From assembly GCF_000423465.1 (NCBI RefSeq), contig NZ_KE384020.1:799671-863670 (forward strand): 64,000 nt of DNA, given 5' to 3'. Shown in pieces: positions 1 through 64,000 of this stretch; the stretch's first letter is position 1; the number at the start of each line of letters is the position of its first letter. The notes under the pieces are model-generated. The model saw nothing but the letters and a program-made list of their open reading frames with translations, was not told the origin of the DNA and searched no databases. The translations under genes and the position numbers were made by a program. The stretch comes from Propionicicella superfundia DSM 22317. GTDB taxonomy: Bacteria > Actinomycetota > Actinomycetes > Propionibacteriales > Propionibacteriaceae.

Positions 1-1
1 C

Positions 2-2584
2 ACGCACCGCCCCGATCAGTTGTCCAAGCAGGCACGCGTGGTGGAGCTCATCAACGCCTACCGCTCGCTCGGGCACCTGATGGCCGACATCGACCCCCTG
101 GAGTACCGCCAGCGGACGCACCCCGAACTGGAGATCGAGCATCACGGGCTGACCCTGTGGGATCTCGACCGCGAGTTCGCGGTCGGCAGCTTCGGGCAGG
201 CGAAGAACCAGACGCTGGCCCTGCGCGACATCTTGTCGATGCTCCGTGAGTCGTACTGCCGGACGATGGGCGTGGAGTTCATGCACATCCAGGACTACGA
301 GCAGCGCCGCTGGTTCCAGGAGCGGTTCGAGAAGCCTCACGTCAACTGGACCCGCGACGAGCACATGCGCATCCTCGACAAGCTGAACGAGGCCGAGGTC
401 TTCGAGACGTTCCTGCAGACCAAGTACGTCGGCCAGAAGCGGTTCAGCCTCGAAGGCGGCGAGTCGGCGATCGTGGCGCTCGACGAGATCTGCGACTCGG
501 CGGCCGATGCCGGGTTGTCCGAGGTGTGCATCGGGATGCCTCACCGCGGCAGGCTCAACGTGCTGGCGAATGTGGTCGGCAAGTCGTACAGCCAGATCTT
601 CCGCGAGTTCGACGGCGTCCTCGACCCGCGCAACTCCCAGGGCACGGGCGACGTCAAGTACCACCTGGGCGCCGAGGGCGAGTTCACGGCCCTGTCGGGG
701 GCGACGGTGAAGACATCCGTCGCCGCCAACCCGAGCCACCTCGAGGCCGTCGATCCGGTGCTCGAGGGGATCGCTCGCGCGAAGATGGACCGGCTCGGCG
801 TCGTCGACGAGTACCCGGTGCTGCCGGTCCTGCTGCACGGCGACGCGGCGTTCGCCGGGCAGGGCGTCGTGTACGAGACGCTGCAGATGAGCCAGCTCCG
901 CGCCTACCGCACGGGCGGCACGATCCATGTCGTCGTGAACAACCAGGTCGGGTTCACCACGGCCCCGGCCGATTCCCGCTCGTCTGTGTACTGCACCGAC
1001 GTGGCGAAGGCGATCCAGTCCCCCGTGTTCCACGTGAACGGTGACGATCCCGAGGCTGTGGCCCGCACCGCGCGGATGGCCTTCGACTTCCGCGAGGCGT
1101 TCCACAAGGACGTCATCATCGACCTCGTCTGCTACCGCCGGCGTGGTCACAACGAGGGCGACGACCCCAGCTTCACCCAGCCGCTCATGTACAACCTGAT
1201 CGAGCAGAAGCGCAGCACGCGACGCCGGTACACCGAGCAGCTCATCGGTCGCGGCGACATCTCCCCAGCGGACGCCGACGAGGTGACGTCGCGGTTCCGC
1301 GACCGCCTGGAGGCGGTGTTCAAGGAGGTTCGCGAAGAGACCGACGTCGAGTTCGAGTACCACAAGTCGCCGTACTACCCGGCGAAGCGTCCGGGCGCCG
1401 AGGGCACCGCGATCACGCCCGCCCAGATGCAGGCCGTCGCCGACGCCCACGTGACGTTCCCCGACGGCTTCACCGTGCATCCGAAGGTCCTCCAGCAGCT
1501 CGAGCGGCGGGCGAAGGCGATCCAGGAGGGCCCGATCGACTGGGCGACGGCCGAGCTGCTCGCGTTCGGGTCGCTGCTCATGGAGGGACGCCCGGTGCGG
1601 CTCGTCGGGCAGGACACGCGTCGCGGGACGTTCTCGCAGCGGTTCGCGGCCGTCATCGACCGCAAGACGAACGAGCCGTACGTCCCCCTCAAGCACCTGT
1701 CCTCGGATCAGGGACGCTTCCACGTGTTCGACTCGCTGCTCAGTGAGTACGCGGCGATGGGTTTCGAGTACGGCTACTCGGTCGCCGCTCCCGACGCGCT
1801 CGTGCTGTGGGAGGCACAGTTCGGGGACTTCGCCAACGGCGCCCAGAGCATCTCCGACGAGTTCATCTCGTCCGGCGATGCGAAGTGGTCGCAGAAGTCG
1901 GGCGTCGTCCTGCTTCTCCCCCACGGCTTCGAGGGGCAGGGTCCCGACCACTCGTCGGCGCGCATCGAGCGCTGGCTGCAGCTCTGCTCCGAGGGCGCGC
2001 TGGCCGTCTGCCAGCCGTCCACTCCGGCCAGCTACTTCCACCTGCTGCGGCAGCATGCGTACGTCAACTGGCACCGCCCTGTGGTGATCGCCACCCCGAA
2101 GTCGATGTTGCGCAACAAGCAGGCGGCGTCGATGCCCGGCGAGTTCACCAGCGGCACGTGGCTGCCCGCGATCGGAGACCCGACCATCACCGACCCGTCG
2201 AAGGTCACGCGCGTCCTGCTGTGCAGCGGCAAGATCCGCTGGGAGCTGGTGACCGCGCGCGCGAAGGCCGAGCGGACCGAGGATGTCGCGATCATCTCGC
2301 TGGAGCGGCTGTACCCGCTGCCGACCGAGGCACTCGCGGAAGCGTTGGCACCGTACCGTCACGTCACGGATGTGCGCTACGTGCAGGACGAGCCGTCCAA
2401 CCAGGGCGCGTGGCCGTTCCTGTCCGCGGCGCTGGCGAAGCCGCTGGCCGAGGCGATGGGGGGCTATCAGCTCTCGATGCGCCGGATCAGCCGCGAGGCC
2501 GCGTCGGCGCCGTCGGTCGGTTCCCACAAGCTCCACGAGATCCAGGAGCGGGAACTGCTGGAGGCGGCCGTCGTCGGCGACTAG
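2..2584 (+). CDS. kgd: Multifunctional 2-oxoglutarate decarboxylase/dehydrogenase E1 (Kgd), 3' part
   Basis: The reading frame is open from the left edge, so the N-terminus is missing; 860 residues are visible. It starts inside the actinobacterial Kgd segment (QARVVELINAYRSLGHLMAD), followed by the thiamin-diphosphate E1 core with VVNNQVGFTTAP, the CYRRRGHNEGDDPSFTQP motif and the transketolase-like C-terminal half. Kgd proteins decarboxylate 2-oxoglutarate in the TCA cycle; in actinomycetes the E1 module is fused to an N-terminal acyltransferase (E2-like) domain, which here would lie outside the window. A TTG at 20 begins a long open stretch but lies within conserved protein, so I do not take it as a start. 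The stop codon overlaps the ribosome-binding site of the next gene, so the two are probably co-transcribed. Confidence 0.95.
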   Translation, partial: THRPDQLSKQARVVELINAYRSLGHLMADIDPLEYRQRTHPELEIEHHGLTLWDLDREFAVGSFGQAKNQTLALRDILSMLRESYCRTMGVEFMHIQDYEQRRWFQERFEKPHVNWTRDEHMRILDKLNEAEVFETFLQTKYVGQKRFSLEGGESAIVALDEICDSAADAGLSEVCIGMPHRGRLNVLANVVGKSYSQIFREFDGVLDPRNSQGTGDVKYHLGAEGEFTALSGATVKTSVAANPSHLEAVDPVLEGIARAKMDRLGVVDEYPVLPVLLHGDAAFAGQGVVYETLQMSQLRAYRTGGTIHVVVNNQVGFTTAPADSRSSVYCTDVAKAIQSPVFHVNGDDPEAVARTARMAFDFREAFHKDVIIDLVCYRRRGHNEGDDPSFTQPLMYNLIEQKRSTRRRYTEQLIGRGDISPADADEVTSRFRDRLEAVFKEVREETDVEFEYHKSPYYPAKRPGAEGTAITPAQMQAVADAHVTFPDGFTVHPKVLQQLERRAKAIQEGPIDWATAELLAFGSLLMEGRPVRLVGQDTRRGTFSQRFAAVIDRKTNEPYVPLKHLSSDQGRFHVFDSLLSEYAAMGFEYGYSVAAPDALVLWEAQFGDFANGAQSISDEFISSGDAKWSQKSGVVLLLPHGFEGQGPDHSSARIERWLQLCSEGALAVCQPSTPASYFHLLRQHAYVNWHRPVVIATPKSMLRNKQAASMPGEFTSGTWLPAIGDPTITDPSKVTRVLLCSGKIRWELVTARAKAERTEDVAIISLERLYPLPTEALAEALAPYRHVTDVRYVQDEPSNQGAWPFLSAALAKPLAEAMGGYQLSMRRISREAASAPSVGSHKLHEIQERELLEAAVVGD

Positions 2585-2593
2585 GAGGTCGGC

Positions 2594-2767
2594 ATGTACT
2601 TCACCGATCGCGGCATCGAGGAGCTGGAGTCGCGCCGGGGTGAGGAGACGGTCACCATGGCCTGGCTGGCGGAGCAACTGCGGGTGTTCGTCGACCAGCA
2701 CCCCGAGTACGAGATACCCGTCGAGCGTCTCGCGACGTGGTTGGCGCGTGACGACGAGGACGACTAG
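2594..2767 (+). CDS. DUF6104 family small protein
   Basis: This 57-residue ORF begins MYFTDRGIEELESRRG and ends with an acidic tail (ARDDEDD). It matches my memory of the short DUF6104 proteins found directly downstream of kgd in many actinomycetes; the function is unknown. AGGAGGT at 2583-2589 overlaps the kgd stop codon and sits 4 nt before the ATG, which implies translational coupling to kgd. The protein has no membrane segment. Its stop codon shares the palindrome CTAG with the stop of the convergent membrane-protein gene, so the two genes overlap tail-to-tail by 4 nt. Confidence 0.8.
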   Translation: MYFTDRGIEELESRRGEETVTMAWLAEQLRVFVDQHPEYEIPVERLATWLARDDEDD

Positions 2768-3198
2768 CGCTCGTCACCCGATCCGGCTGCGGGCCCGGTC
2801 TCCAGATGGGACCGGGCCTGTGCGCGTCGTGCCTGCAGGGCTCGTGTGGTGCTCGGCCACACCGCCGCGACGACCGTGCCGATCGGCACGAGGGACAGCG
2901 CGATCGCGACCCACAGATACGGGCCGGCCAGGTAGTAGCCGGCGATCACCGCGACGTGCAGCAAAGCCGCCGCCACCACGGGGCCGCGTGAGAAGATGCT
3001 CAGCCGCCACAGTCCCCAGCCGGCGGCGAGGAGCCCGAGTCCGTACACCGCGAGCATCGCGGCAACCCCACCGCTGAAGGAGCCGTGCCCCGAGAGCCCG
3101 GACAGCACGGCGAGCACGATCGCCGCAAGTCCTGTCAGCCATGTGAGAACACACGCGGTAACTACTCCCCAAGGACGAGGTACGGACGTAGACTTCAC
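2764..3198 (-). CDS. Small integral membrane protein, unknown function
   Basis: The protein has 144 residues and about four hydrophobic segments (near residues 10-35, 40-65, 75-95 and 98-120), followed by a basic and polar cytoplasmic tail (ALQARRAQARSH). I recognise no catalytic motif. It overlaps the DUF6104 gene tail-to-tail and diverges from whiB1, with about 160 nt between them. The strong hydrophobic pattern and GC-rich codon use support a real gene. It is probably one of the poorly characterised four-helix membrane proteins common in actinomycetes. Confidence 0.7.
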   Translation of the reverse strand: MKSTSVPRPWGVVTACVLTWLTGLAAIVLAVLSGLSGHGSFSGGVAAMLAVYGLGLLAAGWGLWRLSIFSRGPVVAAALLHVAVIAGYYLAGPYLWVAIALSLVPIGTVVAAVWPSTTRALQARRAQARSHLETGPAAGSGDER

Positions 3199-3262
3199 CC
3201 GTTCAGCCTAAAGCCTTGCTCGTTGCGCGGGAGACGCGCCGTCCGCCTCGTCCATGGAGTAA

Positions 3263-3293
3263 CAGGCCCCACATGCTGGAAATGTGTGGCCTG
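3263..3293. repeat. Inverted repeat upstream of whiB1
   Basis: CAGGCCCCACAT (3263-3274) and ATGTGTGGCCTG (3282-3293) form 12-bp arms with one mismatch and a 7-nt loop. The repeat lies about 70 nt before the whiB1 start codon, between whiB1 and the divergent membrane-protein gene. No T-tract follows, so it is more likely an operator or a leader hairpin than a terminator. Confidence 0.5.
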
Positions 3294-3360
3294 TGTTGGC
3301 ATGATCTTTAACTGGACACGTGTGACGGCAAGACTCCTCCAGCTAGGAAGTGATCATCGA

Positions 3361-3609
3361 ATGGATTGGCGCCATCAGGCAGCCTGCCTCAACGAGGACC
3401 CGGAACTGTTCTTCCCCGTCGGTAACACGGGTCCGGCCTTGATGCAGATCGCCGAGGCCAAGAAGGTGTGCCGCACCTGCCCGGTCCGCGAACCCTGCCT
3501 GCAATGGGCTCTGGACGCCGGCCAGGATCATGGCGTCTGGGGTGGCATGAGCGAGGATGAGCGCCGTGCGCTGCGGCGGCGCGCCGCGAGGTCTCGGGTG
3601 CGTGCCTGA
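3361..3609 (+). CDS. whiB1: WhiB1-type iron-sulfur transcription factor
   Basis: This 82-residue Wbl protein carries cysteines 9, 37, 40 and 46, the spacing of mycobacterial WhiB1, expected to hold a [4Fe-4S] cluster. The G[VI]WGG turn appears as GVWGGMSEDERRALRRR, and the basic C-terminus is the DNA-binding part. WhiB1 proteins bind the primary sigma factor and are NO-sensitive; those statements come from the family. The start MDWRHQAACLNEDPELFFP is nearly identical to WhiB1 N-termini, which fixes the ATG at 3361. Longer upstream reading in this frame is not conserved. An inverted repeat lies just upstream (3263-3293). Confidence 0.92.
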   Translation: MDWRHQAACLNEDPELFFPVGNTGPALMQIAEAKKVCRTCPVREPCLQWALDAGQDHGVWGGMSEDERRALRRRAARSRVRA

Positions 3610-3625
3610 GTCGCCGGTCGTCTGA

Positions 3626-5107
3626 TCAACCCCGCCTGTGCCCCTCGGGCGGGGCCAGCGGGATTCGCACCGTCGCGACCGTCCATCGTCCGGGTGGCGT
3701 GGCGAGTGTGAAGGATCCCCCCATGTCGTGCACCAGGGTGACGACGATGGACAGGCCGAGGCTGTCGGTCTTGTTCAGGTCGAATCCCAGCGGCAGGGGA
3801 AGCCCGTCGTTGGACACCTCCACCACCAGTTCCGAGCCCTCGCGCACCGGTTCGACGAGAACCTGCCCGCGCCGCCCGGGGAATCCGTGCTCGACCGCGT
3901 TCTGGCACAGCTCCGTGAGAACGAGGGACAGGTTGGTGGCGACCTCGGCCGGGACGCGGCCGAAGGATCCCTCCCGTTTCACCGTCACGCTGTTCCCCAC
4001 GACGGCCGCCTCGGCGACCATCCCCATGAGGCGGTCCGCGATCTCGTCGAACGCGACCGCCCCGTCGAACTGCTGCGACAGGATCTCGTGGACGAGCGCG
4101 ATCGACTGGACGCGTTTCATGGCGTCTTGAAGGGCCTCCTTCGCGGGCGGCGACTGGATGCGCCGGCTCTGCAGGCGCAGGAGAGCCGCGACGGTCTGGA
4201 GGTTGTTCTTGACCCGGTGGTGGATCTCGCGAATCGTGGCGTCCTTCGTGACGAGCTGACGCTCGCGCTCCCGCAACTCCGAGACGTCCCGGACCAGCAC
4301 CAGTTGACCGGCAGGTCCCTTCTCATCGGTGATCGGCAGGATACGCAGCCGCAGGCTGATCTCGCCCTCCCCTTCCAGATCGACCTCGTGCGCCACCAGT
4401 TTGCGCTGGAGGAGCGGTCGCTCCACGGGTGCCCGGTTGTGCCCCGGGATGAGCTCTCTCACCACCGCGGTCAGGGACTCTCCCTCCAGGTCACCGCTCA
4501 GGCCCAGGTGCCGGAACGCGCTCAGGGCGTTGGGGCTGGCGAAGGTGACGAAACCCCGCCTGTCCGCGTAGATCATGCCGTCGCCCACGCGCGGCGAGAG
4601 CCACGGAACCGTTGGTGCACCGGCCATCGGGTACTCGCCGCGGAACATCATGTCGACGATCTTGTTCGCGGCGTCCAGGTAGGAATCCTCCAGCGCACCA
4701 GGGGCGCGGACGCCCATCCGGTTGGTGTGCATCTCCACCACGCCGATGCACCGCCCGCTTCGCACGATCGGGATCGCGACGACGTCGACGGGGATGCCCG
4801 CGTTGAGCTTGTTGCCCGAGGTCCGGCTGATCTCCCGGCTCAGATACGCCTCTGTCACCAGGTGCTCGGGATCGTAGAAGATATCGTCGCCGACGACGTC
4901 GTCCTCCAGGGCCGTCGGACCCGTGTTGGGCCGGAGCTGGGCGGCCGCCCAGAACACGTTGTCGTCGACGTCCGGCACCCACAGGATGAGGTCGGAGAAG
5001 GACAGGTCGGCAAGCAGCCCCCATTCGTCGACGAGCCGCTCCAGTTGCGCTGATTCCTCGGCGTCGAGATCGGTGTGGGCGGCGATCACCTGAGCGGTCG
5101 TGAGCAT
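3626..5107 (-). CDS. pdtaS: PdtaS-type sensor histidine kinase
   Basis: The protein has about 493 residues, arranged as an N-terminal GAF-like domain (LLADLSFSDLILWVPD and RPNTGPTA, about residues 15-150), a PAS-like domain (SPNALSAFRHLGLSGDLEG), a HisKA_2 phosphoacceptor near residue 296 (IREIHHRVKNNLQTVAALLR) and an HATPase (N box TELCQNAVEHGF near residue 400, then DSLGLSIVVTLV). There is no transmembrane segment, so it is a soluble kinase. The order and motifs match mycobacterial PdtaS, which signals to the RNA-binding antiterminator PdtaR; no pdtaR is in the window. Start choice is uncertain: in-frame ATGs at 5125 and 5146 exist, and I prefer 5107 by comparison with the PdtaS N-terminus. 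It diverges from the bL37 gene. Confidence 0.88.
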   Translation of the reverse strand: MLTTAQVIAAHTDLDAEESAQLERLVDEWGLLADLSFSDLILWVPDVDDNVFWAAAQLRPNTGPTALEDDVVGDDIFYDPEHLVTEAYLSREISRTSGNKLNAGIPVDVVAIPIVRSGRCIGVVEMHTNRMGVRAPGALEDSYLDAANKIVDMMFRGEYPMAGAPTVPWLSPRVGDGMIYADRRGFVTFASPNALSAFRHLGLSGDLEGESLTAVVRELIPGHNRAPVERPLLQRKLVAHEVDLEGEGEISLRLRILPITDEKGPAGQLVLVRDVSELRERERQLVTKDATIREIHHRVKNNLQTVAALLRLQSRRIQSPPAKEALQDAMKRVQSIALVHEILSQQFDGAVAFDEIADRLMGMVAEAAVVGNSVTVKREGSFGRVPAEVATNLSLVLTELCQNAVEHGFPGRRGQVLVEPVREGSELVVEVSNDGLPLPLGFDLNKTDSLGLSIVVTLVHDMGGSFTLATPPGRWTVATVRIPLAPPEGHRRG

Positions 5108-5207
5108 GCTGCACAGGGTAGTCATCAGGACCGGCCGGGCGCGCATCGGGCGCCTGTTCGCGACACCTGGCCGATCCGTGACAGAATGGCGGACTGCACC
5201 ACGTCAC

Positions 5208-5214
5208 AAGGAGG
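5208..5214 (+). promoter_or_regulatory. Strong ribosome-binding site of the bL37 gene
   Basis: AAGGAGG lies 7 nt before the ATG at 5222. The near-consensus site supports translation of this 24-codon ORF, which length-based gene finders usually miss. Confidence 0.75.
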
Positions 5215-5221
5215 AACCAGC

Positions 5222-5296
5222 ATGGGCAAGGGCGGTCGCAAGCGCAGGGCGCGCAGGAAGTCGCGGGCGAACCACGGCAAGCGTCCCAACTCCTGA
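5222..5296 (+). CDS. Ribosomal protein bL37 (24 residues)
   Basis: This tiny, highly basic protein starts MGKGGRKRRARRKSRAN and ends HGKRPNS. The ANHGKRPN ending is the hallmark of bL37, the small actinobacterial large-subunit protein first seen in mycobacterial ribosome structures. A near-perfect Shine-Dalgarno precedes it and a GC-rich hairpin follows (5306-5324). It lies between pdtaS and tRNA-fMet, so two translation components are adjacent. More than half of the residues are Arg, Lys, His or Gly, consistent with rRNA binding. Confidence 0.85.
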   Translation: MGKGGRKRRARRKSRANHGKRPNS

Positions 5297-5305
5297 GCGC
5301 GACGG

Positions 5306-5330
5306 CCCCCGCACCTCGCGGGGGTCTTTC
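5306..5330 (+). terminator. Terminator after the bL37 gene
   Basis: CCCCCGC (5306-5312) pairs with GCGGGGG (5318-5324) around a 5-nt loop and is followed by TCTTTCC. The T-tract is weak, but the position 10 nt after the stop codon fits. Confidence 0.6.
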
Positions 5331-5347
5331 CGCTCCGGGACGCCGAT

Positions 5348-5376
5348 TTGGTATCGCCCGGAAGCCTCGGTATAGT
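5348..5376 (+). promoter_or_regulatory. Promoter of tRNA-fMet
   Basis: TTGGTA (-35, 5348-5353) and TATAGT (-10, 5371-5376) are separated by 17 bp and lie 12 nt before the mature tRNA 5' end. Confidence 0.6.
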
Positions 5377-5388
5377 TGGTCGGGTTGA

Positions 5389-5462
5389 CGCGGGGTGGAG
5401 CAGCTCGGTAGCTCGCTGGGCTCATAACCCAGAGGTCACAGGTTCAAATCCTGTCCCCGCTA
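5389..5462 (+). tRNA. Initiator tRNA-fMet (CAU)
   Basis: A full cloverleaf can be drawn: acceptor strand CGCGGGG, D arm, anticodon stem CTGGG/CCCAG with loop CTCATAA (anticodon CAU), and T arm ACAGG/CCTGT. Three consecutive G:C pairs in the anticodon stem and the unpaired C1:U72 identify the initiator rather than the elongator. CCA is not encoded. The gene is intact despite an integrase gene about 420 bp downstream, so it may be the attachment-site tRNA of the neighbouring island. Confidence 0.95.
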
Positions 5463-5469
5463 CGAATTT

Positions 5470-5510
5470 CAGGCTCGGTTCCCGCTGGGAACCGAGCCTG
5501 AGAGTTTTCT
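5470..5510 (+). terminator. Terminator after tRNA-fMet
   Basis: CAGGCTCGGTTCCC (5470-5483) and GGGAACCGAGCCTG (5487-5500) form a perfect 14-bp stem with a 3-nt loop, followed by AGAGTTTTCT. It is the strongest intrinsic terminator I see in the window and separates the core tRNA unit from the island. Confidence 0.9.
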
Positions 5511-5522
5511 AGACTTGACTCG

Positions 5523-5541
5523 GTCATCACATAGTCATCAC
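5523..5541. repeat. Phased direct repeat GTCATCAC
   Basis: GTCATCAC occurs at 5523-5530 and 5534-5541, an 11-bp period (one helical turn). The repeats lie between the tRNA terminator and the excisionase-like gene, where recombinase or excisionase arm sites are expected. The role is inferred. Confidence 0.4.
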
Positions 5542-5644
5542 CTACTCGTACAGCAGGTGTGCACGGCGTCCCGTTCGGGGCGCTGGCATGGAGCGTCTTG
5601 GGACGCTTCGGAGCCGGGTGGTTTGCCCGGCGCACCTGTCTGGC

Positions 5645-5875
5645 ATGAAGACGACACTGCAACCGGCCGGCGGCCTTGTTCCGCTGATGAGTATCGAGGA
5701 CCTTGCCGAGTTTCTCGGCGTGCCTGTCGCGACGATCTACGACTGGCGCGTGGACGGCAAGGGTCCGTGCGGCGTCCGCGTGGGACGCCATGTGAAGTTC
5801 ACCCAAGCCGACGTGCTGGCCTGGATCGACGCCCAGCGCGAGGTCCGGCCCGGTCAGCCACGCGAGGGCCGGTGA
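5645..5875 (+). CDS. Excisionase-like helix-turn-helix protein
   Basis: The 76-residue protein has a MerR/excisionase-type winged helix: MSIEDLAEFLGVPVATIYDW is the HTH, followed by RVGRHVKFTQADVLAWIDAQ as the wing and last helix. Proteins of this class bind DNA to direct excision or regulate the adjacent integrase. It ends 6 nt before the integrase start, so the two are co-transcribed. I chose the ATG at 5645 (MKTTLQPAGG); an upstream start at 5588 or an internal one at 5688 is possible. The HTH looks intact although the integrase is not. Confidence 0.75.
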   Translation: MKTTLQPAGGLVPLMSIEDLAEFLGVPVATIYDWRVDGKGPCGVRVGRHVKFTQADVLAWIDAQREVRPGQPREGR

Positions 5876-5881
5876 TCTGAG

Positions 5882-7096
5882 ATGGCACGCCCACGCACCG
5901 ATGTCGGCACCTTCGGCCAGTTCACCTACATCGCCGCCCACAACGGCAAGATCAAAGCCCGAGTGAGATTCCGTGACGACGACGGGCAGCTGCGGCTCGT
6001 CCAGGCGACCGGCGACACCCGCACCGCTGCTGAGCGGGCGTTGAAGAAGAAGCTGACTCGCCGGGACAACTTCTCGGCCGGGAGCCGTGACCTGTCGGCT
6101 GACAGCACCTTCAGTCGCCTTTGTAGAGGTCTGGCTCGCCGACCTCGATCTGACCGGCAGGCTCGCGGTGAGCACGCGGGGACTGTACGAGCGGAACATG
6201 CGGCAACTTGTCATGCCCGCTTCGAGCATCTGCTGTTGCGCGAGATCACGGTGCGCAAGGTCGACCAGTTCATCAAGGCACTGGCGGCGAACAAGTCCTA
6301 CAGCATGGCCAAGCAGGCTCGCACCGTGCTGAGTCTCGCGCTGGGGCTGGCGGTCAGGTACGACGCCTTGCGGGAGAACCCGGTGCGCAGCATCGCGGTG
6401 CTACACAAGCCACCGTCACAGGCGATGGCACTCACCTCTGCCCAGGTCGACGCGATCAGAGTTGCCGTCCGGGGTTGGCGACGCAGTACGGGCTTGTCGG
6501 GGCCGAAACCGGACGGGCAGTTGGAGCAGATCATTGAGGTCATGCTCGGCACCTCCGGGCGCATCGGGGAAGTGCTGGCGATCCGCAAGTGCGACGTGGA
6601 CGTCACCGTGACCCCGGCACGGGTGCGTATCTGCGGCAGGATCATTTCCCCGACGGGGAAGCCGACCTACCGACAGCCGCACCCGAAGACCGAGAAGTCG
6701 ACCCGTGTGGTCTCGGTGCCCAGCTTCACCGCCGAGGTCATCCGCCAACGGCTCGTGGTTCTGGCCGACGAGCCGGACGACCACCTGTTGTTTTTCAGCC
6801 GCAACCACACTCCGTTGACGACGAACAACGTCCGCCGACGCCTCCGGACCATCCTCGAGGAAGCAGGCATCGAAGGCGTCACGCTCCACGCGTTCCGCCG
6901 CACCGTCGCAACCGTGCTGGATCGGGCCAGCGGCGCCGACCTCACAGCCGACATGCTGGGCCACACGTCCTCGAAGATCACCAAGCAGCACCACATCGAG
7001 CCCGACGAGACTGTGAACCCCGTGACTGCCGAGATCCTGGAATCCCTCGCACGCCGCGCCGCCAAGGAGCCTGACGGCGAGGGTGATTCTGCTTAG
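5882..7096 (+). pseudogene. Tyrosine integrase, full length but probably inactive
   Basis: The 404-codon ORF encodes a tyrosine recombinase with Arg (GTSGRIGEVLAIRKCD), Lys (HPKTEKSTR), HxxR (TLHAFRRTVA) and the second His (MLGHTSSKITK). Two changes argue against function. First, codons between about 6113 and 6220 read as nonsense in this frame (RLCRGLARRPRSDRQ), while the +1 frame there gives the expected core-binding helix (FVEVWLADLDLTGRLA, then YERNMRQLVMPA). This implies a one-base gain near 6114 and a one-base loss near 6218. Second, the catalytic Tyr, expected in an HYI context, is His (KQHHIEPDE; CAC for TAC), and no Tyr remains downstream. The family normally cuts and rejoins att DNA through that Tyr. 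Sequencing error could explain one change but hardly all three. Confidence 0.85.
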
Positions 7097-7139
7097 CTGA
7101 CGGCCAGCAGGGCGTGTGGGCGCGGACCCGCTCCAATAC

Positions 7140-7935
7140 CCCTCGTCGAAGGTGGGCGGCTCGTCAGTGCCGTAGTACAGGCCCTCCATCGCTGCGTCAT
7201 GCTCAGCGCGGAGGCGCACCGCGAGCGGCCCGGCAGCATCGAAGGCTGGGCTGGCAGCGAAGCCTCCGTCAGGCACGGGTAGGTCCGGCGTGAACGCTTG
7301 GGAGATCTCGAAGCAACTGGTGAGCACATCGGTGACCGTTGGCCGGTCGGTGAGGAACTCCAGCACCTCGTCGTTGCCGAGGAGCGCCCACAGGTCGTAG
7401 AACTGGCGACCGATGCGTGGCCAGCCGTGTACTCCTTCTTGGGCGGCTGGGTAGCTGGCGAAGTTGTTCACCCGTAGCAGTTTCTCGATGAGGGTGCGTC
7501 CTGGATGCAGGACAGCGACGTCGAACGCGGCCAGGTCGCTCCAGGCCGAGGTGTCGAAACCGGCGTCCGCGAGTTGGCGGGCCAGCAGTGAGGTGACCTG
7601 CCGGTCACGGTGTGGGTTCGGGCCACCGGACTGGCCGAGTTCGACCAGAATCGCGCCTGCGTCGGCGATCGCACCCGGCTCTCCCGAATGCGCGAGGGGA
7701 GGTGCGAGGTAGGCGCTGCGGTGAAAGCTGCCGGGCTTGCCACCGCTGCGCCCACCCGACGCCTCACCGCCGGTCGCAGTTGCAGCGGCTTGGACCATCG
7801 ACTTCGCAGCGCCTCGCACGCCCAGTAGTCCTTCTCGACCGCCAACGGACGGACGCCAAGCTGCTGGGCAGCCGTCACGACAACCTCGCTGAACCCAGCC
7901 GGATCGGAGGCGCGCCAACTCGGCAGTGTGGTCAT
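7140..7935 (-). pseudogene. AbiEii-type nucleotidyltransferase toxin, deleted and frameshifted
   Basis: The start reads MTTLPSWRASDPAGF, then VVVTAAQQLGVRPLAVEKDY WACEALR, the N-terminus of AbiEii/DUF1814 toxins. At about 7797-7808 the reading jumps to another frame that continues AAATATGGEASGG, then AILVELGQSGGPNP, TLIEKLLRVNNFA, RIGRQFYDLWALL and MEGLYYGTDEPPTFDE. The nucleotidyltransferase core expected between them (GGTSL...RFSEDLDL) is absent, so an out-of-frame deletion of roughly 50-60 codons removed the active site. The C-terminus also loses similarity just before the integrase 3' end. Its start overlaps the antitoxin stop by 4 nt, as in an intact abiE operon. Confidence 0.8.
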
Positions 7936-8426
7936 GCGGCACTCCCGAGAATTGCCAGAGCGCTGTCGGTGGTGCGACGGTCAGGCATCGGGATCTGCTC
8001 GGCGAGAGCGTGCTCGCCGAGTGACTCCAAGAGCGCCCGCAGCCGTGCCCTCACCTTGCCCGGCTCAGTCTCTGAGCCGCGCGCCAGGTGGTCAGCACGC
8101 AACTGCCCGCTGCGGATCAACTCACGGAACCGCTCCCACGCCTCACCCGGAGGCACCTCGACCGTTCGCTCCCACTGGGCAAGGGCCTCCAGCAACGCGA
8201 CCTCGCCCGAGCCAAGCTCAGCCTCCACGCGGGCATGGCGAGCTGGCCGCGCATAGAAGTCGATGTCGTGCGTTGACCCCGGCGCACGGTGCGGCACCGC
8301 GATGTGCGCTTTGCGGGGCACCTGGGTCGACACTCGAAGTCGATTCGACGCATCCAAGCCCGTTGGCCCCACGCCGGGGCCCGGAGCGAGTTCGGCGATC
8401 ACCAACTCAGTCCGGGGGTAACTCAT
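7932..8426 (-). pseudogene. AbiEi/DUF6088-type antitoxin, N-terminally truncated
   Basis: The 164-residue ORF contains VGPTGLDASNRLRVSTQVPR and IDFYARPAR, followed by the helical C-terminal part (ALLEALAQWERTVEVPPGEA, KVRARLRALLE) typical of DUF6088/AbiEi antitoxins. These families normally begin with a winged helix of about 80 residues that binds the operon operator; here similarity starts immediately, so the DNA-binding domain seems lost. The gene overlaps the toxin remnant by 4 nt. The ATG at 8426 (MSYPRTEL) is assumed; the frame stays open to 8462. It may still be translated, but as an autorepressor it is probably non-functional. Confidence 0.6.
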
Positions 8427-8453
8427 CCCCCATGCGCCAACGCGAAGGCCGCT

Positions 8454-8471
8454 CATCGACATCCGTCAATG
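8454..8471. promoter_or_regulatory. Probable ArsR operator 1 (arsR promoter)
   Basis: CATCGAC (8454-8460) and GTCAATG (8465-8471) form a 7-4-7 inverted repeat with one mismatch. It overlaps the -35 box of arsR and has the same architecture as the operator before arsD (8898-8915), supporting autoregulation by ArsR. Confidence 0.6.
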
Positions 8472-8484
8472 CGTTGGTTACAGT
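8456..8484 (+). promoter_or_regulatory. arsR promoter, leaderless start
   Basis: TCGACA (8456-8461) and TACAGT (8479-8484) are 17 bp apart. The arsR ATG at 8491 follows the -10 box by 6 nt, so the transcript should begin at or next to the start codon. Confidence 0.6.
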
Positions 8485-8490
8485 GCGGGC

Positions 8491-8859
8491 ATGTCTCGTG
8501 CCACGCTTGACCTGGCGAACCCCGGCGACGCGTGCCCGGCGAACGCCGGTGCGCTGATGCCCGCCGAGCGGGCGGAGTGCCTCGCGGAGACCTTCAAGGC
8601 GTTGTCGGATCCGGCCCGAGTTCGGCTGCTGGCGCATATCGCCGCGGCCGAGCACGGCACCGCGTGCGCGTGCCATATGCCCGACGCGCTCGGAATCAGC
8701 CAGCCGACCTTGTCCCACCACATGAAGAAGCTGGTCGACGCCGGCTTGGTGACCCGAGAACAGCGTGGGCGATGGGCGCACTACACCCTGGCACCAGAGG
8801 TCCTCGATGTCGCCCGGGACTTTCTGGGAGCACCGACGGACGCCGCCCGCTGCTGCTGA
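8491..8859 (+). CDS. arsR: ArsR-family arsenite-responsive repressor
   Basis: The 122-residue SmtB/ArsR winged-helix protein has ETFKALSDPARVRLLAHIAA as its first helices, the metal-binding segment CACHMPDALGISQPTLSHHM with Cys-x-Cys at the recognition helix, and the wing GLVTREQRGRWAHYTL. A C-terminal Cys pair (ARCC) may add a ligand. As(III) binding at such Cys sites releases DNA in this family. It is followed by arsD and arsA after a 72-nt gap containing a second operator. The start MSRATLDLAN follows a leaderless promoter. The protein appears intact, in contrast to the broken genes on its left. Confidence 0.88.
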   Translation: MSRATLDLANPGDACPANAGALMPAERAECLAETFKALSDPARVRLLAHIAAAEHGTACACHMPDALGISQPTLSHHMKKLVDAGLVTREQRGRWAHYTLAPEVLDVARDFLGAPTDAARCC

Positions 8860-8863
8860 CACA

Positions 8864-8892
8864 TTGACAGTCGTCGATGTGGATGCTTCACT
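8864..8892 (+). promoter_or_regulatory. Possible arsDA promoter
   Basis: TTGACA (8864-8869) is a perfect -35; a weak TTCACT (8887-8892) lies 17 bp downstream. The operator at 8898-8915 would then cover the transcription start. Confidence 0.4.
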
Positions 8893-8897
8893 CCTCG

Positions 8898-8915
8898 TAT
8901 TGATAACCATCGATA
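8898..8915. promoter_or_regulatory. Probable ArsR operator 2 (arsDA)
   Basis: TATTGAT (8898-8904) and ATCGATA (8909-8915) form a 7-4-7 inverted repeat with one mismatch, close to the ATTGAT/ATCAAT arms of known ArsR/SmtB sites. It ends 16 nt before the arsD ATG. Confidence 0.65.
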
Positions 8916-8931
8916 CAAGGGAGTGGATGTG

Positions 8932-9366
8932 ATGGTCACGATCAAGGTCTTCGAGGGCCCGCTGTGCTGCAACACCGGCGTATGCGGCCCCGATCCGGCT
9001 CAGGCACTGGTGGACTTCACTGCGGACGTCCGCTGGGTCACGGAACTCGGAGCCGCCGTCACCCGGGCCAACCTTGCCCAAGACCCCGCTGCCTTCGCCA
9101 CGGACGACCTCGCTCGAGCCTTCCTGCAGACAGCGGGCGCAGGTGCGCTTCCGTTGGTGATCGTCGACGGGCTGACTGCACTGACCGGCCGCTATCCCAC
9201 GCGCGCCGAGCTCGCCCGGTATGCCGGTATCGCCGCGGCCGATCCAGAGCAGTCGGCGAACCGCGACGATGGCACCCGAGCACCCGCTACCGGGCACCGC
9301 GATCCTGCGCCGCAGCCGCTGCCGCTCGTCACGTCGTCCGTCTCTTGCTGTGGGAATCCCCGGTGA
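8932..9366 (+). CDS. arsD: ArsD arsenic metallochaperone
   Basis: The 144-residue protein has Cys12, Cys13 and Cys18 (GPLCCNTGVCG), the As(III)-binding triad of ArsD, which hands arsenite to the ATPase ArsA. The core LVDFTADVRWV, VTRANLAQDPAAF and GALPLVIVDG is the thioredoxin-like ArsD fold. A Ser-Cys-Cys near the C-terminus corresponds to the extra vicinal Cys pair of some ArsD proteins. AAGGGAG (8917-8923) lies 8 nt before the ATG. The stop overlaps the arsA start by 4 nt, implying coupled translation. The tail (about residues 110-140) is Pro/Ala-rich and probably disordered. Confidence 0.92.
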   Translation: MVTIKVFEGPLCCNTGVCGPDPAQALVDFTADVRWVTELGAAVTRANLAQDPAAFATDDLARAFLQTAGAGALPLVIVDGLTALTGRYPTRAELARYAGIAAADPEQSANRDDGTRAPATGHRDPAPQPLPLVTSSVSCCGNPR

Positions 9367-11087
9367 GGTTCCTCGATCACCTGCCTCGGCACGTGTTCTT
9401 CACCGGCAAGGGAGGGGTGGGCAAGACGAGCGTGGCATGCGCGGCCGCAGTCCACCTCGCCGGGCTCGGCAGGCGGGTACTTCTGGTGTCAACAGATCCG
9501 GCGTCCAACGTGGGCCACGTCTTCGGGCAGGAGATCGGGAACAGTGTCACCCCCATCGCCGCCGTCGCGGGGTTGGACGGACTTGAGATCGATCCCGAGC
9601 AGGCGGCCGCCGAGTACCGGGAACGGACCCTCCGGCCGATCCGCGACTACTTGTCCGCAGCCGATCTGGCTTCGGTGACCGAACAACTGTCCGGCGCCTG
9701 CACCACCGAGATCGCCTCGTTCAACGAGTTCACCGATCTGCTCGCCGACACCGAGACGACCTGCGACTACGACCATGTCGTGTTCGACACCGCACCGACG
9801 GGCCACACGATCCGGCTGCTCAAGCTGCCCGGTGAATGGACGCGCTTCATTGACGACGGCAGGGGCGACACATCGTGCCTCGGCCCGATGTCGGGCCTGG
9901 AGAAGTCCCGATCCACGTATGGACGTGCCCTTGCCGCTCTCGCCGACCCCGGCATCACCCGGCTCGTGCTGGTCGCCCGTGCGCAGCAGGGCGCCCTCAT
10001 CGAAGCGGCTCGTACCGTCGACGAACTCGCCGAGGCCGGCGTCGCCGCCACCCACCTGGTCGTCAACGGCGTCATGCCGGCCGACCCGGACCACGACCCG
10101 CTCGCCGAGGCGATCCGCGCCCGTGAGACCCGCGCTCTCACCGACCTCCCCCCACAACTCGTCGGACTGGTCACCGAGCGCATCCCCCTGCGTGGAGTCG
10201 ACATGGTCGGCGTGCCCGCCCTGGCATGCCTCCTCGCGCCGACGAGCACGCCCGCAGCCGCTCCCGCCACCGGGGACACGCCAGGCTCGCTGCCGGCAAT
10301 CGACACCGTGCTGTCGGAACTCGCGTCACAGGACCACGGCCTGGTCATGTGCATGGGCAAAGGCGGCGTCGGCAAGACCACGACCGCCACCATGATCGCG
10401 CTCGCCATGGTGGCGGCCGGAAGGGACGTCCACCTCACCACCACGGACCCCGCCGCCCACCTCGACCGCTCTCTCGCATCCGACCGGCTCCGCGTGTCCA
10501 GCATCGACCCCGAACAAGCCACGGCCGACTATCGCGCACGCGTCATGGCCACCAAGGGCGCAGCGCTCGACGACCTGGGGCGCGCCGCCCTCGCCGAGGA
10601 TCTACGCTCGCCCTGCACAGAAGAGGTCGCGGTCTTCCAGGCCTTCTCCCAGGTCGTGGCCGAAGCCCGGCACCGGTTCGTCGTCATGGACACCGCCCCC
10701 ACCGGTCACACCCTCCTGCTGATGGACGCCACGGGCTCCTACCACAACGAGATCGCTCGCAACATGGCAGCCGGAACGCGCTTCACCACACCACTCATGC
10801 GGCTGCAGGACCCTGACCACACCAAAGTGATCATCGTCACCGTCGCGGAGACAACGCCGGTGCTCGAAGCGAGCCGACTCCAGGCAGATCTCGAACGCGC
10901 CGGCATTCGCCCGTGGGCCTGGATCGTCAATCAGACGCTCTCCGGAGCGGACACCGGCAATCCCCTGCTGGTCCAACGCCAGGCCGCCGAGCAGAGACCC
11001 ATGACCGCAGTCCTCCGCCAGGCGGAGCGCTCAGCCCAGATCCCATGGACGACAGATCCGATCGCCCCGGCGGAGGTCCCTTCTTAA
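9363..11087 (+). CDS. arsA: ArsA arsenite-stimulated ATPase
   Basis: The 574-residue protein is two homologous ATPase halves. Each has a deviant Walker A (FFTGKGGVGKTS near residue 15; CMGKGGVGKTTTA near residue 330) and the signature DTAPTGHT. Cys113 (SGACTTEI), Cys172 (DTSCLGP) and Cys418 (RSPCTEE) match the three As(III) ligands of E. coli ArsA (113, 172, 422). In known systems ArsA energises the permease ArsB or Acr3, but neither lies in this window. Translation starts at a GTG overlapping the arsD stop. The length and both active sites are normal, so it should be functional if a permease partner exists elsewhere. Confidence 0.93.
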   Translation: MRFLDHLPRHVFFTGKGGVGKTSVACAAAVHLAGLGRRVLLVSTDPASNVGHVFGQEIGNSVTPIAAVAGLDGLEIDPEQAAAEYRERTLRPIRDYLSAADLASVTEQLSGACTTEIASFNEFTDLLADTETTCDYDHVVFDTAPTGHTIRLLKLPGEWTRFIDDGRGDTSCLGPMSGLEKSRSTYGRALAALADPGITRLVLVARAQQGALIEAARTVDELAEAGVAATHLVVNGVMPADPDHDPLAEAIRARETRALTDLPPQLVGLVTERIPLRGVDMVGVPALACLLAPTSTPAAAPATGDTPGSLPAIDTVLSELASQDHGLVMCMGKGGVGKTTTATMIALAMVAAGRDVHLTTTDPAAHLDRSLASDRLRVSSIDPEQATADYRARVMATKGAALDDLGRAALAEDLRSPCTEEVAVFQAFSQVVAEARHRFVVMDTAPTGHTLLLMDATGSYHNEIARNMAAGTRFTTPLMRLQDPDHTKVIIVTVAETTPVLEASRLQADLERAGIRPWAWIVNQTLSGADTGNPLLVQRQAAEQRPMTAVLRQAERSAQIPWTTDPIAPAEVPS

Positions 11088-11090
11088 CTT

Positions 11091-11106
11091 TACCGTCCGG
11101 CCGGTA
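11091..11106. promoter_or_regulatory. TetR-type operator palindrome before the MFS exporter
   Basis: TACCG (11091-11095) and CGGTA (11102-11106) form an inverted repeat with a 6-bp centre (TCCGGC). It overlaps the -10 element TATACT and resembles operators of TetR repressors of multidrug pumps. No TetR gene lies next to it. Confidence 0.55.
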
Positions 11107-11110
11107 TACT
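11105..11110 (+). promoter_or_regulatory. -10 element of a leaderless MFS transcript
   Basis: TATACT ends 7 nt before the GTG at 11118, so transcription should start at the start codon. A convincing -35 is not visible, and no Shine-Dalgarno precedes the gene. Confidence 0.5.
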
Positions 11111-11117
11111 TGATCGA

Positions 11118-12650
11118 GTGAGTCATTCCCCTTCGCCGATCCCCGCGACCACCCTGCCACCGTCGAACCGGCGCCGGTGGACCGCGCTGGCGGTGCTCGG
11201 GCTGGCCGTGCTGCTGCTCGCCATCGACGGAACGGTCCTGTCGCTCGCCGTCCCGGCCCTCACCGCGGCGCTCGCGCCCACAGCCGAGCAGGTGCTGTGG
11301 ATCGCCGACATCTACTCACTGGCGCTGGCCGGGCTGCTCGTGCTGATGGGCAACCTGGCCGATCGCTTCGGCCGCAAGCGAGTGCTCCTGATCGGCTCGG
11401 CGGCCTTCGGCCTCGCCTCCGTTCTCGCAGCCTTCGCCACATCCCCCGAGCAACTGATCGCCGCCCGCCTCCTCCTCGGCGCCGCGGGCGCGACGTTGAT
11501 GCCGTCCACACTGTCGCTGATCCGCAACATGTTTCCCGACGCCGGCGAGCGCACCCGTGCCATCGCCATCTGGTCGATGGCCTTCGGCGCCGGCTCGGCC
11601 ATCGGGCCACTGGTCGGCGGGTTCCTGCTGGAGCATTTCTGGTGGGGCTCGGTCTTCTTGATCAACGTGCCTGTGATGCTGGTCGTGCTCGTCACCGGGA
11701 TCCTCCTGCTGCCGGAGTCACGAGATCCTGAACCGGGCCGATTCGACGTGCCCTCAGCCGCGTTGTCCATGGTCGCGGTGGTGCCGATCGTGTACGCCAT
11801 CACCCACGTGGCGGGCTCCGGGATCACCCCGTCGATCGCAGCCTGCGTGATCGTCGGCCTGGCGGGCGGAATCCTCTTCGTCCGTCGCCAGCGGCGCCTG
11901 GCGAACCCCATGATCGACGTCGACCTCTTTCGCCGGCCGACCTTCTCCGGCGCGGTGGCCACCAACGTGATCGCCATCTTCGCCCTCAGCGGCCTGATGT
12001 TCTTCTTCTCCCAGTACCTGCAATTCGCCCGGGGGTTCAGCCCGCTGCAGGCCGGGCTGGCCGAGCTGCCGTCCACCCTGGCCTCGGTCGTCGTGGTCGC
12101 CCTCGTCGGATTCCTGCTGGGTCGCCTGGGACGAGGGCGCGCGATCGCCCTCGGCATGGCACTGGTGACCGTGGGGCTGGGCCTGATCGCCCTCGCCGAG
12201 GGCGCCGACAGCTACCTCTGGCTCGCGCTGTGCCTGGCGCTGATCGGCTTCGGGGTCGGGCTGGCAACGACCCTCACTGGCGACGCGATCATCTCCGCGG
12301 CCCCGCCGGACAAGGCCGGCTCCGTCTCCGCCATCACCGAGACGGCCCAGGAGCTCGGAGTGGTCCTCGGTATCGCCGCGCTCGGGTCGTTCCTCACCGG
12401 CCGCTATCGCGCCGGCATCGCCGGCGCCATCCCTGCCGACCTCGCCCCCGAGATCGAGGCCCGGGTGCGAGACTCGCTCGGGTCGGCGCTGAGCGTGCTG
12501 GACGCCGGCTCACCACTCGCCGAAGCCTCCAGACACGCCTTCGTATCCGCGATGCAGACCACATCCCTGGTCGCAGCCGGGCTCACCTTGATCGCGGCGA
12601 TGCTGGCCTGGCGGTTGATTCCCTCTTCCCGCGGGACCGAAGGTCGGTGA
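11118..12650 (+). CDS. DHA2-family (14-TM) MFS drug exporter
   Basis: The 510-residue protein has about 14 hydrophobic helices. It shows the DHA2 signature: motif A GNLADRFGRKRVLLIGSA after TM2, LLLGAAGATLMPSTLSLIRN, and motif C-like GAGSAIGPLVGG in TM5. An Asp in TM1 (LLAIDGTVLSLAVPALT) is shared with QacA/SmvA pumps that expel quaternary ammonium compounds and cationic drugs by proton antiport. It starts 30 nt after arsA but has its own promoter and palindromic operator, so it is not simply part of the ars operon. Translation begins at GTG 11118. Substrate is unknown; direct arsenite transport by this family would be unusual. Confidence 0.85.
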   Translation: MSHSPSPIPATTLPPSNRRRWTALAVLGLAVLLLAIDGTVLSLAVPALTAALAPTAEQVLWIADIYSLALAGLLVLMGNLADRFGRKRVLLIGSAAFGLASVLAAFATSPEQLIAARLLLGAAGATLMPSTLSLIRNMFPDAGERTRAIAIWSMAFGAGSAIGPLVGGFLLEHFWWGSVFLINVPVMLVVLVTGILLLPESRDPEPGRFDVPSAALSMVAVVPIVYAITHVAGSGITPSIAACVIVGLAGGILFVRRQRRLANPMIDVDLFRRPTFSGAVATNVIAIFALSGLMFFFSQYLQFARGFSPLQAGLAELPSTLASVVVVALVGFLLGRLGRGRAIALGMALVTVGLGLIALAEGADSYLWLALCLALIGFGVGLATTLTGDAIISAAPPDKAGSVSAITETAQELGVVLGIAALGSFLTGRYRAGIAGAIPADLAPEIEARVRDSLGSALSVLDAGSPLAEASRHAFVSAMQTTSLVAAGLTLIAAMLAWRLIPSSRGTEGR

Positions 12651-12722
12651 GCCGGCGCGGCAACCCGCAGCCCTCGCCGGCTTCGCGTCGTCGCGGGAGA
12701 GCACGGGCGGGTTCGTGATGGA

Positions 12723-13610
12723 TCACGACGGCTGCCGGGCCGAATCCGCATCGTCCTGCCTCTCATCCTGGGTGGCGGCCCAGGATGCCAGCAGCTTGAG
12801 GCTGTCCGCTGTCGGCGACCCGGCGGGCGTCGTGTACACGTTGAGAACGAGACCCGGTTCGCTGGGCAACTCCATCGACTCGAACATCAGGTCGAGATCG
12901 CCGACGACCGGGTGGTGGATCCGCTTCAGACCACTGCGGTGGAACTTCACATCCTGGGACGCCCAGCGTTCCCGGAACAGCTCGCTTTGCGTCGAGAGTT
13001 CCCCGACCAGTCGGATCAGCTCGGGATCATGCGGGTTGCGACCGGCTTCGAGGCGGAGCATGGCGGCGGCATCGCGGGCGATCGTGTCGTAGTCGCGCCA
13101 GAACTCGCGGGCCGCGGGATTGAGGTAGGTGAACCGGGTCGTGTTCACCGGCCTGTGGGGGTCGTCGAACACCGGAGCATAGAGCGCCCGGCCCATGCGG
13201 TTGGCCGCGATGATGTCGTGGCGACCGTTGCGCACCCAGGCGGGAGCGTCCGCCATGGCGTCCAGCACCTGGCGCACCGCAGGGCGAACCGTGGTGGCCG
13301 GCGTTCGTTGGCGTCGCGGTGCGGGACCGGCGGCCCGGGCGAGGTCGTACAGGTACTGACGCTCGGCGTCGTCGAGCTGCAGGGTGGTCGCCAGCGCGTC
13401 GAGGACGCTGTCGGAGGCTCCGGCCAGGTTGCCGCGTTCGAGCCGGACGTAGTAGTCGACCGACACCCCCGCGAGCAGCGCCACCTCCTCGCGTCGCAGG
13501 CCCTTGACCCGGCGACGGCCGCCGTAGGCGGGCACACCGGCCTGTTCGGGCGACAGCCGGGCGCGCCGCGTCACCAGGAACTCGCGGACTTCGGCTCTCA
13601 CGTCTGCCAT
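12723..13610 (-). CDS. XRE-family regulator with MmyB-like ligand domain
   Basis: The 295-residue protein begins with an XRE HTH (RREEVALLAGVSVDYYVRLE, about residues 38-60, with the conserved GNLAGASDSVLDALATTLQL helix). It continues with the MmyB-like domain (VLDAMADAPAWVRNGRHDII, then ANRMGRALYAPVF, ending SMELPSEPGLVLNVYTT). Such proteins are common in actinomycetes beside oxidoreductase or transporter genes, which they are thought to control through small ligands. It lies 66 nt downstream of the cupin gene on the same strand and may be co-transcribed. The RLSPEQAGVPAYGGRRRVKG lead-in is typical for the family and supports the start at 13610. Confidence 0.85.
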   Translation of the reverse strand: MADVRAEVREFLVTRRARLSPEQAGVPAYGGRRRVKGLRREEVALLAGVSVDYYVRLERGNLAGASDSVLDALATTLQLDDAERQYLYDLARAAGPAPRRQRTPATTVRPAVRQVLDAMADAPAWVRNGRHDIIAANRMGRALYAPVFDDPHRPVNTTRFTYLNPAAREFWRDYDTIARDAAAMLRLEAGRNPHDPELIRLVGELSTQSELFRERWASQDVKFHRSGLKRIHHPVVGDLDLMFESMELPSEPGLVLNVYTTPAGSPTADSLKLLASWAATQDERQDDADSARQPS

Positions 13611-13675
13611 TGCTCCACCTTAGATCGGCGAGGCGATACCCCGGGAGGCACCGTCAGTACCCCTTGGGTACCCGG

Positions 13676-14083
13676 TCAGGCCGGGTACTCGCTCGTCGTG
13701 AGCTTGTCACCCCAGGTCGTCTCCGGCTCCCCCGAGGCGGGGCCGGGAGCCTCCCACAGCGCAAGGTGGCTCATGAACTGGTCGGGGGCGGCCCCGTGCC
13801 AGTGCCACTCCCCCGCCGGGGTGTACACGGTGTCTCCGGGATGAAGCTCGATGAGTTCCTCGCCGCGGGTCTGGACGTAGCCGACCCCGTCGGTGACATG
13901 GAGCGTCTGACCGACGGCATGTCTGTGCCAGGCGGTGTGCGCTCCCGGCGTGAACCGAACGAGGTTCAGGCGGGCCCGGGACGGCTCCTGGCCGGTGTAG
14001 TAGGCGTTGAAGTACACGTCTCCGGTGAACCACTGTTCGGGTCCCGTGACGGTGGGTCCCTTGAGTTGCAGGTGTGTGCTCAT
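13676..14083 (-). CDS. Cupin-domain protein
   Basis: The 135-residue single-domain cupin has motif 1 as TPGAHTAWHRHAVGQTLHVTDG and motif 2 as HPGDTVYTPAGEWHWHG, with the metal-binding His-x-His, Glu-position Gln and late His typical of quercetinase or carboxymuconolactone-type small cupins. The upstream GGGAGG supports the ATG at 14083; the ORF remains open further upstream but without similarity. Neighbours are an MFS transporter and an alcohol dehydrogenase upstream and an XRE regulator downstream, the usual company of this cupin type in actinomycetes. Activity is unknown; it may be an isomerase, dioxygenase or sensor. Confidence 0.82.
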   Translation of the reverse strand: MSTHLQLKGPTVTGPEQWFTGDVYFNAYYTGQEPSRARLNLVRFTPGAHTAWHRHAVGQTLHVTDGVGYVQTRGEELIELHPGDTVYTPAGEWHWHGAAPDQFMSHLALWEAPGPASGEPETTWGDKLTTSEYPA

Positions 14084-14240
14084 ACGAGGTCCTCCCTGAG
14101 GGTCGGTGATCGGTCGCGGGGCGGGGCGCATCCTCAGCCGGAGACCACACCTCGCGTGTCCTTCACTCCAGGACATCGCGTTCCACGCCGGGGCGGGAGA
14201 CCCTGCGCTTACGGGTAACGCCAGTACCCCCGGCGCGCCG

Positions 14241-15518
14241 TCATCCCGGATTCCCGCATCGATCCGCAGTCGGCCGGGCGGGGACACGACCGGCGTCCGC
14301 GGCGGCGTCGGCGACGGGACGGGACCGGGTGAGCAGGACGATCGAAACCGCGGCCGCGCTCACCACGAGCCCGATGTACCCGGAGGCCAGATCCAGCAGG
14401 TCGACCACTGCCGACAACTCGCCACCGACCAGGTTGGGGACCGCCGCCCCGGTGTACGAGATGAGGTAGACGCTCGCCAGCAGGCCGGCACGATCCGCGG
14501 CCGCCGTCTGCGCCAAGAGGGCGCTCATGCCACCGGTGCCGACCATGCCGAGGGCGACGCCCCCCAGGTAGCTCCCGGCCAGGAACGGCACCATGGCTGC
14601 CGCGTGCAGGCTCATCACGGCAACGATCGCGGCGAGGGAGAATCCGATCAGACCCAGGCGCACGGCGGCGGTCGCCCGCATCCGGCCCGCGACCAGCCCG
14701 CCGATCGGAGCGAGAACCACGATGGAGGAGAAGACGATGGCGATCACGAGCCGGTTGGCGGTGCCGAGGTGGTCGGCGGTGATGGCCGGCGAGAACGCCT
14801 GGTAGAAGCCCGAGAACGACCAGGTCGCGACCAGCGCCGCGCCGACGGCGAACAGCAGCCGGCCCTGACCGTGCGGGAACACCAGACGCGGAACGAGGGA
14901 CCCGAAGACACCCGGCCTTCGAGCGGCGGGCTGTGGGCCGAGAGCCAGCGGAACAGCCACCGCGACAAGGGCGACAGCGACAACGGTGAACATCAGGGTG
15001 CGGGGAGCAGGACCGTATTCGGCGAGCGCCCCGGACACGAGGGCTCCGACCGGAAGCACGGCCGGCGGAATGGCGCCGGTGACAAGCGCAGGGAGCCAGC
15101 GTGGGCGCGCGGGTGCCAGGTCGATCGCCCAGGACCCCAGCGCGCTCGACGCGAGCCCGCAGGCGACGCCCTGCAACATCCGCCCGAGCATCAGGAGGCC
15201 GGCGCCGTGAACGTTCATCAGCACGACAAGACCCGCCACCGCAGAACCGACCGCCGCCAATGCGACCGGCTTGCGGCCCAGATGGTCCGACAGCCGCCCC
15301 AGCACCAGCAATGACACGGCCGTCATCGCGAGATAGGCCACCGTCGTGATCGCCAGATCTCGGTCCGTGATGCCGTCCTGCATCCGAAACGTGTTGTACA
15401 GCGGGATCGGCGTACCCGACGCCAGGAACACCATGGCCAGGGCGACGGACGCGGCGGCGAAGCCGGCGGGGCGGGACAACCGGAGTCGTCCCGCCCCGCG
15501 TGGGCCGAGTCCGATCAC
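14241..15518 (-). CDS. MFS transporter
   Basis: The 425-residue protein has about 12 hydrophobic segments with motif A (GRLSDHLGRKPVALAAVGSA) between TM2 and TM3 and TM1 SGTPIPLYNTFRMQDG, a pattern of MFS exporters seen widely in actinomycetes. Its GTG start overlaps the stop of the upstream alcohol dehydrogenase (GTGA), so the two are translationally coupled. Substrate unknown. A 157-nt gap separates it from the cupin gene downstream. The C-terminal tail (PVADAAADAGRVPARPTADR) is cytoplasmic and low in complexity. Confidence 0.83.
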   Translation of the reverse strand: MIGLGPRGAGRLRLSRPAGFAAASVALAMVFLASGTPIPLYNTFRMQDGITDRDLAITTVAYLAMTAVSLLVLGRLSDHLGRKPVALAAVGSAVAGLVVLMNVHGAGLLMLGRMLQGVACGLASSALGSWAIDLAPARPRWLPALVTGAIPPAVLPVGALVSGALAEYGPAPRTLMFTVVAVALVAVAVPLALGPQPAARRPGVFGSLVPRLVFPHGQGRLLFAVGAALVATWSFSGFYQAFSPAITADHLGTANRLVIAIVFSSIVVLAPIGGLVAGRMRATAAVRLGLIGFSLAAIVAVMSLHAAAMVPFLAGSYLGGVALGMVGTGGMSALLAQTAAADRAGLLASVYLISYTGAAVPNLVGGELSAVVDLLDLASGYIGLVVSAAAVSIVLLTRSRPVADAAADAGRVPARPTADRCGNPG

Positions 15519-16564
15519 ACCCGAACCATGACCTTGAGCGCCTCACGGGCATTCATCGCGGCATAGCCGGCCGGGACGTCGTCCAACGACACGAGGCGAT
15601 CGAAGACCCGTCCGGGGTCGATCTCACCGGCGACGACCTGCCGGATCGCCGGCTCCAGGTAGGCCCGCACCGGGGCCGGACCCCCGGCGAGGCGGGCGTT
15701 CTTCCCGAACAACGAGCCGAAGCCGATCGGCGCCGCCTCGTACTGGGGAACGCCGACCCGGGAGATGATCCCGCCCGGACGGACGACCCCGTACGCCTGC
15801 TCGTACGCGGGCATGTGACCGACCGCCTCCACCACGATGTGCGAACCCTCGCCACCGGTGAGGTCGAGCACTCTCGCAACACCTTCCGCGCCCCGCTCGG
15901 GCACGACCTCGGTCGCCCCGAACTCGACACCCAGATCAGTGCGCGCCCGGTGACGTCCCATGAGGATGATCCGCTCCGCGCCCAACTGCTTCGACGCCAG
16001 CACCGCCGACAGTCCGACGGCGCCGTCACCGATCACGGTCACCGTCCTGCCGGGCGCGACCTGCCCCATGTGGGCGGCGTGGTAGCCGGTCAGGTAGACG
16101 TCCGACAGCGTCAGCAGCGAGGCGAGCAGGGACTCGTCCGCATGGGCCGGGTCCACGTCCGGGACGACGACCAGGCTGCCGTCGGCCAGCGGGATCCGCG
16201 CCAACTCGGCCTGCAGCCCGCCGGTGTCGGGCGTGCCGTACCAGCCACCGTGCACGCAGGCGGTCTGGAAGCCCTCTCGGCAGAAGACGCACGTGTTGTC
16301 GCTGAACGCGAACGGCACCACGACGAAGTCGCCCCGCTCGACGGTGGTCACCGCCGCGCCGGTCTCCTCGACGACGCCGATCAGCTCGTGGCCCATCGGC
16401 GTCCCCTGCACCGCCGCAGGCATCGAATGGTACGGGTGCAGGTCCGACCCGCAGATGCACGCGCGCACCACGCGCACAATCGCATCGGTCGGCTGCCGGA
16501 TCACGGGATCCGGAACAGTCTCGACGCGGACGTCGCCGGCGCCGTACATGAAGGTTGCTCTCAT
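15515..16564 (-). CDS. Zinc-type alcohol dehydrogenase-like protein
   Basis: The 349-residue medium-chain dehydrogenase has a GroES-like domain with the catalytic zinc Cys (RACICGSDLHPY), GHELIGVVEETG, and a partial structural-zinc loop (CVFCREGFQTAC). Its Rossmann domain contains VTVIGDGAVGLSAVLASKQL and the NAD(P)-binding tail RHRAR. The Arg-rich sequence after the glycine motif suggests NADP(H), which is inference. Substrate unknown. It is first in the set dehydrogenase-MFS-cupin-XRE, and a 238-nt intergenic region upstream must hold the promoter. Confidence 0.85.
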   Translation of the reverse strand: MRATFMYGAGDVRVETVPDPVIRQPTDAIVRVVRACICGSDLHPYHSMPAAVQGTPMGHELIGVVEETGAAVTTVERGDFVVVPFAFSDNTCVFCREGFQTACVHGGWYGTPDTGGLQAELARIPLADGSLVVVPDVDPAHADESLLASLLTLSDVYLTGYHAAHMGQVAPGRTVTVIGDGAVGLSAVLASKQLGAERIILMGRHRARTDLGVEFGATEVVPERGAEGVARVLDLTGGEGSHIVVEAVGHMPAYEQAYGVVRPGGIISRVGVPQYEAAPIGFGSLFGKNARLAGGPAPVRAYLEPAIRQVVAGEIDPGRVFDRLVSLDDVPAGYAAMNAREALKVMVRV

Positions 16565-16802
16565 GAAGCCTTGTCACTCCAGTTCAGGAAGAGGTGGACG
16601 GCCCGACACGACCGAACGCCGGCGCACACCGCGCGGGCTCCTACCGGACCGACACCAGTAGACCCCGCCGTCGGCCGGGGCGGGAGATCCTGCCGATCCG
16701 GGTACTGACAGACCCCCGCATCCGGGCGCCACGACGACCGTCACCGAAGGCCGCGATCGAGGCTCCCCTCTCCTGCCTGGCTGCGACGATCCGCGCGCCG
16801 GT
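16565..16802. other. Intergenic region upstream of the alcohol dehydrogenase
   Basis: This gap lies between the end of the Opp-type operon and the start of the dehydrogenase operon, both on the minus strand. It must carry the dehydrogenase promoter and possibly the end of the transporter transcript. I see no clear terminator hairpin, iron box or small gene in it. Confidence 0.4.
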
Positions 16803-18290
16803 TCACGCGCTGACCCGCGACGATGTCGTCTCGTCGACCGCGGCGGCGTCCCATGCGCCGTCGCCCGTCAGAAGCAGCACGCGCTGGGCGGCATACTCGG
16901 CCACCGCGGCGTCGTGTGTGATCACCACGAGCGCGAGCCCGCGGCCGCGACGCAGCGCCGCGAGCACGTCGAGCACGGACTCCTGCGTCTCCGGATCGAG
17001 CGAGCTGGTCGCCTCGTCGCAGAGCAGGACGGCCGGCTCGTGCGCGAGGGCGCGGGCGATCGCCACCCGTTGGGCCTGCCCGCCCGACAAGGTCCGCGGC
17101 AGCGCGCCGGCCACCTCGGGCGCGAGCTCGACCGACCCCAGAAGGCCGCGCACCGCCTCCGCCGTCGCCTCGCGCGTCAACTCCGGACGTGCCCTGCGCA
17201 CGGCACGCCCGAGCTGGCGCCCGACGGTCACCGCCGGGTTGAGGCTGCCGGCCGGATCCTGCCCGATGAACTGCAACGCACGGCGCTGCGCCGGGGTGCG
17301 CTCGCCGAGGCACGGTGCGAGCGGTTCTCCCAGGAGGTCCAACGTCCCGGAACGTACGGGAGTGGTCCCGATGAAGGCCCGGGCCAAGGTGGTCTTGCCG
17401 ACGCCCGAGGCGCCGAGCAGTGCGATGCTCTGCCCGCGACGGAGGTCCAGATCGAGATCCTCCACGACCGGGCGTCCGGCCGGCGAGTCGACGTGGAGGC
17501 CGCGCGCCCGCAACGCCGGCGCGCCGACCGCCGCGACGTCGGGCTCCTCCGGGGCATCGGCCAGCGACGCCGCGGCCCGGGCGTGCCGCAGCAGCCTCCC
17601 GGCGGCACCGACGTCGGAGGTCTCCACGATGCGTCCCTTCCGCATGAGAGAGATCACATCGGCCACCTGATCCGCGAACGCGAGGTCGTGCGTGATGAGC
17701 AGCACGGTCAGGGCGCGGTCCCGCTTGAGGGTGGCGATCATGTCGCAGACCTGCCCGAGCGCCGCGGGGTCCAAGCCGTTGGTGGGCTCGTCGAGCACGA
17801 GCAGTTCGGGCGAGGACGCGACGGCGCGGGCGACGGCGGCACGCCGCCGCTGCCCGCCGGAGAGCTGGGCCGGGCGCCGACGCAGCAGATCGTCCACGTC
17901 GCCGAGCCCGAGCGAGCAGGTCAGCCGCAGCAGGTCCTCGTCGGACGCACCGCGCGGCGCCACCTCGTTCAGCAGTTCTCCGATCGTCAGATGTGGGGTG
18001 AGCGACAGCGCCGGGTCCTGACCGAGCCACGCGAGCCTCTCTCGCCGCAGGCGGCGCAGCCGGGCACCGTGCAGTCGCAGCGGCTCGGCGCCGCCGACGC
18101 GCACCCTTCCTCCCGCGAGCAGGAGGCCGGGCCGCAACCGTCCGAACAGCGTCAGGCCAAGTGTCGTCTTGCCGCATCCGGACGTGCCGACGAGCGCATG
18201 CACGCGCCCTGCAGGAACCGTGAGGTTCACGCCGTCGAGGACGGACGTCCCCGTCCGGGTGGCCACTTCGAGCTCGTCGATCTCGATCAC
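16803..18290 (-). CDS. Fused double ATPase of an Opp/Dpp-type ABC importer
   Basis: The 495-residue protein is two ABC ATPases in one chain (DppD-DppF fusion). The first half has Walker A LVGTSGCGKTTLG (near residue 35), signature QLSGGQRRRAAVAR and Walker B LLVLDEPTNGLDP; the second has LLGASGVGKTTLAR, LSGGQAQRVAIAR and VLLCDEATSSLDPE. Both H-loops (ITHD) are present, so both sites should hydrolyse ATP. The GTG start overlaps the upstream permease stop by 4 nt. It is last in a four-gene operon under an iron-type box at 21589. Separate D and F subunits are usual; the fusion fixes a 1:1 ratio. Confidence 0.9.
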   Translation of the reverse strand: MIEIDELEVATRTGTSVLDGVNLTVPAGRVHALVGTSGCGKTTLGLTLFGRLRPGLLLAGGRVRVGGAEPLRLHGARLRRLRRERLAWLGQDPALSLTPHLTIGELLNEVAPRGASDEDLLRLTCSLGLGDVDDLLRRRPAQLSGGQRRRAAVARAVASSPELLVLDEPTNGLDPAALGQVCDMIATLKRDRALTVLLITHDLAFADQVADVISLMRKGRIVETSDVGAAGRLLRHARAAASLADAPEEPDVAAVGAPALRARGLHVDSPAGRPVVEDLDLDLRRGQSIALLGASGVGKTTLARAFIGTTPVRSGTLDLLGEPLAPCLGERTPAQRRALQFIGQDPAGSLNPAVTVGRQLGRAVRRARPELTREATAEAVRGLLGSVELAPEVAGALPRTLSGGQAQRVAIARALAHEPAVLLCDEATSSLDPETQESVLDVLAALRRGRGLALVVITHDAAVAEYAAQRVLLLTGDGAWDAAAVDETTSSRVSA

Positions 18291-19069
18291 TGCGTCACCT
18301 TTCTCATGGCCCGGTCCACCAGGATGTTGGCCGGGACGGTCACCGCCGCGATCGCGAGCGCCGGGGCGAGGCTGGCCCACGGGTTGAGCCGGATGCCCTC
18401 CAGCCCCGCCTGCACCATCGTCGCCCAGTCGCTGTCGCCGCCCAGCGGTGAGAATCCGAGGAAACCGGCCGCCGCCACGAGGTAGAGCGCGCCGATGAAG
18501 CGCGTTCCGGCATCGGCCAGCAGCGGTCCGGCCAGGTTCGGGAGCACGTCGCGGACGAACACACGCGGCCAGCCGTCCCCGCCCAGCCGCGCCGCCAGCA
18601 CGTAGTCCGAGCGGAGGACCGGCAGCGCCGCAGCGCGGGTGAAGCGGGCCACGAAGGGAACACTGGCGACGGTCATGACGAGCACCATGGTCGGCACGCC
18701 GGAGCCGAGGCCGAAGACGAGCACCATCATGGTGAGCATCGACGGCACGACGAGAAGCAGGTCGACGACGAACCCGACGCCTCTCGCCAGCGGGCGCCGC
18801 GAGGTGAGCACCAGTCCCAGGCTGATCCCGACGAGCATCGCGACACCGGTCGCGAGGGCCGCGACCAGCAGGAGGCCCGCGCCTCCGGCCGCCAGCCGCT
18901 GCCACACGTCACGGCCGAGCCCGTCGGTTCCGAGCAGCCCTCCTTCCCCCGGCGGAAGGTACCCGGCCGCGACCGCCGTCTCGGAGCCGGTCGCGAACAG
19001 CGGGCCCACGAAGGCGAATCCGACGGCCCCCACCAGCAGGATCAGCCACACCCGGCCGAGGCCTCTCAC
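18287..19069 (-). CDS. Opp/Dpp-type ABC importer permease 2 (DppC-like)
   Basis: The 260-residue protein has about six hydrophobic helices and the BPD_transp_1 signature with the EAA-like loop (YVLAARLGGDGWPRVFVRDVL, then PNLAGPLL). N-terminal GGLLGTDGLGRDVWQRLAAG is the DppC hallmark. It starts at a GTG overlapping the stop of permease 1 and its own stop overlaps the ATPase start. The hydrophobic helices and conserved loop show no defect. Confidence 0.88.
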   Translation of the reverse strand: MRGLGRVWLILLVGAVGFAFVGPLFATGSETAVAAGYLPPGEGGLLGTDGLGRDVWQRLAAGGAGLLLVAALATGVAMLVGISLGLVLTSRRPLARGVGFVVDLLLVVPSMLTMMVLVFGLGSGVPTMVLVMTVASVPFVARFTRAAALPVLRSDYVLAARLGGDGWPRVFVRDVLPNLAGPLLADAGTRFIGALYLVAAAGFLGFSPLGGDSDWATMVQAGLEGIRLNPWASLAPALAIAAVTVPANILVDRAMRKVTQ

Positions 19070-20019
19070 GAGCGATCCGTCTGCGAGAGGTCGGCCAGCC
19101 GGTACGCGAACACCGTGACGGCGATGACGATCCCTCCGCACGCCATGAGCAGGCCGGGCTCCCGGTTGGCGACGGCCTGGACGAGCAGACTGCCGAGCCC
19201 TGGGTAGGCGAAGGCGCGCTCGACGACGACCGTCCCGCCGATGAGGTAGGGCACCAGCATCGCGCTCGCCTGCGCCGCCGGGGCGAGGGCGCCCGGCAGC
19301 AGGTGCCGCACCAGGACGCGCGAGGGAGCGAGTCCGGCCAGGCGGGCCGCCTCGACGTGCGCGCTGGCGGCCTCGCGCGCCACGATGGGACGCACGAGGC
19401 GCATCAGCGTCCCACTGCCGACGATCGCGATGCTGAGCGCCGGCAGGACCAGGATCTGCGGACGATCGAGAACCCCGCCGCCGGCCGGCAGCAGCGACAC
19501 GGCCGGCAGCCAGCCCAGCGCCGAGGAGAACACGACGACGGCGACCGTCGCCACGACGAACTCGGGTGTGCAGATCGCGGCGAGCGCCGTCGAGCTCAGC
19601 ACCCGGTCCAGCGGCGATCCGGCTCTGATCCCGGACAGGATCGCGCCGCCCCACCCGAGGATCGCGATGCCGATGGCGGCCACCGCGGCCAGGACGGCCG
19701 TCCGCCCGAGTGCGGTGGCCACCATCGGGCCGATCGGGGCGCTGCTCAGCAGGGTGTTCCCGAGGTCGCCCGACGCGAGCCCCCGAAGCCACTCGCCCAG
19801 CCGCACGAGCACGGGACGGTCCAGTCCGTACTGCGCGCGCAGTTGCGCGAGGGCCTCGGGCGTCGCGTTCTGCCCGAGGCGTGCGCTGGCGGCATCGCCG
19901 GGCAGCAGATCGAGCACGAGGAACACGACGACGAGCGCGGCCAGCGTCCAGGCGGCCCAGCCCAGCAGCCACCCCGCGAACGCCGTCGCCGTGCGTGCCG
20001 CTCGTCGGAATCGGCTCAC
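19066..20019 (-). CDS. Opp/Dpp-type ABC importer permease 1 (DppB-like)
   Basis: The 317-residue protein opens with the DppB pattern: a first helix FLVLDLLPGDAASARLG, then ALAQLRAQYGLDRPVLVRLG and ASGDLGNTL. The EAA loop reads ASAHVEAARLAGLAPSRVL, followed by VRHLLPGALAPAAQ. About six helices are visible. The GTG start overlaps the stop of the binding-protein gene by 4 nt. Together with the next permease it should form the heterodimeric channel of the importer. Confidence 0.88.
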   Translation of the reverse strand: MSRFRRAARTATAFAGWLLGWAAWTLAALVVVFLVLDLLPGDAASARLGQNATPEALAQLRAQYGLDRPVLVRLGEWLRGLASGDLGNTLLSSAPIGPMVATALGRTAVLAAVAAIGIAILGWGGAILSGIRAGSPLDRVLSSTALAAICTPEFVVATVAVVVFSSALGWLPAVSLLPAGGGVLDRPQILVLPALSIAIVGSGTLMRLVRPIVAREAASAHVEAARLAGLAPSRVLVRHLLPGALAPAAQASAMLVPYLIGGTVVVERAFAYPGLGSLLVQAVANREPGLLMACGGIVIAVTVFAYRLADLSQTDRS

Positions 20020-21557
20020 TGCTGGTAGGCGGCCTGGGCGAACAGGGGCACGCTCATCGTCATCCGCACTCCGGTCAGGTTCTCGGTGTGTGCGGCGAGC
20101 ACCGGCTGGAAGCCCCAGACCGCATCGGTTCCGTTCGACCACACCAGCTCCTGCGCCTTGTTGAGCAGCTCGGAGCGCTTGGCCTCGTCGGTCTGCGCCT
20201 GCGCCTGGGTGATGAGCGTGGTGAGTTCCTCGTCCTGGCTTCCGAAGTAGTTGCCGGGAGCGCCGTCGGTCAGGAACATCGTGGCGTGTGCCGCGAACGC
20301 CCGGTTGATCGCGTAGAAGGAGAACAGGTCGTTGGCGCGCACCACGCTGAGATCGTTGAAGAGCGTCGTCGGGTCGGCCTCGTGGATCGTGACCTCGACT
20401 CCTGCCTCCTTCAGTTGCTGGGCCATCAGCTTCGCGGCGTCGGTGATGCCCGGTGTCATCTCCGAGGCGAGCGCATCGAGCGTGGTGACCCCCTTCGCGG
20501 CGAAGATCTGCTTGGCCTTCTCGACGTCGCGCTCGCGCTGTTTCAGGGCATCGTCGTAGCCCACCATGCCCTGGCCCACGACGTCGTTGCCGACGGTGCC
20601 CTTCCCGCGGAACACCACATTGACGAGTGCCTCCCGATCGATCGCGAGCCGGAACGCCTCGCGCACCTCGGGATCGTCGAAGGGCGCCTTCGCCTGGTTC
20701 ATCATGAACTCGAACGCACTGGACTCTGCCGCGCCCGGATCCTGCACGACGATCCCGGAACCCTCTTGGATGGTCTCGATCCCGGTGGGGGTGACGCCCG
20801 TCGCGTAGTCGACCTGGTCTCCGGTGATCGCCGACATGCGTGCGGTGGCGTCGGCGATCGGGATGAACTCCAGTCGCTCGAGCTTCGGGGCGCCACCCCA
20901 GTAGTCGTCGTTGCGTACCAGGACGGCGCCGGTTCCCGCCGAGTACGACTCGACCTTGAACGGCCCGGAGCCGATCGGCTTGCTGAAGTCGGTCGTGCCG
21001 GCCGGGAACACGACGCTGATCTGGGACAGGACGGACTCGATCAGGTCGGCGCGCGGCTTGCTCAGCGCGAGGGTGACCGTCAGCTTGCCGTCGCTCGTCG
21101 CCTGGTCGAAGTCGACGTCGGCGAACATCGAACCGTAGTTCGGCGCCGTACCGAGGTACTTCAAGGAGGACAGCACGTCGTCCGCCGTCACCGGGCTGCC
21201 GTCATGGAAGGTCACGCCGTCGCGGATCTTGATGGTCCACCGGGTCGCGCCGGCGTCCGGCGTGATCGACTCGGCCAACTGCAGTTCGGGCTTGCCGTCC
21301 ACGACGAGCACCAGCGAGTCGTAGATGTTCAGGGCGACGCCGTAGACGAGGAAGGACGAGGCCTTCGTGACGTCGAGCGTGTCGGTCTGGCCGCCGAGGA
21401 TCGCGACGCGCACCGTCCCGCCCTCGACAGGAGACGCGCCGGTCGTGGCCGGCGTCGTGTCGGGACCGGCGCCGCACGCCGCCAGGCCCAGGAGGGCGGT
21501 GGCCAGCGAGGCGGCGAGCAGGCGCCGCGCAGGGCGTCTGGACAAGGGAGAAGCCAT
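20016..21557 (-). CDS. Family 5 solute-binding lipoprotein of an iron-linked ABC importer
   Basis: The 513-residue protein has an Arg-rich signal peptide and lipobox (LLGLAACG; lipidated Cys near residue 28), then the SBP_bac_5 fold with GGTVRVAILGGQTDTLDV, DGVTFHDGSPVTADDVL and NQAKAPFDDPEVREAFRLAI. Family 5 binding proteins take peptides, nickel chelates, opines and metallophores. A DtxR-like box lies 31 nt upstream of the start, so a metal chelate is a reasonable guess for the ligand, by analogy with Cnt-type metallophore importers. It heads the operon with two permeases and the fused ATPase, each overlapping the next by 4 nt, and diverges from a TetR gene. Confidence 0.9.
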   Translation of the reverse strand: MASPLSRRPARRLLAASLATALLGLAACGAGPDTTPATTGASPVEGGTVRVAILGGQTDTLDVTKASSFLVYGVALNIYDSLVLVVDGKPELQLAESITPDAGATRWTIKIRDGVTFHDGSPVTADDVLSSLKYLGTAPNYGSMFADVDFDQATSDGKLTVTLALSKPRADLIESVLSQISVVFPAGTTDFSKPIGSGPFKVESYSAGTGAVLVRNDDYWGGAPKLERLEFIPIADATARMSAITGDQVDYATGVTPTGIETIQEGSGIVVQDPGAAESSAFEFMMNQAKAPFDDPEVREAFRLAIDREALVNVVFRGKGTVGNDVVGQGMVGYDDALKQRERDVEKAKQIFAAKGVTTLDALASEMTPGITDAAKLMAQQLKEAGVEVTIHEADPTTLFNDLSVVRANDLFSFYAINRAFAAHATMFLTDGAPGNYFGSQDEELTTLITQAQAQTDEAKRSELLNKAQELVWSNGTDAVWGFQPVLAAHTENLTGVRMTMSVPLFAQAAYQQ

Positions 21558-21588
21558 GGGAATCCAATCTGGACGTAACTAAGTACAC

Positions 21589-21607
21589 TTAGGGAAGCCT
21601 AACCATA
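21589..21607. promoter_or_regulatory. DtxR/IdeR-type iron box 1
   Basis: TTAGGGAAGCCTAACCATA agrees with the 19-bp DtxR/IdeR consensus TTAGGTTAGSCTAACCTAA at 15 of 19 positions. It lies in the 74-bp region between the importer operon (minus) and the TetR gene (plus), so it could control both. Confidence 0.7.
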
Positions 21608-21631
21608 CCCAATCCGGAGGGGCGGTCCGGA

Positions 21632-22300
21632 ATGCGGCACGATGAGGAGATGACCCCGGCACGTCGCAGGTGGAACAGACCGCCGCTGAGCAAGGACGCC
21701 ATCGTCTCGGCGTCGCTGGAACTGGTGGACGCCGAGGGTCTCGGAGCCCTGACCATGCGGCGAGTCGCGGACGAACTCGACGTCGCGCCCATGTCCTTGT
21801 ACCGGCACGTGAAGGACCGGCAGGCCCTCCTCGTCGGCATGCTCGACGCGGTCGCGCTCGCCGTGCGGCCCGTCCCGCGCGGGTCGTCACCGAGAGGAGA
21901 GATCGGCGAGATCCTGCGCTCGCTCCACGACACCTTCCGGACGCATCCCTGGGTGATCGGCGTGCTCGCCAACGACGGCCTCGCGAGCGAGCACATCATG
22001 CCGCTGATCGATCAGGCCCTCGGATGCCTGCTGCGAGCCGGGCTCCCCGAGAAGGAGGCGGCGCGCGGGTGGGGCATCCTCTTCCACCACCTCGTGGGCG
22101 AGACGCTCTTCACGCACCGCACCGGCCCCACCTACGCCCAGACGCTGATCCGGTCGATGGACCTCACGCAGATGCCCTCGCTGGCCCGGCTCGCGCAGAG
22201 CGAACCACGGCCGCACTCCGATGCCGTCGAGGACAGCCTCGATCTCCTCCTGGACTGCGTGCTGCCGCACGAGGGCGAGCGTCCGCCCCGCGGTATTTAG
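21632..22300 (+). CDS. TetR-family regulator
   Basis: The 222-residue protein has a TetR HTH (LGALTMRRVADELDVAPMSLYRH, about residues 40-62) and the tetracycline-repressor-type C-terminal domain (FRTHPWVIGVL, ARGWGILFHHLVGETLF). It lies between two iron-box transporter units: divergent from the importer and 76 nt upstream of the ABC pair. Iron box 2 overlaps its stop codon, so the downstream genes can be driven independently. The inducer is unknown; it may act on the neighbouring transporters. An alternative ATG is at 21650. Confidence 0.83.
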   Translation: MRHDEEMTPARRRWNRPPLSKDAIVSASLELVDAEGLGALTMRRVADELDVAPMSLYRHVKDRQALLVGMLDAVALAVRPVPRGSSPRGEIGEILRSLHDTFRTHPWVIGVLANDGLASEHIMPLIDQALGCLLRAGLPEKEAARGWGILFHHLVGETLFTHRTGPTYAQTLIRSMDLTQMPSLARLAQSEPRPHSDAVEDSLDLLLDCVLPHEGERPPRGI

Positions 22301-22315
22301 GCAAGGCTCGCCTTA
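22297..22315. promoter_or_regulatory. DtxR/IdeR-type iron box 2
   Basis: TTAGGCAAGGCTCGCCTTA matches the DtxR/IdeR consensus at 14 of 19 positions. It overlaps the TetR stop codon and lies 61 nt before the start of the ABC pair. Confidence 0.6.
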
Positions 22316-22376
22316 CATATGTGTACGCTGTTACGTGCGGGGCATTGCGGCGCCCGCGTCCAGCGTGAGGAGAGGC

Positions 22377-24260
22377 ATGACAGCCCTTGTCGAAGCGGAT
22401 TCGCCAGCCGAAGAGGGCCAGCGGCGGCCCGCGACACCCAGCACGGAGTTCACCCCGCGCCAAGCCCTGATGCAGGTCATCCGCCCCGTGCAGGGGCGCC
22501 TGATCGGCTCCTTGGCGCTGGGGGCTCTCGGAGCGGCGCTACGCGTCGTGTCCCTCGTGGCGTGCGGGCTCCTCGTCCAGCATCTGCTCACCGGTCCCGG
22601 CTGGCAGACGGTCACGTGGTGGCTGGTCGCGATCATCGGGACCATGGTGGGATCGGCCGTCGCCACCACCCTGGGCAGCGTCGTGTCGCACCAGGCCGCC
22701 TTCGACCACGAGACCATGATGCGGCGCGCGATCACCACACACCTCGGCCGGATGCCGCTCGGTGCCGTGCAGCGGATCGGTGCCGGCGGAGTGAAGAAGA
22801 TCGTGCAAGGAGACGTCCGAGCGATGCACTCCGCGATCGCCGACTCGCCATCGCTGCTGGGCGCCGGTCTCGGCGGCCTGGTGTCGTCGCTGATCGCGCT
22901 GGGTGTCATCGAGTGGCGACTGCTGCTCGTCGTGCTGGCCATCCTGCCCATCGTGGCGATCGTCATGAAGATCGCGATGAAGGACTACGCGGCGGAGCGT
23001 GAAGCCTACGACCGATCGCTCGAGGCCATCGATGCATCGAGCATCGAGTACGTGCAGGGCATGCAGGAGGTGCGCATGTTCGACGGCGGTTCGGAGTCGT
23101 TCGGGCGCTACGCCCAGCGGGTGATCGACTTCACCGAACGTCTGCGCACATGGAACGACCGGAGCAAGCCGGGAGCGCTGGCCACGCGGCTGCTCGTCGC
23201 TCCCCTCCCGGTGACGGTCCTCGTCGCGATCGGCGGCTTCGCGATGGCCGTCGCCGGCTGGATCGACCCGATCGCCGTCGTGGTGGCACTGCTGATCGCG
23301 TCCATGCCCGTCGATTCGTTCATGCCCTTGATGTACATGACCGAACACAACAACAAGGCGATGGCCGCGGCACTGCGCATCACGCAGGTCCTCCAGGAGC
23401 CCGAACTCCCCGAGACGCCGCACCCCGAGCTCCCCAGAGGAGGGGCTGTTCACCTCGAGAGAGTCACCTTCAGCTATGCGGCCGATCGCGCCCCGGCGTT
23501 AAGCGACGTCACCATCGACATCCCCGCCGGGAGCGTCTGCGCGCTGGTGGGACCGTCCGGATCCGGCAAATCGACGGTCGCGCGCCTCGTGCCGCGCTAC
23601 TTCGATGTGGACGAGGGATCGATCAGCGTCGGCGGCGTCGACGTCCGGCGGATCGATCCTGCCGAACTGCTGCGTCACATCGCGCTCGTCTTCCAGGAGC
23701 CGTTCCTGCTGCACGCGAGCATTCGCGAGAACCTCACCATCGGTGCCAGGAATGCGACACCGGAGCAGATCGAACGTGCCTGCAGAGCGGCTCGCATCCA
23801 CGACGAGCTCCTGGCCCTCCCCGACGGGTACGACACGGTGGTCGGTGAGCGGGGCGCAAGCCTGTCGGGCGGGCAACGGCAGCGCGTCACGATCGCGAGG
23901 GCCCTCCTGTCCGACGCGGACGTCGTCATCCTCGACGAGGCGACGGCCTTCGCGGACCCCGAGAACGAGGCCGCGATCCAGGACGCCATCGCGGAACTCA
24001 CCACGGGCCGCACGGTGATCATGGTCGCGCATCGTCTGAGCACGATCGTCGATGCCGACCAGATCGTCGTGCTCGACCAGGGACGCGTGGCGGAGTCGGG
24101 CACTCACGACGAACTCGTCGCCAATGCCGGGACGTACGCGCGGCTCTGGGACCGCCACCGTCGTGCGCAGGGCTGGGGACTGCGAGGCCATCACGGACCA
24201 GACGCGACGAGCGCAGCCGGGAACGCCCCGGCCACGGGGCGACGGGAGCAGAACGCATGA
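22377..24260 (+). CDS. ABC transporter half 1 (IrtA/YbtP-like)
   Basis: The 627-residue type-IV (exporter-fold) half transporter has about six N-terminal membrane helices (about residues 40-330) and an ATPase with Walker A LVGPSGSGKSTVAR, signature LSGGQRQRVTIAR and Walker B VVILDEATAFADPENE. The AFAD form of the D-loop is shared with YbtP/IrtA-type siderophore transporters, which have an exporter fold but import iron chelates. No siderophore-interaction (SIP) domain precedes it, unlike mycobacterial IrtA. GAGGAG (22367-22372) sets the ATG at 22377. Iron box 2 lies upstream and the partner half overlaps by 4 nt. Confidence 0.86.
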   Translation: MTALVEADSPAEEGQRRPATPSTEFTPRQALMQVIRPVQGRLIGSLALGALGAALRVVSLVACGLLVQHLLTGPGWQTVTWWLVAIIGTMVGSAVATTLGSVVSHQAAFDHETMMRRAITTHLGRMPLGAVQRIGAGGVKKIVQGDVRAMHSAIADSPSLLGAGLGGLVSSLIALGVIEWRLLLVVLAILPIVAIVMKIAMKDYAAEREAYDRSLEAIDASSIEYVQGMQEVRMFDGGSESFGRYAQRVIDFTERLRTWNDRSKPGALATRLLVAPLPVTVLVAIGGFAMAVAGWIDPIAVVVALLIASMPVDSFMPLMYMTEHNNKAMAAALRITQVLQEPELPETPHPELPRGGAVHLERVTFSYAADRAPALSDVTIDIPAGSVCALVGPSGSGKSTVARLVPRYFDVDEGSISVGGVDVRRIDPAELLRHIALVFQEPFLLHASIRENLTIGARNATPEQIERACRAARIHDELLALPDGYDTVVGERGASLSGGQRQRVTIARALLSDADVVILDEATAFADPENEAAIQDAIAELTTGRTVIMVAHRLSTIVDADQIVVLDQGRVAESGTHDELVANAGTYARLWDRHRRAQGWGLRGHHGPDATSAAGNAPATGRREQNA

Positions 24261-25993
24261 GGCGGATCATCGAGATGATGGGCGTCGCCGCGGGCCCGTT
24301 CAAGCCGCAGTGGGCCCGCAGCGTACGGATCACGGTGCTCGGCGCCCTGTGCAACGGCGTGGCTCTCGTCCTGCTGCTCCCCCTCGTGACGGCGCTGCTG
24401 TCCGGCGACCACCGGACGGGCTGGTGGCTGCTGCTCGGCCTCGCCGCACTGCTGGTGACCGAGTCGATCCTCCGCCTCGGCGAGCTCGGGTTCGCCTACA
24501 ACCTGTATCCCGACGTCATGGCCGACCTGCGGCTGAGGCTCGGGCAGCACCTTCGCCGCGTCCCTGCCGAAGAGCTCGCACGGCGCCGGTCAGGCGAGTT
24601 GTCCGCGGTGCTGAACCAGGACGTCACCTCCGGTCTGCTCGCCGTGAGCGACGTGGCCTCCATGTTCCTGCGGCTCATCGTGATCCCGATCGGGTTCGTG
24701 ATCTCCTTGATCGTCATCGACTGGCGGCTCCTGCTCGGTGCCCTCGTCGGCGCGGCGATCGCGGCCCTCGCTCTCGCCCGGCAGAACGCCACGATGCTCA
24801 GAACCCAGCGCGAGGTGGGCTCGGCCGATGCCGAGACAGCCGATCGACTCGTCGAGTACGTCCAGGGGCTGCCGGTCCTCAAGGCCGCCGGCCAGGTCGG
24901 CGAGCGGTCGGAGCGACTGGTGGCGGCCATGCACAACCAGGGCAGGGTGCTGCGGTCCTCGATCGACGAGACGACCTTCTCCCTCACCGGTGCCGCCATC
25001 GGCGCGAACCTGGCGGTCGCGGGGGTCGTGGCGGTCGGCGCCGCGCTGGTGCTCGGTGCCCAGCTCTCGCCGCTGACCGCCGCCGCCATCGTCGTCGCAG
25101 CCGCCGGGCTCGCCGAGCCGCTCGCCCGGGCCGCGTCGCTGACCGCGGTGTTCGAGGCGTCCGAGGCGGCCATGGAGCGGGTGAACGCCGTGCTTGAGAT
25201 CGCGCCGCTGCCCGAACCGCGTGAACCGAAGGCCCTCGAACGCCACGATGTGATCCTCGACCACGTCACCTTCACCTACCACGGAGCCGCAGCGCCGGCG
25301 CTCCGCGGTGTCGACATGACGCTGCGCAGCGGGACGCTCACGGCGTTCGTCGGCCCATCGGGCGGAGGCAAGACCACCGTGACGCGCATGATCACGCGGT
25401 TCGCCGATCCCCAGGAGGGATCCGTGAGGATCGGCGGCATCGACATCCGCGACGTCACGGAGCGTGACCTGATGCGCAGCATCGCGGCGGTCTTCCAGGA
25501 CGTGTACCTGTTCGACACCACCATCTACGAGAACGTGGCGATGGCCCGCCCCGGCGCAGGCCACGACGAGGTGCTGGCCGCGCTGGAGGCCGCCAACTGC
25601 GGTGATCTGCTCGCGAGGCTGCCGCAGCGCGCCCAGACGCGGGTCGGCGAGATCGGAAGCCAGCTCTCCGGCGGTGAGCGCCAGCGCGTCGCGATCGCCA
25701 GGGCTCTGCTGAAGGACGCGCCTATCGTCGTGCTGGACGAGCCGACCTCGGCGCTCGACACCGAGTCCGAGGTGATGGTTCAGGAGGCGATCGACCGCCT
25801 CGTCGCCGACAAGACAGTAGCCGTGATCGCACACAGGCTGTCGACGATCGTGGCGGCCGACCAGATCATCGTGCTCGACGGCGGCGGTATCGTCGAGAAG
25901 GGCGACCACGAGTCACTGCTGGCCGCCGACGGCCGCTACGCCGCGATGTGGGCGGCCCAGACGAGGGCGCGCGGCTGGACGGTCACCGGATGA
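24257..25993 (+). CDS. ABC transporter half 2 (IrtB/YbtQ-like)
   Basis: The 578-residue exporter-fold half transporter has the coupling region QGLPVLKAAGQVGERSERLV and an ATPase with Walker A FVGPSGGGKTTVTR, signature LSGGERQRVAIAR, Walker B IVVLDEPTSALDTESE and H-loop AHRLSTI. Its ATG overlaps the stop of half 1 (ATGA), so the two are made as a pair and should form a heterodimer. Under iron box 2 it is most likely part of a siderophore-type importer, though exporters share this fold. It converges with a HAD gene 55 nt away. Confidence 0.86.
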   Translation: MRRIIEMMGVAAGPFKPQWARSVRITVLGALCNGVALVLLLPLVTALLSGDHRTGWWLLLGLAALLVTESILRLGELGFAYNLYPDVMADLRLRLGQHLRRVPAEELARRRSGELSAVLNQDVTSGLLAVSDVASMFLRLIVIPIGFVISLIVIDWRLLLGALVGAAIAALALARQNATMLRTQREVGSADAETADRLVEYVQGLPVLKAAGQVGERSERLVAAMHNQGRVLRSSIDETTFSLTGAAIGANLAVAGVVAVGAALVLGAQLSPLTAAAIVVAAAGLAEPLARAASLTAVFEASEAAMERVNAVLEIAPLPEPREPKALERHDVILDHVTFTYHGAAAPALRGVDMTLRSGTLTAFVGPSGGGKTTVTRMITRFADPQEGSVRIGGIDIRDVTERDLMRSIAAVFQDVYLFDTTIYENVAMARPGAGHDEVLAALEAANCGDLLARLPQRAQTRVGEIGSQLSGGERQRVAIARALLKDAPIVVLDEPTSALDTESEVMVQEAIDRLVADKTVAVIAHRLSTIVAADQIIVLDGGGIVEKGDHESLLAADGRYAAMWAAQTRARGWTVTG

Positions 25994-26048
25994 CGCCGGG
26001 CCGGACACCGGGTGCACGCCTGACCGCGACGAGCCTCCTCCCCGTCGG

Positions 26049-26681
26049 TCACGCGTCGCGGCGATCTCCGAACGCGCGCAGCGGGCGGACGTCGATGGCG
26101 TCCATGCCCGCGGCGGCAGCCGCCTCCAGTCCTTCGTCGCTGTCCTCGTAGACGAGGCAACGTGACGGCTCGGCCTGCAGGAGGTCGGCCGCCCTGAGGA
26201 AGATGTCGGGCGCAGGCTTCCCACGGGCGACGTCGTTCCTGGTGACGATCACGTCGAAGAGAGGACGAAGACCCAGCGCGTCCACAGTGGGGAGAACGGT
26301 CTCCGCTCCCCCGCCGGTGGCGAGCGCGGTCCCGCGCCGCGTGCGCTCGGCACGGAGCAGGTCGACCACGAAGCGGACCTCGCCGACCTGCCCGACACGC
26401 TCGAGATACGCGCGGTCACGAGCCGCGGCGACAGCGTCGACATCCACCTCTGCCCGCGCGAGGTCGGCGATCATGCGCACCATCTCCCGCGTGGAGACGC
26501 CAGTCCGGGCATCGAACCAGCTCTTCTCGAGATCGAGGTGCACGTCACGCAGCGCGGCGCGCAGTGATTCGAAGTTGACCTGCTGGCTGTTCGCGACGGT
26601 CCCGTCCCAGTCGAAGAGCAGAGCGATGTGATGCCGCCCTGGGCTGAGCCGCGCAGGCGTCGACGCCGGGACAACGACCAT
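26049..26681 (-). CDS. HAD-superfamily phosphatase, beta-phosphoglucomutase-like
   Basis: The 210-residue protein has motif I FDWDGTVANSQ, motif II Thr-equivalent ALATGG, motif III Lys RGKPAPDIF and motif IV YEDSDEGLEAA. The cap inserted between motifs I and II is the four-helix C1 type of phosphoglucomutase-like phosphatases. A GGAGGA sits 8 nt before the ATG at 26681, which excludes the longer upstream reading. The substrate is a small phosphorylated metabolite by family; nothing here narrows it. It diverges from the CPCC-LRR gene. Confidence 0.83.
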   Translation of the reverse strand: MVVVPASTPARLSPGRHHIALLFDWDGTVANSQQVNFESLRAALRDVHLDLEKSWFDARTGVSTREMVRMIADLARAEVDVDAVAAARDRAYLERVGQVGEVRFVVDLLRAERTRRGTALATGGGAETVLPTVDALGLRPLFDVIVTRNDVARGKPAPDIFLRAADLLQAEPSRCLVYEDSDEGLEAAAAAGMDAIDVRPLRAFGDRRDA

Positions 26682-26874
26682 CTTCTTCTCCTCCGGATCG
26701 CGATCCCGCTGCGGGTTCGGACGCTGACACCGGGCCCGAGCTGTTCGCGCGACAGCTCCCGATGGTATCGAATATTCCCGGCTCTCCGGCCGCTTCGCGC
26801 CGGAGTCCGCACCCGGGTCGGAGCTGTACTCTCGTGCCGAAGCCAGCAGGATCGCCGCGAAAGGCGGGAGCGCG

Positions 26875-27858
26875 ATGCGTGACCGGATGACGCGAGGCAT
26901 CGTTCGTTGCCCGTGCTGCGAGAGAACGACGCTTTCTGAAAGCGGACAGTACGAGTGGTGTCCGATCTGCCTGTGGGAGGACGACCCGGGTGACCGCGAC
27001 CACCCGTCCCTCGGCCGGCGGGCCAACGGAATCTCGCTGAACCAGGGGCGGGAGAACTACCGGAGACTCGCCGTTTCCAGCCCTCACGATCGGGACAGTC
27101 TGCGGAAGAACCGGAGCATGGCCCGGCGCCGACGAGAGTGGCTATGGAGAGCCGATTCCCCCAGCCGAGGCGGACCGGCACCCAGGACAGTGGCGAACCC
27201 GAGAACACGATTGGTGCTCCCACACCGCAGCATTCACCTGCTCGGCGACGATGTGTGGCCGGACATCGGATCCCTCGTCTCACAGCGGGCGCATCTTCGT
27301 CGTCTTCGCATCGATGCTCCCGTCCGGGACCTCTCCTCGGTCAATGAGCTGGTCGATCTGGAGGAGCTGTCGTTGGGAGCGCGCGCGCCGTGCGGAGGGA
27401 CCATCGATCTGGGACGACTGCCGCGACTGCGGCATCTGGCGGTCGAAGGACACGTCGACATCACGGCGGCGGGCGGCGGAAAGACACTGGAGTACCTGTT
27501 CCTGTCCCGGCCCGGACCGTCGTGGAACGACATCCTGCCATCGCTTCCGCATCTCCGGTCACTCGTGCTGCTGGGCCCCCACGAACTGCCACGAGCATTC
27601 CCGGCCGGCCTTCGATCCCTTGAGATCTCCTATGTCTCCCCGTGGCCTCGCGGGTGGAAGGCCGAAGGAGTCGATGGTGTCACCGAGCTGCGATTCACGA
27701 ACGTCCGCGGAATGACCGACCTTCGCTCCTTTTCCGCTATTCGCGGATTGAGGACGGTGTTCACCGACGACAGTGACGAGCTTGTGTCGACCGACGGCCC
27801 GGTCCGGGGACCGGGCTTCCAGGAACGTCACACGGGCCGAGGCCGAGACGGACTCTGA
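26875..27858 (+). CDS. CPCC zinc-ribbon domain fused to leucine-rich repeats
   Basis: The 327-residue protein opens with a CPCC module: VRCPCCERTTLSESGQYEW, then CPICLWEDDPGDRDHPSLG and NGISLNQGRENYRRLA. The paired Cys (CPCC and CPIC) should hold zinc. From about residue 110 it has leucine-rich repeats (LRRLRIDAPVRDLSSVNELV, LEELSLGARAP, LPRLRHLAVEGH, LPHLRSLVLLGPHELPRAF), a curved surface for protein binding. CPCC proteins are often found with contact-dependent or polymorphic toxin loci as possible immunity factors; no toxin is seen here. GGGAG precedes the start. No signal peptide, so cytoplasmic. I do not know its function. Confidence 0.7.
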   Translation: MRDRMTRGIVRCPCCERTTLSESGQYEWCPICLWEDDPGDRDHPSLGRRANGISLNQGRENYRRLAVSSPHDRDSLRKNRSMARRRREWLWRADSPSRGGPAPRTVANPRTRLVLPHRSIHLLGDDVWPDIGSLVSQRAHLRRLRIDAPVRDLSSVNELVDLEELSLGARAPCGGTIDLGRLPRLRHLAVEGHVDITAAGGGKTLEYLFLSRPGPSWNDILPSLPHLRSLVLLGPHELPRAFPAGLRSLEISYVSPWPRGWKAEGVDGVTELRFTNVRGMTDLRSFSAIRGLRTVFTDDSDELVSTDGPVRGPGFQERHTGRGRDGL

Positions 27859-27909
27859 CGGGTCCCGCGACGGCCGAGGAGCCGCAGATCGCTCCACGCC
27901 GTCGGGCGC

Positions 27910-28332
27910 TCAGGAGAAGACGACCGCGACGGTCTCCGTCTCGGCGCTACCCGCCCCACGATAGGCCGTGAACTCGATCTCCACCTTGTACGCGGCGCTC
28001 GCCAAGGGCGCGGAGGTCAGCGTCAGAGCAGGCTCCACACCGTCGAAACGGGCAGAGAAGACACGCATGACCGCGGGCACGTCCGCCGGGTCCGGGACAG
28101 CGATCTGTGCCCGGACGACGTCCTTCAAGCTCGATCCGAGCGCCGCCAGCGCGGCGCTCGCGATCTCGAAGACGACCTCGGCCTGCGCACCTGCGTCGGC
28201 GGGGAACTCGCCGGTGCGAGGATCCCTGCCCGCCGTGTTCGACACGAGGATCCAGTCACCGACGGCGATCGCCCGGGAATAGTGGCCGGAGGCCTCCGTG
28301 GCATTCGACGTCTTCGCCTTCACGACCTTCAT
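27910..28332 (-). CDS. RidA/YjgF-family protein
   Basis: The 140-residue Rid-family protein contains ATEASGHYSRAIAVGDWILV, SNTAGRDPRTGEF, the conserved Arg in VVRAQIAVPDPADV and a late Glu (AYKVEIEFTAY). Canonical RidA proteins hydrolyse reactive enamines and imines from amino-acid metabolism; the Arg binds the carboxylate. An AGGAGG 6 nt before the ATG at 28332 sets the start. The GRDPRTGEFPADAGAQAE segment is closer to the Rid-like subgroups than to RidA itself, so the exact substrate is uncertain. It is last on the minus strand after the ECF/ABC operon but separated by 148 nt. Confidence 0.82.
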   Translation of the reverse strand: MKVVKAKTSNATEASGHYSRAIAVGDWILVSNTAGRDPRTGEFPADAGAQAEVVFEIASAALAALGSSLKDVVRAQIAVPDPADVPAVMRVFSARFDGVEPALTLTSAPLASAAYKVEIEFTAYRGAGSAETETVAVVFS

Positions 28333-28480
28333 CGCAACCTCCTGAGACCCCTGGCTCGGCACACGGCGTGCCGGGCTGCACTGAGCCACAGATGTACTCG
28401 ACCCCCCACCCGCTCGGCCCACGGCCCAGCATCCGGACCTGTCCCCATCCTCGACGAGGAGGCTCCCGCGCCCGCAGCGA

Positions 28481-30259
28481 TCAGTGCTGGGATCCGGCGC
28501 GAATGGACCACCCCGCGGCGCTCTGGCGATCGTTCCAGAACTGCTGATAGGTGCCGCCACGGGCAAGCAGTTCGCTGTGGCTGCCCAGTTCGGTGATTCG
28601 TCCGTCCTCCAGCACCGCGATCTGGTCGGCGTTGGCGATGGTGGTCAGCCGGTGCGCGATCACCAGGACCGTGCGGTCGCGGGCCAGGCGCTCCAGGGAC
28701 CCGGTCACAGCAGCCTCCTTCTCGCCGTCGAGCGCGCTGGTGGCCTCGTCGACCAAGAGGATCGGCGCGTCCTTGAGGAAGGCCCGGGCGATGGCGACCC
28801 GCTGACGCTCCCCTCCCGACAGCAAGGCGCCGCCTTCGCCGACGCGGGTTTCCAGGCCATCGGGGAAGGTCGCGACCACGTCGTCCAGCCCCGCGGCCGC
28901 GATGGCATCGGCGACCTGCGCATCGGTCGCGTCCGGCCGGGCGAACCGCACATTGGCGACGATCGTGTCGTCGAACAGGTAGACGTGCTGGAAGACCATG
29001 GCGATGCGGCTCATCAGGTCGGTCGTCGCCATCTCGCGCACGTCGACCCCGTCGATCCGCACCGACCCGGACCCGACGTCCCAGAACCGCGCGATCAGGC
29101 GCAGCACCGTGGACTTCCCGCCTCCCGACGGTCCGACCAGTGCCGTCATGCTGCGCGCCGGAACGTGCAGGTCGAGATTGCTCAGGACCGGCGTGTCGAG
29201 GTAGCCGAAGCTCACATCCGACAAGGTGATGTCGGTCTCCTGAGGTGTGCGAGGAGTGTCCGATTCGGGCAGCGTCGGTGCCGACAGCACCTCGTCGATC
29301 CCGGCCAGACTGGTGCGGGCCTGTCGGAGCGCCACCCCATAGACCCCGACCTGGGTGAGAGGCTCGACGAACCGGGCTGCGAGCACCAGCAGGGCGGCCA
29401 GCGTACCGACCGAGAGCTCGCCGGCCAGCGCCAGATACGTGCCGAGCGCGAACGTCAGGGCGAACCCGAGTTCCACGGTGAAGGTGAAGGTGCTCACGGG
29501 CAGGGACTGCTTGGCCAGCTTGGCCCGACCGTCGTGATGGTTCCGGGCGAGGACGTCGTCGACGTGGAGGTGCTGCCCCGCCAGGCTGCCGGTGGCGCGC
29601 AGCACCTGCTGCGCCTGGGCGAACTCGATCACGGCCGAGGAGACCGCGGCACGCGAGGCCGCTTCATGACGTTGCTCCTGTACGACGGCACGCTGTCCCC
29701 ACACGTAGACCAGCCAGGCCACCGGCGTCATCGCCGCCAGGGCCACGGCCATCCGCCAGTCGACGGCGAGCGTGATGACGATCACCGTGGCCGGCGTCGC
29801 CAGCGCGACCGTGAGCTGCTGGAGGAACACGCTGGGGACGTTCATGACGTTCTGCGCGCCGGTGGTGACCAACGTGGTGACCTGTCCGGCCCGCTCGGAG
29901 TCGAACCACCCCAGCGGCAACCGCGCGACCTTGGCTCCCAGCGCCCGGATCAAGCCGTCGTGGAGTCGCTCGATCGACAGATGGTAGCCGCGCTCCGTCA
30001 GCACCCACAGCACGACGGCCGCCGCCGCCGCGACCACCGCGATGCCGACGATCCACGGCACCGAGCCCGCCACGTCCCCGTCGAGGAATCGTGTCAGGGC
30101 CGGGACCAGCAGGGCGAACGCGATGCCCTGGAGAACTCCGACCACGCCGTAGCCGACAGTCTGTGACGTCAGTCCGCTCCGGCCGTCTATGGCCTCGTCG
30201 ATCCGGCCGAACAGGCTGTTCGCGGAATGGTCGCGATCGGATCGGATCGTGGTGCTCAT
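28481..30259 (-). CDS. ABC transporter half 2 of the ECF-linked pair (IrtB/YbtQ-like)
   Basis: The 592-residue exporter-fold half transporter has about six membrane helices and an ATPase with Walker A LVGPSGGGKSTVLR, signature LSGGERQRVAIAR, Walker B ILLVDEATSALDGEKE and H-loop AHRLTTI. The ATG at 30259 overlaps the partner's stop by 4 nt. It corresponds to the gene at 24257 in the first ABC pair (canonical SALD D-loop). It is the last gene of a five-gene operon starting at the ECF S subunit, with an iron box upstream of the operon. Confidence 0.87.
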   Translation of the reverse strand: MSTTIRSDRDHSANSLFGRIDEAIDGRSGLTSQTVGYGVVGVLQGIAFALLVPALTRFLDGDVAGSVPWIVGIAVVAAAAAVVLWVLTERGYHLSIERLHDGLIRALGAKVARLPLGWFDSERAGQVTTLVTTGAQNVMNVPSVFLQQLTVALATPATVIVITLAVDWRMAVALAAMTPVAWLVYVWGQRAVVQEQRHEAASRAAVSSAVIEFAQAQQVLRATGSLAGQHLHVDDVLARNHHDGRAKLAKQSLPVSTFTFTVELGFALTFALGTYLALAGELSVGTLAALLVLAARFVEPLTQVGVYGVALRQARTSLAGIDEVLSAPTLPESDTPRTPQETDITLSDVSFGYLDTPVLSNLDLHVPARSMTALVGPSGGGKSTVLRLIARFWDVGSGSVRIDGVDVREMATTDLMSRIAMVFQHVYLFDDTIVANVRFARPDATDAQVADAIAAAGLDDVVATFPDGLETRVGEGGALLSGGERQRVAIARAFLKDAPILLVDEATSALDGEKEAAVTGSLERLARDRTVLVIAHRLTTIANADQIAVLEDGRITELGSHSELLARGGTYQQFWNDRQSAAGWSIRAGSQH

Positions 30260-32049
30260 CGTGTCGCTCCTGCCCTGACGACCGCCGAGTTCTGCGCGGC
30301 CCACATGCGTGCGTATCGCTCGCCGGCGGCGACGAGGTGGTCGTGATGCCCGCGTTCGACGATCCGGCCGCCGTCGAGCACGAGGATCTGATCGGTGTGG
30401 ACGATGGTCGACAGCCGATGCGCGATCACCAACACGCTGCGACCCGCACCGAGCTTCGTGAGCGCCTGCTGGATCTGGACCTCGCCGTGTGGATCGGCGT
30501 GCGCGGTGGCCTCGTCGAGCAGGACGATCGGAGCATCCTGCAGGAAGGCGCGGGCGATCGTCACCCGTTGCAGCTCCCCGCCCGACAGATGGCCCTCGGC
30601 GGAACCCAGCACCGTGTCGTAGCCGCGCGGCAGGGCCAGGATCCGGTCGTGGATCTGGGCGTTCCGCGCCGCCTCCTCCACCTCGGCGTCGGACGCGCTG
30701 CGACGGCCGAGCCGGATGTTCTCACGCACCGAGTCGGTGAGGACCACCGCGTCCTGGAACACGATCGCGATCCGGCCGAGCAGATCGGGGGTCGGGATCT
30801 GCCGCACATCCACGCCTCCGACGGTGACCGCACCACCGGTGACGTCCCAGAACCGGGGGACCAGCCGCGCGATCGTGGTCTTGCCCGACCCGGAGGGACC
30901 CACCAGCGCCGTGACCGTACCGGGCGTGAGCGTGAAGGAGATGTCGCGCAGCACCGGGACGTCGTCGACGTAGCCGAAGTCGACGTGATCGAAGCGGACC
31001 GTCGCATCGACGGGCACCGCGGGGCTGGTCGGCTCGGGCAGCCCCGGCAGCGACAGCAGCCTGTCGATATGGGTCGCACCGAGCGACGCGGTGCGCAGCC
31101 CGTTCGCGAGTTGGGCGATCTGCAGGTAGCCGCTGGGCAGGCTCACGCCGACCAGCAGGAACGGCACCACCCCCACCGGGGCGACCCACCCCATGCCGAC
31201 CGCGAGCAGGCCGAGGCCCAGGACCACGGCGACCATGGTGCCTGGGAAGAAGAGGATGTTGACCAGCGCGGCCGGTCGCCCCATCGCCGCCGTCCACACA
31301 TAGGCGACGCGGGTCAGACGGCTCACCGCGTCGTCGAAGCGCCGGAACACCGCCGAGCCGGTGCCATAGGTCTTGACCACCTCGACGCCGTCGACGAGCT
31401 CGACCGTCGCCGTGCTCACCGCTCCCTGCGCCCGATTCCACTCGTCCATGTGCGCCCGGTAGCCACGTTGCATGGCCGGTGCGGCGGCGAGGAAGACGAT
31501 CACGACGTACCCGAGCAGCAGCACGGTCATGGGCACGTTGCGAGTGAACAGGTAGCCGATCGACACGATCGGCACCAGGACGGCACTGGTCAGATCGCCG
31601 GCCAGGTGGGCGACGATCACATGGATGCGGGTGACGTCGTCGGTGACCGCCTTCTTCACCTCGCCGGATCCGGCCTCGTCGAACCAGCCCAGCGGCAGGA
31701 GGCGAAGGTGCCGGACGATCTGCCGGCGCAGCAGATGGACGAAATCGACATCGGCGTAGTGGCACAGCGACAGCGCGCCGCCGTAGAGGAGGGTTCGCGC
31801 GACCATGGCCACGACGCCCACCACCACCCAGGTCCACACGGTGCGGCTCGGCCCGTCCTCGAGCAGCAACCGCACCACCTCGGCCACGGCGACGAACGGG
31901 ACGAGGGCGCAGACCGCCGAGACCGCCGACATCGCGGCGCCGAGGATCATGCGGCCCCGCACCGGCGCGGTCATCCGCGCCAACGCGCCGGGGGTGACGA
32001 GCGCATCGGAATCCGCGCCCGGTGCGGCGGAAGTGCGGTTGCCTGCCAT
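30256..32049 (-). CDS. ABC transporter half 1 of the ECF-linked pair (IrtA/YbtP-like)
   Basis: The 597-residue exporter-fold half transporter has WFDEAGSGEVKKAVTDDV (the intracellular coupling helix) and an ATPase with Walker A LVGPSGSGKTTIAR, signature LSGGELQRVTIAR and Walker B IVLLDEATAHADPHGE. As in the gene at 22377, the usual SALD D-loop is changed (AHAD), supporting the same IrtA/YbtP-like role. It begins 25 nt after the ECF T gene, with GAAGGAG before its ATG. With the following gene it should form a heterodimer. Confidence 0.87.
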   Translation of the reverse strand: MAGNRTSAAPGADSDALVTPGALARMTAPVRGRMILGAAMSAVSAVCALVPFVAVAEVVRLLLEDGPSRTVWTWVVVGVVAMVARTLLYGGALSLCHYADVDFVHLLRRQIVRHLRLLPLGWFDEAGSGEVKKAVTDDVTRIHVIVAHLAGDLTSAVLVPIVSIGYLFTRNVPMTVLLLGYVVIVFLAAAPAMQRGYRAHMDEWNRAQGAVSTATVELVDGVEVVKTYGTGSAVFRRFDDAVSRLTRVAYVWTAAMGRPAALVNILFFPGTMVAVVLGLGLLAVGMGWVAPVGVVPFLLVGVSLPSGYLQIAQLANGLRTASLGATHIDRLLSLPGLPEPTSPAVPVDATVRFDHVDFGYVDDVPVLRDISFTLTPGTVTALVGPSGSGKTTIARLVPRFWDVTGGAVTVGGVDVRQIPTPDLLGRIAIVFQDAVVLTDSVRENIRLGRRSASDAEVEEAARNAQIHDRILALPRGYDTVLGSAEGHLSGGELQRVTIARAFLQDAPIVLLDEATAHADPHGEVQIQQALTKLGAGRSVLVIAHRLSTIVHTDQILVLDGGRIVERGHHDHLVAAGERYARMWAAQNSAVVRAGATR

Positions 32050-32074
32050 GGTGTTTCTCCTTCGTGAGCTGTGG

Positions 32075-32920
32075 CTAGGGCTGGTATATGGCGCCGGTCA
32101 TCACGAGCACGCCGAGTCGCGCGGTGACCAGATAACAGGCGGCGACCCCGCCCCAGACGGCGACGAGAAAGACCCCGTCGCGGGTGCGCACCTCGGCCGG
32201 ATTGCGATCGGTGCGCTGCGGGAAGGCGCCGAACCCCCGCGCGTCCATCGCCAACGAGAGACGCTCGGCATGCCGGACCCCGCCGGCGAGCAACGGCACC
32301 AGGGATCGTCCGGCCCGGCGCAGTGTGCCGACCGGCCCGCGGCCGTCGATGATGCCACGCGCACGATGGGCGGCCCGGAGCGTGCGGACATCTGCCTGAT
32401 AGCGCGGCACGAACCGCAGTGTCGCCGCCGTCCCGTACGCGAAGCGGTAGGGGATGCGACCTTGGCGGATCAGAGCGCTGGTGAGCCTGTCTGTCGTGGT
32501 TCCGAGCGAGCCGAGCAGGGCCAGCATCATCACCACCACGAAGCGCAGCGCGGTCGCCAGCCCGATGGACAGGCCCTGCACATAGAGCGCGACCGGCCCG
32601 ATCTCGACCCGCTCGGTGCCCCCGAAGCGATCGGTGTCGACCAGGAGGGCGAAGAAGAACGTCATCCACGCGACGATGAGCGTCGCGGCGAGCACGCCGA
32701 TCGCCAGGGTGCGGGGACGCATCCGGAAACCCGTGAGAAGCGTGACGGTCGCACCGACCAGCACCAGGGTGGGCGTGAGGACGTCGCGCGTGAAGAGCAG
32801 CGCGACCATCGGCACGAGCGTCGCGACGATCTTGACGACGGGGTTCACCGTGCGCAGCCAACCGCCGCGGGCGCCGTGGCCCTCCCCCACGCGGTCCCCG
32901 ACCTGCGAAACGGCGCTCAT
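32075..32920 (-). CDS. ECF transporter T component (EcfT-like)
   Basis: The 281-residue membrane protein has helices at about residues 25-60 and 75-105 and the two Ala/Arg-Gly motifs of EcfT that dock onto the ATPases: TLRAAHRARGI and AMDARGFGAFPQ. LRTVNPVVKIVATLVPMVA near the N-terminus is typical of the family. The ATG at 32920 overlaps the ATPase stop (ATGA). EcfT links the ATPases to the substrate-binding S subunit. Confidence 0.85.
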   Translation of the reverse strand: MSAVSQVGDRVGEGHGARGGWLRTVNPVVKIVATLVPMVALLFTRDVLTPTLVLVGATVTLLTGFRMRPRTLAIGVLAATLIVAWMTFFFALLVDTDRFGGTERVEIGPVALYVQGLSIGLATALRFVVVMMLALLGSLGTTTDRLTSALIRQGRIPYRFAYGTAATLRFVPRYQADVRTLRAAHRARGIIDGRGPVGTLRRAGRSLVPLLAGGVRHAERLSLAMDARGFGAFPQRTDRNPAEVRTRDGVFLVAVWGGVAACYLVTARLGVLVMTGAIYQP

Positions 32921-34728
32921 GGCCGCACGCCACCGATCTGGTCGAGGCGGTCGACGCCGGCCCACTCCGGACGTTCGGCGGCCAGCAGCCGCGTCAGGCG
33001 GAGGACAGGAGGCGTCCGGAGGCCGGCGCTCCCCAGGAGTGCCTCGTCGCCCAGCACCCGACGCGTCTCCCCCGCATGCAGCACGCGACCGTCGGCCATC
33101 AGCACGACACGGTCGGCGTGTTCGGCGATCAACTGCAGGTCGTGGGTCACCATGACGATCGCGATACCCGCGTGGTTGAGCTCGCTCACCACAGCGAGGA
33201 TCTGGTCGGCCCGGGCGCGGTCCTGGCCGAAGGTCGGCTCGTCGAGGATGAGAACCTGCGGTTCGGTGATGAGCGCGGTCGCGACCGACAGCCGCCGCTT
33301 CTCCCCGTGGGAGAGGAGGAAGGGATTGAGACCCGCGTAGGAGGCGAGGCCGAACCGTTCCAGCGCCTCGTCCACGGCGGCGCGGATCCGATCTTCGCGC
33401 AGACCTCGCACCCGTAGCCCGTAGGCCAGTTCGTCGCGCACGCTGTGGCAGACGAACTGATGCTCGGGATTCTGGAACACGTAGCCGACCCGATCGCCGA
33501 CCTGGCGCGCATTCATCGTGGCCATCGGCTTTCCCGCAAGCTCGACGCTGCCCGAGGCGATCGGCAGCAGGCCCGCCATGGCCAGCGTGAGCGTGCTCTT
33601 TCCCGCCCCGTTGACACCGGCGACCGCCAGGAACTCACCCGTGTGCACCGCCAGGTCGATGTCGCTCAGCAGGGTGCGTGCGCCCACGGCGACCGACACC
33701 CGGCTCAGTTCGATCGCAGGGTCCGGGGCCTCCGTTCCCCCGGCGCCGTCGCGGCGCTCCGGACAGGGCGTCCCGGACGCGGCCCGCGCGGTGCCGGACG
33801 TGCCGGCGCGGCCGGTCGACGAGATGGCGGCGCGCAACTCCTCGCCTGTCAGCGGCAGGGGACGCGCGGTGAGCCCCAGCCGGAGGGCGATCCGGGTCGC
33901 GGTCGGCAGCCAGACTCCGAGGTCGCGCAGGGCGCCGGCGTGCTCGCCGAGCACCTCGGCCGGTGTGCCGTCGAACGCGACCGCACCCTCCCGATCGAGG
34001 ACGACGACCCGGTCGGCCAGCGGCAGCGCGTCATCCAGTTCGTGCTCGACGAGCACGATCGCTCGCTCCGGAGCGCGCAGGTCGGCGACAGCCGCGTAGA
34101 AGTCCGCCGCGGCGACGGGATCCAGGTTCGCGGTGGGCTCGTCGAGGACGAGCACTCGCGGGTCGAGGGCCAGCGCACAGGCGATGGCCAGGCGCTGCCG
34201 CTGGCCGCCCGACAGTTCGGCAGGAGAACGCAGCGCAGCTTCGCGGGCATCCGCGAGGCCCATCCGGCGCAACGCCGCCAGCGCACGATCCTCGATCCGG
34301 TCGGCGGCGACCAGCAGGTTCTCCAGCCCGAAGCACACCTCGTCGAGCAGCGTCGCGGTGACGACTTGGGCGTCGGGGTCCTGGAAGACGATGCCCACCT
34401 GTGCCGCAAGCTGCCCGGGCGAGGCGGCGGCCGTGTCGGTGCCGCAGCACAGCACCCGACCGCGCAGGTGGGCCGGGACGCTCGCAGGGATCAGGCCCGC
34501 CATGGCCAGCAGCAGGGTCGACTTCCCGCACCCGGACGGACCCAGCACGAGCGTCACCGTTCCCTCGCGCACGACGAGGTCGACGGATTCACCCACCCAG
34601 GCGTCGGAGGAGTCGTAGCGCACCGCGACGCCCTCCAGGACGATCGGCGGCACCGGGTCCCCGAGGCTCACGCCGCGATCCGGTTGAGGCACCGCGCACC
34701 GGGGTCTGGCAGCGCCCACGGCGCTCAC
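32917..34728 (-). CDS. ECF transporter fused ATPases (A-A')
   Basis: The 603-residue protein contains two ABC ATPases. Domain 1 has Walker A LGPSGCGKSTLLLAM, signature ELSGGQRQRLAIA and Walker B VLVLDEPTANLDP; domain 2 has VAGVNGAGKSTLTLAM, LLSHGEKRRLSVAT and VLILDEPTFGQDRA. FQDPDAQVV and FQNPEHQFV are the ECF-type Q-loops. The linker (GRAGTSGTARAASG) is low in complexity. I choose the GTG at 34728, which overlaps the S-gene stop by 4 nt like the other junctions in this operon; the GTG at 34671 is an alternative. It energises the ECF module. Confidence 0.88.
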   Translation of the reverse strand: MSAVGAARPRCAVPQPDRGVSLGDPVPPIVLEGVAVRYDSSDAWVGESVDLVVREGTVTLVLGPSGCGKSTLLLAMAGLIPASVPAHLRGRVLCCGTDTAAASPGQLAAQVGIVFQDPDAQVVTATLLDEVCFGLENLLVAADRIEDRALAALRRMGLADAREAALRSPAELSGGQRQRLAIACALALDPRVLVLDEPTANLDPVAAADFYAAVADLRAPERAIVLVEHELDDALPLADRVVVLDREGAVAFDGTPAEVLGEHAGALRDLGVWLPTATRIALRLGLTARPLPLTGEELRAAISSTGRAGTSGTARAASGTPCPERRDGAGGTEAPDPAIELSRVSVAVGARTLLSDIDLAVHTGEFLAVAGVNGAGKSTLTLAMAGLLPIASGSVELAGKPMATMNARQVGDRVGYVFQNPEHQFVCHSVRDELAYGLRVRGLREDRIRAAVDEALERFGLASYAGLNPFLLSHGEKRRLSVATALITEPQVLILDEPTFGQDRARADQILAVVSELNHAGIAIVMVTHDLQLIAEHADRVVLMADGRVLHAGETRRVLGDEALLGSAGLRTPPVLRLTRLLAAERPEWAGVDRLDQIGGVRP

Positions 34729-35321
34729 ACGTCGCCCTGCGCTCGGGGACGACCGCCGATGCCGGCGCGGCCGAGGGACCGGGCGATCAGCAAGGACAAC
34801 ATGCTGCAGACGACGAAGGACGCCACCTGCACCACGCAGGTGGCCACGGCGACCTCCGCCTTCATGCTTCCCAGGTCGAGCATCGCCCAGCTCATCCCGC
34901 TGGAGATCACGCCCGTGACCACGCCGGCGATCAGGAACATCCGCCAGCCGAAGTGCCGGTAGCGGGCCACCGCGAACGGCAGCTCCATCAACAGTCCCCA
35001 TCCCAGCATCATCACGACCATGAACAGCCCGTACGGCGACAGGGAGGACACCAGTCCGGCCGCCGTCGAGCCGATGATGCCGGCGCCGCGCATTCGCAGG
35101 TGTGCAAGCGGGATGAGCGCCGCCATCCCCCAGACCCCGTAGAAGACGACGGCGACGAGGGGCATGGTCACCGCGATCGGCTGGCTGATGAAGTTCAGCG
35201 GGATCAGGATCACGCCCACGCCGGCACCGATGGCGGCCGCCGTCATGATCGTGCGGGTCGTGTGCCTCTTCCGGGGCGGCGCGGCCGCGTGCGCGTCCAT
35301 GCCCGAGACGGTGTTGGACAT
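34725..35321 (-). CDS. ECF transporter S component (MptD-like)
   Basis: The 198-residue membrane protein has about six helices; the hydrophobic core (VILIPLNFISQPIAVTMPLV, MVVMMLGWGLLMELPFAVAR) and size match S components of the MptD type. S components bind the substrate in the membrane and toggle with the T/A module. Known ECF substrates are vitamins, cobalt/nickel and, in a few lineages, haem or tetrapyrroles; the iron box 88 nt upstream suggests an iron-linked ligand, which is inference. It is first in the five-gene operon. GAGGAAG precedes the ATG at 35321. Confidence 0.78.
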   Translation of the reverse strand: MSNTVSGMDAHAAAPPRKRHTTRTIMTAAAIGAGVGVILIPLNFISQPIAVTMPLVAVVFYGVWGMAALIPLAHLRMRGAGIIGSTAAGLVSSLSPYGLFMVVMMLGWGLLMELPFAVARYRHFGWRMFLIAGVVTGVISSGMSWAMLDLGSMKAEVAVATCVVQVASFVVCSMLSLLIARSLGRAGIGGRPRAQGDV

Positions 35322-35408
35322 GTGGCTTCCTCTTCGGGTCGAGAGCCAGGTCGGGCCTGCGGCCCGGTCAGCACACCTCCGCGTGTGGCGACGCGTACAC
35401 GATATAAG

Positions 35409-35427
35409 TTAGGTTAGGCTTGCCTCA
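35409..35427. promoter_or_regulatory. DtxR/IdeR-type iron box 3
   Basis: TTAGGTTAGGCTTGCCTCA matches the 19-bp consensus at 16 of 19 positions, the best of the three. Read on the minus strand it falls between TTGAGG (-35-like) and TATATC (-10-like, 16 bp apart), so a bound repressor would block the ECF/ABC operon. It overlaps the last codon of glsA. Confidence 0.75.
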
Positions 35428-36483
35428 ATGCAGATCGATCGGTGAGACGTGCGGGACGGAAGCGAACAGGTTCAGCCCCAGTGCCCGTGAGAGGTACGCG
35501 ATCGCACGCTGGCCGCGGACGCTGTTCCCGGCATCGTCCAGGCGCGGCGAGAAGGTGCCGATCCCGCCCTTGCCCGGGGAGATCGCGACGATGCCGCCGG
35601 ACACCCCCGACTTGGCGGGCATCCCGATCTCGAACAGCCACTCCCCGGAGCGCTCGTACATACCCGCCGACGCCATCACGGCCAGGGTGTCCCGGCACAC
35701 CCCCTCGGCGACGACCCGCTGTCCGGTGACCGGGTTGACCCCGCCGTCGGCCAGCGTCGCGCCCATGACGGCCAGGTCGCGCGCCGACACCCGCAGGGCG
35801 CATTGGCGGGTGTACACGTCCACGACCTCCAGCGGATCCAGCTCGACGCGGCCGTAGCTCTCCAGAAGGCGAGCGATCGCCCGGTTGCGCTGGTTGGTCC
35901 GTGTCTCGGACCGATAGACCTCGTCGTCCACCTCCAGGTCCCGCCCCGCGAAGGCCGACAGCCCGGAGCGGATCCGCTCCCACCGCTCGGTCGCCGTCCG
36001 TCCCGGCAGCATCGCCGTCGTCGCGATCGCTCCGGCATTGACCATCGGATTCCTCGGATGCCCGCCGTTGAGCTCGATGGCCATCACCGAGTCGAACGCG
36101 AGCCCCGTGTTGTCCACTCCGACGCGTTCCCGGACGGCCTCGTGACCGAGCGCCTCGCAGACCAGGGCGTACACGAAGGCCTTGGAGATCGACTGGATCG
36201 AGAACTCGACATCGGCGTCGCCCACGGAATGCACCGCCCCGTCGGTCTGCGCGACGCACACCGCGAACAGCCTCGGATCCACCTCGGACAACGCCGGAAT
36301 GTAGTCCGCGACGACGCCGCCCTCGCTCGCAGCACTGCGGTCGTACGCCGCGACCACGAGCTGGTCGACCCGATCCCAGCCCGGGAGCGAGCCCGTCGAG
36401 ACCGCCTGCTCCACCCCGGCGACGTCCACGTCCACGGCTACGCTCCACGCGACGCCGGGACTGCCGGAACACCGCGCGTCCAC
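35425..36483 (-). CDS. glsA: Glutaminase A
   Basis: The 352-residue serine-dependent glutaminase has the SxxK motif (FSIQSISKAFVY), GHPRNPMVNAGAI, the Tyr loop and KSGVSGGIVAISPGKGGIG. It hydrolyses glutamine to glutamate and ammonia. The N-terminus is about 40 residues longer than E. coli GlsA, and several in-frame starts are possible; I keep 36483. The 3' end meets iron box 3, which belongs to the next operon. It has no STAS domain at the C-terminus, unlike some actinobacterial glutaminases. Confidence 0.92.
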   Translation of the reverse strand: MDARCSGSPGVAWSVAVDVDVAGVEQAVSTGSLPGWDRVDQLVVAAYDRSAASEGGVVADYIPALSEVDPRLFAVCVAQTDGAVHSVGDADVEFSIQSISKAFVYALVCEALGHEAVRERVGVDNTGLAFDSVMAIELNGGHPRNPMVNAGAIATTAMLPGRTATERWERIRSGLSAFAGRDLEVDDEVYRSETRTNQRNRAIARLLESYGRVELDPLEVVDVYTRQCALRVSARDLAVMGATLADGGVNPVTGQRVVAEGVCRDTLAVMASAGMYERSGEWLFEIGMPAKSGVSGGIVAISPGKGGIGTFSPRLDDAGNSVRGQRAIAYLSRALGLNLFASVPHVSPIDLH

Positions 36484-36566
36484 GGCGTCTCGAGCGCACG
36501 CTCATCCATGGCGCGATCATTCCACAAAGCGCGAGCGGCGCTCGCCCCGAACCGAGGCACCCCGGC

Positions 36567-38072
36567 CTAGACGAGGCCCCGCCGCGAGGCCGCGACGAGG
36601 GCCTCGGCGGTGTTGGAGGCGCCGAGCTTGCGGAACAGAGAACGCTGATGCGTCTTGACGGTGTTGACCGAGATGAACAGGGTCTCGGCGATCTGATCGC
36701 GATTCAGTCCCGCCACGAGACACGCCAGGACGTCACGCTCGCGAGTGGTGAGGGACGATCCGGCCTCCGGAACCTCGACCACAGGTGCTCCGGGGACGGG
36801 GGGCGTCATCCAGCCCGAGAGGTGCTCGTCGATCAGGGGCCACAACACGGTGGGCAGGAGGATCTGCTCCTCCATGCCCAGCTCCCCGTAATGGTCGCGT
36901 ATCTGTCGCAGCACATCGACACAGGCGTCGAGGTCCTTGGTCTCGCGCAGAGCGGTCGCCATCAGGGCGAGACGACCGATGTCCAGCCGGCGCAGCCCGG
37001 CGGTCGCGCCCTGCAGTCCGATCATGGCACGCACGACGCGCAGGCTGTTGCCGGTGACGAGATCGACACCGGCCCTCGCGAACCGGGTGGTGACCAGGGC
37101 CGGATCGGCCCGCGCCAGCAGCGCGCGAGCGGTCGCCGCGTCGCCGCGCAGGATCGCATCCTCGGCCAGCGTCGTCTCGAAGACGGACCCCGGGAAGCCG
37201 TTGCCGGGTTCGGCGGGCGGACCGGCGAGCCGGAGCGTCTCGACCCGGCGGGTTCCCTCGCTGCGCCGTCCGGCGCGGATGTAGACCCTGTGCAGCGCCT
37301 GTACGTAGTAGGGCCACAGCTCGCCGACCGCTCCCAACGAGATCGACTCGATCCGCGCGATCGCATCCGCCGCGCCGACGGGCAGCAGGAGGACGCCGAC
37401 GATCTCGGCGTGGGCGTCGATGATCGCCTCCGCCCAACTGTCGGTGCGCGGCAGCGGAGCGGCTGCGGCGAGCAGACCGCGCGCCAGGCCCGGGTCGCCG
37501 AACTGGGCGTGGATGAGGGCCGTCTTGACGTACGCGTCACGGGCCAGGAACGGCAGATTCGGCGGCGGGTTCAACTGCACCCGCGTGAAACTCGCCAACG
37601 CGCGCGGCAGATCTCCCGCCAGCATCTGCGTGATGCCGGCCTGGACCGATGCCACCGCCTCGAGCCCCCCGGTGGTGTCGAACAGGGCGCTGGCGCTGCG
37701 CATCGCATCCGCCGATGCCCCCTGAACCCATCGGAGGGCGGTGCGCGGCGCGCCCCGCATCCGCTGCCGGAAGTGGTTGGCGCCCTGCCTCAACTGCTCG
37801 TGCTCCCTGCCGGAGTCGAGATCCCCGCCCTGGTCCGGCTGACCGGCCATGACACCGAGCATGCCCAACTGGATGCTCGACCGCCGCGTGCGGAGCGGGA
37901 TCCCCGCGAGCACCGCCCGCAGTTCATGGACGGGAAACGCGAACCATGCCTCGACGGGCGAATCCGACAGCAGCCGCGCGACCCGTCGATGGTCGCCCGC
38001 CGCGCGCGCCTCACGCACCGCGGCCGCGACGGGTAAAGGCGCGACGGGCCCACTGCCTTGTTGTTGCGACAT
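36567..38072 (-). CDS. LuxR-type transcriptional regulator with helical-repeat sensor region
   Basis: The 501-residue protein ends in a LuxR/GerE HTH (about residues 440-498: SSLTTRERDVLACLVAGLNR, IAETLFISVNTVKTHQRSLF, ASNTAEALVAASRRG). The first 400 residues are Ala/Leu-rich helical repeats without a P-loop, resembling the TPR-like part of MalT/LuxR regulators but lacking the ATPase. The start at 38072 has GGAAGGG about 12 nt upstream; an alternative ATG at 38126 exists. It begins 90 nt downstream of the giant wall-protein gene on the same strand and may be expressed with it or control it. Confidence 0.82.
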   Translation of the reverse strand: MSQQQGSGPVAPLPVAAAVREARAAGDHRRVARLLSDSPVEAWFAFPVHELRAVLAGIPLRTRRSSIQLGMLGVMAGQPDQGGDLDSGREHEQLRQGANHFRQRMRGAPRTALRWVQGASADAMRSASALFDTTGGLEAVASVQAGITQMLAGDLPRALASFTRVQLNPPPNLPFLARDAYVKTALIHAQFGDPGLARGLLAAAAPLPRTDSWAEAIIDAHAEIVGVLLLPVGAADAIARIESISLGAVGELWPYYVQALHRVYIRAGRRSEGTRRVETLRLAGPPAEPGNGFPGSVFETTLAEDAILRGDAATARALLARADPALVTTRFARAGVDLVTGNSLRVVRAMIGLQGATAGLRRLDIGRLALMATALRETKDLDACVDVLRQIRDHYGELGMEEQILLPTVLWPLIDEHLSGWMTPPVPGAPVVEVPEAGSSLTTRERDVLACLVAGLNRDQIAETLFISVNTVKTHQRSLFRKLGASNTAEALVAASRRGLV

Positions 38073-38162
38073 CCCGCGTATCGCCCTTCCCGATGATTGA
38101 GCATATGGCGCCGGAACGGCGCTCACAGTCCGCGCGCGAGCGCCCCTCGACGAGGGGACGGA

Positions 38163-41100
38163 TCACTCCTCCCTGGGCCGTCGCGACGCGCGGAGCACGA
38201 TCCCGGCGAGCAGCAGGAGCGCCGCCCCCACGAGGGCCGGCAGCGTCGCCGCACCGGTCGTCGCGAGCCCGCCCGACACACGTGTGACGGTGATCGAGGC
38301 GTTGTCGGAATGCGCGTGCCGTGTGGAGGAGTTGGTCCACGCGACCGTCGCCTGGTTGTCGAGTTCCGCTCCGGCGGCGGCGTCCGCCGCGACCCGGGCC
38401 ACCACCGTGATGGTCGACGTCGCCACCGCCTGGTCCGGGCGTGTGCAGGTCGCGGTTCGAAGCGCGCACTGCCACCCGTCGCCGCTCATCGACTCGATCG
38501 TCAGCCCTGCCGGCGCGACGTCGCTGACCGTGAGGTCACGGGCGACGGACGGGCCGCTGTTGGTGACCGTGAGCTCGTAGCGCACGGCGCCACCCGGAGT
38601 GAACGGTCCCTGCGTGACCGCCTGCTTGGCGATCGTCACGCCTGCGAGCGTCACGATGTCCGTGGGATCGTCCGTGCCGTCGTCGGACGGATCCGGATCG
38701 TCCGGCCCGTCGACCGTGGCGTGGTTGAGCACACCCGACTGGTCGGTCAGCGTCGCGTCGACCGCCGCGGTGAACCTGATCGCGATCGTCGTGTCCGCAG
38801 GCAGCGTGAAGGACGGATCATCGGCCCCGACGGACCACGTGAGCGTCCGCCCGGCGACGGTGGGCTCGACGGGGATCGGGGAGGCTCCCGCGATGCTCAC
38901 GGTCGCGCTCCCTGCGGTGTAGCCGAACCCGCCCGGCAGGGTGTCGGTGACCACGATCGGCCCGGAGGAGTCCGAGGGTCCCTCGTTGGTCACGGTGATG
39001 GTGTAGGGAACCCCCGTGCCCGCGACCGCCGAACCGGTGTGGGTCTTGGCGATGCTGAGGTTGGCGACCCGCGTGGAGCCGGTGCTGTCGTCGTCGCGAG
39101 GCTTCGTCGGGGAGTTGTCCGCCTCCGCCTGCGCCCAGTTGTCGATGTCGGAGTCCAGCCCCGGATCGATGTCGAAGGTGACCAGCAGAGACGCCGTGGC
39201 CCCCGGCATGAGAACGCCGTCGAGGCTGAACCTCTGATCCGCGCCCTCCCCACTGTCGGACGACACGCGGGTCCACCCGCCGGTGATCGCCTCGAACGAT
39301 GCGTAGGAGAGCTCATCGGGCACCTCGTCGGTGACGGTCACGTTGCGCGCATCCGCCGAACCGGTGTTCGCGACGGTGAGGACATAGGTGACGGTCCGGC
39401 CGGGGACCACCGACGGGACAGGGTCCAGCGAGGCCGCCGGCACCCAGTCGTCGCCGTCGCGCACCACCCGGGTCTTGGCGATGGCGAGCGTCGTGTCGGT
39501 GCCAGGCGTCGTCGTGGCGCCGTCCGTGTTGTTGTCGGGGTCCGGATCAGGGGTCGGACCGGGTGTGACCGTCGCGGTGTTGACGATCTCCGTGTCCGGT
39601 GGCAGAGCGGCGTCGAGAGTCCCCTCGAGAGTGAAGCTCACCGACGACCCCTCCCCGGTTGCGGGCAGGGAACGCCCGTCGGCCAGGACCAAGGTGATCG
39701 TGTCCCCAGCGCCGAAGGGGCCGGGAGTCGCCAGGCTCCAGCCATCCGGCAGCGACCCGGAGACGCCGACGTCGTCCACCCAGTCCGGGACGGTGTCGGT
39801 GACGGTGATCGGCTCGGCGGCCGTGCTGAACGAGGGCCCGGGCCCGGCGTTGCTCACGGTGAGAGTCCAACTGATCGGGCCGCCCGCATTGGGCGCGACG
39901 CTGTCCACCTGCTTCTCGATCGCAAGGTCCGCATCGTCGTAGCGGTTGTCGAAGGACAATGTCTGCGCCGTCGGCACGGCGTCTCTCGCCCGGGCGCGTT
40001 GCAGAACGCGCGTCTGCCGCCCGCCCGCGGGCGTGCGAACGGACTCGCCGAACTCGCCGACGTCGCCGGCCTCGTCGAGAGTGCAGGTCGCGCCCAGCGG
40101 GACCCCGTCCACCCGGGCAGTCCCGTCGGCCGGCACGCTGACCGTTGCCGACTCGCCCAAGACGACGGGCACACTGCCGCCCGCGCCGTCCGGCACGGTG
40201 CAGGAGAGATCGAACGTGAACGAGGACGGCGCCGCGGCGGCATTCGGCCCGCTCACCGTCTTCGCGACCGCCAGCGCACTCGGAGTGAGCTGCACGCCGC
40301 TGCGCTCGGGGGCACGGGAGATCCGCTGCCCGTTGGTGGACAGCGTGGCGCTGACCCCGGTCTGATTCCACGAGATCGTGCTGTCGGTCGAGAGCAGATC
40401 CGCCCGTACCGCCTCAGCGGTCGGCAGGTCGCCCTCCTGCCAGGGAACGTTCGACGTCCGGTAGAGGAAGTGGACGCTACCGCCCGGCGGCAGCGAGCCC
40501 GTGGCCGTGCCCCTGAAGTCGAGGGTGATCCGCAGCGCGGTGATCGCCGCCGCATCGCCGGAGTACGACGCGAGCGTCTGCCACTGCGCGGCTACAGGAT
40601 GGCTGGAGCAGGTCGGGTCCGACGTCCAGGCCGACCCGCTGTCCGTGCCGACACACGCACCGGCGGCCGTGGTGACCTCCACGACCACCTCCGTGCCGGC
40701 GGGCACGCCGTCCGCCGGGAACGTCTCGGTGATGGTCTCCTGCACGCCGAAGTCCAGGTCGAGCACCGACCGCCAATCCGATCCGCGGGCGGCGCCGGTG
40801 GCCAGCAGCCGATCCCCCGGCGTCGGCAGAACGTCGACCAGGGTGAGCGTCGAGTACGGCACGGTGCCGGTGTTGGCCGCCCCGATTCGCCATTCGTCGG
40901 TGGCTCCGATCGTGGTGTAAGGCACGCACACCGTGCGGAAGAAGGCGCCCGTGTCCGCCTCGCAGGGAAGATCGGGGTTCACCACGTTGCTGGCGCCGTC
41001 GACCAGGGTGCCGTCCACCTCGCCGCGGACCTCCTTCTCGCCGAACAGCAGCGCACCGGCCTGCGGGTTGACGAAGTTGGAGCTGCCGCACTGGTTGGCC

Positions 41101-44100
41101 GCCAGCCCGGACAGGATGCCCTGGCCGTTGCCCGAGCGGTTCACGCAATCGCCTGCGGCGAGCGTCTCGTCGGTATCCACGTAGAAGCTGTTCGTCGCCC
41201 GCTGGTCCGCGGTCAGGCCGGGCACCAGGATGATCCCGACGGTGATCGTGAACGAGTCGCCGGGCGCCATCCGCGGCGCGTCGTCGGGGAAGGTGAAGGT
41301 GATGTTCTCGGCACCGGACTGGCTGATGGTGACGCCCGTCTCCGGCAGAGCACCCGTGCTCGAGTAGACCGGCTCACTGCCGTCGTAGCGCAGCCACGGA
41401 CCGAGGCTGTCGACGACCTCGTTGACTCCGAGATAGGACGTCCCCACGTTCGTGAAGGTGAACGTCCAGGGAACGGACACGCCCGGTTCGACGACCTTCG
41501 GGTTCACCCCCGGATCCTTGCGGACGTCGAGGCGCGGCGTACCGGTGGACAGCGTGACGCCGTCGTCGGCCGACTGCGACACCTCCGTGTAACCGCGGTG
41601 GCTCGCCGCGCTGGTGACGGTGTTGGCCACCTCACCGGGGAAGCTCGCCCCGTCGCGCAACCGGACCGTGAACACCGCCTGTGCCGACCAGTCCGCCGAG
41701 GGCGCGGTCGCCGAGAACGGAAGGCCGTCCGAGCGCAGGAAGACGAAACGGATGCCGGTGATCGTGCTCGGATCGCTGACCTGGGAAGGAAGCGCGGCGC
41801 TCGTCGCAGCCGTGCCCTCGATCCAGGCGGGGTCATCGCCCACCTGGACGTCGACGCGCACGCGGTCGGCTCCCGCCGGACGAGTGACCGACCCGAGCGC
41901 ACTGAACTCGAAGGCGTCCCAGAACCCCGTGTCGGTGTCGGAGATCGTCGCCGTCTCGGCCGCGACGGTCGAACTGCCGTCGGTCGCTCCCAGTGTGACC
42001 GTCACGGGGACCGACGGGTTCGTCTCCAGGATGGTGTCGGGGCTGAGCGACTTCGATGCCGTCACGTCCAGGTCCGCCGCCCGCAACTGGACCGGCGTGG
42101 TGGCGCTGGCGTTGGGGCGTGCGGCGGGAGCGAGCACAGGGTCGTGCGACTGGGCGAGGAGATCGTTGTCGAGCGTGAGATCTCCGGCCGTGGTCGCGCC
42201 CGTGCTGCGCAACGTCGGACGCAGCCGCGTGTCCAGCAGCAGGATCAGGCTGTTGTCGTTCGCGTTGCCCGCCGGGAACAGACCGCCGGTCGACGCCGGA
42301 TCGCTGCTGGAGTAGACCACGCTGAAGCCGATGACGTCGGCGAGATCGGTCGCCGATGCGTCCAGGAACTGGCGCAGACTCTGCTCGGTGACGGTCGTCG
42401 TCCCGGCGTTGTAGTGCCAGACCGCCACCCGGGTGACATCCAGGTCGACGGGCAGCCCCTGCGGGTTCTGGAACGTCACGTCGGTGACGGTGAGCCGCTC
42501 GAAGGGATTCTCCGCCGGATCGTAGGTCGCACCGTCGAACACCGCGCCGGGGTCGGTGTACTCATCGGCCTGGGTGACGCAGTCGGTCGGCGTCGTGCAG
42601 GGAACCGGATCGGTCACCCGCAGGTAGGAGGCGCGGGAATCGGAGGCGTTCCATGCCCGCAGGGTGTACCGGATGGTCGGGTAGTTCGCGGCAGGAACGT
42701 CGTCGGGGTACGGAACGACAACGCTGGTGGGCGACGCGCTCTTGCTCGCGCCCGTGTTCGGGACGCCGTTGTTGAGCTTGATCGTGTCGTCGTCCTCCCA
42801 CGACACATCCCCCGATCCGGTGGAGGCGGTGACCCGGACCGTGTTCTCGACCACACCGGCATCGGGTGTGTTGAATGCGGTCGTGCCGGTCGCGAACCGC
42901 TGGTCGAGGGCGCTCCCGGAGGGGACGCGCAGGGTGTTGCGCAGTTGCCAGGTGAGCTTGAACAGCCGCGCCGTCGCCGCCGACGCGACACCGCTCCCCG
43001 CTTGCGGAGCGGTGAGGTCCGGGCTCGACGAGGCCCAGTTGGTGTTCCGTGCGGTGTCGTTCGGGCGGACCACGATCCGCACCCCGGTCGTGCGCGCCTG
43101 CTCGGCGGCACTGAGGTTGTATCCCTTGAAGCCGGTGGTGCTCATCCATGAGCCGCCGGGCACGGCGACCTGCTGCCAGGCGGCGACATCGGAGTTGTAG
43201 AGCCAGATCTCGCTGACCGTGTCCCAGCGCAGCAGCGGATCCTGGGTGAAGGTCACCGCGTTGACGGCGGTGAGGTTGAACGCCTGATAGACCGTGTCGG
43301 CCGGCGTCGTCTCCGCGCCCGGCTCGGCGTCGCTGACGGTGACCTGGGTGTAGCCCGGGCGCGTCACCCCCCAGCCCAGGTTCGTCCAGGCCGACGCGCT
43401 GGACTGCGCGGCCAGATCGGCGAGGTCGCCGTTGCTGCCGTCCACCCAGCGCTTCTCGGCGATCGGCCGTCCGAGCCCCGGGGAGTCACCCGCGTAGACG
43501 ACGATGCCGGTCTGGTCGTCGGCTGCGACCTCATCGCCCTCGACGAGGACTCCCCCGGAGAACCCGGAGCTGTCCGCGTGAGCGGTGTTCGTGTACGTGG
43601 TCGTCCGCGAGTCCTCGCCCTCGGCGGGTTCTGGGATCGGGGTTCCGTCCCGCAGCGTCGCGGCCGCCTCGAAGACGATGTTCGGCTTGACGATGGTCCC
43701 CTGCGCGAACCCGTCCGCGTCGGTGTAGACGAACCGCAGGCCCACGATGTCGTCGGCATCGACTCCGGCGACGGGGTCGGCCACGAGGTTGCGGCTGTAC
43801 GGGCTGTCCGCGATCGTCAGGCCGGTCTCCAGTGGCTGCCACGAGGCGGAGCCCAACGGATCGGTGGTGTAGTAGATGGCGAGGGTCGCGCCGGCCGGGA
43901 TCTGGACGAAACTCAGCCGCCGCACGCGGAACGCATCCCAGAAGGCGCTCTGGTCATCGGCGTTCCAGCCGTCGGTGATCTCGATCACCGACGGGTTCGC
44001 CCGGGCGGTGTCCATGGCGGTCTCGGTCGGCAGTTCGGCCACCACCGTGTCGCCGATCGCGACCACGCTGGGACTGACCGACTTGTCCAGGGTGACCTCG

Positions 44101-45815
44101 AGCGTGGGGTAGAAGACGCGGACGTCGTCGCTGGCCCGGACGGTGTCGGTCCCGGCGGGGTTGGTTCCGCTCGCCTCCATGGTGTTGTTGAAGGTGAGGT
44201 ACTCCGTGTCCGCCGGAACCATGTCGGCGGCGGTCTCGACGTCGACCGCGAACCCGGCCGCCACGCCCGCGGCGATGGAACCGGTGTAGGTGACTGCGAA
44301 GCCGGTGATCTCCCCGTCCGGGACGGACGGCGCACCATCCGACTCGTGCAGGGTGACCTCCTGTTCGTCGCCGTCGGCGAAGTGCCAGGTGAAGGTGGCC
44401 TCGTCGGCGCCGGCCGGCCAGGTCCACGAGGTGAACCCCGTCAGCGTGAGGTCCGCGGACAGGAAGGGATCTGTGCCGGCCGCGGGCTCGGCGATGGTCA
44501 GTTCGCTGAGCGGACCGTTGGAGTCGTTCTTCGCTCCCAGGCTCATGTTGAAGGTGCCGCCGGCCGGGACGGTCGCCGGCTCGATGGTCTTGCCGGGTGT
44601 GACCTGCACGGTGATCGGTCCGATCACCAGGTCCGCGGACGCGGTGTCGACGGCCGGATCCTGGCCCGGGACGGTGACGGTTGCGCTCACGGTGTTGTCG
44701 ACCGTCGCGCCGCTCACCAGGGATGCCCCGCTCGTCCGGTTGGTCGTCCGCTGTTCCACGGTCACGCACTCCTCGGCGGTGGCGTCCGCCTCGACGGTGG
44801 TGCCGGTGGAGCTGGTGTAGGTGAAGCGGATGCCCCCGACCTCGGCGCCCGCGGCGAGCTCGGGAAGCTGGCGCACGCCGGCCGGCGAACCGGTCACCCA
44901 TGCCCACGCACCCGACGTGCGGGCGTAGAGGTCCACCTGCACCTGGTCGGCGCCATCGGGCAGGCCCGAGGAGGAGCAGAGCCCGACGAAGTCGACGTAG
45001 GTGAACGGGTTTCCCGCGTCGAGAGCGGTGGCGCCGTCGGCGGCGCCGGGCGCGTCCTCCAGGACGAGGTCGGCTGCCGGGACGTTCGATGCGTTCTGGG
45101 CGCCGATGGTGAAGGACGATTCCGTCCCCGGCGCGAACTGCTGCGAGGTGGGAGACCAGCTCTTGGTCGCCTCGACGTCGACCTCGATCGGGACGCTGAC
45201 GGTCACCGCCGCCGTGTCTTCGGCGGGCTCGGCGTTGTCGGCCGTCGCCTGAGCGGTGTTCTCGATCGGATCACCGTTGTAGGCCCACGTCGCGGGGAGG
45301 TCGGAGGGCACCACCAGCCGCAGATCGATCCGGTAGGTCTGCCCCGCCGGGATACCGACCTGGGGGACCCCGTCCAGGCTGCCGAGGCCCTTGGTGAAGT
45401 CGGCCGTCAGCACGCAGTCGGTGGTGACCTGGCCGCCGACCGAGCAGCCCGCGAGCGTGGCGGTGCCCACGGGAGAGGTCTCACCGGAGGGGAGGACGAC
45501 ACTCAGGCTGTCGATGGTGAAGCCGGCGAGTTCGGCCGGCAACTGGTCGGTGACCGCCGCGCCGATGCAGGGATTGTCGTCGCAGCCGACCCGCAGTTGG
45601 TACTGGAACGAGTCGGTCGGCCCGACCTCGACCTCGTCGGCGCCCTCCACGGTCTTCTGCAGGCTGAGCGCCGCAGGGTCGCCCAATGCCGCGGTTGCCG
45701 ACGGCACGACGCTGATGAACTGCGCGGCGACGAGCGCCAGCACAACAGTCATGCTCGCCAGGCTTCGCCAGAACCCTCGCGGTCGCGTCCCCCACCCCGG
45801 CCGACTGGTCCTCAT
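38163..45815 (-). CDS. Giant wall-anchored surface protein with DUF11 repeats and LATTG sorting signal
   Basis: The 2,550-residue protein has a signal peptide (LASMTVVLALVAAQFISVVP, cleavage near residue 42), then long repeating beta-sandwich stretches with the DUF11 themes PGKTIEPATVPAGGTFNMSL, LAIAKTRVV, SIAKTHTGSAV and GVTIAKQAV...YELTVTNSGPSVARD. Near residue 2050 a DUF5979-like domain (VAKTVSGPN...FTFDLSC) appears. The C-terminus is LATTGAATLPALVGAALLLL followed by RASRRPREE, a sortase E-type LAxTG signal with membrane anchor and basic tail. It should be a covalently attached cell-wall adhesin or S-layer-like fibre. No sortase gene lies in the window. GAGG before the ATG at 45815 sets the start. 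Confidence 0.9.
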   Translation of the reverse strand: MRTSRPGWGTRPRGFWRSLASMTVVLALVAAQFISVVPSATAALGDPAALSLQKTVEGADEVEVGPTDSFQYQLRVGCDDNPCIGAAVTDQLPAELAGFTIDSLSVVLPSGETSPVGTATLAGCSVGGQVTTDCVLTADFTKGLGSLDGVPQVGIPAGQTYRIDLRLVVPSDLPATWAYNGDPIENTAQATADNAEPAEDTAAVTVSVPIEVDVEATKSWSPTSQQFAPGTESSFTIGAQNASNVPAADLVLEDAPGAADGATALDAGNPFTYVDFVGLCSSSGLPDGADQVQVDLYARTSGAWAWVTGSPAGVRQLPELAAGAEVGGIRFTYTSSTGTTVEADATAEECVTVEQRTTNRTSGASLVSGATVDNTVSATVTVPGQDPAVDTASADLVIGPITVQVTPGKTIEPATVPAGGTFNMSLGAKNDSNGPLSELTIAEPAAGTDPFLSADLTLTGFTSWTWPAGADEATFTWHFADGDEQEVTLHESDGAPSVPDGEITGFAVTYTGSIAAGVAAGFAVDVETAADMVPADTEYLTFNNTMEASGTNPAGTDTVRASDDVRVFYPTLEVTLDKSVSPSVVAIGDTVVAELPTETAMDTARANPSVIEITDGWNADDQSAFWDAFRVRRLSFVQIPAGATLAIYYTTDPLGSASWQPLETGLTIADSPYSRNLVADPVAGVDADDIVGLRFVYTDADGFAQGTIVKPNIVFEAAATLRDGTPIPEPAEGEDSRTTTYTNTAHADSSGFSGGVLVEGDEVAADDQTGIVVYAGDSPGLGRPIAEKRWVDGSNGDLADLAAQSSASAWTNLGWGVTRPGYTQVTVSDAEPGAETTPADTVYQAFNLTAVNAVTFTQDPLLRWDTVSEIWLYNSDVAAWQQVAVPGGSWMSTTGFKGYNLSAAEQARTTGVRIVVRPNDTARNTNWASSSPDLTAPQAGSGVASAATARLFKLTWQLRNTLRVPSGSALDQRFATGTTAFNTPDAGVVENTVRVTASTGSGDVSWEDDDTIKLNNGVPNTGASKSASPTSVVVPYPDDVPAANYPTIRYTLRAWNASDSRASYLRVTDPVPCTTPTDCVTQADEYTDPGAVFDGATYDPAENPFERLTVTDVTFQNPQGLPVDLDVTRVAVWHYNAGTTTVTEQSLRQFLDASATDLADVIGFSVVYSSSDPASTGGLFPAGNANDNSLILLLDTRLRPTLRSTGATTAGDLTLDNDLLAQSHDPVLAPAARPNASATTPVQLRAADLDVTASKSLSPDTILETNPSVPVTVTLGATDGSSTVAAETATISDTDTGFWDAFEFSALGSVTRPAGADRVRVDVQVGDDPAWIEGTAATSAALPSQVSDPSTITGIRFVFLRSDGLPFSATAPSADWSAQAVFTVRLRDGASFPGEVANTVTSAASHRGYTEVSQSADDGVTLSTGTPRLDVRKDPGVNPKVVEPGVSVPWTFTFTNVGTSYLGVNEVVDSLGPWLRYDGSEPVYSSTGALPETGVTISQSGAENITFTFPDDAPRMAPGDSFTITVGIILVPGLTADQRATNSFYVDTDETLAAGDCVNRSGNGQGILSGLAANQCGSSNFVNPQAGALLFGEKEVRGEVDGTLVDGASNVVNPDLPCEADTGAFFRTVCVPYTTIGATDEWRIGAANTGTVPYSTLTLVDVLPTPGDRLLATGAARGSDWRSVLDLDFGVQETITETFPADGVPAGTEVVVEVTTAAGACVGTDSGSAWTSDPTCSSHPVAAQWQTLASYSGDAAAITALRITLDFRGTATGSLPPGGSVHFLYRTSNVPWQEGDLPTAEAVRADLLSTDSTISWNQTGVSATLSTNGQRISRAPERSGVQLTPSALAVAKTVSGPNAAAAPSSFTFDLSCTVPDGAGGSVPVVLGESATVSVPADGTARVDGVPLGATCTLDEAGDVGEFGESVRTPAGGRQTRVLQRARARDAVPTAQTLSFDNRYDDADLAIEKQVDSVAPNAGGPISWTLTVSNAGPGPSFSTAAEPITVTDTVPDWVDDVGVSGSLPDGWSLATPGPFGAGDTITLVLADGRSLPATGEGSSVSFTLEGTLDAALPPDTEIVNTATVTPGPTPDPDPDNNTDGATTTPGTDTTLAIAKTRVVRDGDDWVPAASLDPVPSVVPGRTVTYVLTVANTGSADARNVTVTDEVPDELSYASFEAITGGWTRVSSDSGEGADQRFSLDGVLMPGATASLLVTFDIDPGLDSDIDNWAQAEADNSPTKPRDDDSTGSTRVANLSIAKTHTGSAVAGTGVPYTITVTNEGPSDSSGPIVVTDTLPGGFGYTAGSATVSIAGASPIPVEPTVAGRTLTWSVGADDPSFTLPADTTIAIRFTAAVDATLTDQSGVLNHATVDGPDDPDPSDDGTDDPTDIVTLAGVTIAKQAVTQGPFTPGGAVRYELTVTNSGPSVARDLTVSDVAPAGLTIESMSGDGWQCALRTATCTRPDQAVATSTITVVARVAADAAAGAELDNQATVAWTNSSTRHAHSDNASITVTRVSGGLATTGAATLPALVGAALLLLAGIVLRASRRPREE

Positions 45816-46213
45816 TCGGAACCTCACATCCCCCCGTGCGCGGACCCGGCCTGTTTCTCCGAGCGGATTGCGCATCACGATGCGCGGGAGTCCCACGCGC
45901 GACGGAGCGGCCATGAGTGGGCCGCCCGGCCAGTCACGCTAGGTTCCGGCGACCAGGCCCTGCGCCCAGACCCTGGGAATCTCACCCTCGATTTCACCCG
46001 CCACCTCACCCGCTGGTGACAGGCCCCTCCTGCCGACCGGAGGACGTTTCGACGGCGGTGAGGGGCGTTCTCCGGGTTCGCGTCGTTCACCCCGATCGTG
46101 GACGCGACCGAGGGCCGTCCGAGCCTTCGTCGGACCCACCGCGGCCGCGGGCTGTGGGGAGTCCCGTCAGCGGACCGCAGGCGGGCGGAGCAGGAGAACG
46201 CGGCCGAGAGTGC
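45816..46213. other. Intergenic region before the giant surface-protein gene
   Basis: About 400 bp separate the surface-protein start (minus strand) from the end of a HAD gene on the same strand. It must hold the surface-protein promoter; a TAGCGT element occurs on the minus strand at about 45937, without a convincing -35. I see no small ORF with a Shine-Dalgarno, no terminator with a T-tract and no tRNA. Confidence 0.4.
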
Positions 46214-46879
46214 TCAGACGACGACCGAGATCACGCCGTCGGACGTGTCCCAGACCACATCGGCGAGGGTCTCCACGACCGCATCGGCAGGTAGATCATC
46301 GGCCGGCGTCGTCGTGAGGACGCCGAGAGACGCCATGCCGGCGGCGGCGGCGCCCTCGACGCCCGCGGGAGCATCCTCGACGACCAGGGCACGGTCCGCA
46401 GCGATGCCGAGCCGCTCGGCCGCGAGCAGGAAGATGTCGGGCGCGGGCTTGCCTCTTGCGACCATGCCGCGATGAATCAGAACGCCCGGACGCGGCAACC
46501 CCGCCGCCTCCAGCCGGGCGTGCATGAGCTCCTCGATGGCCGATGTCGCCACCGCCACACGGTCGAGCGGCAGGGATGTGAGCGCCGCGACCGCACCGGG
46601 CATCGGCTCGACGTCTGCCACGTCGGCCGTCTCCAGCCGGGCGATCCGCTCGGTCGCCTCGTCCCACAGATGCTCCGGCAACAGAAGCCGGATGATGTCG
46701 CCCGCGTGCAGACCGTGCATGTTGACGAACCGCTCCGCGGGCACGCGGTAGTGGGTCGCCCACGCGGTCCACGACCGGTTGATGGCGGGCATGGAGTTCA
46801 CCAGCGTCTGATCCATGTCGAAGATCACGCCGTCGAAAACCCTGCCCGCCAGCCCGGCGCGCACGTGCGAACACGTCAT
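46214..46879 (-). CDS. HAD-superfamily phosphatase
   Basis: The 221-residue protein has motif I FDGVIFDMDQTLVNS, motif II Thr/Ser ATSAIEELM, motif III RGMVARGKPAPDIF and motif IV VVEDAPAGVEGAA, as in beta-phosphoglucomutase-like phosphatases. Gln replaces the usual Gly in DMDQT, a variant that keeps both catalytic Asp. It starts 10 nt after the luciferase-like gene and is probably co-transcribed. It is related to, but clearly distinct from, the HAD at 26049. Confidence 0.85.
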   Translation of the reverse strand: MTCSHVRAGLAGRVFDGVIFDMDQTLVNSMPAINRSWTAWATHYRVPAERFVNMHGLHAGDIIRLLLPEHLWDEATERIARLETADVADVEPMPGAVAALTSLPLDRVAVATSAIEELMHARLEAAGLPRPGVLIHRGMVARGKPAPDIFLLAAERLGIAADRALVVEDAPAGVEGAAAAGMASLGVLTTTPADDLPADAVVETLADVVWDTSDGVISVVV

Positions 46880-46889
46880 ACGGCCCACC

Positions 46890-48053
46890 TTAGTGGTGGG
46901 CGACGTTCTCCTCCTCGGCGCGGGTCCCCGTCCAGGCGTCGACGGACTCGACCGCATCCTGCGCGGGCAGCCTGCCCTCGGCCTCGGCCTTCGCCACCAG
47001 CGACGCGTGCGTCGGTGCGTCCGGGACGTGCGCGGGCCGCAGCGCCGCGAACTCACGGCGCAGGACGGGGACGATCTGCTCCCCCAGAATGTCCAACTGC
47101 TCCAGCACCGTCTTCAGCGGCAGACCCGCATGGTCGATGAGGAACATCTGCCGCTGGTAGTCGCCGACATAGTCGCGGAATCCCAGCGTGCGCTCGATCA
47201 CCTGCTGCGGCGATCCGACCGTCAGCGGCGTCTCCCGCGCGAAATCCTCCAGCGGCATCGACCCGCCGTACACCGGGGCGTGGTCGAAGTACGGGCGGAA
47301 CTCGCGGATCGCGTCCTGGCTGTTCTCACGCACGAACACCTGCCCGCCGAGGCCGACGATCGCCTGGTCCGCCGATCCGTGACCGTAGTGCTCGAACCGG
47401 CGACGGTACAGCGCGACCATCTGCTTCGTGTGCTCGGGGGGCCAGAAGATGTGGTTGTGGAAGAAGCCGTCACCGTAGTAGGCGGCCTGCTCGGCGATCT
47501 CGGGGCTGCGGATCGAGCCGTGCCACACGAACGGCGGCACGCCGTCCAACGGCCGGGGCGTCGCCGTGAAGCCTTGCAGCGCCGTACGGAACCGGCCCTC
47601 CCAGTCCACGACATCCTCGCGCCACAGCCGGTGGAGAAGGTCGTAGTTCTCGACAGCCAGCGACAGCCCGTCGCGGATGTCCTTGCCGAACCAGGGGTAC
47701 ACCGGCCCGGTGTTGCCGCGGCCGAGCATGAGGTCCATCCGGCCGTCGGTCAGGTGCTGCAGCGTGCCGTAGTCCTCGGCGAGGCGCACCGGGTCGGTGG
47801 TCGTGATGAGCGTCGTCGCCGTCGAGACGATGACCCGCGACGTGTGCGCCGCGATCCAGGCCATGGTGGTCGTCGGGGACGACGCCACGAACGGCGGGTT
47901 GTGGTGCTGCCCGACCGCCACCACGTCCAGCCCGACCTCGTCGGCCTTCTTGGCGATCTCGATCTGGGCCTTGATCCGCTCATGTTCGGTCGGCGTGCGC
48001 CCGGTCGTCGGATCGGTGGTCACGTCGCCGACGCTGAAGATCCCGAACTGCAT
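46890..48053 (-). CDS. LLM-class flavin-dependent oxidoreductase
   Basis: The 387-residue luciferase-like monooxygenase has MQFGIFSVGDV, VVAVGQHHNPPFVASSPTTT, DYGTLQHLTDGRMDLMLGRG and PFVWHGSIRSPEIAEQAAYY, the pattern of the CE1758-type FMN enzymes. It probably uses reduced FMN to oxidise an unknown small molecule or aldehyde. It diverges from an HxlR regulator with 79 nt between the starts, the usual arrangement when the regulator senses a reactive substrate. GGAAG 8 nt upstream supports the ATG at 48053. Confidence 0.88.
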   Translation of the reverse strand: MQFGIFSVGDVTTDPTTGRTPTEHERIKAQIEIAKKADEVGLDVVAVGQHHNPPFVASSPTTTMAWIAAHTSRVIVSTATTLITTTDPVRLAEDYGTLQHLTDGRMDLMLGRGNTGPVYPWFGKDIRDGLSLAVENYDLLHRLWREDVVDWEGRFRTALQGFTATPRPLDGVPPFVWHGSIRSPEIAEQAAYYGDGFFHNHIFWPPEHTKQMVALYRRRFEHYGHGSADQAIVGLGGQVFVRENSQDAIREFRPYFDHAPVYGGSMPLEDFARETPLTVGSPQQVIERTLGFRDYVGDYQRQMFLIDHAGLPLKTVLEQLDILGEQIVPVLRREFAALRPAHVPDAPTHASLVAKAEAEGRLPAQDAVESVDAWTGTRAEEENVAHH

Positions 48054-48071
48054 GGCACAACTTCCATTCTT

Positions 48072-48095
48072 GATAGTTGGTACGATGTCGATAGT
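48072..48095. promoter_or_regulatory. Possible HxlR operator between divergent genes
   Basis: GATAGT occurs twice in direct orientation (48072-48077, 48090-48095) with an 18-bp period inside the only spacer between the oxidoreductase and the HxlR gene. Such tandem sites would suit a dimeric repressor on both promoters; the assignment is inferred. Confidence 0.35.
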
Positions 48096-48132
48096 AGAAG
48101 CTTCCGCCGTCGCGATCTATTCCCGAGGAGCC

Positions 48133-48447
48133 ATGATCGAATCGCCGCCCGTCTGCAGCGCCATCGAAAGCGCTCTCACCGTGTTCGGCAGGGCATGGGC
48201 CGCAGCCGTCCTCGACGCCCTCCTGCAGGGAGCCACGCGCTTCTCCGAGATCAAGGCGCTCGTGCCCGCCGCGACCGACACGATGCTGTCGCGCCGCCTC
48301 AAGGAGCTCTGCGGCGCCGACCTCGTGCGGCGCGAGGTTCTCCCCGGTCCGCCCACCGTCATCAGCTACCACCTGACCGCGACCGGTGAGGATGCGCGGC
48401 CCGTGCTCGACGCGTTACGCGCCTACGGTCGCAGGCACCCCGTCTGA
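48133..48447 (+). CDS. HxlR-family transcriptional regulator
   Basis: The 104-residue winged-helix protein has CSAIESALTVFGRAWAAAVL, GATRFSEIKALVPAATDTML, SRRLKELCGADLVRRE and YHLTATGEDARPVLDALR, the full HxlR domain. Cys near residue 8 is in the place of the redox- or electrophile-sensing Cys of some members (YodB/HypR). I choose the ATG at 48133, although GAGGAG lies only 2 nt before it; an upstream ATG at 48085 would add 16 residues. It probably controls the divergent flavin oxidoreductase. Confidence 0.85.
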   Translation: MIESPPVCSAIESALTVFGRAWAAAVLDALLQGATRFSEIKALVPAATDTMLSRRLKELCGADLVRREVLPGPPTVISYHLTATGEDARPVLDALRAYGRRHPV

Positions 48448-48529
48448 GAAGGGAATACCCCTCGTTCTCCCGGCGTTGGGGTGCTGCCCGCGGACCGTCG
48501 TCCACGACCACGCCCGGAAAGGAAGACCC

Positions 48530-48862
48530 ATGTCGCTGACCCACCTCACCTACGAACTCGCCGTCCAGGCGTTCGACCGGCGCGACTACCGCTCCGCCAT
48601 CCGCCGGTTCCGCGAGCTGCGAGACGTCGAGCCCGGGAACCACGCCGTCCGCGAGTACCTTGCTCGCGCGTACTACCACAGCGCCGCGCTCCCGCTGGCC
48701 GAGCAGGAGAGCCGCGCCATCCTCGACGAGGATCCCACCAACGTCTACGTCGGCCTGCTGCTCGCCCGCTCGCTCGAGCGCCAGAGCCGGCACGACGAGG
48801 CCATGACGACACGGCGGATGCTCGCCGCCATGACCGGGGACGACCGCTACCTGGAGCGGTGA
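48530..48862 (+). CDS. Small tetratricopeptide-repeat protein
   Basis: The 110-residue protein consists of TPR helices: LAVQAFDRRDYRSAIRRFRE, HAVREYLARAYYHSAALPLA, and VYVGLLLARSLERQSRHDEA. Such short TPR proteins serve as protein-interaction adaptors. AAGGAAG precedes the ATG at 48530. Its stop overlaps the start of the M16 peptidase (TGATG), so it may be made together with that protease and assist it. Confidence 0.75.
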   Translation: MSLTHLTYELAVQAFDRRDYRSAIRRFRELRDVEPGNHAVREYLARAYYHSAALPLAEQESRAILDEDPTNVYVGLLLARSLERQSRHDEAMTTRRMLAAMTGDDRYLER

Positions 48863-50184
48863 TGCCCGCTTCTCTGGCATCGTGGGGGTCCATGAGCGTC
48901 GTATCGCCGCAGGCCGTCGACGTGACGTATCCCGTTCACGAGTTCCGGCTCGCCAACGGGCTCCACGTCATCGTCAGCCCCGACCACAGCGCCCCCATCG
49001 TCGCCGTCAACCTCTGGTACGACGTCGGTTCGCGCGACGAGCACCGTGGCCAATGGGGGCTCGCCCACCTCTTCGAACACCTCATGTTCGAAGGCTCCGC
49101 CCACACCGGAAAGGGCGAGCACCTGCAGCTCATGCAGTCGGTCGGCGGGCAGGTCAATGCGACGACCTGGTTCGACAGGACGAACTACTTCGAGACCGTT
49201 CCGATCGGGGCGCTCGACCTGGCCGTCTGGCTGGAGGCCGATCGGCTCGCCTCCGTGGGCGCGCATCTCACCGCCGAGAACGTCGCCAACCAGCAGGACG
49301 TCGTCATCTCCGAACGGCGCCAGCGCTACGACAACGCCCCCTACGGCGACGTGCTGGAACACATCGTGCGAATCGCCTTCCCCGACGACCACCCCTACGG
49401 CCACACCACGATCGGGGCGGTCACCGACATCGAGGCCGTGACCGTCGAGACCGCAGCGGCGTTCTTCGCCGCGCACTACGGCCCCGACACGGCCGTCCTT
49501 TCGCTGGTCGGCGACGTCACCCCCGAGGCGGGTCTCGCCGTGGCGGAGCGTCACTTCGGCGGGCTGCCGCCCGTCGGCCGGGCGGCGCGCGATGTGCCCG
49601 CTCCCCTGCCGCCGCTCGAATCCGGCAGCACCGTCGAGGTGACCGGCCGCGTCGCGGCCGACGCCGCATACGCCGTGTGGCGTCTCCCCGCACACGGCAC
49701 GACCGAACTGGACGCGCTGGGATACGCCCTCCTCGCGCTCGGCAGCGGCCAGAACTCGCGCCTTCACCGCAGGCTCGTCCGCGGAGATGCGATCGCGGCC
49801 GATGTCGGAACGTCCGTCTTCGAACTCGCCGGCGGCAACTCGATCGGTCTCGCGTACGCCCTCGGCCTCCCGGGGACGCCCGCCGAGGCCCTCGCCGCCG
49901 CCCTGCGAAGCGAGGTCGCGCGGCTCGCCGACGGGACGACCGCCGACGAGCACCTGCGGGCGCGGGCGACGCTGGAACGGGAGTGGCTCGCCGAACTGGC
50001 GTCGGTCGACGATCGCGCCGACCGCTTCGGGGAGTACACCACGCTGCACGGCGACCCGGGCCTCGTCAACGGGCGCCTCGCCGCCCTCGCCGGGGTCAGC
50101 CGCGCCGCTGTGGCCGCCGCGACGGCCCGGTGGCTGTCGCCCGCGTCGGCGGGCTTCCTGCACTACCGGAGGGCTGAGGCATGA
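48862..50184 (+). CDS. M16-family peptidase, catalytic subunit
   Basis: The 440-residue M16 metallopeptidase has the inverted zinc motif HLFEH (LAHLFEHLMFEGSAH, near residue 65) and the downstream Glu in NVANQQDVVISERRQRY. The substrate-gripping Arg/Tyr motif in the second domain is absent here, as expected when it sits on a partner subunit. Its last codons overlap the next M16 gene (ATGA). Bacterial M16 pairs cleave peptides or signal peptides; the location is cytoplasmic, as no signal peptide is visible. The start at 48862 overlaps the TPR stop; 48892 is an alternative. Confidence 0.88.
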   Translation: MPASLASWGSMSVVSPQAVDVTYPVHEFRLANGLHVIVSPDHSAPIVAVNLWYDVGSRDEHRGQWGLAHLFEHLMFEGSAHTGKGEHLQLMQSVGGQVNATTWFDRTNYFETVPIGALDLAVWLEADRLASVGAHLTAENVANQQDVVISERRQRYDNAPYGDVLEHIVRIAFPDDHPYGHTTIGAVTDIEAVTVETAAAFFAAHYGPDTAVLSLVGDVTPEAGLAVAERHFGGLPPVGRAARDVPAPLPPLESGSTVEVTGRVAADAAYAVWRLPAHGTTELDALGYALLALGSGQNSRLHRRLVRGDAIAADVGTSVFELAGGNSIGLAYALGLPGTPAEALAAALRSEVARLADGTTADEHLRARATLEREWLAELASVDDRADRFGEYTTLHGDPGLVNGRLAALAGVSRAAVAAATARWLSPASAGFLHYRRAEA

Positions 50185-51518
50185 CGGCCCGGCCCGAGAT
50201 CGCCCGGCCGGCTCCCTGGGCGTTTCCCACGCCCATCGACCGACGCCTCGACAACGGCCTGCGTGTCCTCGCCTTCGACCGCCCGGGACAACACGTCGTG
50301 ACCGTCGCCGTCAGCGTCGACCTCCCGCTCGGCACCGAGCCTGCGGCCCTCGAGGGCGTCGCCACCCTTGTCCAGCGAACCCTCGACGAGGGAACGCACG
50401 ACCACCCCGGTGCGACGTTCGCCGAAGCGATGGAGTCCATCGGAGCCGGGCTCGACGGCCACGTCGGTCAGGCGCAGAGCGTGCTCTTCCTGACCGTGAC
50501 GGCATCTCGCCTCGCACCCGCCCTGGCGCTCCTGGCAGAGGCGCTGCGAACACCCGCCTTCGCGGCCGCCGACATCGAGCGACACCGCCGACTGCGACTG
50601 GCCGAGCTCGACCAGGTGGCCGCCTACCCCGCCCAGCGTGCCGAGATCGCCTTCCGGCACCTCGCCCTCCACCCGCTGTCGCGCGCCGCGCGGCTGGCCG
50701 GCGGATCCGCCGAGACGGTGTCGGCCGTCGCACCGGACGACATCGCGGCCTTCCACGCGGCGTCCTATCGCCCGGCCGTCACGACCGTCGTTCTCGCCGG
50801 GGCCTTCACCACCGATCCGATCGCGCTGGTCGAGCAGCACTTCGGTACATGGGCCGGGGACGACACCGCGCCGATCCACCCGCCCGCCCGACCCGGGCCG
50901 GGCGGCGTCGTCCTCGTGGACCGACCGGGTTCGGTTCATGCCGACGTGCGGCTCGGCGGGTTCTCCATCGACCGCAGCGACGCCCGGTGGGCGCCCCTGC
51001 GCCTTGCGACCCACATCGTCGGCGGGGAGTTCCTCAGCAGGCTGAACCGGGTCCTGCGGGAACAGCGTGGCTACACCTACGGCGTGTCCATGGCTCAACG
51101 GCCCCTGCGGTCGGGCGGGACCTACGCGGTGCGCGGCTCGTTCCGCTCCGAGGTCGTCGCCCCCGCCCTGGCCGAGGCACGCGACATCCTGCGCGTCGAC
51201 GCGTTCACCGAGCGCGAGGTCGCCCAGGCCGCCGATTTCTTCGCGGGCAGCAGCGCCCTCCGCTTCGCGACCGCCGCCGGCATCGCCGGCGAGGTGTCGA
51301 CGATGCTCGCGGCAGGGCTCGGACCGGCCGCCATCGACGACCTGCTCGCCCGGTACGGGCAGGTCACACCGGCGACGGCGCTCGCCGCCTACCGCGAGGT
51401 GGTGCTCCCCGACGAGCTCACCCTGGCGGTCGTGGGCGCGGCGGACGCCCTCGCCGACCCGCTACGAGCGGCGGGCTTCCCCGTCACCGTCGTGAGCGCC
51501 GACGAGCCCATCCGGTGA
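50181..51518 (+). CDS. M16-family peptidase, non-catalytic partner subunit
   Basis: The 445-residue M16-fold protein lacks the HxxEH motif: the corresponding stretch is LEGVATLVQRTLDEG. It keeps the Arg/Tyr substrate-binding motif (LREQRGYTYGVSMAQ) in the C-terminal half. With the preceding subunit it should form a heterodimer in which one chain supplies zinc catalysis and the other binding, as in mitochondrial processing peptidase. The start overlaps the catalytic subunit stop by 4 nt. Confidence 0.87.
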   Translation: MTARPEIARPAPWAFPTPIDRRLDNGLRVLAFDRPGQHVVTVAVSVDLPLGTEPAALEGVATLVQRTLDEGTHDHPGATFAEAMESIGAGLDGHVGQAQSVLFLTVTASRLAPALALLAEALRTPAFAAADIERHRRLRLAELDQVAAYPAQRAEIAFRHLALHPLSRAARLAGGSAETVSAVAPDDIAAFHAASYRPAVTTVVLAGAFTTDPIALVEQHFGTWAGDDTAPIHPPARPGPGGVVLVDRPGSVHADVRLGGFSIDRSDARWAPLRLATHIVGGEFLSRLNRVLREQRGYTYGVSMAQRPLRSGGTYAVRGSFRSEVVAPALAEARDILRVDAFTEREVAQAADFFAGSSALRFATAAGIAGEVSTMLAAGLGPAAIDDLLARYGQVTPATALAAYREVVLPDELTLAVVGAADALADPLRAAGFPVTVVSADEPIR

Positions 51519-51521
51519 CGC

Positions 51522-54359
51522 CTACTTCCTGCCCATCGCCTTCCACGCGGTGTCGACGGCGGCCTGCGCCTCCTTCAGCTTCGTCTGGTACTTCGCCAGG
51601 TCTCCGGCCTTCAGCGCCGCGTCCGCCTCGGAGAACGCCGTCCGTGCCTTCTCCAGCGCCGCGGTCGCGGCAGCCTCGTCGACGGTGCCCGTCCCGCCGG
51701 ACTCCCCTCCGGTGGTCGTCTCCCCCGTCCCGGCGCCCGAGTCACCCTTGAACACCTGATCCAGGGCGTCCTGCAGCGTGCTGCCGATGCCGATGTGCTC
51801 CCCGAACCGGACCACGACGAACTGCAGAGCCGGGTAGGACCCGCTGGACCCCGAACGCTGCGCATAGATCGGCTGCACGTAGAGCAGACCGCCGCCCAGG
51901 GGCAGGGTCAGCAGGTTGCCGTAGATGGCCCCCGATGCACCCTGGTTGAGATAGGGTCTCAGCTTTTCCGCGACGGTCGTGTCGGTGTTGATGGCGTTGG
52001 CCGTCTGGCTCGGACCATCGATCTGTTTCGTGTCCGACATCTTCAGCACCCGCAGCTTGCCGTAGCTGTCGCTGCTGGCATCGGCGTCGACGGCCATGTA
52101 GGCAGCCAGGTTCTCCCGCCCGTTGGGCACGAACACGCTCGTCTGGCTGAACACCGCCTTCGTGTCCCCCGGCCACTTGATCGACAGGTAGTACGCGGGC
52201 TCGGAGGAGGTCGACGACCCCACCGGGTCGCTCGGGACCGTCCACAGGTCGTTCTGCTTGTACCACGTATCAGGATTGGACACGTGGTACCGGCCGAGCA
52301 TGGTCCGCTGCACCTTGAACAGGTCCGAGGGGTACCGCAGATGCTCCAGCAGATCCTCCGAGATCGCGCTCTTCGACTGGACCGTGTCGGGATACACCTT
52401 CATCCAGGTCTGCAGGATCGGGTCGTCCTCGTCCCACGCGTACAGCTTCACGGTGCCGTCGTAGGCGTCGACGACGGCCTTCACCGAGTTGCGGATGTAG
52501 TTGATCTCCTCGTCGGCCTGCGTCCCGATGCTGGACGACTGCGAGTCGGCCGTGGACTGCTGCAGCGACACCCGCTGGCTGTCCGGGTAGGTGGAGGTCG
52601 TCGTGTACGCGTCCACGATCCACACCAGACGCCCGTCCACGATCGCCGGATACACGTTGGAATCGACGGTGAGCCAGGGCGCCACAGCCTCCACCCGCTG
52701 CTTCGGCGTGCGGTCGTAGAGGATCTTCGAGTTCGCGTTGACGCGGTCCGACAAGAGGATGTTCATGTCGAGGAACTTCGTCGCGTACAGGGTTCGCGTG
52801 AACCAGTCGCCGATCGCAACCCCGCCCTTGCCGTCGTAGATGTTGTTGCGCTCGCCCCCGTTCGTCCCGCCACCGGGCGTGTCGAGCTCCACGGGCTCCT
52901 GCCCGTCCAGCCGCCCGACGATGGCGAAGGTCGTCGACCGCTCGCCGAAGTAGATCCGGGCCTGGTGCTCCTCGAGGTCGCCCTCGGGCGGGATATCGCT
53001 CACGATCCACTGCGGCTCGCCGTTGGACTGCCGCTTGTTGCCGTACGCCGCGACGAGACCGTAGCCGTGCGTGTACACCGTGTGGATGTTGGCCCAGTTC
53101 GGATCCGGAACGCCGCTGAGGTCCATCTCACGCGCCGCCACCACGGCGTCGGTCTCGACACCGTTGATCGTGTACCTGTCCACGTCCAGCGTCGATGGGA
53201 ACGAGTAGTAGCCGCGGACCTGCTGCAACTGCTCGAAGGTCGGGCCGACGACCGACGGGTCGATGAGCCGGATGCCGGGCAGCGCGGTGGCGTCGCTCTT
53301 CAACTGCCCCTCCGACACGTCCGTCGTCGCGGAGTACTCCTCGATCTCGACGTCGTCGATGCCGTAGGCCTCCTGCGTGGCCGTGATGTGATCGGAGATG
53401 TACGGACGCTCCACGTCGGGCTGGTCGGGCTTCACCCCGAACGTCTGGACGCCGGCCGGGTAGAGAAGGCCGAGGATGATGCTCGCGACGATCATCAGCA
53501 CCACCGACGTCCCGGGAACCACCCAGCGCCGCAGGAAGATGTTCGCGAAGAACAGCCCGGCCGTGATGAAGGCGATGATCGCGATCACCAGCCGCGCCGT
53601 GATCGAGACGGTCGCGTCGGTGTAGTGCAGACCCGTGAACAGATCGCCGTCGGTGACGAGATAGCCGTACCGGTCGAGCAGGTTCTCGACGCCGAGGCAC
53701 ACCATCACCAGGCCGAACAGACCGCTCAGATGCGACAGCGCCCCGTCGTTGGGCCCCCGCGCGAAACGGCCGGCCCCGCGGGACAACGTGAGCGATCCGG
53801 TGGCGAGATGAACGCCGATCGTCAGCAGGGAGGCCACGATCGTGGCCGTCAGCGCGAACGACGACACGAACCGCCACCACGGGTAGGAGAAGACGTAGAA
53901 GGAGGCGTCCAGTCCGAAATGCGGATCGGTCTGACCGAACGGGGTCGCGTTCGCCCAGGCGAGGAAGGTGTCGACCTCGCTCACCGCCGACACTCCCGCG
54001 AGCAGACCGATGAGCACCGCGGGCGCGGCGACGCTCAGCCAGATCCGGGCCTCCAGCAGGTCGCGGTATCGGTCGAGCACCGCGCTGGCGCCGGTCCGTC
54101 GCGTCCGCGGCCGCAGTCTCAGCGCGATCGCGATATTGATCGCGACGAAGCCGCCCATCAGGAGGCCGAACACGAGGAACAGCCCGATCCTGGTGAGGAG
54201 CTGGGTCGTGAACACCCCGCTGTAGTCGACCGAGTCGAACCAGAGCTTGTCGGTCCACACGGTCGTGAAGATGGCGTACGCCACCACCAGCCCGACCATG
54301 ATGAGCAACGTCGGAACGAGCGCCCTCCGTCGTCGCACTTCCGGCATCTGCGTGCTCAC
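51522..54359 (-). CDS. UPF0182-family large membrane protein
   Basis: The 945-residue protein has about seven membrane helices in the first 330 residues (LLIMVGLVVAYAIFTTVWTD onwards), then a large periplasmic or extracellular domain with WFDSVDYSG near the N-terminus, VERPYISDHITATQEAYGID, HGYGLVAAYGN, YDRTPKQRVEAVAPWLTVD and YVQPIYAQ. The end has a Ser/Gly-rich linker and an Ala/Lys-rich helix. The function is unknown; it corresponds to Rv3193c in mycobacteria. GAGGAG lies 5 nt before the GTG at 54359. It is downstream of PPA1309 with an 8-nt gap, in the same operon. Confidence 0.9.
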   Translation of the reverse strand: MSTQMPEVRRRRALVPTLLIMVGLVVAYAIFTTVWTDKLWFDSVDYSGVFTTQLLTRIGLFLVFGLLMGGFVAINIAIALRLRPRTRRTGASAVLDRYRDLLEARIWLSVAAPAVLIGLLAGVSAVSEVDTFLAWANATPFGQTDPHFGLDASFYVFSYPWWRFVSSFALTATIVASLLTIGVHLATGSLTLSRGAGRFARGPNDGALSHLSGLFGLVMVCLGVENLLDRYGYLVTDGDLFTGLHYTDATVSITARLVIAIIAFITAGLFFANIFLRRWVVPGTSVVLMIVASIILGLLYPAGVQTFGVKPDQPDVERPYISDHITATQEAYGIDDVEIEEYSATTDVSEGQLKSDATALPGIRLIDPSVVGPTFEQLQQVRGYYSFPSTLDVDRYTINGVETDAVVAAREMDLSGVPDPNWANIHTVYTHGYGLVAAYGNKRQSNGEPQWIVSDIPPEGDLEEHQARIYFGERSTTFAIVGRLDGQEPVELDTPGGGTNGGERNNIYDGKGGVAIGDWFTRTLYATKFLDMNILLSDRVNANSKILYDRTPKQRVEAVAPWLTVDSNVYPAIVDGRLVWIVDAYTTTSTYPDSQRVSLQQSTADSQSSSIGTQADEEINYIRNSVKAVVDAYDGTVKLYAWDEDDPILQTWMKVYPDTVQSKSAISEDLLEHLRYPSDLFKVQRTMLGRYHVSNPDTWYKQNDLWTVPSDPVGSSTSSEPAYYLSIKWPGDTKAVFSQTSVFVPNGRENLAAYMAVDADASSDSYGKLRVLKMSDTKQIDGPSQTANAINTDTTVAEKLRPYLNQGASGAIYGNLLTLPLGGGLLYVQPIYAQRSGSSGSYPALQFVVVRFGEHIGIGSTLQDALDQVFKGDSGAGTGETTTGGESGGTGTVDEAAATAALEKARTAFSEADAALKAGDLAKYQTKLKEAQAAVDTAWKAMGRK

Positions 54360-54367
54360 AGTTCTCC

Positions 54368-54886
54368 TCACTCCCCCTGCTCGGTCAACGTCTGCGCCAG
54401 CACCCCGACGAGCCCCGGGACCATGTCCGCCCCCGAGAGGAGCTCCTCCGGCCGGTTCGCCAACCGGGCCACCGCATGATGTGATCCGTCGCGCAGCACC
54501 CCCACGACGAGCCGCAGATCCATGCGCCGGGGGTGCGTCGCGACGACCCGCGCGGCGGCGCTCGGGTCCGCCGGAAGATCGTCCTCGACCTCCCTGGGGA
54601 CCATTGTGCGTTCCACCGCCAAAGCGCAGCCCGCGACGGCAGGGCCCCAGGCGATCCGGGCGAAGGTCTCGACGATGTCGTCGCCGAGCCGGAACCCGTC
54701 CTGCTCCACCGCCGAGAGCGCGTCCTCGTCGGGTGTCCCGGCCACCGCCTCGGCGACCGCCGGTTCCGATGCGGCCAGCAGCGCCGTGCCGACCAGCGCG
54801 AACAGGCGGGCCGGCTGGTCCCACCCCGATCGCCCGACGTGGGCCTCCACGTCCCGCAGCACGCGGAAGAGCGCCTCCTCAGCCAT
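54368..54886 (-). CDS. PPA1309-family protein
   Basis: The 172-residue soluble protein contains RDVEAHVGRSGWDQPARLFA, GDDIVETFARIAWGPAVAGC, ALAVERTMVP and RVVATHPRRMDLRLVVGVLR. I recognise it as the actinobacterial family named after P. acnes PPA1309; its function is unknown. It sits between the YlbL-type protease (overlap 8 nt) and UPF0182, a conserved order in actinomycetes that suggests a shared envelope-quality role. Confidence 0.8.
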   Translation of the reverse strand: MAEEALFRVLRDVEAHVGRSGWDQPARLFALVGTALLAASEPAVAEAVAGTPDEDALSAVEQDGFRLGDDIVETFARIAWGPAVAGCALAVERTMVPREVEDDLPADPSAAARVVATHPRRMDLRLVVGVLRDGSHHAVARLANRPEELLSGADMVPGLVGVLAQTLTEQGE

Positions 54887-55928
54887 CGCAGCTCGGCAGG
54901 TCGGCGTCGCTGGTCTTCGACAGGCGAAGCGCGGCCAGGGCGTCCTTCAGGGACGCGACCTTCACGAGCTTCATGGACGTGCGCACATCGGCGACATCGG
55001 AGCAGTTCGCGGCCGGCACGAGGAACATCGTCGCGCCCGCCGACTGCGCACCCGAGATCTTCTCGCGGATGCCTCCGATGCCGCTCACGGTTCCGTCGGT
55101 GCCGATCTCGCCCGTGCCCGCGATCGATCGATCGTCGATGACCCGCTCGCTGCTGATCAGGTCGTAGATTCCGATCGCAAACACCAGCCCCGCGCTCGGC
55201 CCGCCGATGGAGGAGTCGACATTGATCGAGACGTCGGCCGCGTACGAGTACCCCGTGGTCCAGCCGACGCCCACCACCGACCCCGACGGGGACGTGTTGG
55301 ACGCCTGCGTGCTGACCGTCACCAGCTTGGACTGCCGATCGCGCAGGATGGAGAACACGACCGCCTCGCCGACCTTGTGCGCCTGGACGCGCTCGCGGAC
55401 GTCCGCGACGGTCGACACCTCGGTCCCGTCGACCTCCACCACCAGATCTCCGGGCTCGAGTTCGTTCTCGGCCGGGCCGCCGCTCGCGATGACCGACACC
55501 ATCGGCCTCTCGGTGACGGGGATGTCCGCCTCGCGCAGAGCCGCGACGATCGCGTTCTGCTGCGACGACGTCATCGCCTGGGCATTCGCCGCGTCGATGT
55601 CGGCGACGCTCTGCCCGGCGGGATAGACGGCCGCCCGGGGCAGCACCTCCCGATCGGGCAGCAGATCGGCGAGCAGCGCCTCGGGGAAGCTCAGGCTGCG
55701 GTCGGCCGCGGTCACGGCGACGGTCGTGACCCGCAGTTGCCCGGGGGCGTCGAAGGTCGGAATCCCCGAGATGCCGATCACCGGCTTCCCGTCACGCTGC
55801 CCGAGGACGTCGTATGTCCCGCCCGGAGCCCACGCCACGAACGGCACGGAACTCACGGCCAGGACGGCGGCCATCGCCACGAAGATCACAGCAGACACCG
55901 CGGCCGCCCACGTCTGTCGCGTCAGCAT
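54879..55928 (-). CDS. YlbL-type PDZ and Lon-like serine protease
   Basis: The 349-residue protein has one N-terminal membrane anchor (AAVSAVIFVAMAAVLAVS), a PDZ domain (SGGPAENELEPGDLVVEVDG) and a Lon-type protease domain with the catalytic Ser in DSSIGGPSAGLVFAI and Lys in REKISGAQSAGATMFLVP. It corresponds to the mycobacterial Rv3194c and to Bacillus YlbL. Such proteases act outside the membrane on unknown proteins. It overlaps PPA1309 by 8 nt and diverges from the zinicin-type gene. Confidence 0.88.
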   Translation of the reverse strand: MLTRQTWAAAVSAVIFVAMAAVLAVSSVPFVAWAPGGTYDVLGQRDGKPVIGISGIPTFDAPGQLRVTTVAVTAADRSLSFPEALLADLLPDREVLPRAAVYPAGQSVADIDAANAQAMTSSQQNAIVAALREADIPVTERPMVSVIASGGPAENELEPGDLVVEVDGTEVSTVADVRERVQAHKVGEAVVFSILRDRQSKLVTVSTQASNTSPSGSVVGVGWTTGYSYAADVSINVDSSIGGPSAGLVFAIGIYDLISSERVIDDRSIAGTGEIGTDGTVSGIGGIREKISGAQSAGATMFLVPAANCSDVADVRTSMKLVKVASLKDALAALRLSKTSDADLPSCDG

Positions 55929-56054
55929 GCCGGCACGGTCGTCCGCCGGGATTCCCTACGCATGGCGCGAGCCTAGCGCAGGGCCCTACGCGGGGCGTGC
56001 GCGGGCTTGGGGGATGCAGGACAATGGGAAGGCAGCCAGCACAAGGAGCACACC

Positions 56055-57482
56055 GTGGCCGACGATCCGACCCCGCCCACCGACGACAGCGACGACGACC
56101 GGCAACCCGGCGTTCCCGGGCCCGAGGACGCGCTCGCGAAGCTGCTCGCCTCGCTCGGCATCGGGACGGGCGGAGATCTCGCCTCGCTCGGCTCCGGTTC
56201 GGGCAGCAGCGAGGATCTCGCCTCGCTGCTCGAGGAACTGCAGAAGACACTGCAGCAGTTCACCTCGCAGATGGCGGGCTTCGCCGCCGCGGGCGGCGAG
56301 GCCGACGGAGCCAACTGGGGTTTCGCCAAGGACATCGCACGCAAGACCGTCGCCCAGGACGGGCCCGACCCGACGCCGTCCGACGCCGAACGGCGCGAGG
56401 TCCGCGAAGCGGTCGCGCTCGCGAACCTGTGGCTCGATCAGGTGATCGCGTTCCCGCAGCTCACCGGTGACGGGGTCGCCTGGAGCCGCGCCGAGTGGGT
56501 GGAGCACACCTTCCCCGTGTGGCAGCACCTCGTCGGCCCGATCGTGGCGAGCATCTCGCGCGCGCTCGTCGAGGTCGCCCGCCAGGATCCCGACCAGCCC
56601 GAGCAGATCCGCGCCATGCTGCAGCCGATGATGCGCACCGCCGCCGCCGGGATGTTCGGCGGTCAGGTCGGACAATCCATCGGGAAGCTGGCCGCCGACG
56701 TCCTCGGCGGGACCGACGTCGGCCTTCCTGTCACGCCCACGCCGAGCGTCGCCCTCCTCCCGGCCAACCTCGCTGCCTTCTCCGCAGGGCTGGAACAGCC
56801 GGCCAGCGACGTTCGCCTGTACCTCGCGCTGCGGGAGACCGCGCGACAGCGGCTGTTCGGCGCCGTCGGCTGGCTCGCCCCGCAGATGCTCGCCTTGGTC
56901 GAGCACTACGCGCGCGAGATCCGGATCGATCCCGACGGGCTCGAGCGGGCGATCGAGGAGCAGATGTCCGGGTCCGGCCAGCCCGACCTCGCCAAGCTCG
57001 AAGAGCTCGGCCGCGACTTCGCCATGCGCCTGTTCCGGCCCGAGCGCACCGCCGAACAGGTCGAGATCCTCTCCCGTCTCGAGACCTTGCTGGCTCTCGT
57101 CGAAGGGTGGGTGGACGACGTGGTGTCCGAAGCCGTGGCCTCCCTCATGCCCAACGCGGTCCCGCTGTCGGAGGTGCTCCGCCGCCGCCGCGCGAGCGGT
57201 GGACCGGCCGAGCAGGCGCTGCGCACGCTCGTCGGGCTCGAGCTCCGCCCGCGAAGGGTTCGCGACGCCGTCAACCTGTGGGCGGCGTTGCGGTCCGCTC
57301 GTGGCTCCCAGGAGCGCGACGCCGCCTGGGCCCATCCCGACCTCGTCCCCACCTCGGCCGATCTCGACGACCCGCTCGGCTACGCCGAGCACGGACACCA
57401 CGGCGAGCCCGACTCCCTCGACGCCGAGCTGGCCGAACTCCTCGGTGAAGACACGACCGAGGACGACCCGCCGCAGGAGTGA
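56055..57482 (+). CDS. Zinicin-like (DUF2342) protein lacking HExxH
   Basis: The 475-residue protein has a Gly/Ser-rich N-terminus (DLASLGSGSGSSEDLASLLE), then the DUF2342/zinicin_2 fold with VALANLWLDQVI, TAAAGMFGGQVGQSIGKLAA, LETLLALVEGWVDDVV and SRRR-like basic stretches. The position expected for the HExxH motif reads LRETARQRLF, so the zinc site is lost; this is the Rv3195-type paralogue. A GTG at 56055 with AAGGAG 6 nt upstream is the best start. It should bind a protein or peptide rather than cleave. It ends exactly at the end of the convergent DUF2332 gene. Confidence 0.8.
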   Translation: MADDPTPPTDDSDDDRQPGVPGPEDALAKLLASLGIGTGGDLASLGSGSGSSEDLASLLEELQKTLQQFTSQMAGFAAAGGEADGANWGFAKDIARKTVAQDGPDPTPSDAERREVREAVALANLWLDQVIAFPQLTGDGVAWSRAEWVEHTFPVWQHLVGPIVASISRALVEVARQDPDQPEQIRAMLQPMMRTAAAGMFGGQVGQSIGKLAADVLGGTDVGLPVTPTPSVALLPANLAAFSAGLEQPASDVRLYLALRETARQRLFGAVGWLAPQMLALVEHYAREIRIDPDGLERAIEEQMSGSGQPDLAKLEELGRDFAMRLFRPERTAEQVEILSRLETLLALVEGWVDDVVSEAVASLMPNAVPLSEVLRRRRASGGPAEQALRTLVGLELRPRRVRDAVNLWAALRSARGSQERDAAWAHPDLVPTSADLDDPLGYAEHGHHGEPDSLDAELAELLGEDTTEDDPPQE

Positions 57483-58523
57483 CTACCCCGCGGCACCGGT
57501 GAGGCGGACCGGGACGCCGTGAGGATGGACCGTGCCGAGCACCTCCCGCTCCCACCCGCCGGCGCCGTCCCACAGGTCCACACCGAGCAGCGGCATCCGC
57601 TCCCCCGGGACGTACTCCAGCCAGATCCGCGCGCACCGATGGCGCGCGCCGTGGTCGGCGAGCTCGCGCTCGACGCGGGCGGTCACCCCGGCCGGCCAGT
57701 ACTGACGGGTGATCGAGTGCCACACGACGGGCATCGCGGACGTCTCGACGATGCCCGGCAGCCAGTCATCGGCAGAACCCCGCTCGACCCGCGGCGGGTG
57801 CTCCCTCGCGACGGCGAGCGCTGCGTCGAGCCGCGCATGGCGGGCCGGCGAGAACGGCCACACGAACGACCGCAGCCACAGCACCTGGTCGGGGTCGGTG
57901 AGGTCGATCGGCGCCACGTCGCACCCGACGGCCCGCGCGATGCGGATCTCGGGCGCCGCGAACGCGCCTTCGATCGCGCCGGTGAGGTGCAGCGGCGACG
58001 CGGGATCGCCCCACCGCCACCGTTCACCGCTCAGCAGGTAGTGCGGCAGGAGCAGGTTCAGGCCCGCACTGGCACCGAGCTCGACGAGGTCGATCTCCAG
58101 TGGGAGCCCGCGGGTGCGGAGGAATCCGAGACCCGCCAGCAGAGCGGCGCTGCGACCGACCTCGTTGGTCTGCGGAGCGACCGCCAGGGCGGCGTGGACC
58201 TCGTCGGCGTGCTCGGCGAGGACCTCGCGGAACACCGGCCACGCGGACGCCGGGTCGGCCGTCCCGCCCAGCACGGGGTAGTAGGGCAGGAGCTCGTCGG
58301 CCCGTCCGGTGAGCACCAGCCGGAACACGGCCGCCAGGATCCGCAACTGGACGGCGGCGCCGACGGGGACGTCCTCGTAGCCCCGGCACACGGCGGCCAC
58401 CGGCCCCCCGCCGTCCAGATCGTCGGCCATCCGCCGCATGAGGTGCCCGTACAGGTGCGTGTCGCTGCCGGCATGGCGCCGGAATCGCTCCGCCAGGGTG
58501 CGACCCGTGTCGAAGTCAGCCAT
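57483..58523 (-). CDS. DUF2332-family protein
   Basis: The 346-residue protein has the DUF2332 core: QLRILAAVFRLVLTGRADEL, QTNEVGRSAALLAGL and IDLVELGASAGLNLLLPHY, then WRWGDPASPLHL. The GASAGLNL segment resembles the SAM-binding loop of methyltransferases, so a methyltransferase-like activity is possible but unproven. Its stop meets the stop of the zinicin gene (57482/57483). It overlaps the YgjP-like gene by 8 nt and is co-transcribed with it. Confidence 0.82.
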   Translation of the reverse strand: MADFDTGRTLAERFRRHAGSDTHLYGHLMRRMADDLDGGGPVAAVCRGYEDVPVGAAVQLRILAAVFRLVLTGRADELLPYYPVLGGTADPASAWPVFREVLAEHADEVHAALAVAPQTNEVGRSAALLAGLGFLRTRGLPLEIDLVELGASAGLNLLLPHYLLSGERWRWGDPASPLHLTGAIEGAFAAPEIRIARAVGCDVAPIDLTDPDQVLWLRSFVWPFSPARHARLDAALAVAREHPPRVERGSADDWLPGIVETSAMPVVWHSITRQYWPAGVTARVERELADHGARHRCARIWLEYVPGERMPLLGVDLWDGAGGWEREVLGTVHPHGVPVRLTGAAG

Positions 58524-59040
58524 CCGCGGGCTCCCACCCCGCGCCCGCGGTGTACCCCTCCAGGTAGCCCTTCGCGCGCTCGGCGTGCGGGTAGGCGCTC
58601 TCCAGAAGCCGGAACCGCTCGCCGTGCGTGCGCTCCGCGAGATGGCTCAGCTCATGGACCAACACGTAGTCGAGGACGTAGTCCGGCATGGTGCGCACCC
58701 GCTGCGAGATCCGGATCGTCCGGGTCGAGGGGGTGCACGATCCCCATCGCTGCCGCTGATTGCCCACCCACCGGATCGTGAAGGGCGAAATGCCGCCGTC
58801 GACGAGGTGATCCAGGTATCTGTCGGCGACCTCGCGTGCACGCGCCGCGAGATCCTCGTCGTCACGCAGGTGCGTCTCCCGGCTGCGAAGTCTGGCCACG
58901 AGCTTGGCCGCGGTCTCCTCGGCGACGTCCTCGGGCAGGTGGGACGGCACCTCCACGACGATCCGCCCGCGGTCGGCGTAGGCCTTCGCGGTCGTGCGGC
59001 GCCGCGAACTGCGGCGAATCTCGATCTCGGGTGTCGACAC
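58516..59040 (-). CDS. YgjP-like (DUF45) metallopeptidase
   Basis: The 174-residue protein has RWGSCTPSTRTIRIS and the zinc motif HELSHL (LVHELSHLAERTHGERF), with a third His in the HGERF turn, typical of SprT/YgjP-like peptidases. It is cytoplasmic. Homologues are found next to the same neighbours in actinomycetes. Its substrate is not known. It is divergent from the DUF5679 gene. Confidence 0.85.
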   Translation of the reverse strand: MSTPEIEIRRSSRRRTTAKAYADRGRIVVEVPSHLPEDVAEETAAKLVARLRSRETHLRDDEDLAARAREVADRYLDHLVDGGISPFTIRWVGNQRQRWGSCTPSTRTIRISQRVRTMPDYVLDYVLVHELSHLAERTHGERFRLLESAYPHAERAKGYLEGYTAGAGWEPADG

Positions 59041-59171
59041 CGCCCAAATCTAACGCGGATGGTTTGACCCGGGGACGCAGCACCAGTAGGTTTCCGACAA
59101 CGAGGGCCCCGGGGCGGCGTGCAGGGGAAGGCATGCCGGATCCCGCGGGCCCTCGCCCCGTCCTTGCCGGC

Positions 59172-59200
59172 TTCGGTTCCGCGCGGTAATGCCGTACAGT
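59172..59200 (+). promoter_or_regulatory. Promoter of the DUF5679 gene
   Basis: TTCGGT (59172-59177) and TACAGT (59195-59200) are separated by 17 bp and lie 53 nt before the GTG at 59254. Confidence 0.45.
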
Positions 59201-59253
59201 GTGCGGAAGCCCAACGATCACGGGCGTTTCGTGTGTCGACAAGAGGAGATTCG

Positions 59254-59415
59254 GTGGCCGAGGAAACTTACGAAGGACAGTTCTACTGCGTCAAGTGCCG
59301 TGACCACAAGCAGACGACCGGGAAGGTCGTCACCACCGCCAAGGGCGGGCGCGCCGCCAAGGCCGAGTGCCCCGACTGCGGCACGAAGCTGAATCGGTTC
59401 CTGCCCAGCAAGTAG
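59254..59415 (+). CDS. DUF5679 zinc-ribbon protein (53 residues)
   Basis: The protein has two Cys pairs, FYCVKCRDHKQ and AECPDCGTKLNRF, which should hold one zinc, with a Lys/Thr/Gly-rich middle (KVVTTAKGGRAAKA). It is a DUF5679-type protein seen in actinomycetes near Rv3196-like genes; its function is unknown. It starts at a GTG with AGAGGAG 6 nt upstream. It is small, basic and probably nucleic-acid binding. Confidence 0.8.
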   Translation: MAEETYEGQFYCVKCRDHKQTTGKVVTTAKGGRAAKAECPDCGTKLNRFLPSK

Positions 59416-59550
59416 AGCCCCACCCGGGCCGGCCGGCTCCAGGAGGCGGCCGCCCACCGCCGGCGCCCTCCCGGTTCCACGACCGGGGCCGCGGCAGCGC
59501 CTGTGGACAACTCCGCCGACACGGCACGCATCCGCGCGAGGATCGTCGGC

Positions 59551-60444
59551 ATGACCGTCTCGTCTGCGCGACTTCCGCTCGGCGTCGCCGTCTCCTGGCG
59601 ACCACCCGGCGTCCTCCACGTCGATCTTCCCGACGGCCGCACCCTGCGGTGCGAGTCCGTCCCCGCCGGCGTCGGTGCGGCGGCCGCGCTGCTCGACGGA
59701 ACCCGCTCCCCTCTCCTGGTCGCGACGCAGGCCGGGATCGCACCCGAGTGGGTCGGCTGGCTGCTGTCGACCGTGGCCGAGGCCGGAGCGACCTGTCCTC
59801 CGCCCTCCAGCTCGGTCGTCGAGGTCCGGGGGTGCGGCAGGGTCGGCACGGCCGTCGCGGAGCTGCTGCTGTCGGTCGGAACACCTGTGGTCCTCGCCGA
59901 CGACGAGCCCGCTCCCGACACCGCCGTGACCGGATGGACCCGGGCCGACGCCCTCCACGCCAGGCTGACGGGCCGGGAGCGCGCCGGCACACGGTCCTGG
60001 GTCCGGCACCGCGCCCACCCGTATCCGACGCCCGAACTGGTCGTCCTCGTCGGCGAACGGGCCGAGTGCGACCGGGCCGAGACCGACACCCTGCTGCGCG
60101 AGGACCGTCCTCATCTCGTCACCTCCTTCGTCGGGAGCGCCGCCGGGGTCGGGCCCCTCGTGATTCCCGGACGCACCGCCTGCCTGCGCTGCGGCGACCT
60201 CGCCGCGACGGAGGCCGACGCGTCCTGGCCCGAACGCCTCGCCGTACGCAGCGGAAGGCCCGCCCGGCCGTCCCCGTTCGCCCGCGCGTGGGTGACGGCC
60301 ACCGTCGTCGCCCAGGTCCTCGCATGGACGACGCACGGCACTCCCGACGCCCTCGGCACCGTGATCGAGCTCGACACCGCCGACGGACGCCTGCGCAGTC
60401 GCCGGTGGCCCGTCCACCCCGCCTGCGGCTGTCTCGCGTCCTGA
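59551..60444 (+). CDS. E1/ThiF-like (TOMM leader-binding type) protein
   Basis: The 297-residue protein has a degenerate Rossmann segment (VVEVRGCGRVGTAVAELLLS) and two Cys pairs, TACLRCGDLA and HPACGC, the zinc tetrad of E1-like proteins such as ThiF/MccB and TOMM leader-peptide-binding proteins. There is no YcaO partner or precursor peptide here, so a bacteriocin role is unlikely; the gene corresponds to Rv3196. It may have been recruited for another task in this conserved block. The start at 59551 has GAGG upstream; 59503 is an alternative. It precedes the ABC1 kinase by 37 nt. Confidence 0.65.
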   Translation: MTVSSARLPLGVAVSWRPPGVLHVDLPDGRTLRCESVPAGVGAAAALLDGTRSPLLVATQAGIAPEWVGWLLSTVAEAGATCPPPSSSVVEVRGCGRVGTAVAELLLSVGTPVVLADDEPAPDTAVTGWTRADALHARLTGRERAGTRSWVRHRAHPYPTPELVVLVGERAECDRAETDTLLREDRPHLVTSFVGSAAGVGPLVIPGRTACLRCGDLAATEADASWPERLAVRSGRPARPSPFARAWVTATVVAQVLAWTTHGTPDALGTVIELDTADGRLRSRRWPVHPACGCLAS

Positions 60445-60481
60445 CCCGCGACCCGGCTTGCCCCCCGCGGACAATGGACCC

Positions 60482-61813
60482 ATGAGCGATCCGCTGCCCC
60501 CCGAGCAGGAACGTCTGTCCCGCACCGCTCTCGGCCGAGGGGCGCGGCTGCTGCAGATCCCACTCGGTGAAGCCGGCCGACGGGCGGTCGGCTGGGGGCG
60601 CAGACTGACCGGCGCCGATCCCGACGAGGTCGCCGCCGACAACGCCGAGCGCATGGCCCGGCAACTGTTCCAGGTGCTGGGTGAGCTCAAGGGCGGCGCC
60701 ATGAAGGTCGGGCAGGTGCTGTCGCTCATGGAGGCCGCCCTGCCGGAGGAACACGCCCAGCCCATGCGGGAGCATCTCCGCAAACTCCAGGACTCGGCGC
60801 CCCCGATGCCGGCCTCCAAGGTGCAGGGCGTCCTGCGCTCGGAACTCGGCCCGTCGTGGGGTTCGCTGTTCACCGAGTTCTCGATGCGACCCGCGGCAGC
60901 GGCGTCGATCGGTCAGGTCCACCGCGCCGTGTGGGCCGAGACCCAGACCCCGGTGGCCGTGAAGATCCAGTACCCGGGAGCCGAAGAGGCGCTGCTGGCC
61001 GACCTGGCGGCGCTGCGGAGGATGGCCTCGACGGTCGCCCCGCTCGCCGGCGGGGTCGACGTCGCCGCCCTGGCGAGAGAGGTCTCCGAACGCGTCTCCG
61101 AAGAGGTCGACTACACCCTCGAGGCGGACGCCCAGGAGCGCGTCGCCGCCGCCTTCGCCGAGCACCCCGAGTTCCTCATCCCTCGCGTGCGGCGAGCGAC
61201 GCGACGCGTCATCGTGAGCGACTGGGTCGACGGGGACCGGCTCGGCGCCATCGCCGACCGTCCCCCCGCCGAGCGCAATCGCATCGGCCTGTCCTACGTC
61301 CGGTTCCTGTTCGCCGGGCCCAAGCTCGCAGGCATCCTCCACGCAGACCCACACCCCGGCAACTACCTGGTGTGCCCCGACGGGCGCCTCGCCGTTCTGG
61401 ACTTCGGCCTGGTCGCGCGTGTGCCTGACGGCCTTCCACCCGCCATGGGGCGCCTCGTCTCGCTCGCCCGGGACGGAAGGGCCGACGAGGTGGCGACCGG
61501 GCTCGCCGCCGAGGGCTTCGTCACCGCGGATCTCGCCCCGGAGGAACTGCTGGACTATCTCGCCCCGTTCTTCGAGCCGGCAGCCGTCCCCGAGTTCCAC
61601 TTCACGCGTCAGTGGATGCAGGATCAGTTCGCGCGGGTACGCGACATCGACGGCAGCGACGGGATCGCCCTGAAGCTCACCGTCCCCCCCGTGTACGCCC
61701 TGATCTACCGGGTCTGGATGGGCGGCATCGCCGTCCTGGCCCAGCTCGACGTCAGCGCGCGCTTCGCCGACGTCCTCCAGGAGTTCCTGCCCGGGTGGCG
61801 CCCGGCGCCCTGA
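60482..61813 (+). CDS. ABC1/AarF/UbiB-family atypical kinase
   Basis: The 443-residue protein has the UbiB KxGQ motif (GAMKVGQVLSLME), the Ala-rich P-loop (AAASIGQVHRAVW), Lys in AVKIQYPG, the catalytic HADPHPGN and the DFG-like LDFGLVARV. Family members bind nucleotide and act in lipid or quinone metabolism; the mycobacterial homologue Rv3197 is in the WhiB7 regulon and affects macrolide tolerance. It converges with whiB7. I chose the ATG at 60482 over the in-frame upstream codon at 60458, which has no ribosome-binding site. Confidence 0.87.
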   Translation: MSDPLPPEQERLSRTALGRGARLLQIPLGEAGRRAVGWGRRLTGADPDEVAADNAERMARQLFQVLGELKGGAMKVGQVLSLMEAALPEEHAQPMREHLRKLQDSAPPMPASKVQGVLRSELGPSWGSLFTEFSMRPAAAASIGQVHRAVWAETQTPVAVKIQYPGAEEALLADLAALRRMASTVAPLAGGVDVAALAREVSERVSEEVDYTLEADAQERVAAAFAEHPEFLIPRVRRATRRVIVSDWVDGDRLGAIADRPPAERNRIGLSYVRFLFAGPKLAGILHADPHPGNYLVCPDGRLAVLDFGLVARVPDGLPPAMGRLVSLARDGRADEVATGLAAEGFVTADLAPEELLDYLAPFFEPAAVPEFHFTRQWMQDQFARVRDIDGSDGIALKLTVPPVYALIYRVWMGGIAVLAQLDVSARFADVLQEFLPGWRPAP

Positions 61814-61832
61814 GGCGGACGCCGGGCCGATC

Positions 61833-62114
61833 TCACGCGGCGCTCTGCGCGGCGACGTCGTCCTTGCGGGGACGTCCCCGCGGCCGCTTCCGGGGCACGA
61901 CCACGCCGGCCACGACCAGTTCTCCGCCCCACACGCCGTGCGGCTCACGGCGCGCGAGCGCACCCGCCAGGCAGGCGTCCTTCAACGCGCAGGTGACGCA
62001 GACATGCTTGGCGCGCTCGACGTCCAGCGGCAGTTCCGCGAAGAAGAGATCGGGGTCCTCGTCGTGGCACGGAAGGTGGACCGCCTGACCGGGCACGAGC
62101 AGTTCGGTCGTCAT
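61833..62114 (-). CDS. whiB7: WhiB7-type antibiotic-stress activator
   Basis: The 93-residue Wbl protein has the four cluster Cys (Cys16 in LPCHDEDPDLFF, then VCVTCALKDAC), the GVWGG turn and the WhiB7-specific AT-hook (PRGRPRKDD) near the C-terminus. WhiB7 binds the primary sigma factor and activates promoters with an AT-rich stretch next to the -35, inducing intrinsic resistance genes when translation is blocked. A long leader precedes it (62115-62458). AGGAGA 6 nt before the ATG at 62114 can be hidden by GTGTCTCC upstream. It lies between the ABC1 kinase and uvrD2 as in mycobacteria. Confidence 0.92.
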   Translation of the reverse strand: MTTELLVPGQAVHLPCHDEDPDLFFAELPLDVERAKHVCVTCALKDACLAGALARREPHGVWGGELVVAGVVVPRKRPRGRPRKDDVAAQSAA

Positions 62115-62116
62115 GT

Positions 62117-62162
62117 GTGTCTCCTGGTGTTGTTCGGTGAGGGTCTCGACCCCGGGAGACAC
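62117..62162 (-). promoter_or_regulatory. Hairpin that can sequester the whiB7 Shine-Dalgarno
   Basis: On the minus strand GTGTCTCC (62162-62155) is perfectly complementary to GGAGACAC (62124-62117), which contains the whiB7 ribosome-binding site just before the ATG. The 30-nt loop holds a small GGGTC/GACCC stem. Formation would block whiB7 translation. Confidence 0.65.
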
Positions 62163-62165
62163 GAA

Positions 62166-62199
62166 GGCCGCGTTCCCGGGTGGGTCCGAGAGCGCGGCC
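62166..62199 (-). promoter_or_regulatory. GC-rich leader hairpin upstream of whiB7
   Basis: GGCCGCG (62199-62193) pairs with CGCGGCC (62172-62166) on the minus strand, with a 20-nt loop. It lies right after the two-codon ORF and could be a pause, attenuator or antiterminator structure. No T-tract follows. Confidence 0.5.
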
Positions 62200-62217
62200 G
62201 GAGGATTCCGTCAGGAA

Positions 62218-62226
62218 CTACCTCAT
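62218..62226 (-). CDS. Two-codon leader minigene (Met-Arg-stop)
   Basis: ATG AGG TAG is preceded by GGGAGG with a 6-nt spacer, an excellent ribosome-binding site for a coding unit of two codons. Its ATG overlaps the stop of the 43-codon leader ORF (ATGA). Such minigenes can stall ribosomes or cause peptidyl-tRNA drop-off; a role as drug sensor is inferred. The reading is exact, but translation is unproven. Confidence 0.6.
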   Translation of the reverse strand: MR

Positions 62227-62354
62227 GGCGTTCCTCCCTGGCATCCGCGCCTCACGGACGTGCCGCCGCGCTCGTCATAACGCGGACGGCTGAAGACGGT
62301 CTTGTCCGCGGACAGGAGCGAGTGCGCGGCCTGCCTGATGATCGACTCGTGCAT
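62223..62354 (-). CDS. 43-codon leader ORF upstream of whiB7
   Basis: The ORF starts MHESIIRQAAHSLLSADK and ends RRGCQGGTP, followed by TGA overlapping the minigene ATG. GGAGGAGGGG lies about 7 nt before its ATG, one of the best Shine-Dalgarno sequences in the window. It begins 56 nt downstream of the proposed -10 box, so ribosomes would load at once after transcription. I recognise no family; its likely role is to couple ribosome progress to whiB7 expression. Confidence 0.65.
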   Translation of the reverse strand: MHESIIRQAAHSLLSADKTVFSRPRYDERGGTSVRRGCQGGTP

Positions 62355-62409
62355 GTCTCGCCCCTCCTCCCTCACGACGCGGCGCTGCCCCAGCGGCAAC
62401 GACCCGCCC

Positions 62410-62447
62410 AGTCTCGCAGCACCGGTCTGCGGCGTGCAACCGGTTTT
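62410..62447 (-). promoter_or_regulatory. WhiB7-type autoregulated promoter
   Basis: On the minus strand AAAA (62447-62444), TTGCAC (-35, 62439-62434) and GAGACT (-10-like, 62415-62410) are in the order of WhiB7-activated promoters, in which an AT-rich stretch lies next to the -35. The -10 is weak, as expected for an activator-dependent promoter; spacing is 18 bp. Confidence 0.5.
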
Positions 62448-62458
62448 CCGGGCGGCCG

Positions 62459-64000
62459 TCAGCCGTCGGAGCCGGTCTCGGCGGTGTCCGCCTCGCGCCG
62501 GGCCCGGCCGGCCGCGATGATCGCGAGGACATCGTCGCCGTAGCGATCGAGCTTGGTCCGCCCGATGCCGGCGATCCGCAGCAGATCCTCCGGACCCCCC
62601 GGCTCGGCCTCCGCGGCGGCGATCAGCGTCGCGTCGGTGAACACGACGTACGCCGGGACCGACTGCTCGGCGGCGACCTGCCGCCGCCACTCGATCAGCA
62701 GGTCCAGCGTCGCCGGATCGTACGTCGCGGGGCATGACTCGTGACGGCGCAGCTTCAGTTCCGCACCGGTGGTGAGGGGTTGGCCGCACGAGACGCAGAC
62801 GCGGGACCTGCGCCCCGACGGCCGGGCGCTGCTCGCCGCGCGGGCCGCCGGAGCCTGTGCCGCCCGCACGCCGGACAGGAAGCGCGACCGGCCTTTGTTG
62901 CCGTTGCGGCTGCGGCACCACGAGATCCGCAGCAGTCGGCGCGCCCGGGTGATCCCGACGTACAGCAGGCGACGCTCCTCGGCGATCTGCTCCGGACGCT
63001 GCGCGAGGACGAACGGAAGCAGCCCCTCCTGGGCGCCGACGAGTGCGACGGCGTCCCACTCCAGGCCCTTCGCGGCGTGCAGGGTGGACAGGGTGACGCC
63101 GTCGGCGGTCGGCACCTGCTGGACATCGGCGCGCTCCTGCAGGGCCGCGACCACGGCGGCGAGCGGCGTGTCCTCGGCGCCCATGAGGCTCATCGCCAGC
63201 TCGGCGAGAGCAGCCAGCGACTCCCACCGCTCCCGGACGGCACCGGCGCCGCTGGGCGGCTCGGGTGACCAGCCGAGGCCGCCGAGGACGTCGCGCACCT
63301 GGTCGGCGGCCGGCTCGGCGCGTCCCTCCTGCACGCGCCGCGCGAGGTCGTGCAGCGCCTGCCGCACCTCGCCACGGCTGTAGAAGCCGTCGGCGTCGCG
63401 CACCTGATACGGGATGGACCGCTCGGCGAGCGCCGACTCGAGGGCCGGCGACTGGGCATTGATGCGGTAGAGGGCTGCGATCTCGCGGTACGGCACGCCG
63501 TCCCCGTGGATGCGAGCCACCCAGTCCGCCACCCCCGCGGCCTCGGCCTGCTCGCCGTTCACCTGGACGAACTCGGGCTCGGGCCCGGTGCCCCCGTGTG
63601 CGACGAGGGTCATGCCCGCCCCGCGGTTCACCTGGTTGGCCAGCGCCACGACCTGTTCGGTCGACCGGTAGTCGCGAACGAGGCGGATCACGTGCGCGCC
63701 CGGATGCGCGTTCTCGAAGTCGGTGAGGTACGCGGCGCGGGCACCGGCGAACGAGTGGATCGTCTGCGCAGGGTCGCCCACGACGCACAGATCGGAATCG
63801 GGTCCGAGCCACAGATCGAGGAGGCGCTCCTGGAGCGGGCTGACGTCCTGGTACTCGTCGACGACGAGATGACGGTACGTCGCCCGCACCTCGGCGGCGA
63901 TCTCGGGATGGTCGGCGAGCAGCAGGGCGGCGCACAGCAGGATGTCCTCGAAGTCGATCACGCCGCGACGCCGCTTGGCCTCCTCGTAACGGCCGAAGAC
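62459..64000 (-). CDS. uvrD2: UvrD2-type DNA helicase with zinc and HRDC domains, 3' part
   Basis: The frame is open to the right edge (FGRYEEAKRRRGVIDFED), so the N-terminal Walker A part is missing; 513 residues are visible. Helicase motifs include VVDEYQDVSPLQ (II), VVGDPAQTIHSF (III), DYRSTEQVVALAN (IV), TLHAAKGLEWDAVALVG (V) and LLYVGITRARRLL (VI). After a Ser/Arg-rich linker a zinc module (CVSCGQPL and HESCP) and an HRDC domain (GGPEDLLRIAGIGRTKLDRY) follow, the UvrD2 arrangement of actinomycetes, which unwind DNA 3' to 5'. The whiB7 leader starts right after its stop. Confidence 0.92.
   Translation of the reverse strand, partial: VFGRYEEAKRRRGVIDFEDILLCAALLLADHPEIAAEVRATYRHLVVDEYQDVSPLQERLLDLWLGPDSDLCVVGDPAQTIHSFAGARAAYLTDFENAHPGAHVIRLVRDYRSTEQVVALANQVNRGAGMTLVAHGGTGPEPEFVQVNGEQAEAAGVADWVARIHGDGVPYREIAALYRINAQSPALESALAERSIPYQVRDADGFYSRGEVRQALHDLARRVQEGRAEPAADQVRDVLGGLGWSPEPPSGAGAVRERWESLAALAELAMSLMGAEDTPLAAVVAALQERADVQQVPTADGVTLSTLHAAKGLEWDAVALVGAQEGLLPFVLAQRPEQIAEERRLLYVGITRARRLLRISWCRSRNGNKGRSRFLSGVRAAQAPAARAASSARPSGRRSRVCVSCGQPLTTGAELKLRRHESCPATYDPATLDLLIEWRRQVAAEQSVPAYVVFTDATLIAAAEAEPGGPEDLLRIAGIGRTKLDRYGDDVLAIIAAGRARREADTAETGSDG

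Follow-up and report, generated by a model that had tools for sequence, protein, structure and literature searches.

A likely ribosome-sensing attenuator with a probable Shine-Dalgarno lock in the whiB7 leader of Propionicicella superfundia

The leader of whiB7 in Propionicicella superfundia is best read as a known type of attenuator, the ribosome-sensing whiB7/wblC switch, to which a probable translational lock has been added, a reading to which we assign a probability of roughly 0.7. It lies on the minus strand of the 64,000-nucleotide stretch of DNA analysed here (the window). Across actinobacteria, WhiB7 activates intrinsic resistance to antibiotics, with its leader acting as the sensor. 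Lee, Lee and Roe (Mol Microbiol 117:179, 2022) reportedly described an attenuator for whiB7/wblC that works through an upstream open reading frame (uORF). Attenuation of these genes by a uORF is established (PMC11550727, PMC10727445, PMC4128351, PMC13236596, PMC13393426), and the window shares with that attenuator a uORF with a strong Shine-Dalgarno sequence (SD), an intrinsic terminator right after it, an antiterminator between uORF and terminator, and the placement of these elements 5' of whiB7. In contrast to the known attenuator, the window adds a helix in which the terminator U-tract would sequester the whiB7 SD, and a two-codon ORF lying over the uORF stop. Neither a U-tract helix with the SD nor a minigene at the uORF stop was found described for whiB7 within the limited literature searched, and the two-level layout is probably a lineage-specific addition of an SD lock to the known whiB7 attenuator.

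The whiB7 gene (61833..62114, minus strand) encodes 93 amino acids with a WhiB domain (PF02467, 1.3e-14) and a C-terminal AT hook (PF02178, 0.0039), and it is the best WhiB7 match within its own genome. Its ATG at 62114 is separated by 2 nt from the SD GGAGACAC (62117..62124, minus strand). A second WhiB-like gene with 39% identity to WhiB7 is located toward the opposite end of the window (3382-3603, plus strand). The gene convergent with whiB7 encodes an ABC1-kinase protein (60458-61813, plus strand) whose best NCBIfam match is the macrolide-binding ATPase MABP-1, at 400 bits and under the 800-bit cut-off. The probable whiB7 promoter (62410..62439, minus strand) consists of the -35 element TTGCAC at 62439-62434, an 18-nt spacer and the -10 element GAGACT at 62415-62410, with an AAAA box (62447-62444, minus strand) just 5' of the -35. 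The same layout of an AT-rich box, TTGC(A/G)N, 16-19 nt and TANNNT precedes the uORF in 37 of 46 leaders of the family; the -10 of the window is degenerate relative to TANNNT, and a generic sigma-70 scan called no promoter at its whiB7 leader.

For the comparison, the DNA 5' of each whiB7 was taken from 198 genomes of the window's family, an order-wide sample and a number of named genomes, among which the window's genus is represented by one species. At an E-value of 1e-18, whiB7 was found in 48 of the 198 family genomes, with no match in the remaining 150; a few family genomes (G129, G143 and G151) carry two copies. The resulting 188 upstream regions included 178 with a strong-SD uORF, and 175 leaders were left once duplicates had been dropped, 46 from the family (the window, six from genus g7 and 39 others) and 129 from outside it.

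The attenuator uORF of the window (62223..62354, minus strand) comprises 43 codons and ends in TGA, and its SD GGAGGAGGGG at 62370-62361 forms a duplex of -15.6 kcal/mol with the anti-SD, which confirms the strong-SD ORF described in a first-pass annotation of the same DNA. The proposal made there that whiB7 is controlled through a uORF was also borne out by comparison: a strong-SD uORF ends shortly 5' of the terminator in 178 of 188 whiB7 upstream regions, and such uORFs are common to the 175 leaders compared. These leaders carry uORFs of 43 to more than 140 codons, and the peptides they encode vary. A tblastn search with the uORF peptide of the window returned nothing but itself above noise, ruling out a conserved uORF peptide, and Rfam gave no family at gathering score for the leader and nothing meaningful at E-values up to 1.

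Downstream of the uORF, the GC hairpin that had been noted earlier at 62166-62199 (minus strand) is present and far beyond chance, with a folding energy of -24.8 kcal/mol and a z-score of -4.4 versus shuffled sequences; the whole 3' leader of the window likewise folds better than shuffles (z -3.1). A matching hairpin is found 5' of 183 of the 188 whiB7 genes, strongly conserved in forms such as AGGCCGTGAATCCC...GGGATTCACGGCCT TTCGTGTTTCCC. Because this terminator is conserved across whiB7 leaders, we take the GC hairpin of the window to be the intrinsic terminator and GTGTCTCC (62155..62162, minus strand), which occupies the conserved U-tract position, to be its degenerate U-tract, with 5 T in 12. 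A generic terminator scan missed this terminator, its U-tract being weak by that count. The earlier description of the hairpin thus stands as far as its presence goes, but it had overlooked both the role of hairpin and U-tract as a terminator and the antiterminator formed with the uORF.

An antiterminator built from the 3' half of the uORF and the 5' arm of the terminator is supported by sequence complementarity. Its 5' strand (62232..62259, minus strand) covers uORF codons 32-41 and ends in GGGAGG, while its 3' strand (62184..62205, minus strand) consists of CCTCC and the terminator 5' arm. In the predicted fold, 62259-62232 pairs with 62205-62184, GGGAGG with CCTCC, as long as the ribosome has not passed about codon 28. 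In the family, the 3' end of the uORF is a closer match to the terminator 5' arm of its own leader than to those of other leaders (-21.1 vs. -19.9; 2 of 2000 permutations), as it does in the wider set (-26.3 vs. -23.4; 0 of 2000), although kinship among the leaders inflates these group tests. No excess of complementarity between the uORF 3' end and the terminator 3' arm was seen in the permutation test. For the window taken singly, the antiterminator is non-significant versus shuffles (p 0.12), and the support is at the level of the group.

Equilibrium folding with a ribosome footprint favoured the terminator at every position and was uninformative as a test of the attenuator; since the terminator always wins such folds, antitermination must be kinetic. 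This approach was replaced by cutting the RNA before the terminator 3' arm and folding it for each ribosome position. Under this treatment the 5' arm of the window is captured at about 0.9 with the ribosome at codons 0-28 (falling to 0.6 at codon 22) and at 0.1 or less from codon 36 through the stop. The family mean is 0.68 for a ribosome in mid-uORF versus 0.12 at the stop, compared to 0.54 for shuffled sequence.

The comparison also brings out a small hairpin at the end of the uORF. In the window, this stop-codon hairpin (AGGAACGCC-AUGA-GGUAGUUCCU; 62213..62235, minus strand; -11.7 kcal/mol) encloses the uORF stop together with the minigene, and 2 of 200 shuffles are equally good. All leaders (175/175; mean z -2.1) have the uORF stop codon in or within such a hairpin, with or without a minigene. 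The hairpin may explain the recurrence of certain C-terminal uORF residues (e.g., Pro-Pro-Val/Ile), which would then reflect RNA pairing and not selection on the peptide.

The two-codon minigene ATG-AGG-TAG (62218..62226, minus strand) overlaps the TGA of the uORF and has its own SD, whose duplex with the anti-SD amounts to -10.9 kcal/mol, as had been pointed out before. In 19 of 175 leaders an ATG in another frame lies no more than 10 nt from the uORF stop, and in L116, L121, L127 and L175 an ATG at or adjoining the stop opens a frame that crosses the terminator and overlaps the whiB7 start codon. A two-codon ORF at this site, however, was found only in the window (ATGAGGTAG) and in the 6/6 genus g7 genomes with whiB7 (ATGGCATGA or ATGGGCTGA); the other 39 family leaders analysed lack it, as do 129/129 leaders outside the family. 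Shuffling of the window leader yields an overlapping two-codon ORF in about 0.5% of cases, corresponding to an expectation of 0.27 leaders in 175, and of the 387 gene 3' ends examined over 464 kb of the source genome, none opens one. The first-pass annotation was therefore right to call the arrangement uncommon, with the qualification that it was singled out post hoc.

These numbers bear on an explanation centred on the minigene, in which ribosomes finishing the uORF would reinitiate at the overlapping ATG, make Met-Arg and then pause or drop off, so that termination is favoured by a ribosome kept on the antiterminator strand or the RNA is stabilised. Its recurrence in the window and six g7 genomes against so low a chance expectation speaks for such a role, as do the two-codon minigenes known to regulate ler, txe and ycbK (PMC8708949). 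Nevertheless we regard this explanation as unlikely. The minigene is found neither in the remaining leaders of the family nor in any other family, its SD-like GGGAGG doubles as the end of the antiterminator arm that pairs with CCTCC, and its ATG sits in the loop of the stop-codon hairpin. The idea that a rare AGG codon traps the ribosome fails because AGG accounts for 8.1% of Arg codons here. Nor did the minigene hold up as a conserved sensor: it is confined to two lineages, and when relatives are compared it occurs in one of 40 family leaders outside g7 (that of the window itself) and in 0/129 outside the family. In the UvrD2 tree the kinship of the window with g7 is neither supported nor rejected (p-AU 0.243); a shared origin is thus compatible with the tree and the minigene may be a single event, whereas its presence in two lineages would be mildly surprising if these were independent. 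The minigene is real as a sequence but is not a conserved part of the attenuator, and its function is putative; most likely it is incidental to the stop-codon hairpin or at most prolongs the stay of the ribosome at the uORF stop.

The second addition in the window is the pairing between the U-tract and the whiB7 SD. As claimed earlier, GTGTCTCC (62162..62155) and GGAGACAC (62124..62117) are reverse complements of each other without a mismatch, and all eight positions pair in an 8-bp helix in the minimum free energy (MFE) fold, in which the SD is sequestered. With a 15-nt tail, 0.6% of shuffles give a duplex at least as good (p 0.006); with a 13-nt tail, 4% do. In genus g7, the pairing versus shuffled SDs gives p-values of 0.001-0.004 in five genomes and 0.018 in one. 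Clustering of the leaders at 66% identity merged everything and voided a cluster permutation, and a genus-level combination was used instead; over 13 lineages it yields a Fisher p of 0.0006, with a t-test p of 0.03 and a mean z of -1.0. Two adjacent pairs of the helix show compensatory changes on both strands when the window is set against g7 (U-A, C-G vs. C-G, U-A), and the changes in leaders L089 and L094 are wobble-compatible. Across ten aligned leaders, 96% of the cells of the helix pair compared with 43-55% when the strands are slid, these rows having been chosen post hoc. The pairing is strong only in the window genome and genus g7, partial in a few lineages and absent in several relatives; this, together with the post hoc choice of rows, makes the helix a lineage-limited feature. 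The arms that were expected to be conserved in relatives are compensated between the window and g7 but weak or absent elsewhere.

It is possible that the leader is a transcription attenuator only, and that the match between U-tract and SD is a by-product, devoid of any role, of a pyrimidine-rich tract facing a purine-rich SD. In keeping with this, the U-tract TTCGTGTTTCC is also seen in relatives with a non-pairing SD, the excess per lineage is as modest as the combined test indicates, and the fold of the mature leader after the terminator is ordinary versus shuffles (z -0.75). The two compensated pairs, the wobble-compatible changes and the low p-value of the window argue against it, and on the sequence evidence we consider a U-tract:SD translational lock probable in the window's lineage.

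How such a lock might open is suggested by an alternative hairpin (62150..62180, minus strand) in which the terminator 3' arm ACCCGGGAACGCGG pairs with CGTGTCTCCCGGGG over 12 bp (-22.4 kcal/mol), engaging the U-tract and the CCCGGG that follows it. This hairpin forms in the fold once the antiterminator is imposed, and the predicted unpaired fraction of the window SD rises from 0.0 in the repressed form to 0.54. In relatives folded with the terminator 5' arm removed, the release of the SD is mostly small or nil (mean 0.31 to 0.41). Within the family, the 3' arm and the tail are more complementary than under permutation (2 of 2000); leaders outside the family show no such excess. A different possible route to masking the SD is seen in Nocardioidaceae-like and Frankia leaders (L164, L170, L172, L188, L006 and L031), where a local hairpin within the last 30 nt before the gene carries the whiB7 SD in its loop (GTCAC-aaggag-GTGAC or GTGTC-ggaggt-GACAC).

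Simple translational coupling, in which ribosomes ending the uORF or minigene would scan on and reinitiate at whiB7 with no sensing of stress, appears very improbable for the window. Frames that begin at an ATG overlapping the uORF stop and reach the whiB7 start, as in L116, L121 and L127, would suit it; the window minigene, by contrast, ends 103 nt 5' of whiB7, beyond the terminator hairpin and the SD helix, in a layout that fits the attenuator.

Parts of this arrangement have counterparts in other leaders. In the vmlR leader of Bacillus subtilis, the terminator SL-3 is followed by SL-4, which sequesters the SD and is disrupted upon induction (PMC9226507). The order of uORF, anti-antiterminator, terminator and SD-sequestering hairpin is shared (PMC9226507), but vmlR is another gene in another phylum with other sequences and is without a minigene, whereas in the window the terminator U-tract itself is the anti-SD arm. 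Two-codon minigenes tune the next gene in LEE1 ler, axe-txe and ycbK (PMC8708949). They share with the window the make-up of a start codon followed by a single sense codon and a stop, placed in the leader with an SD of their own, yet they act on the translation or stability of the next gene, while the window minigene overlaps the stop of an attenuator uORF. The ermB leader encodes two leader peptides, ErmBL and ErmBL2 (ermBL + ermBL2; PMC8274638), and thus also has two ORFs preceding a gene that ribosome-targeting drugs induce; it differs in being a translational attenuator whose second ORF is longer and was shown to matter (PMC8274638).

Under the favoured reading, an attenuator with a probable lock, the WhiB7-type promoter at 62439-62410 would drive the leader and the 43-codon uORF would be translated. 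A ribosome at the uORF stop would cover the antiterminator strand 62259-62232, allowing the terminator 62199-62166 to form and RNA polymerase to stop, and in transcripts that escape termination the U-tract GTGTCTCC would mask the whiB7 SD. Antibiotics or amino-acid shortage, which we infer to be the signals, would stall the ribosome before about codon 28, whereupon the 3' half of the uORF could capture the terminator 5' arm, provided that the timing of ribosome and RNA polymerase is as supposed. Transcription would then go on, and the freed 3' arm may pair with the U-tract and CCCGGG, loosening the SD. The minigene and the strong U-tract:SD helix co-occur in the window and genus g7. A three-part switch could, for this family, join to the attenuator an anti-SD strand in the U-tract, freed by the 3' arm, and a ribosome-parking minigene that would hold the terminating ribosome at the uORF stop and secure both termination and SD masking, but we think this combination decidedly unlikely.

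Taken together, the constrained parts of the leader are the terminator, the antiterminator and the stop-codon hairpin, while the uORF peptide, the minigene and the SD lock are lineage-specific. If transcripts that read through the terminator are locked at the ribosome binding site, the control of whiB7 would be partly translational, and measurements at the RNA level would miss part of it.
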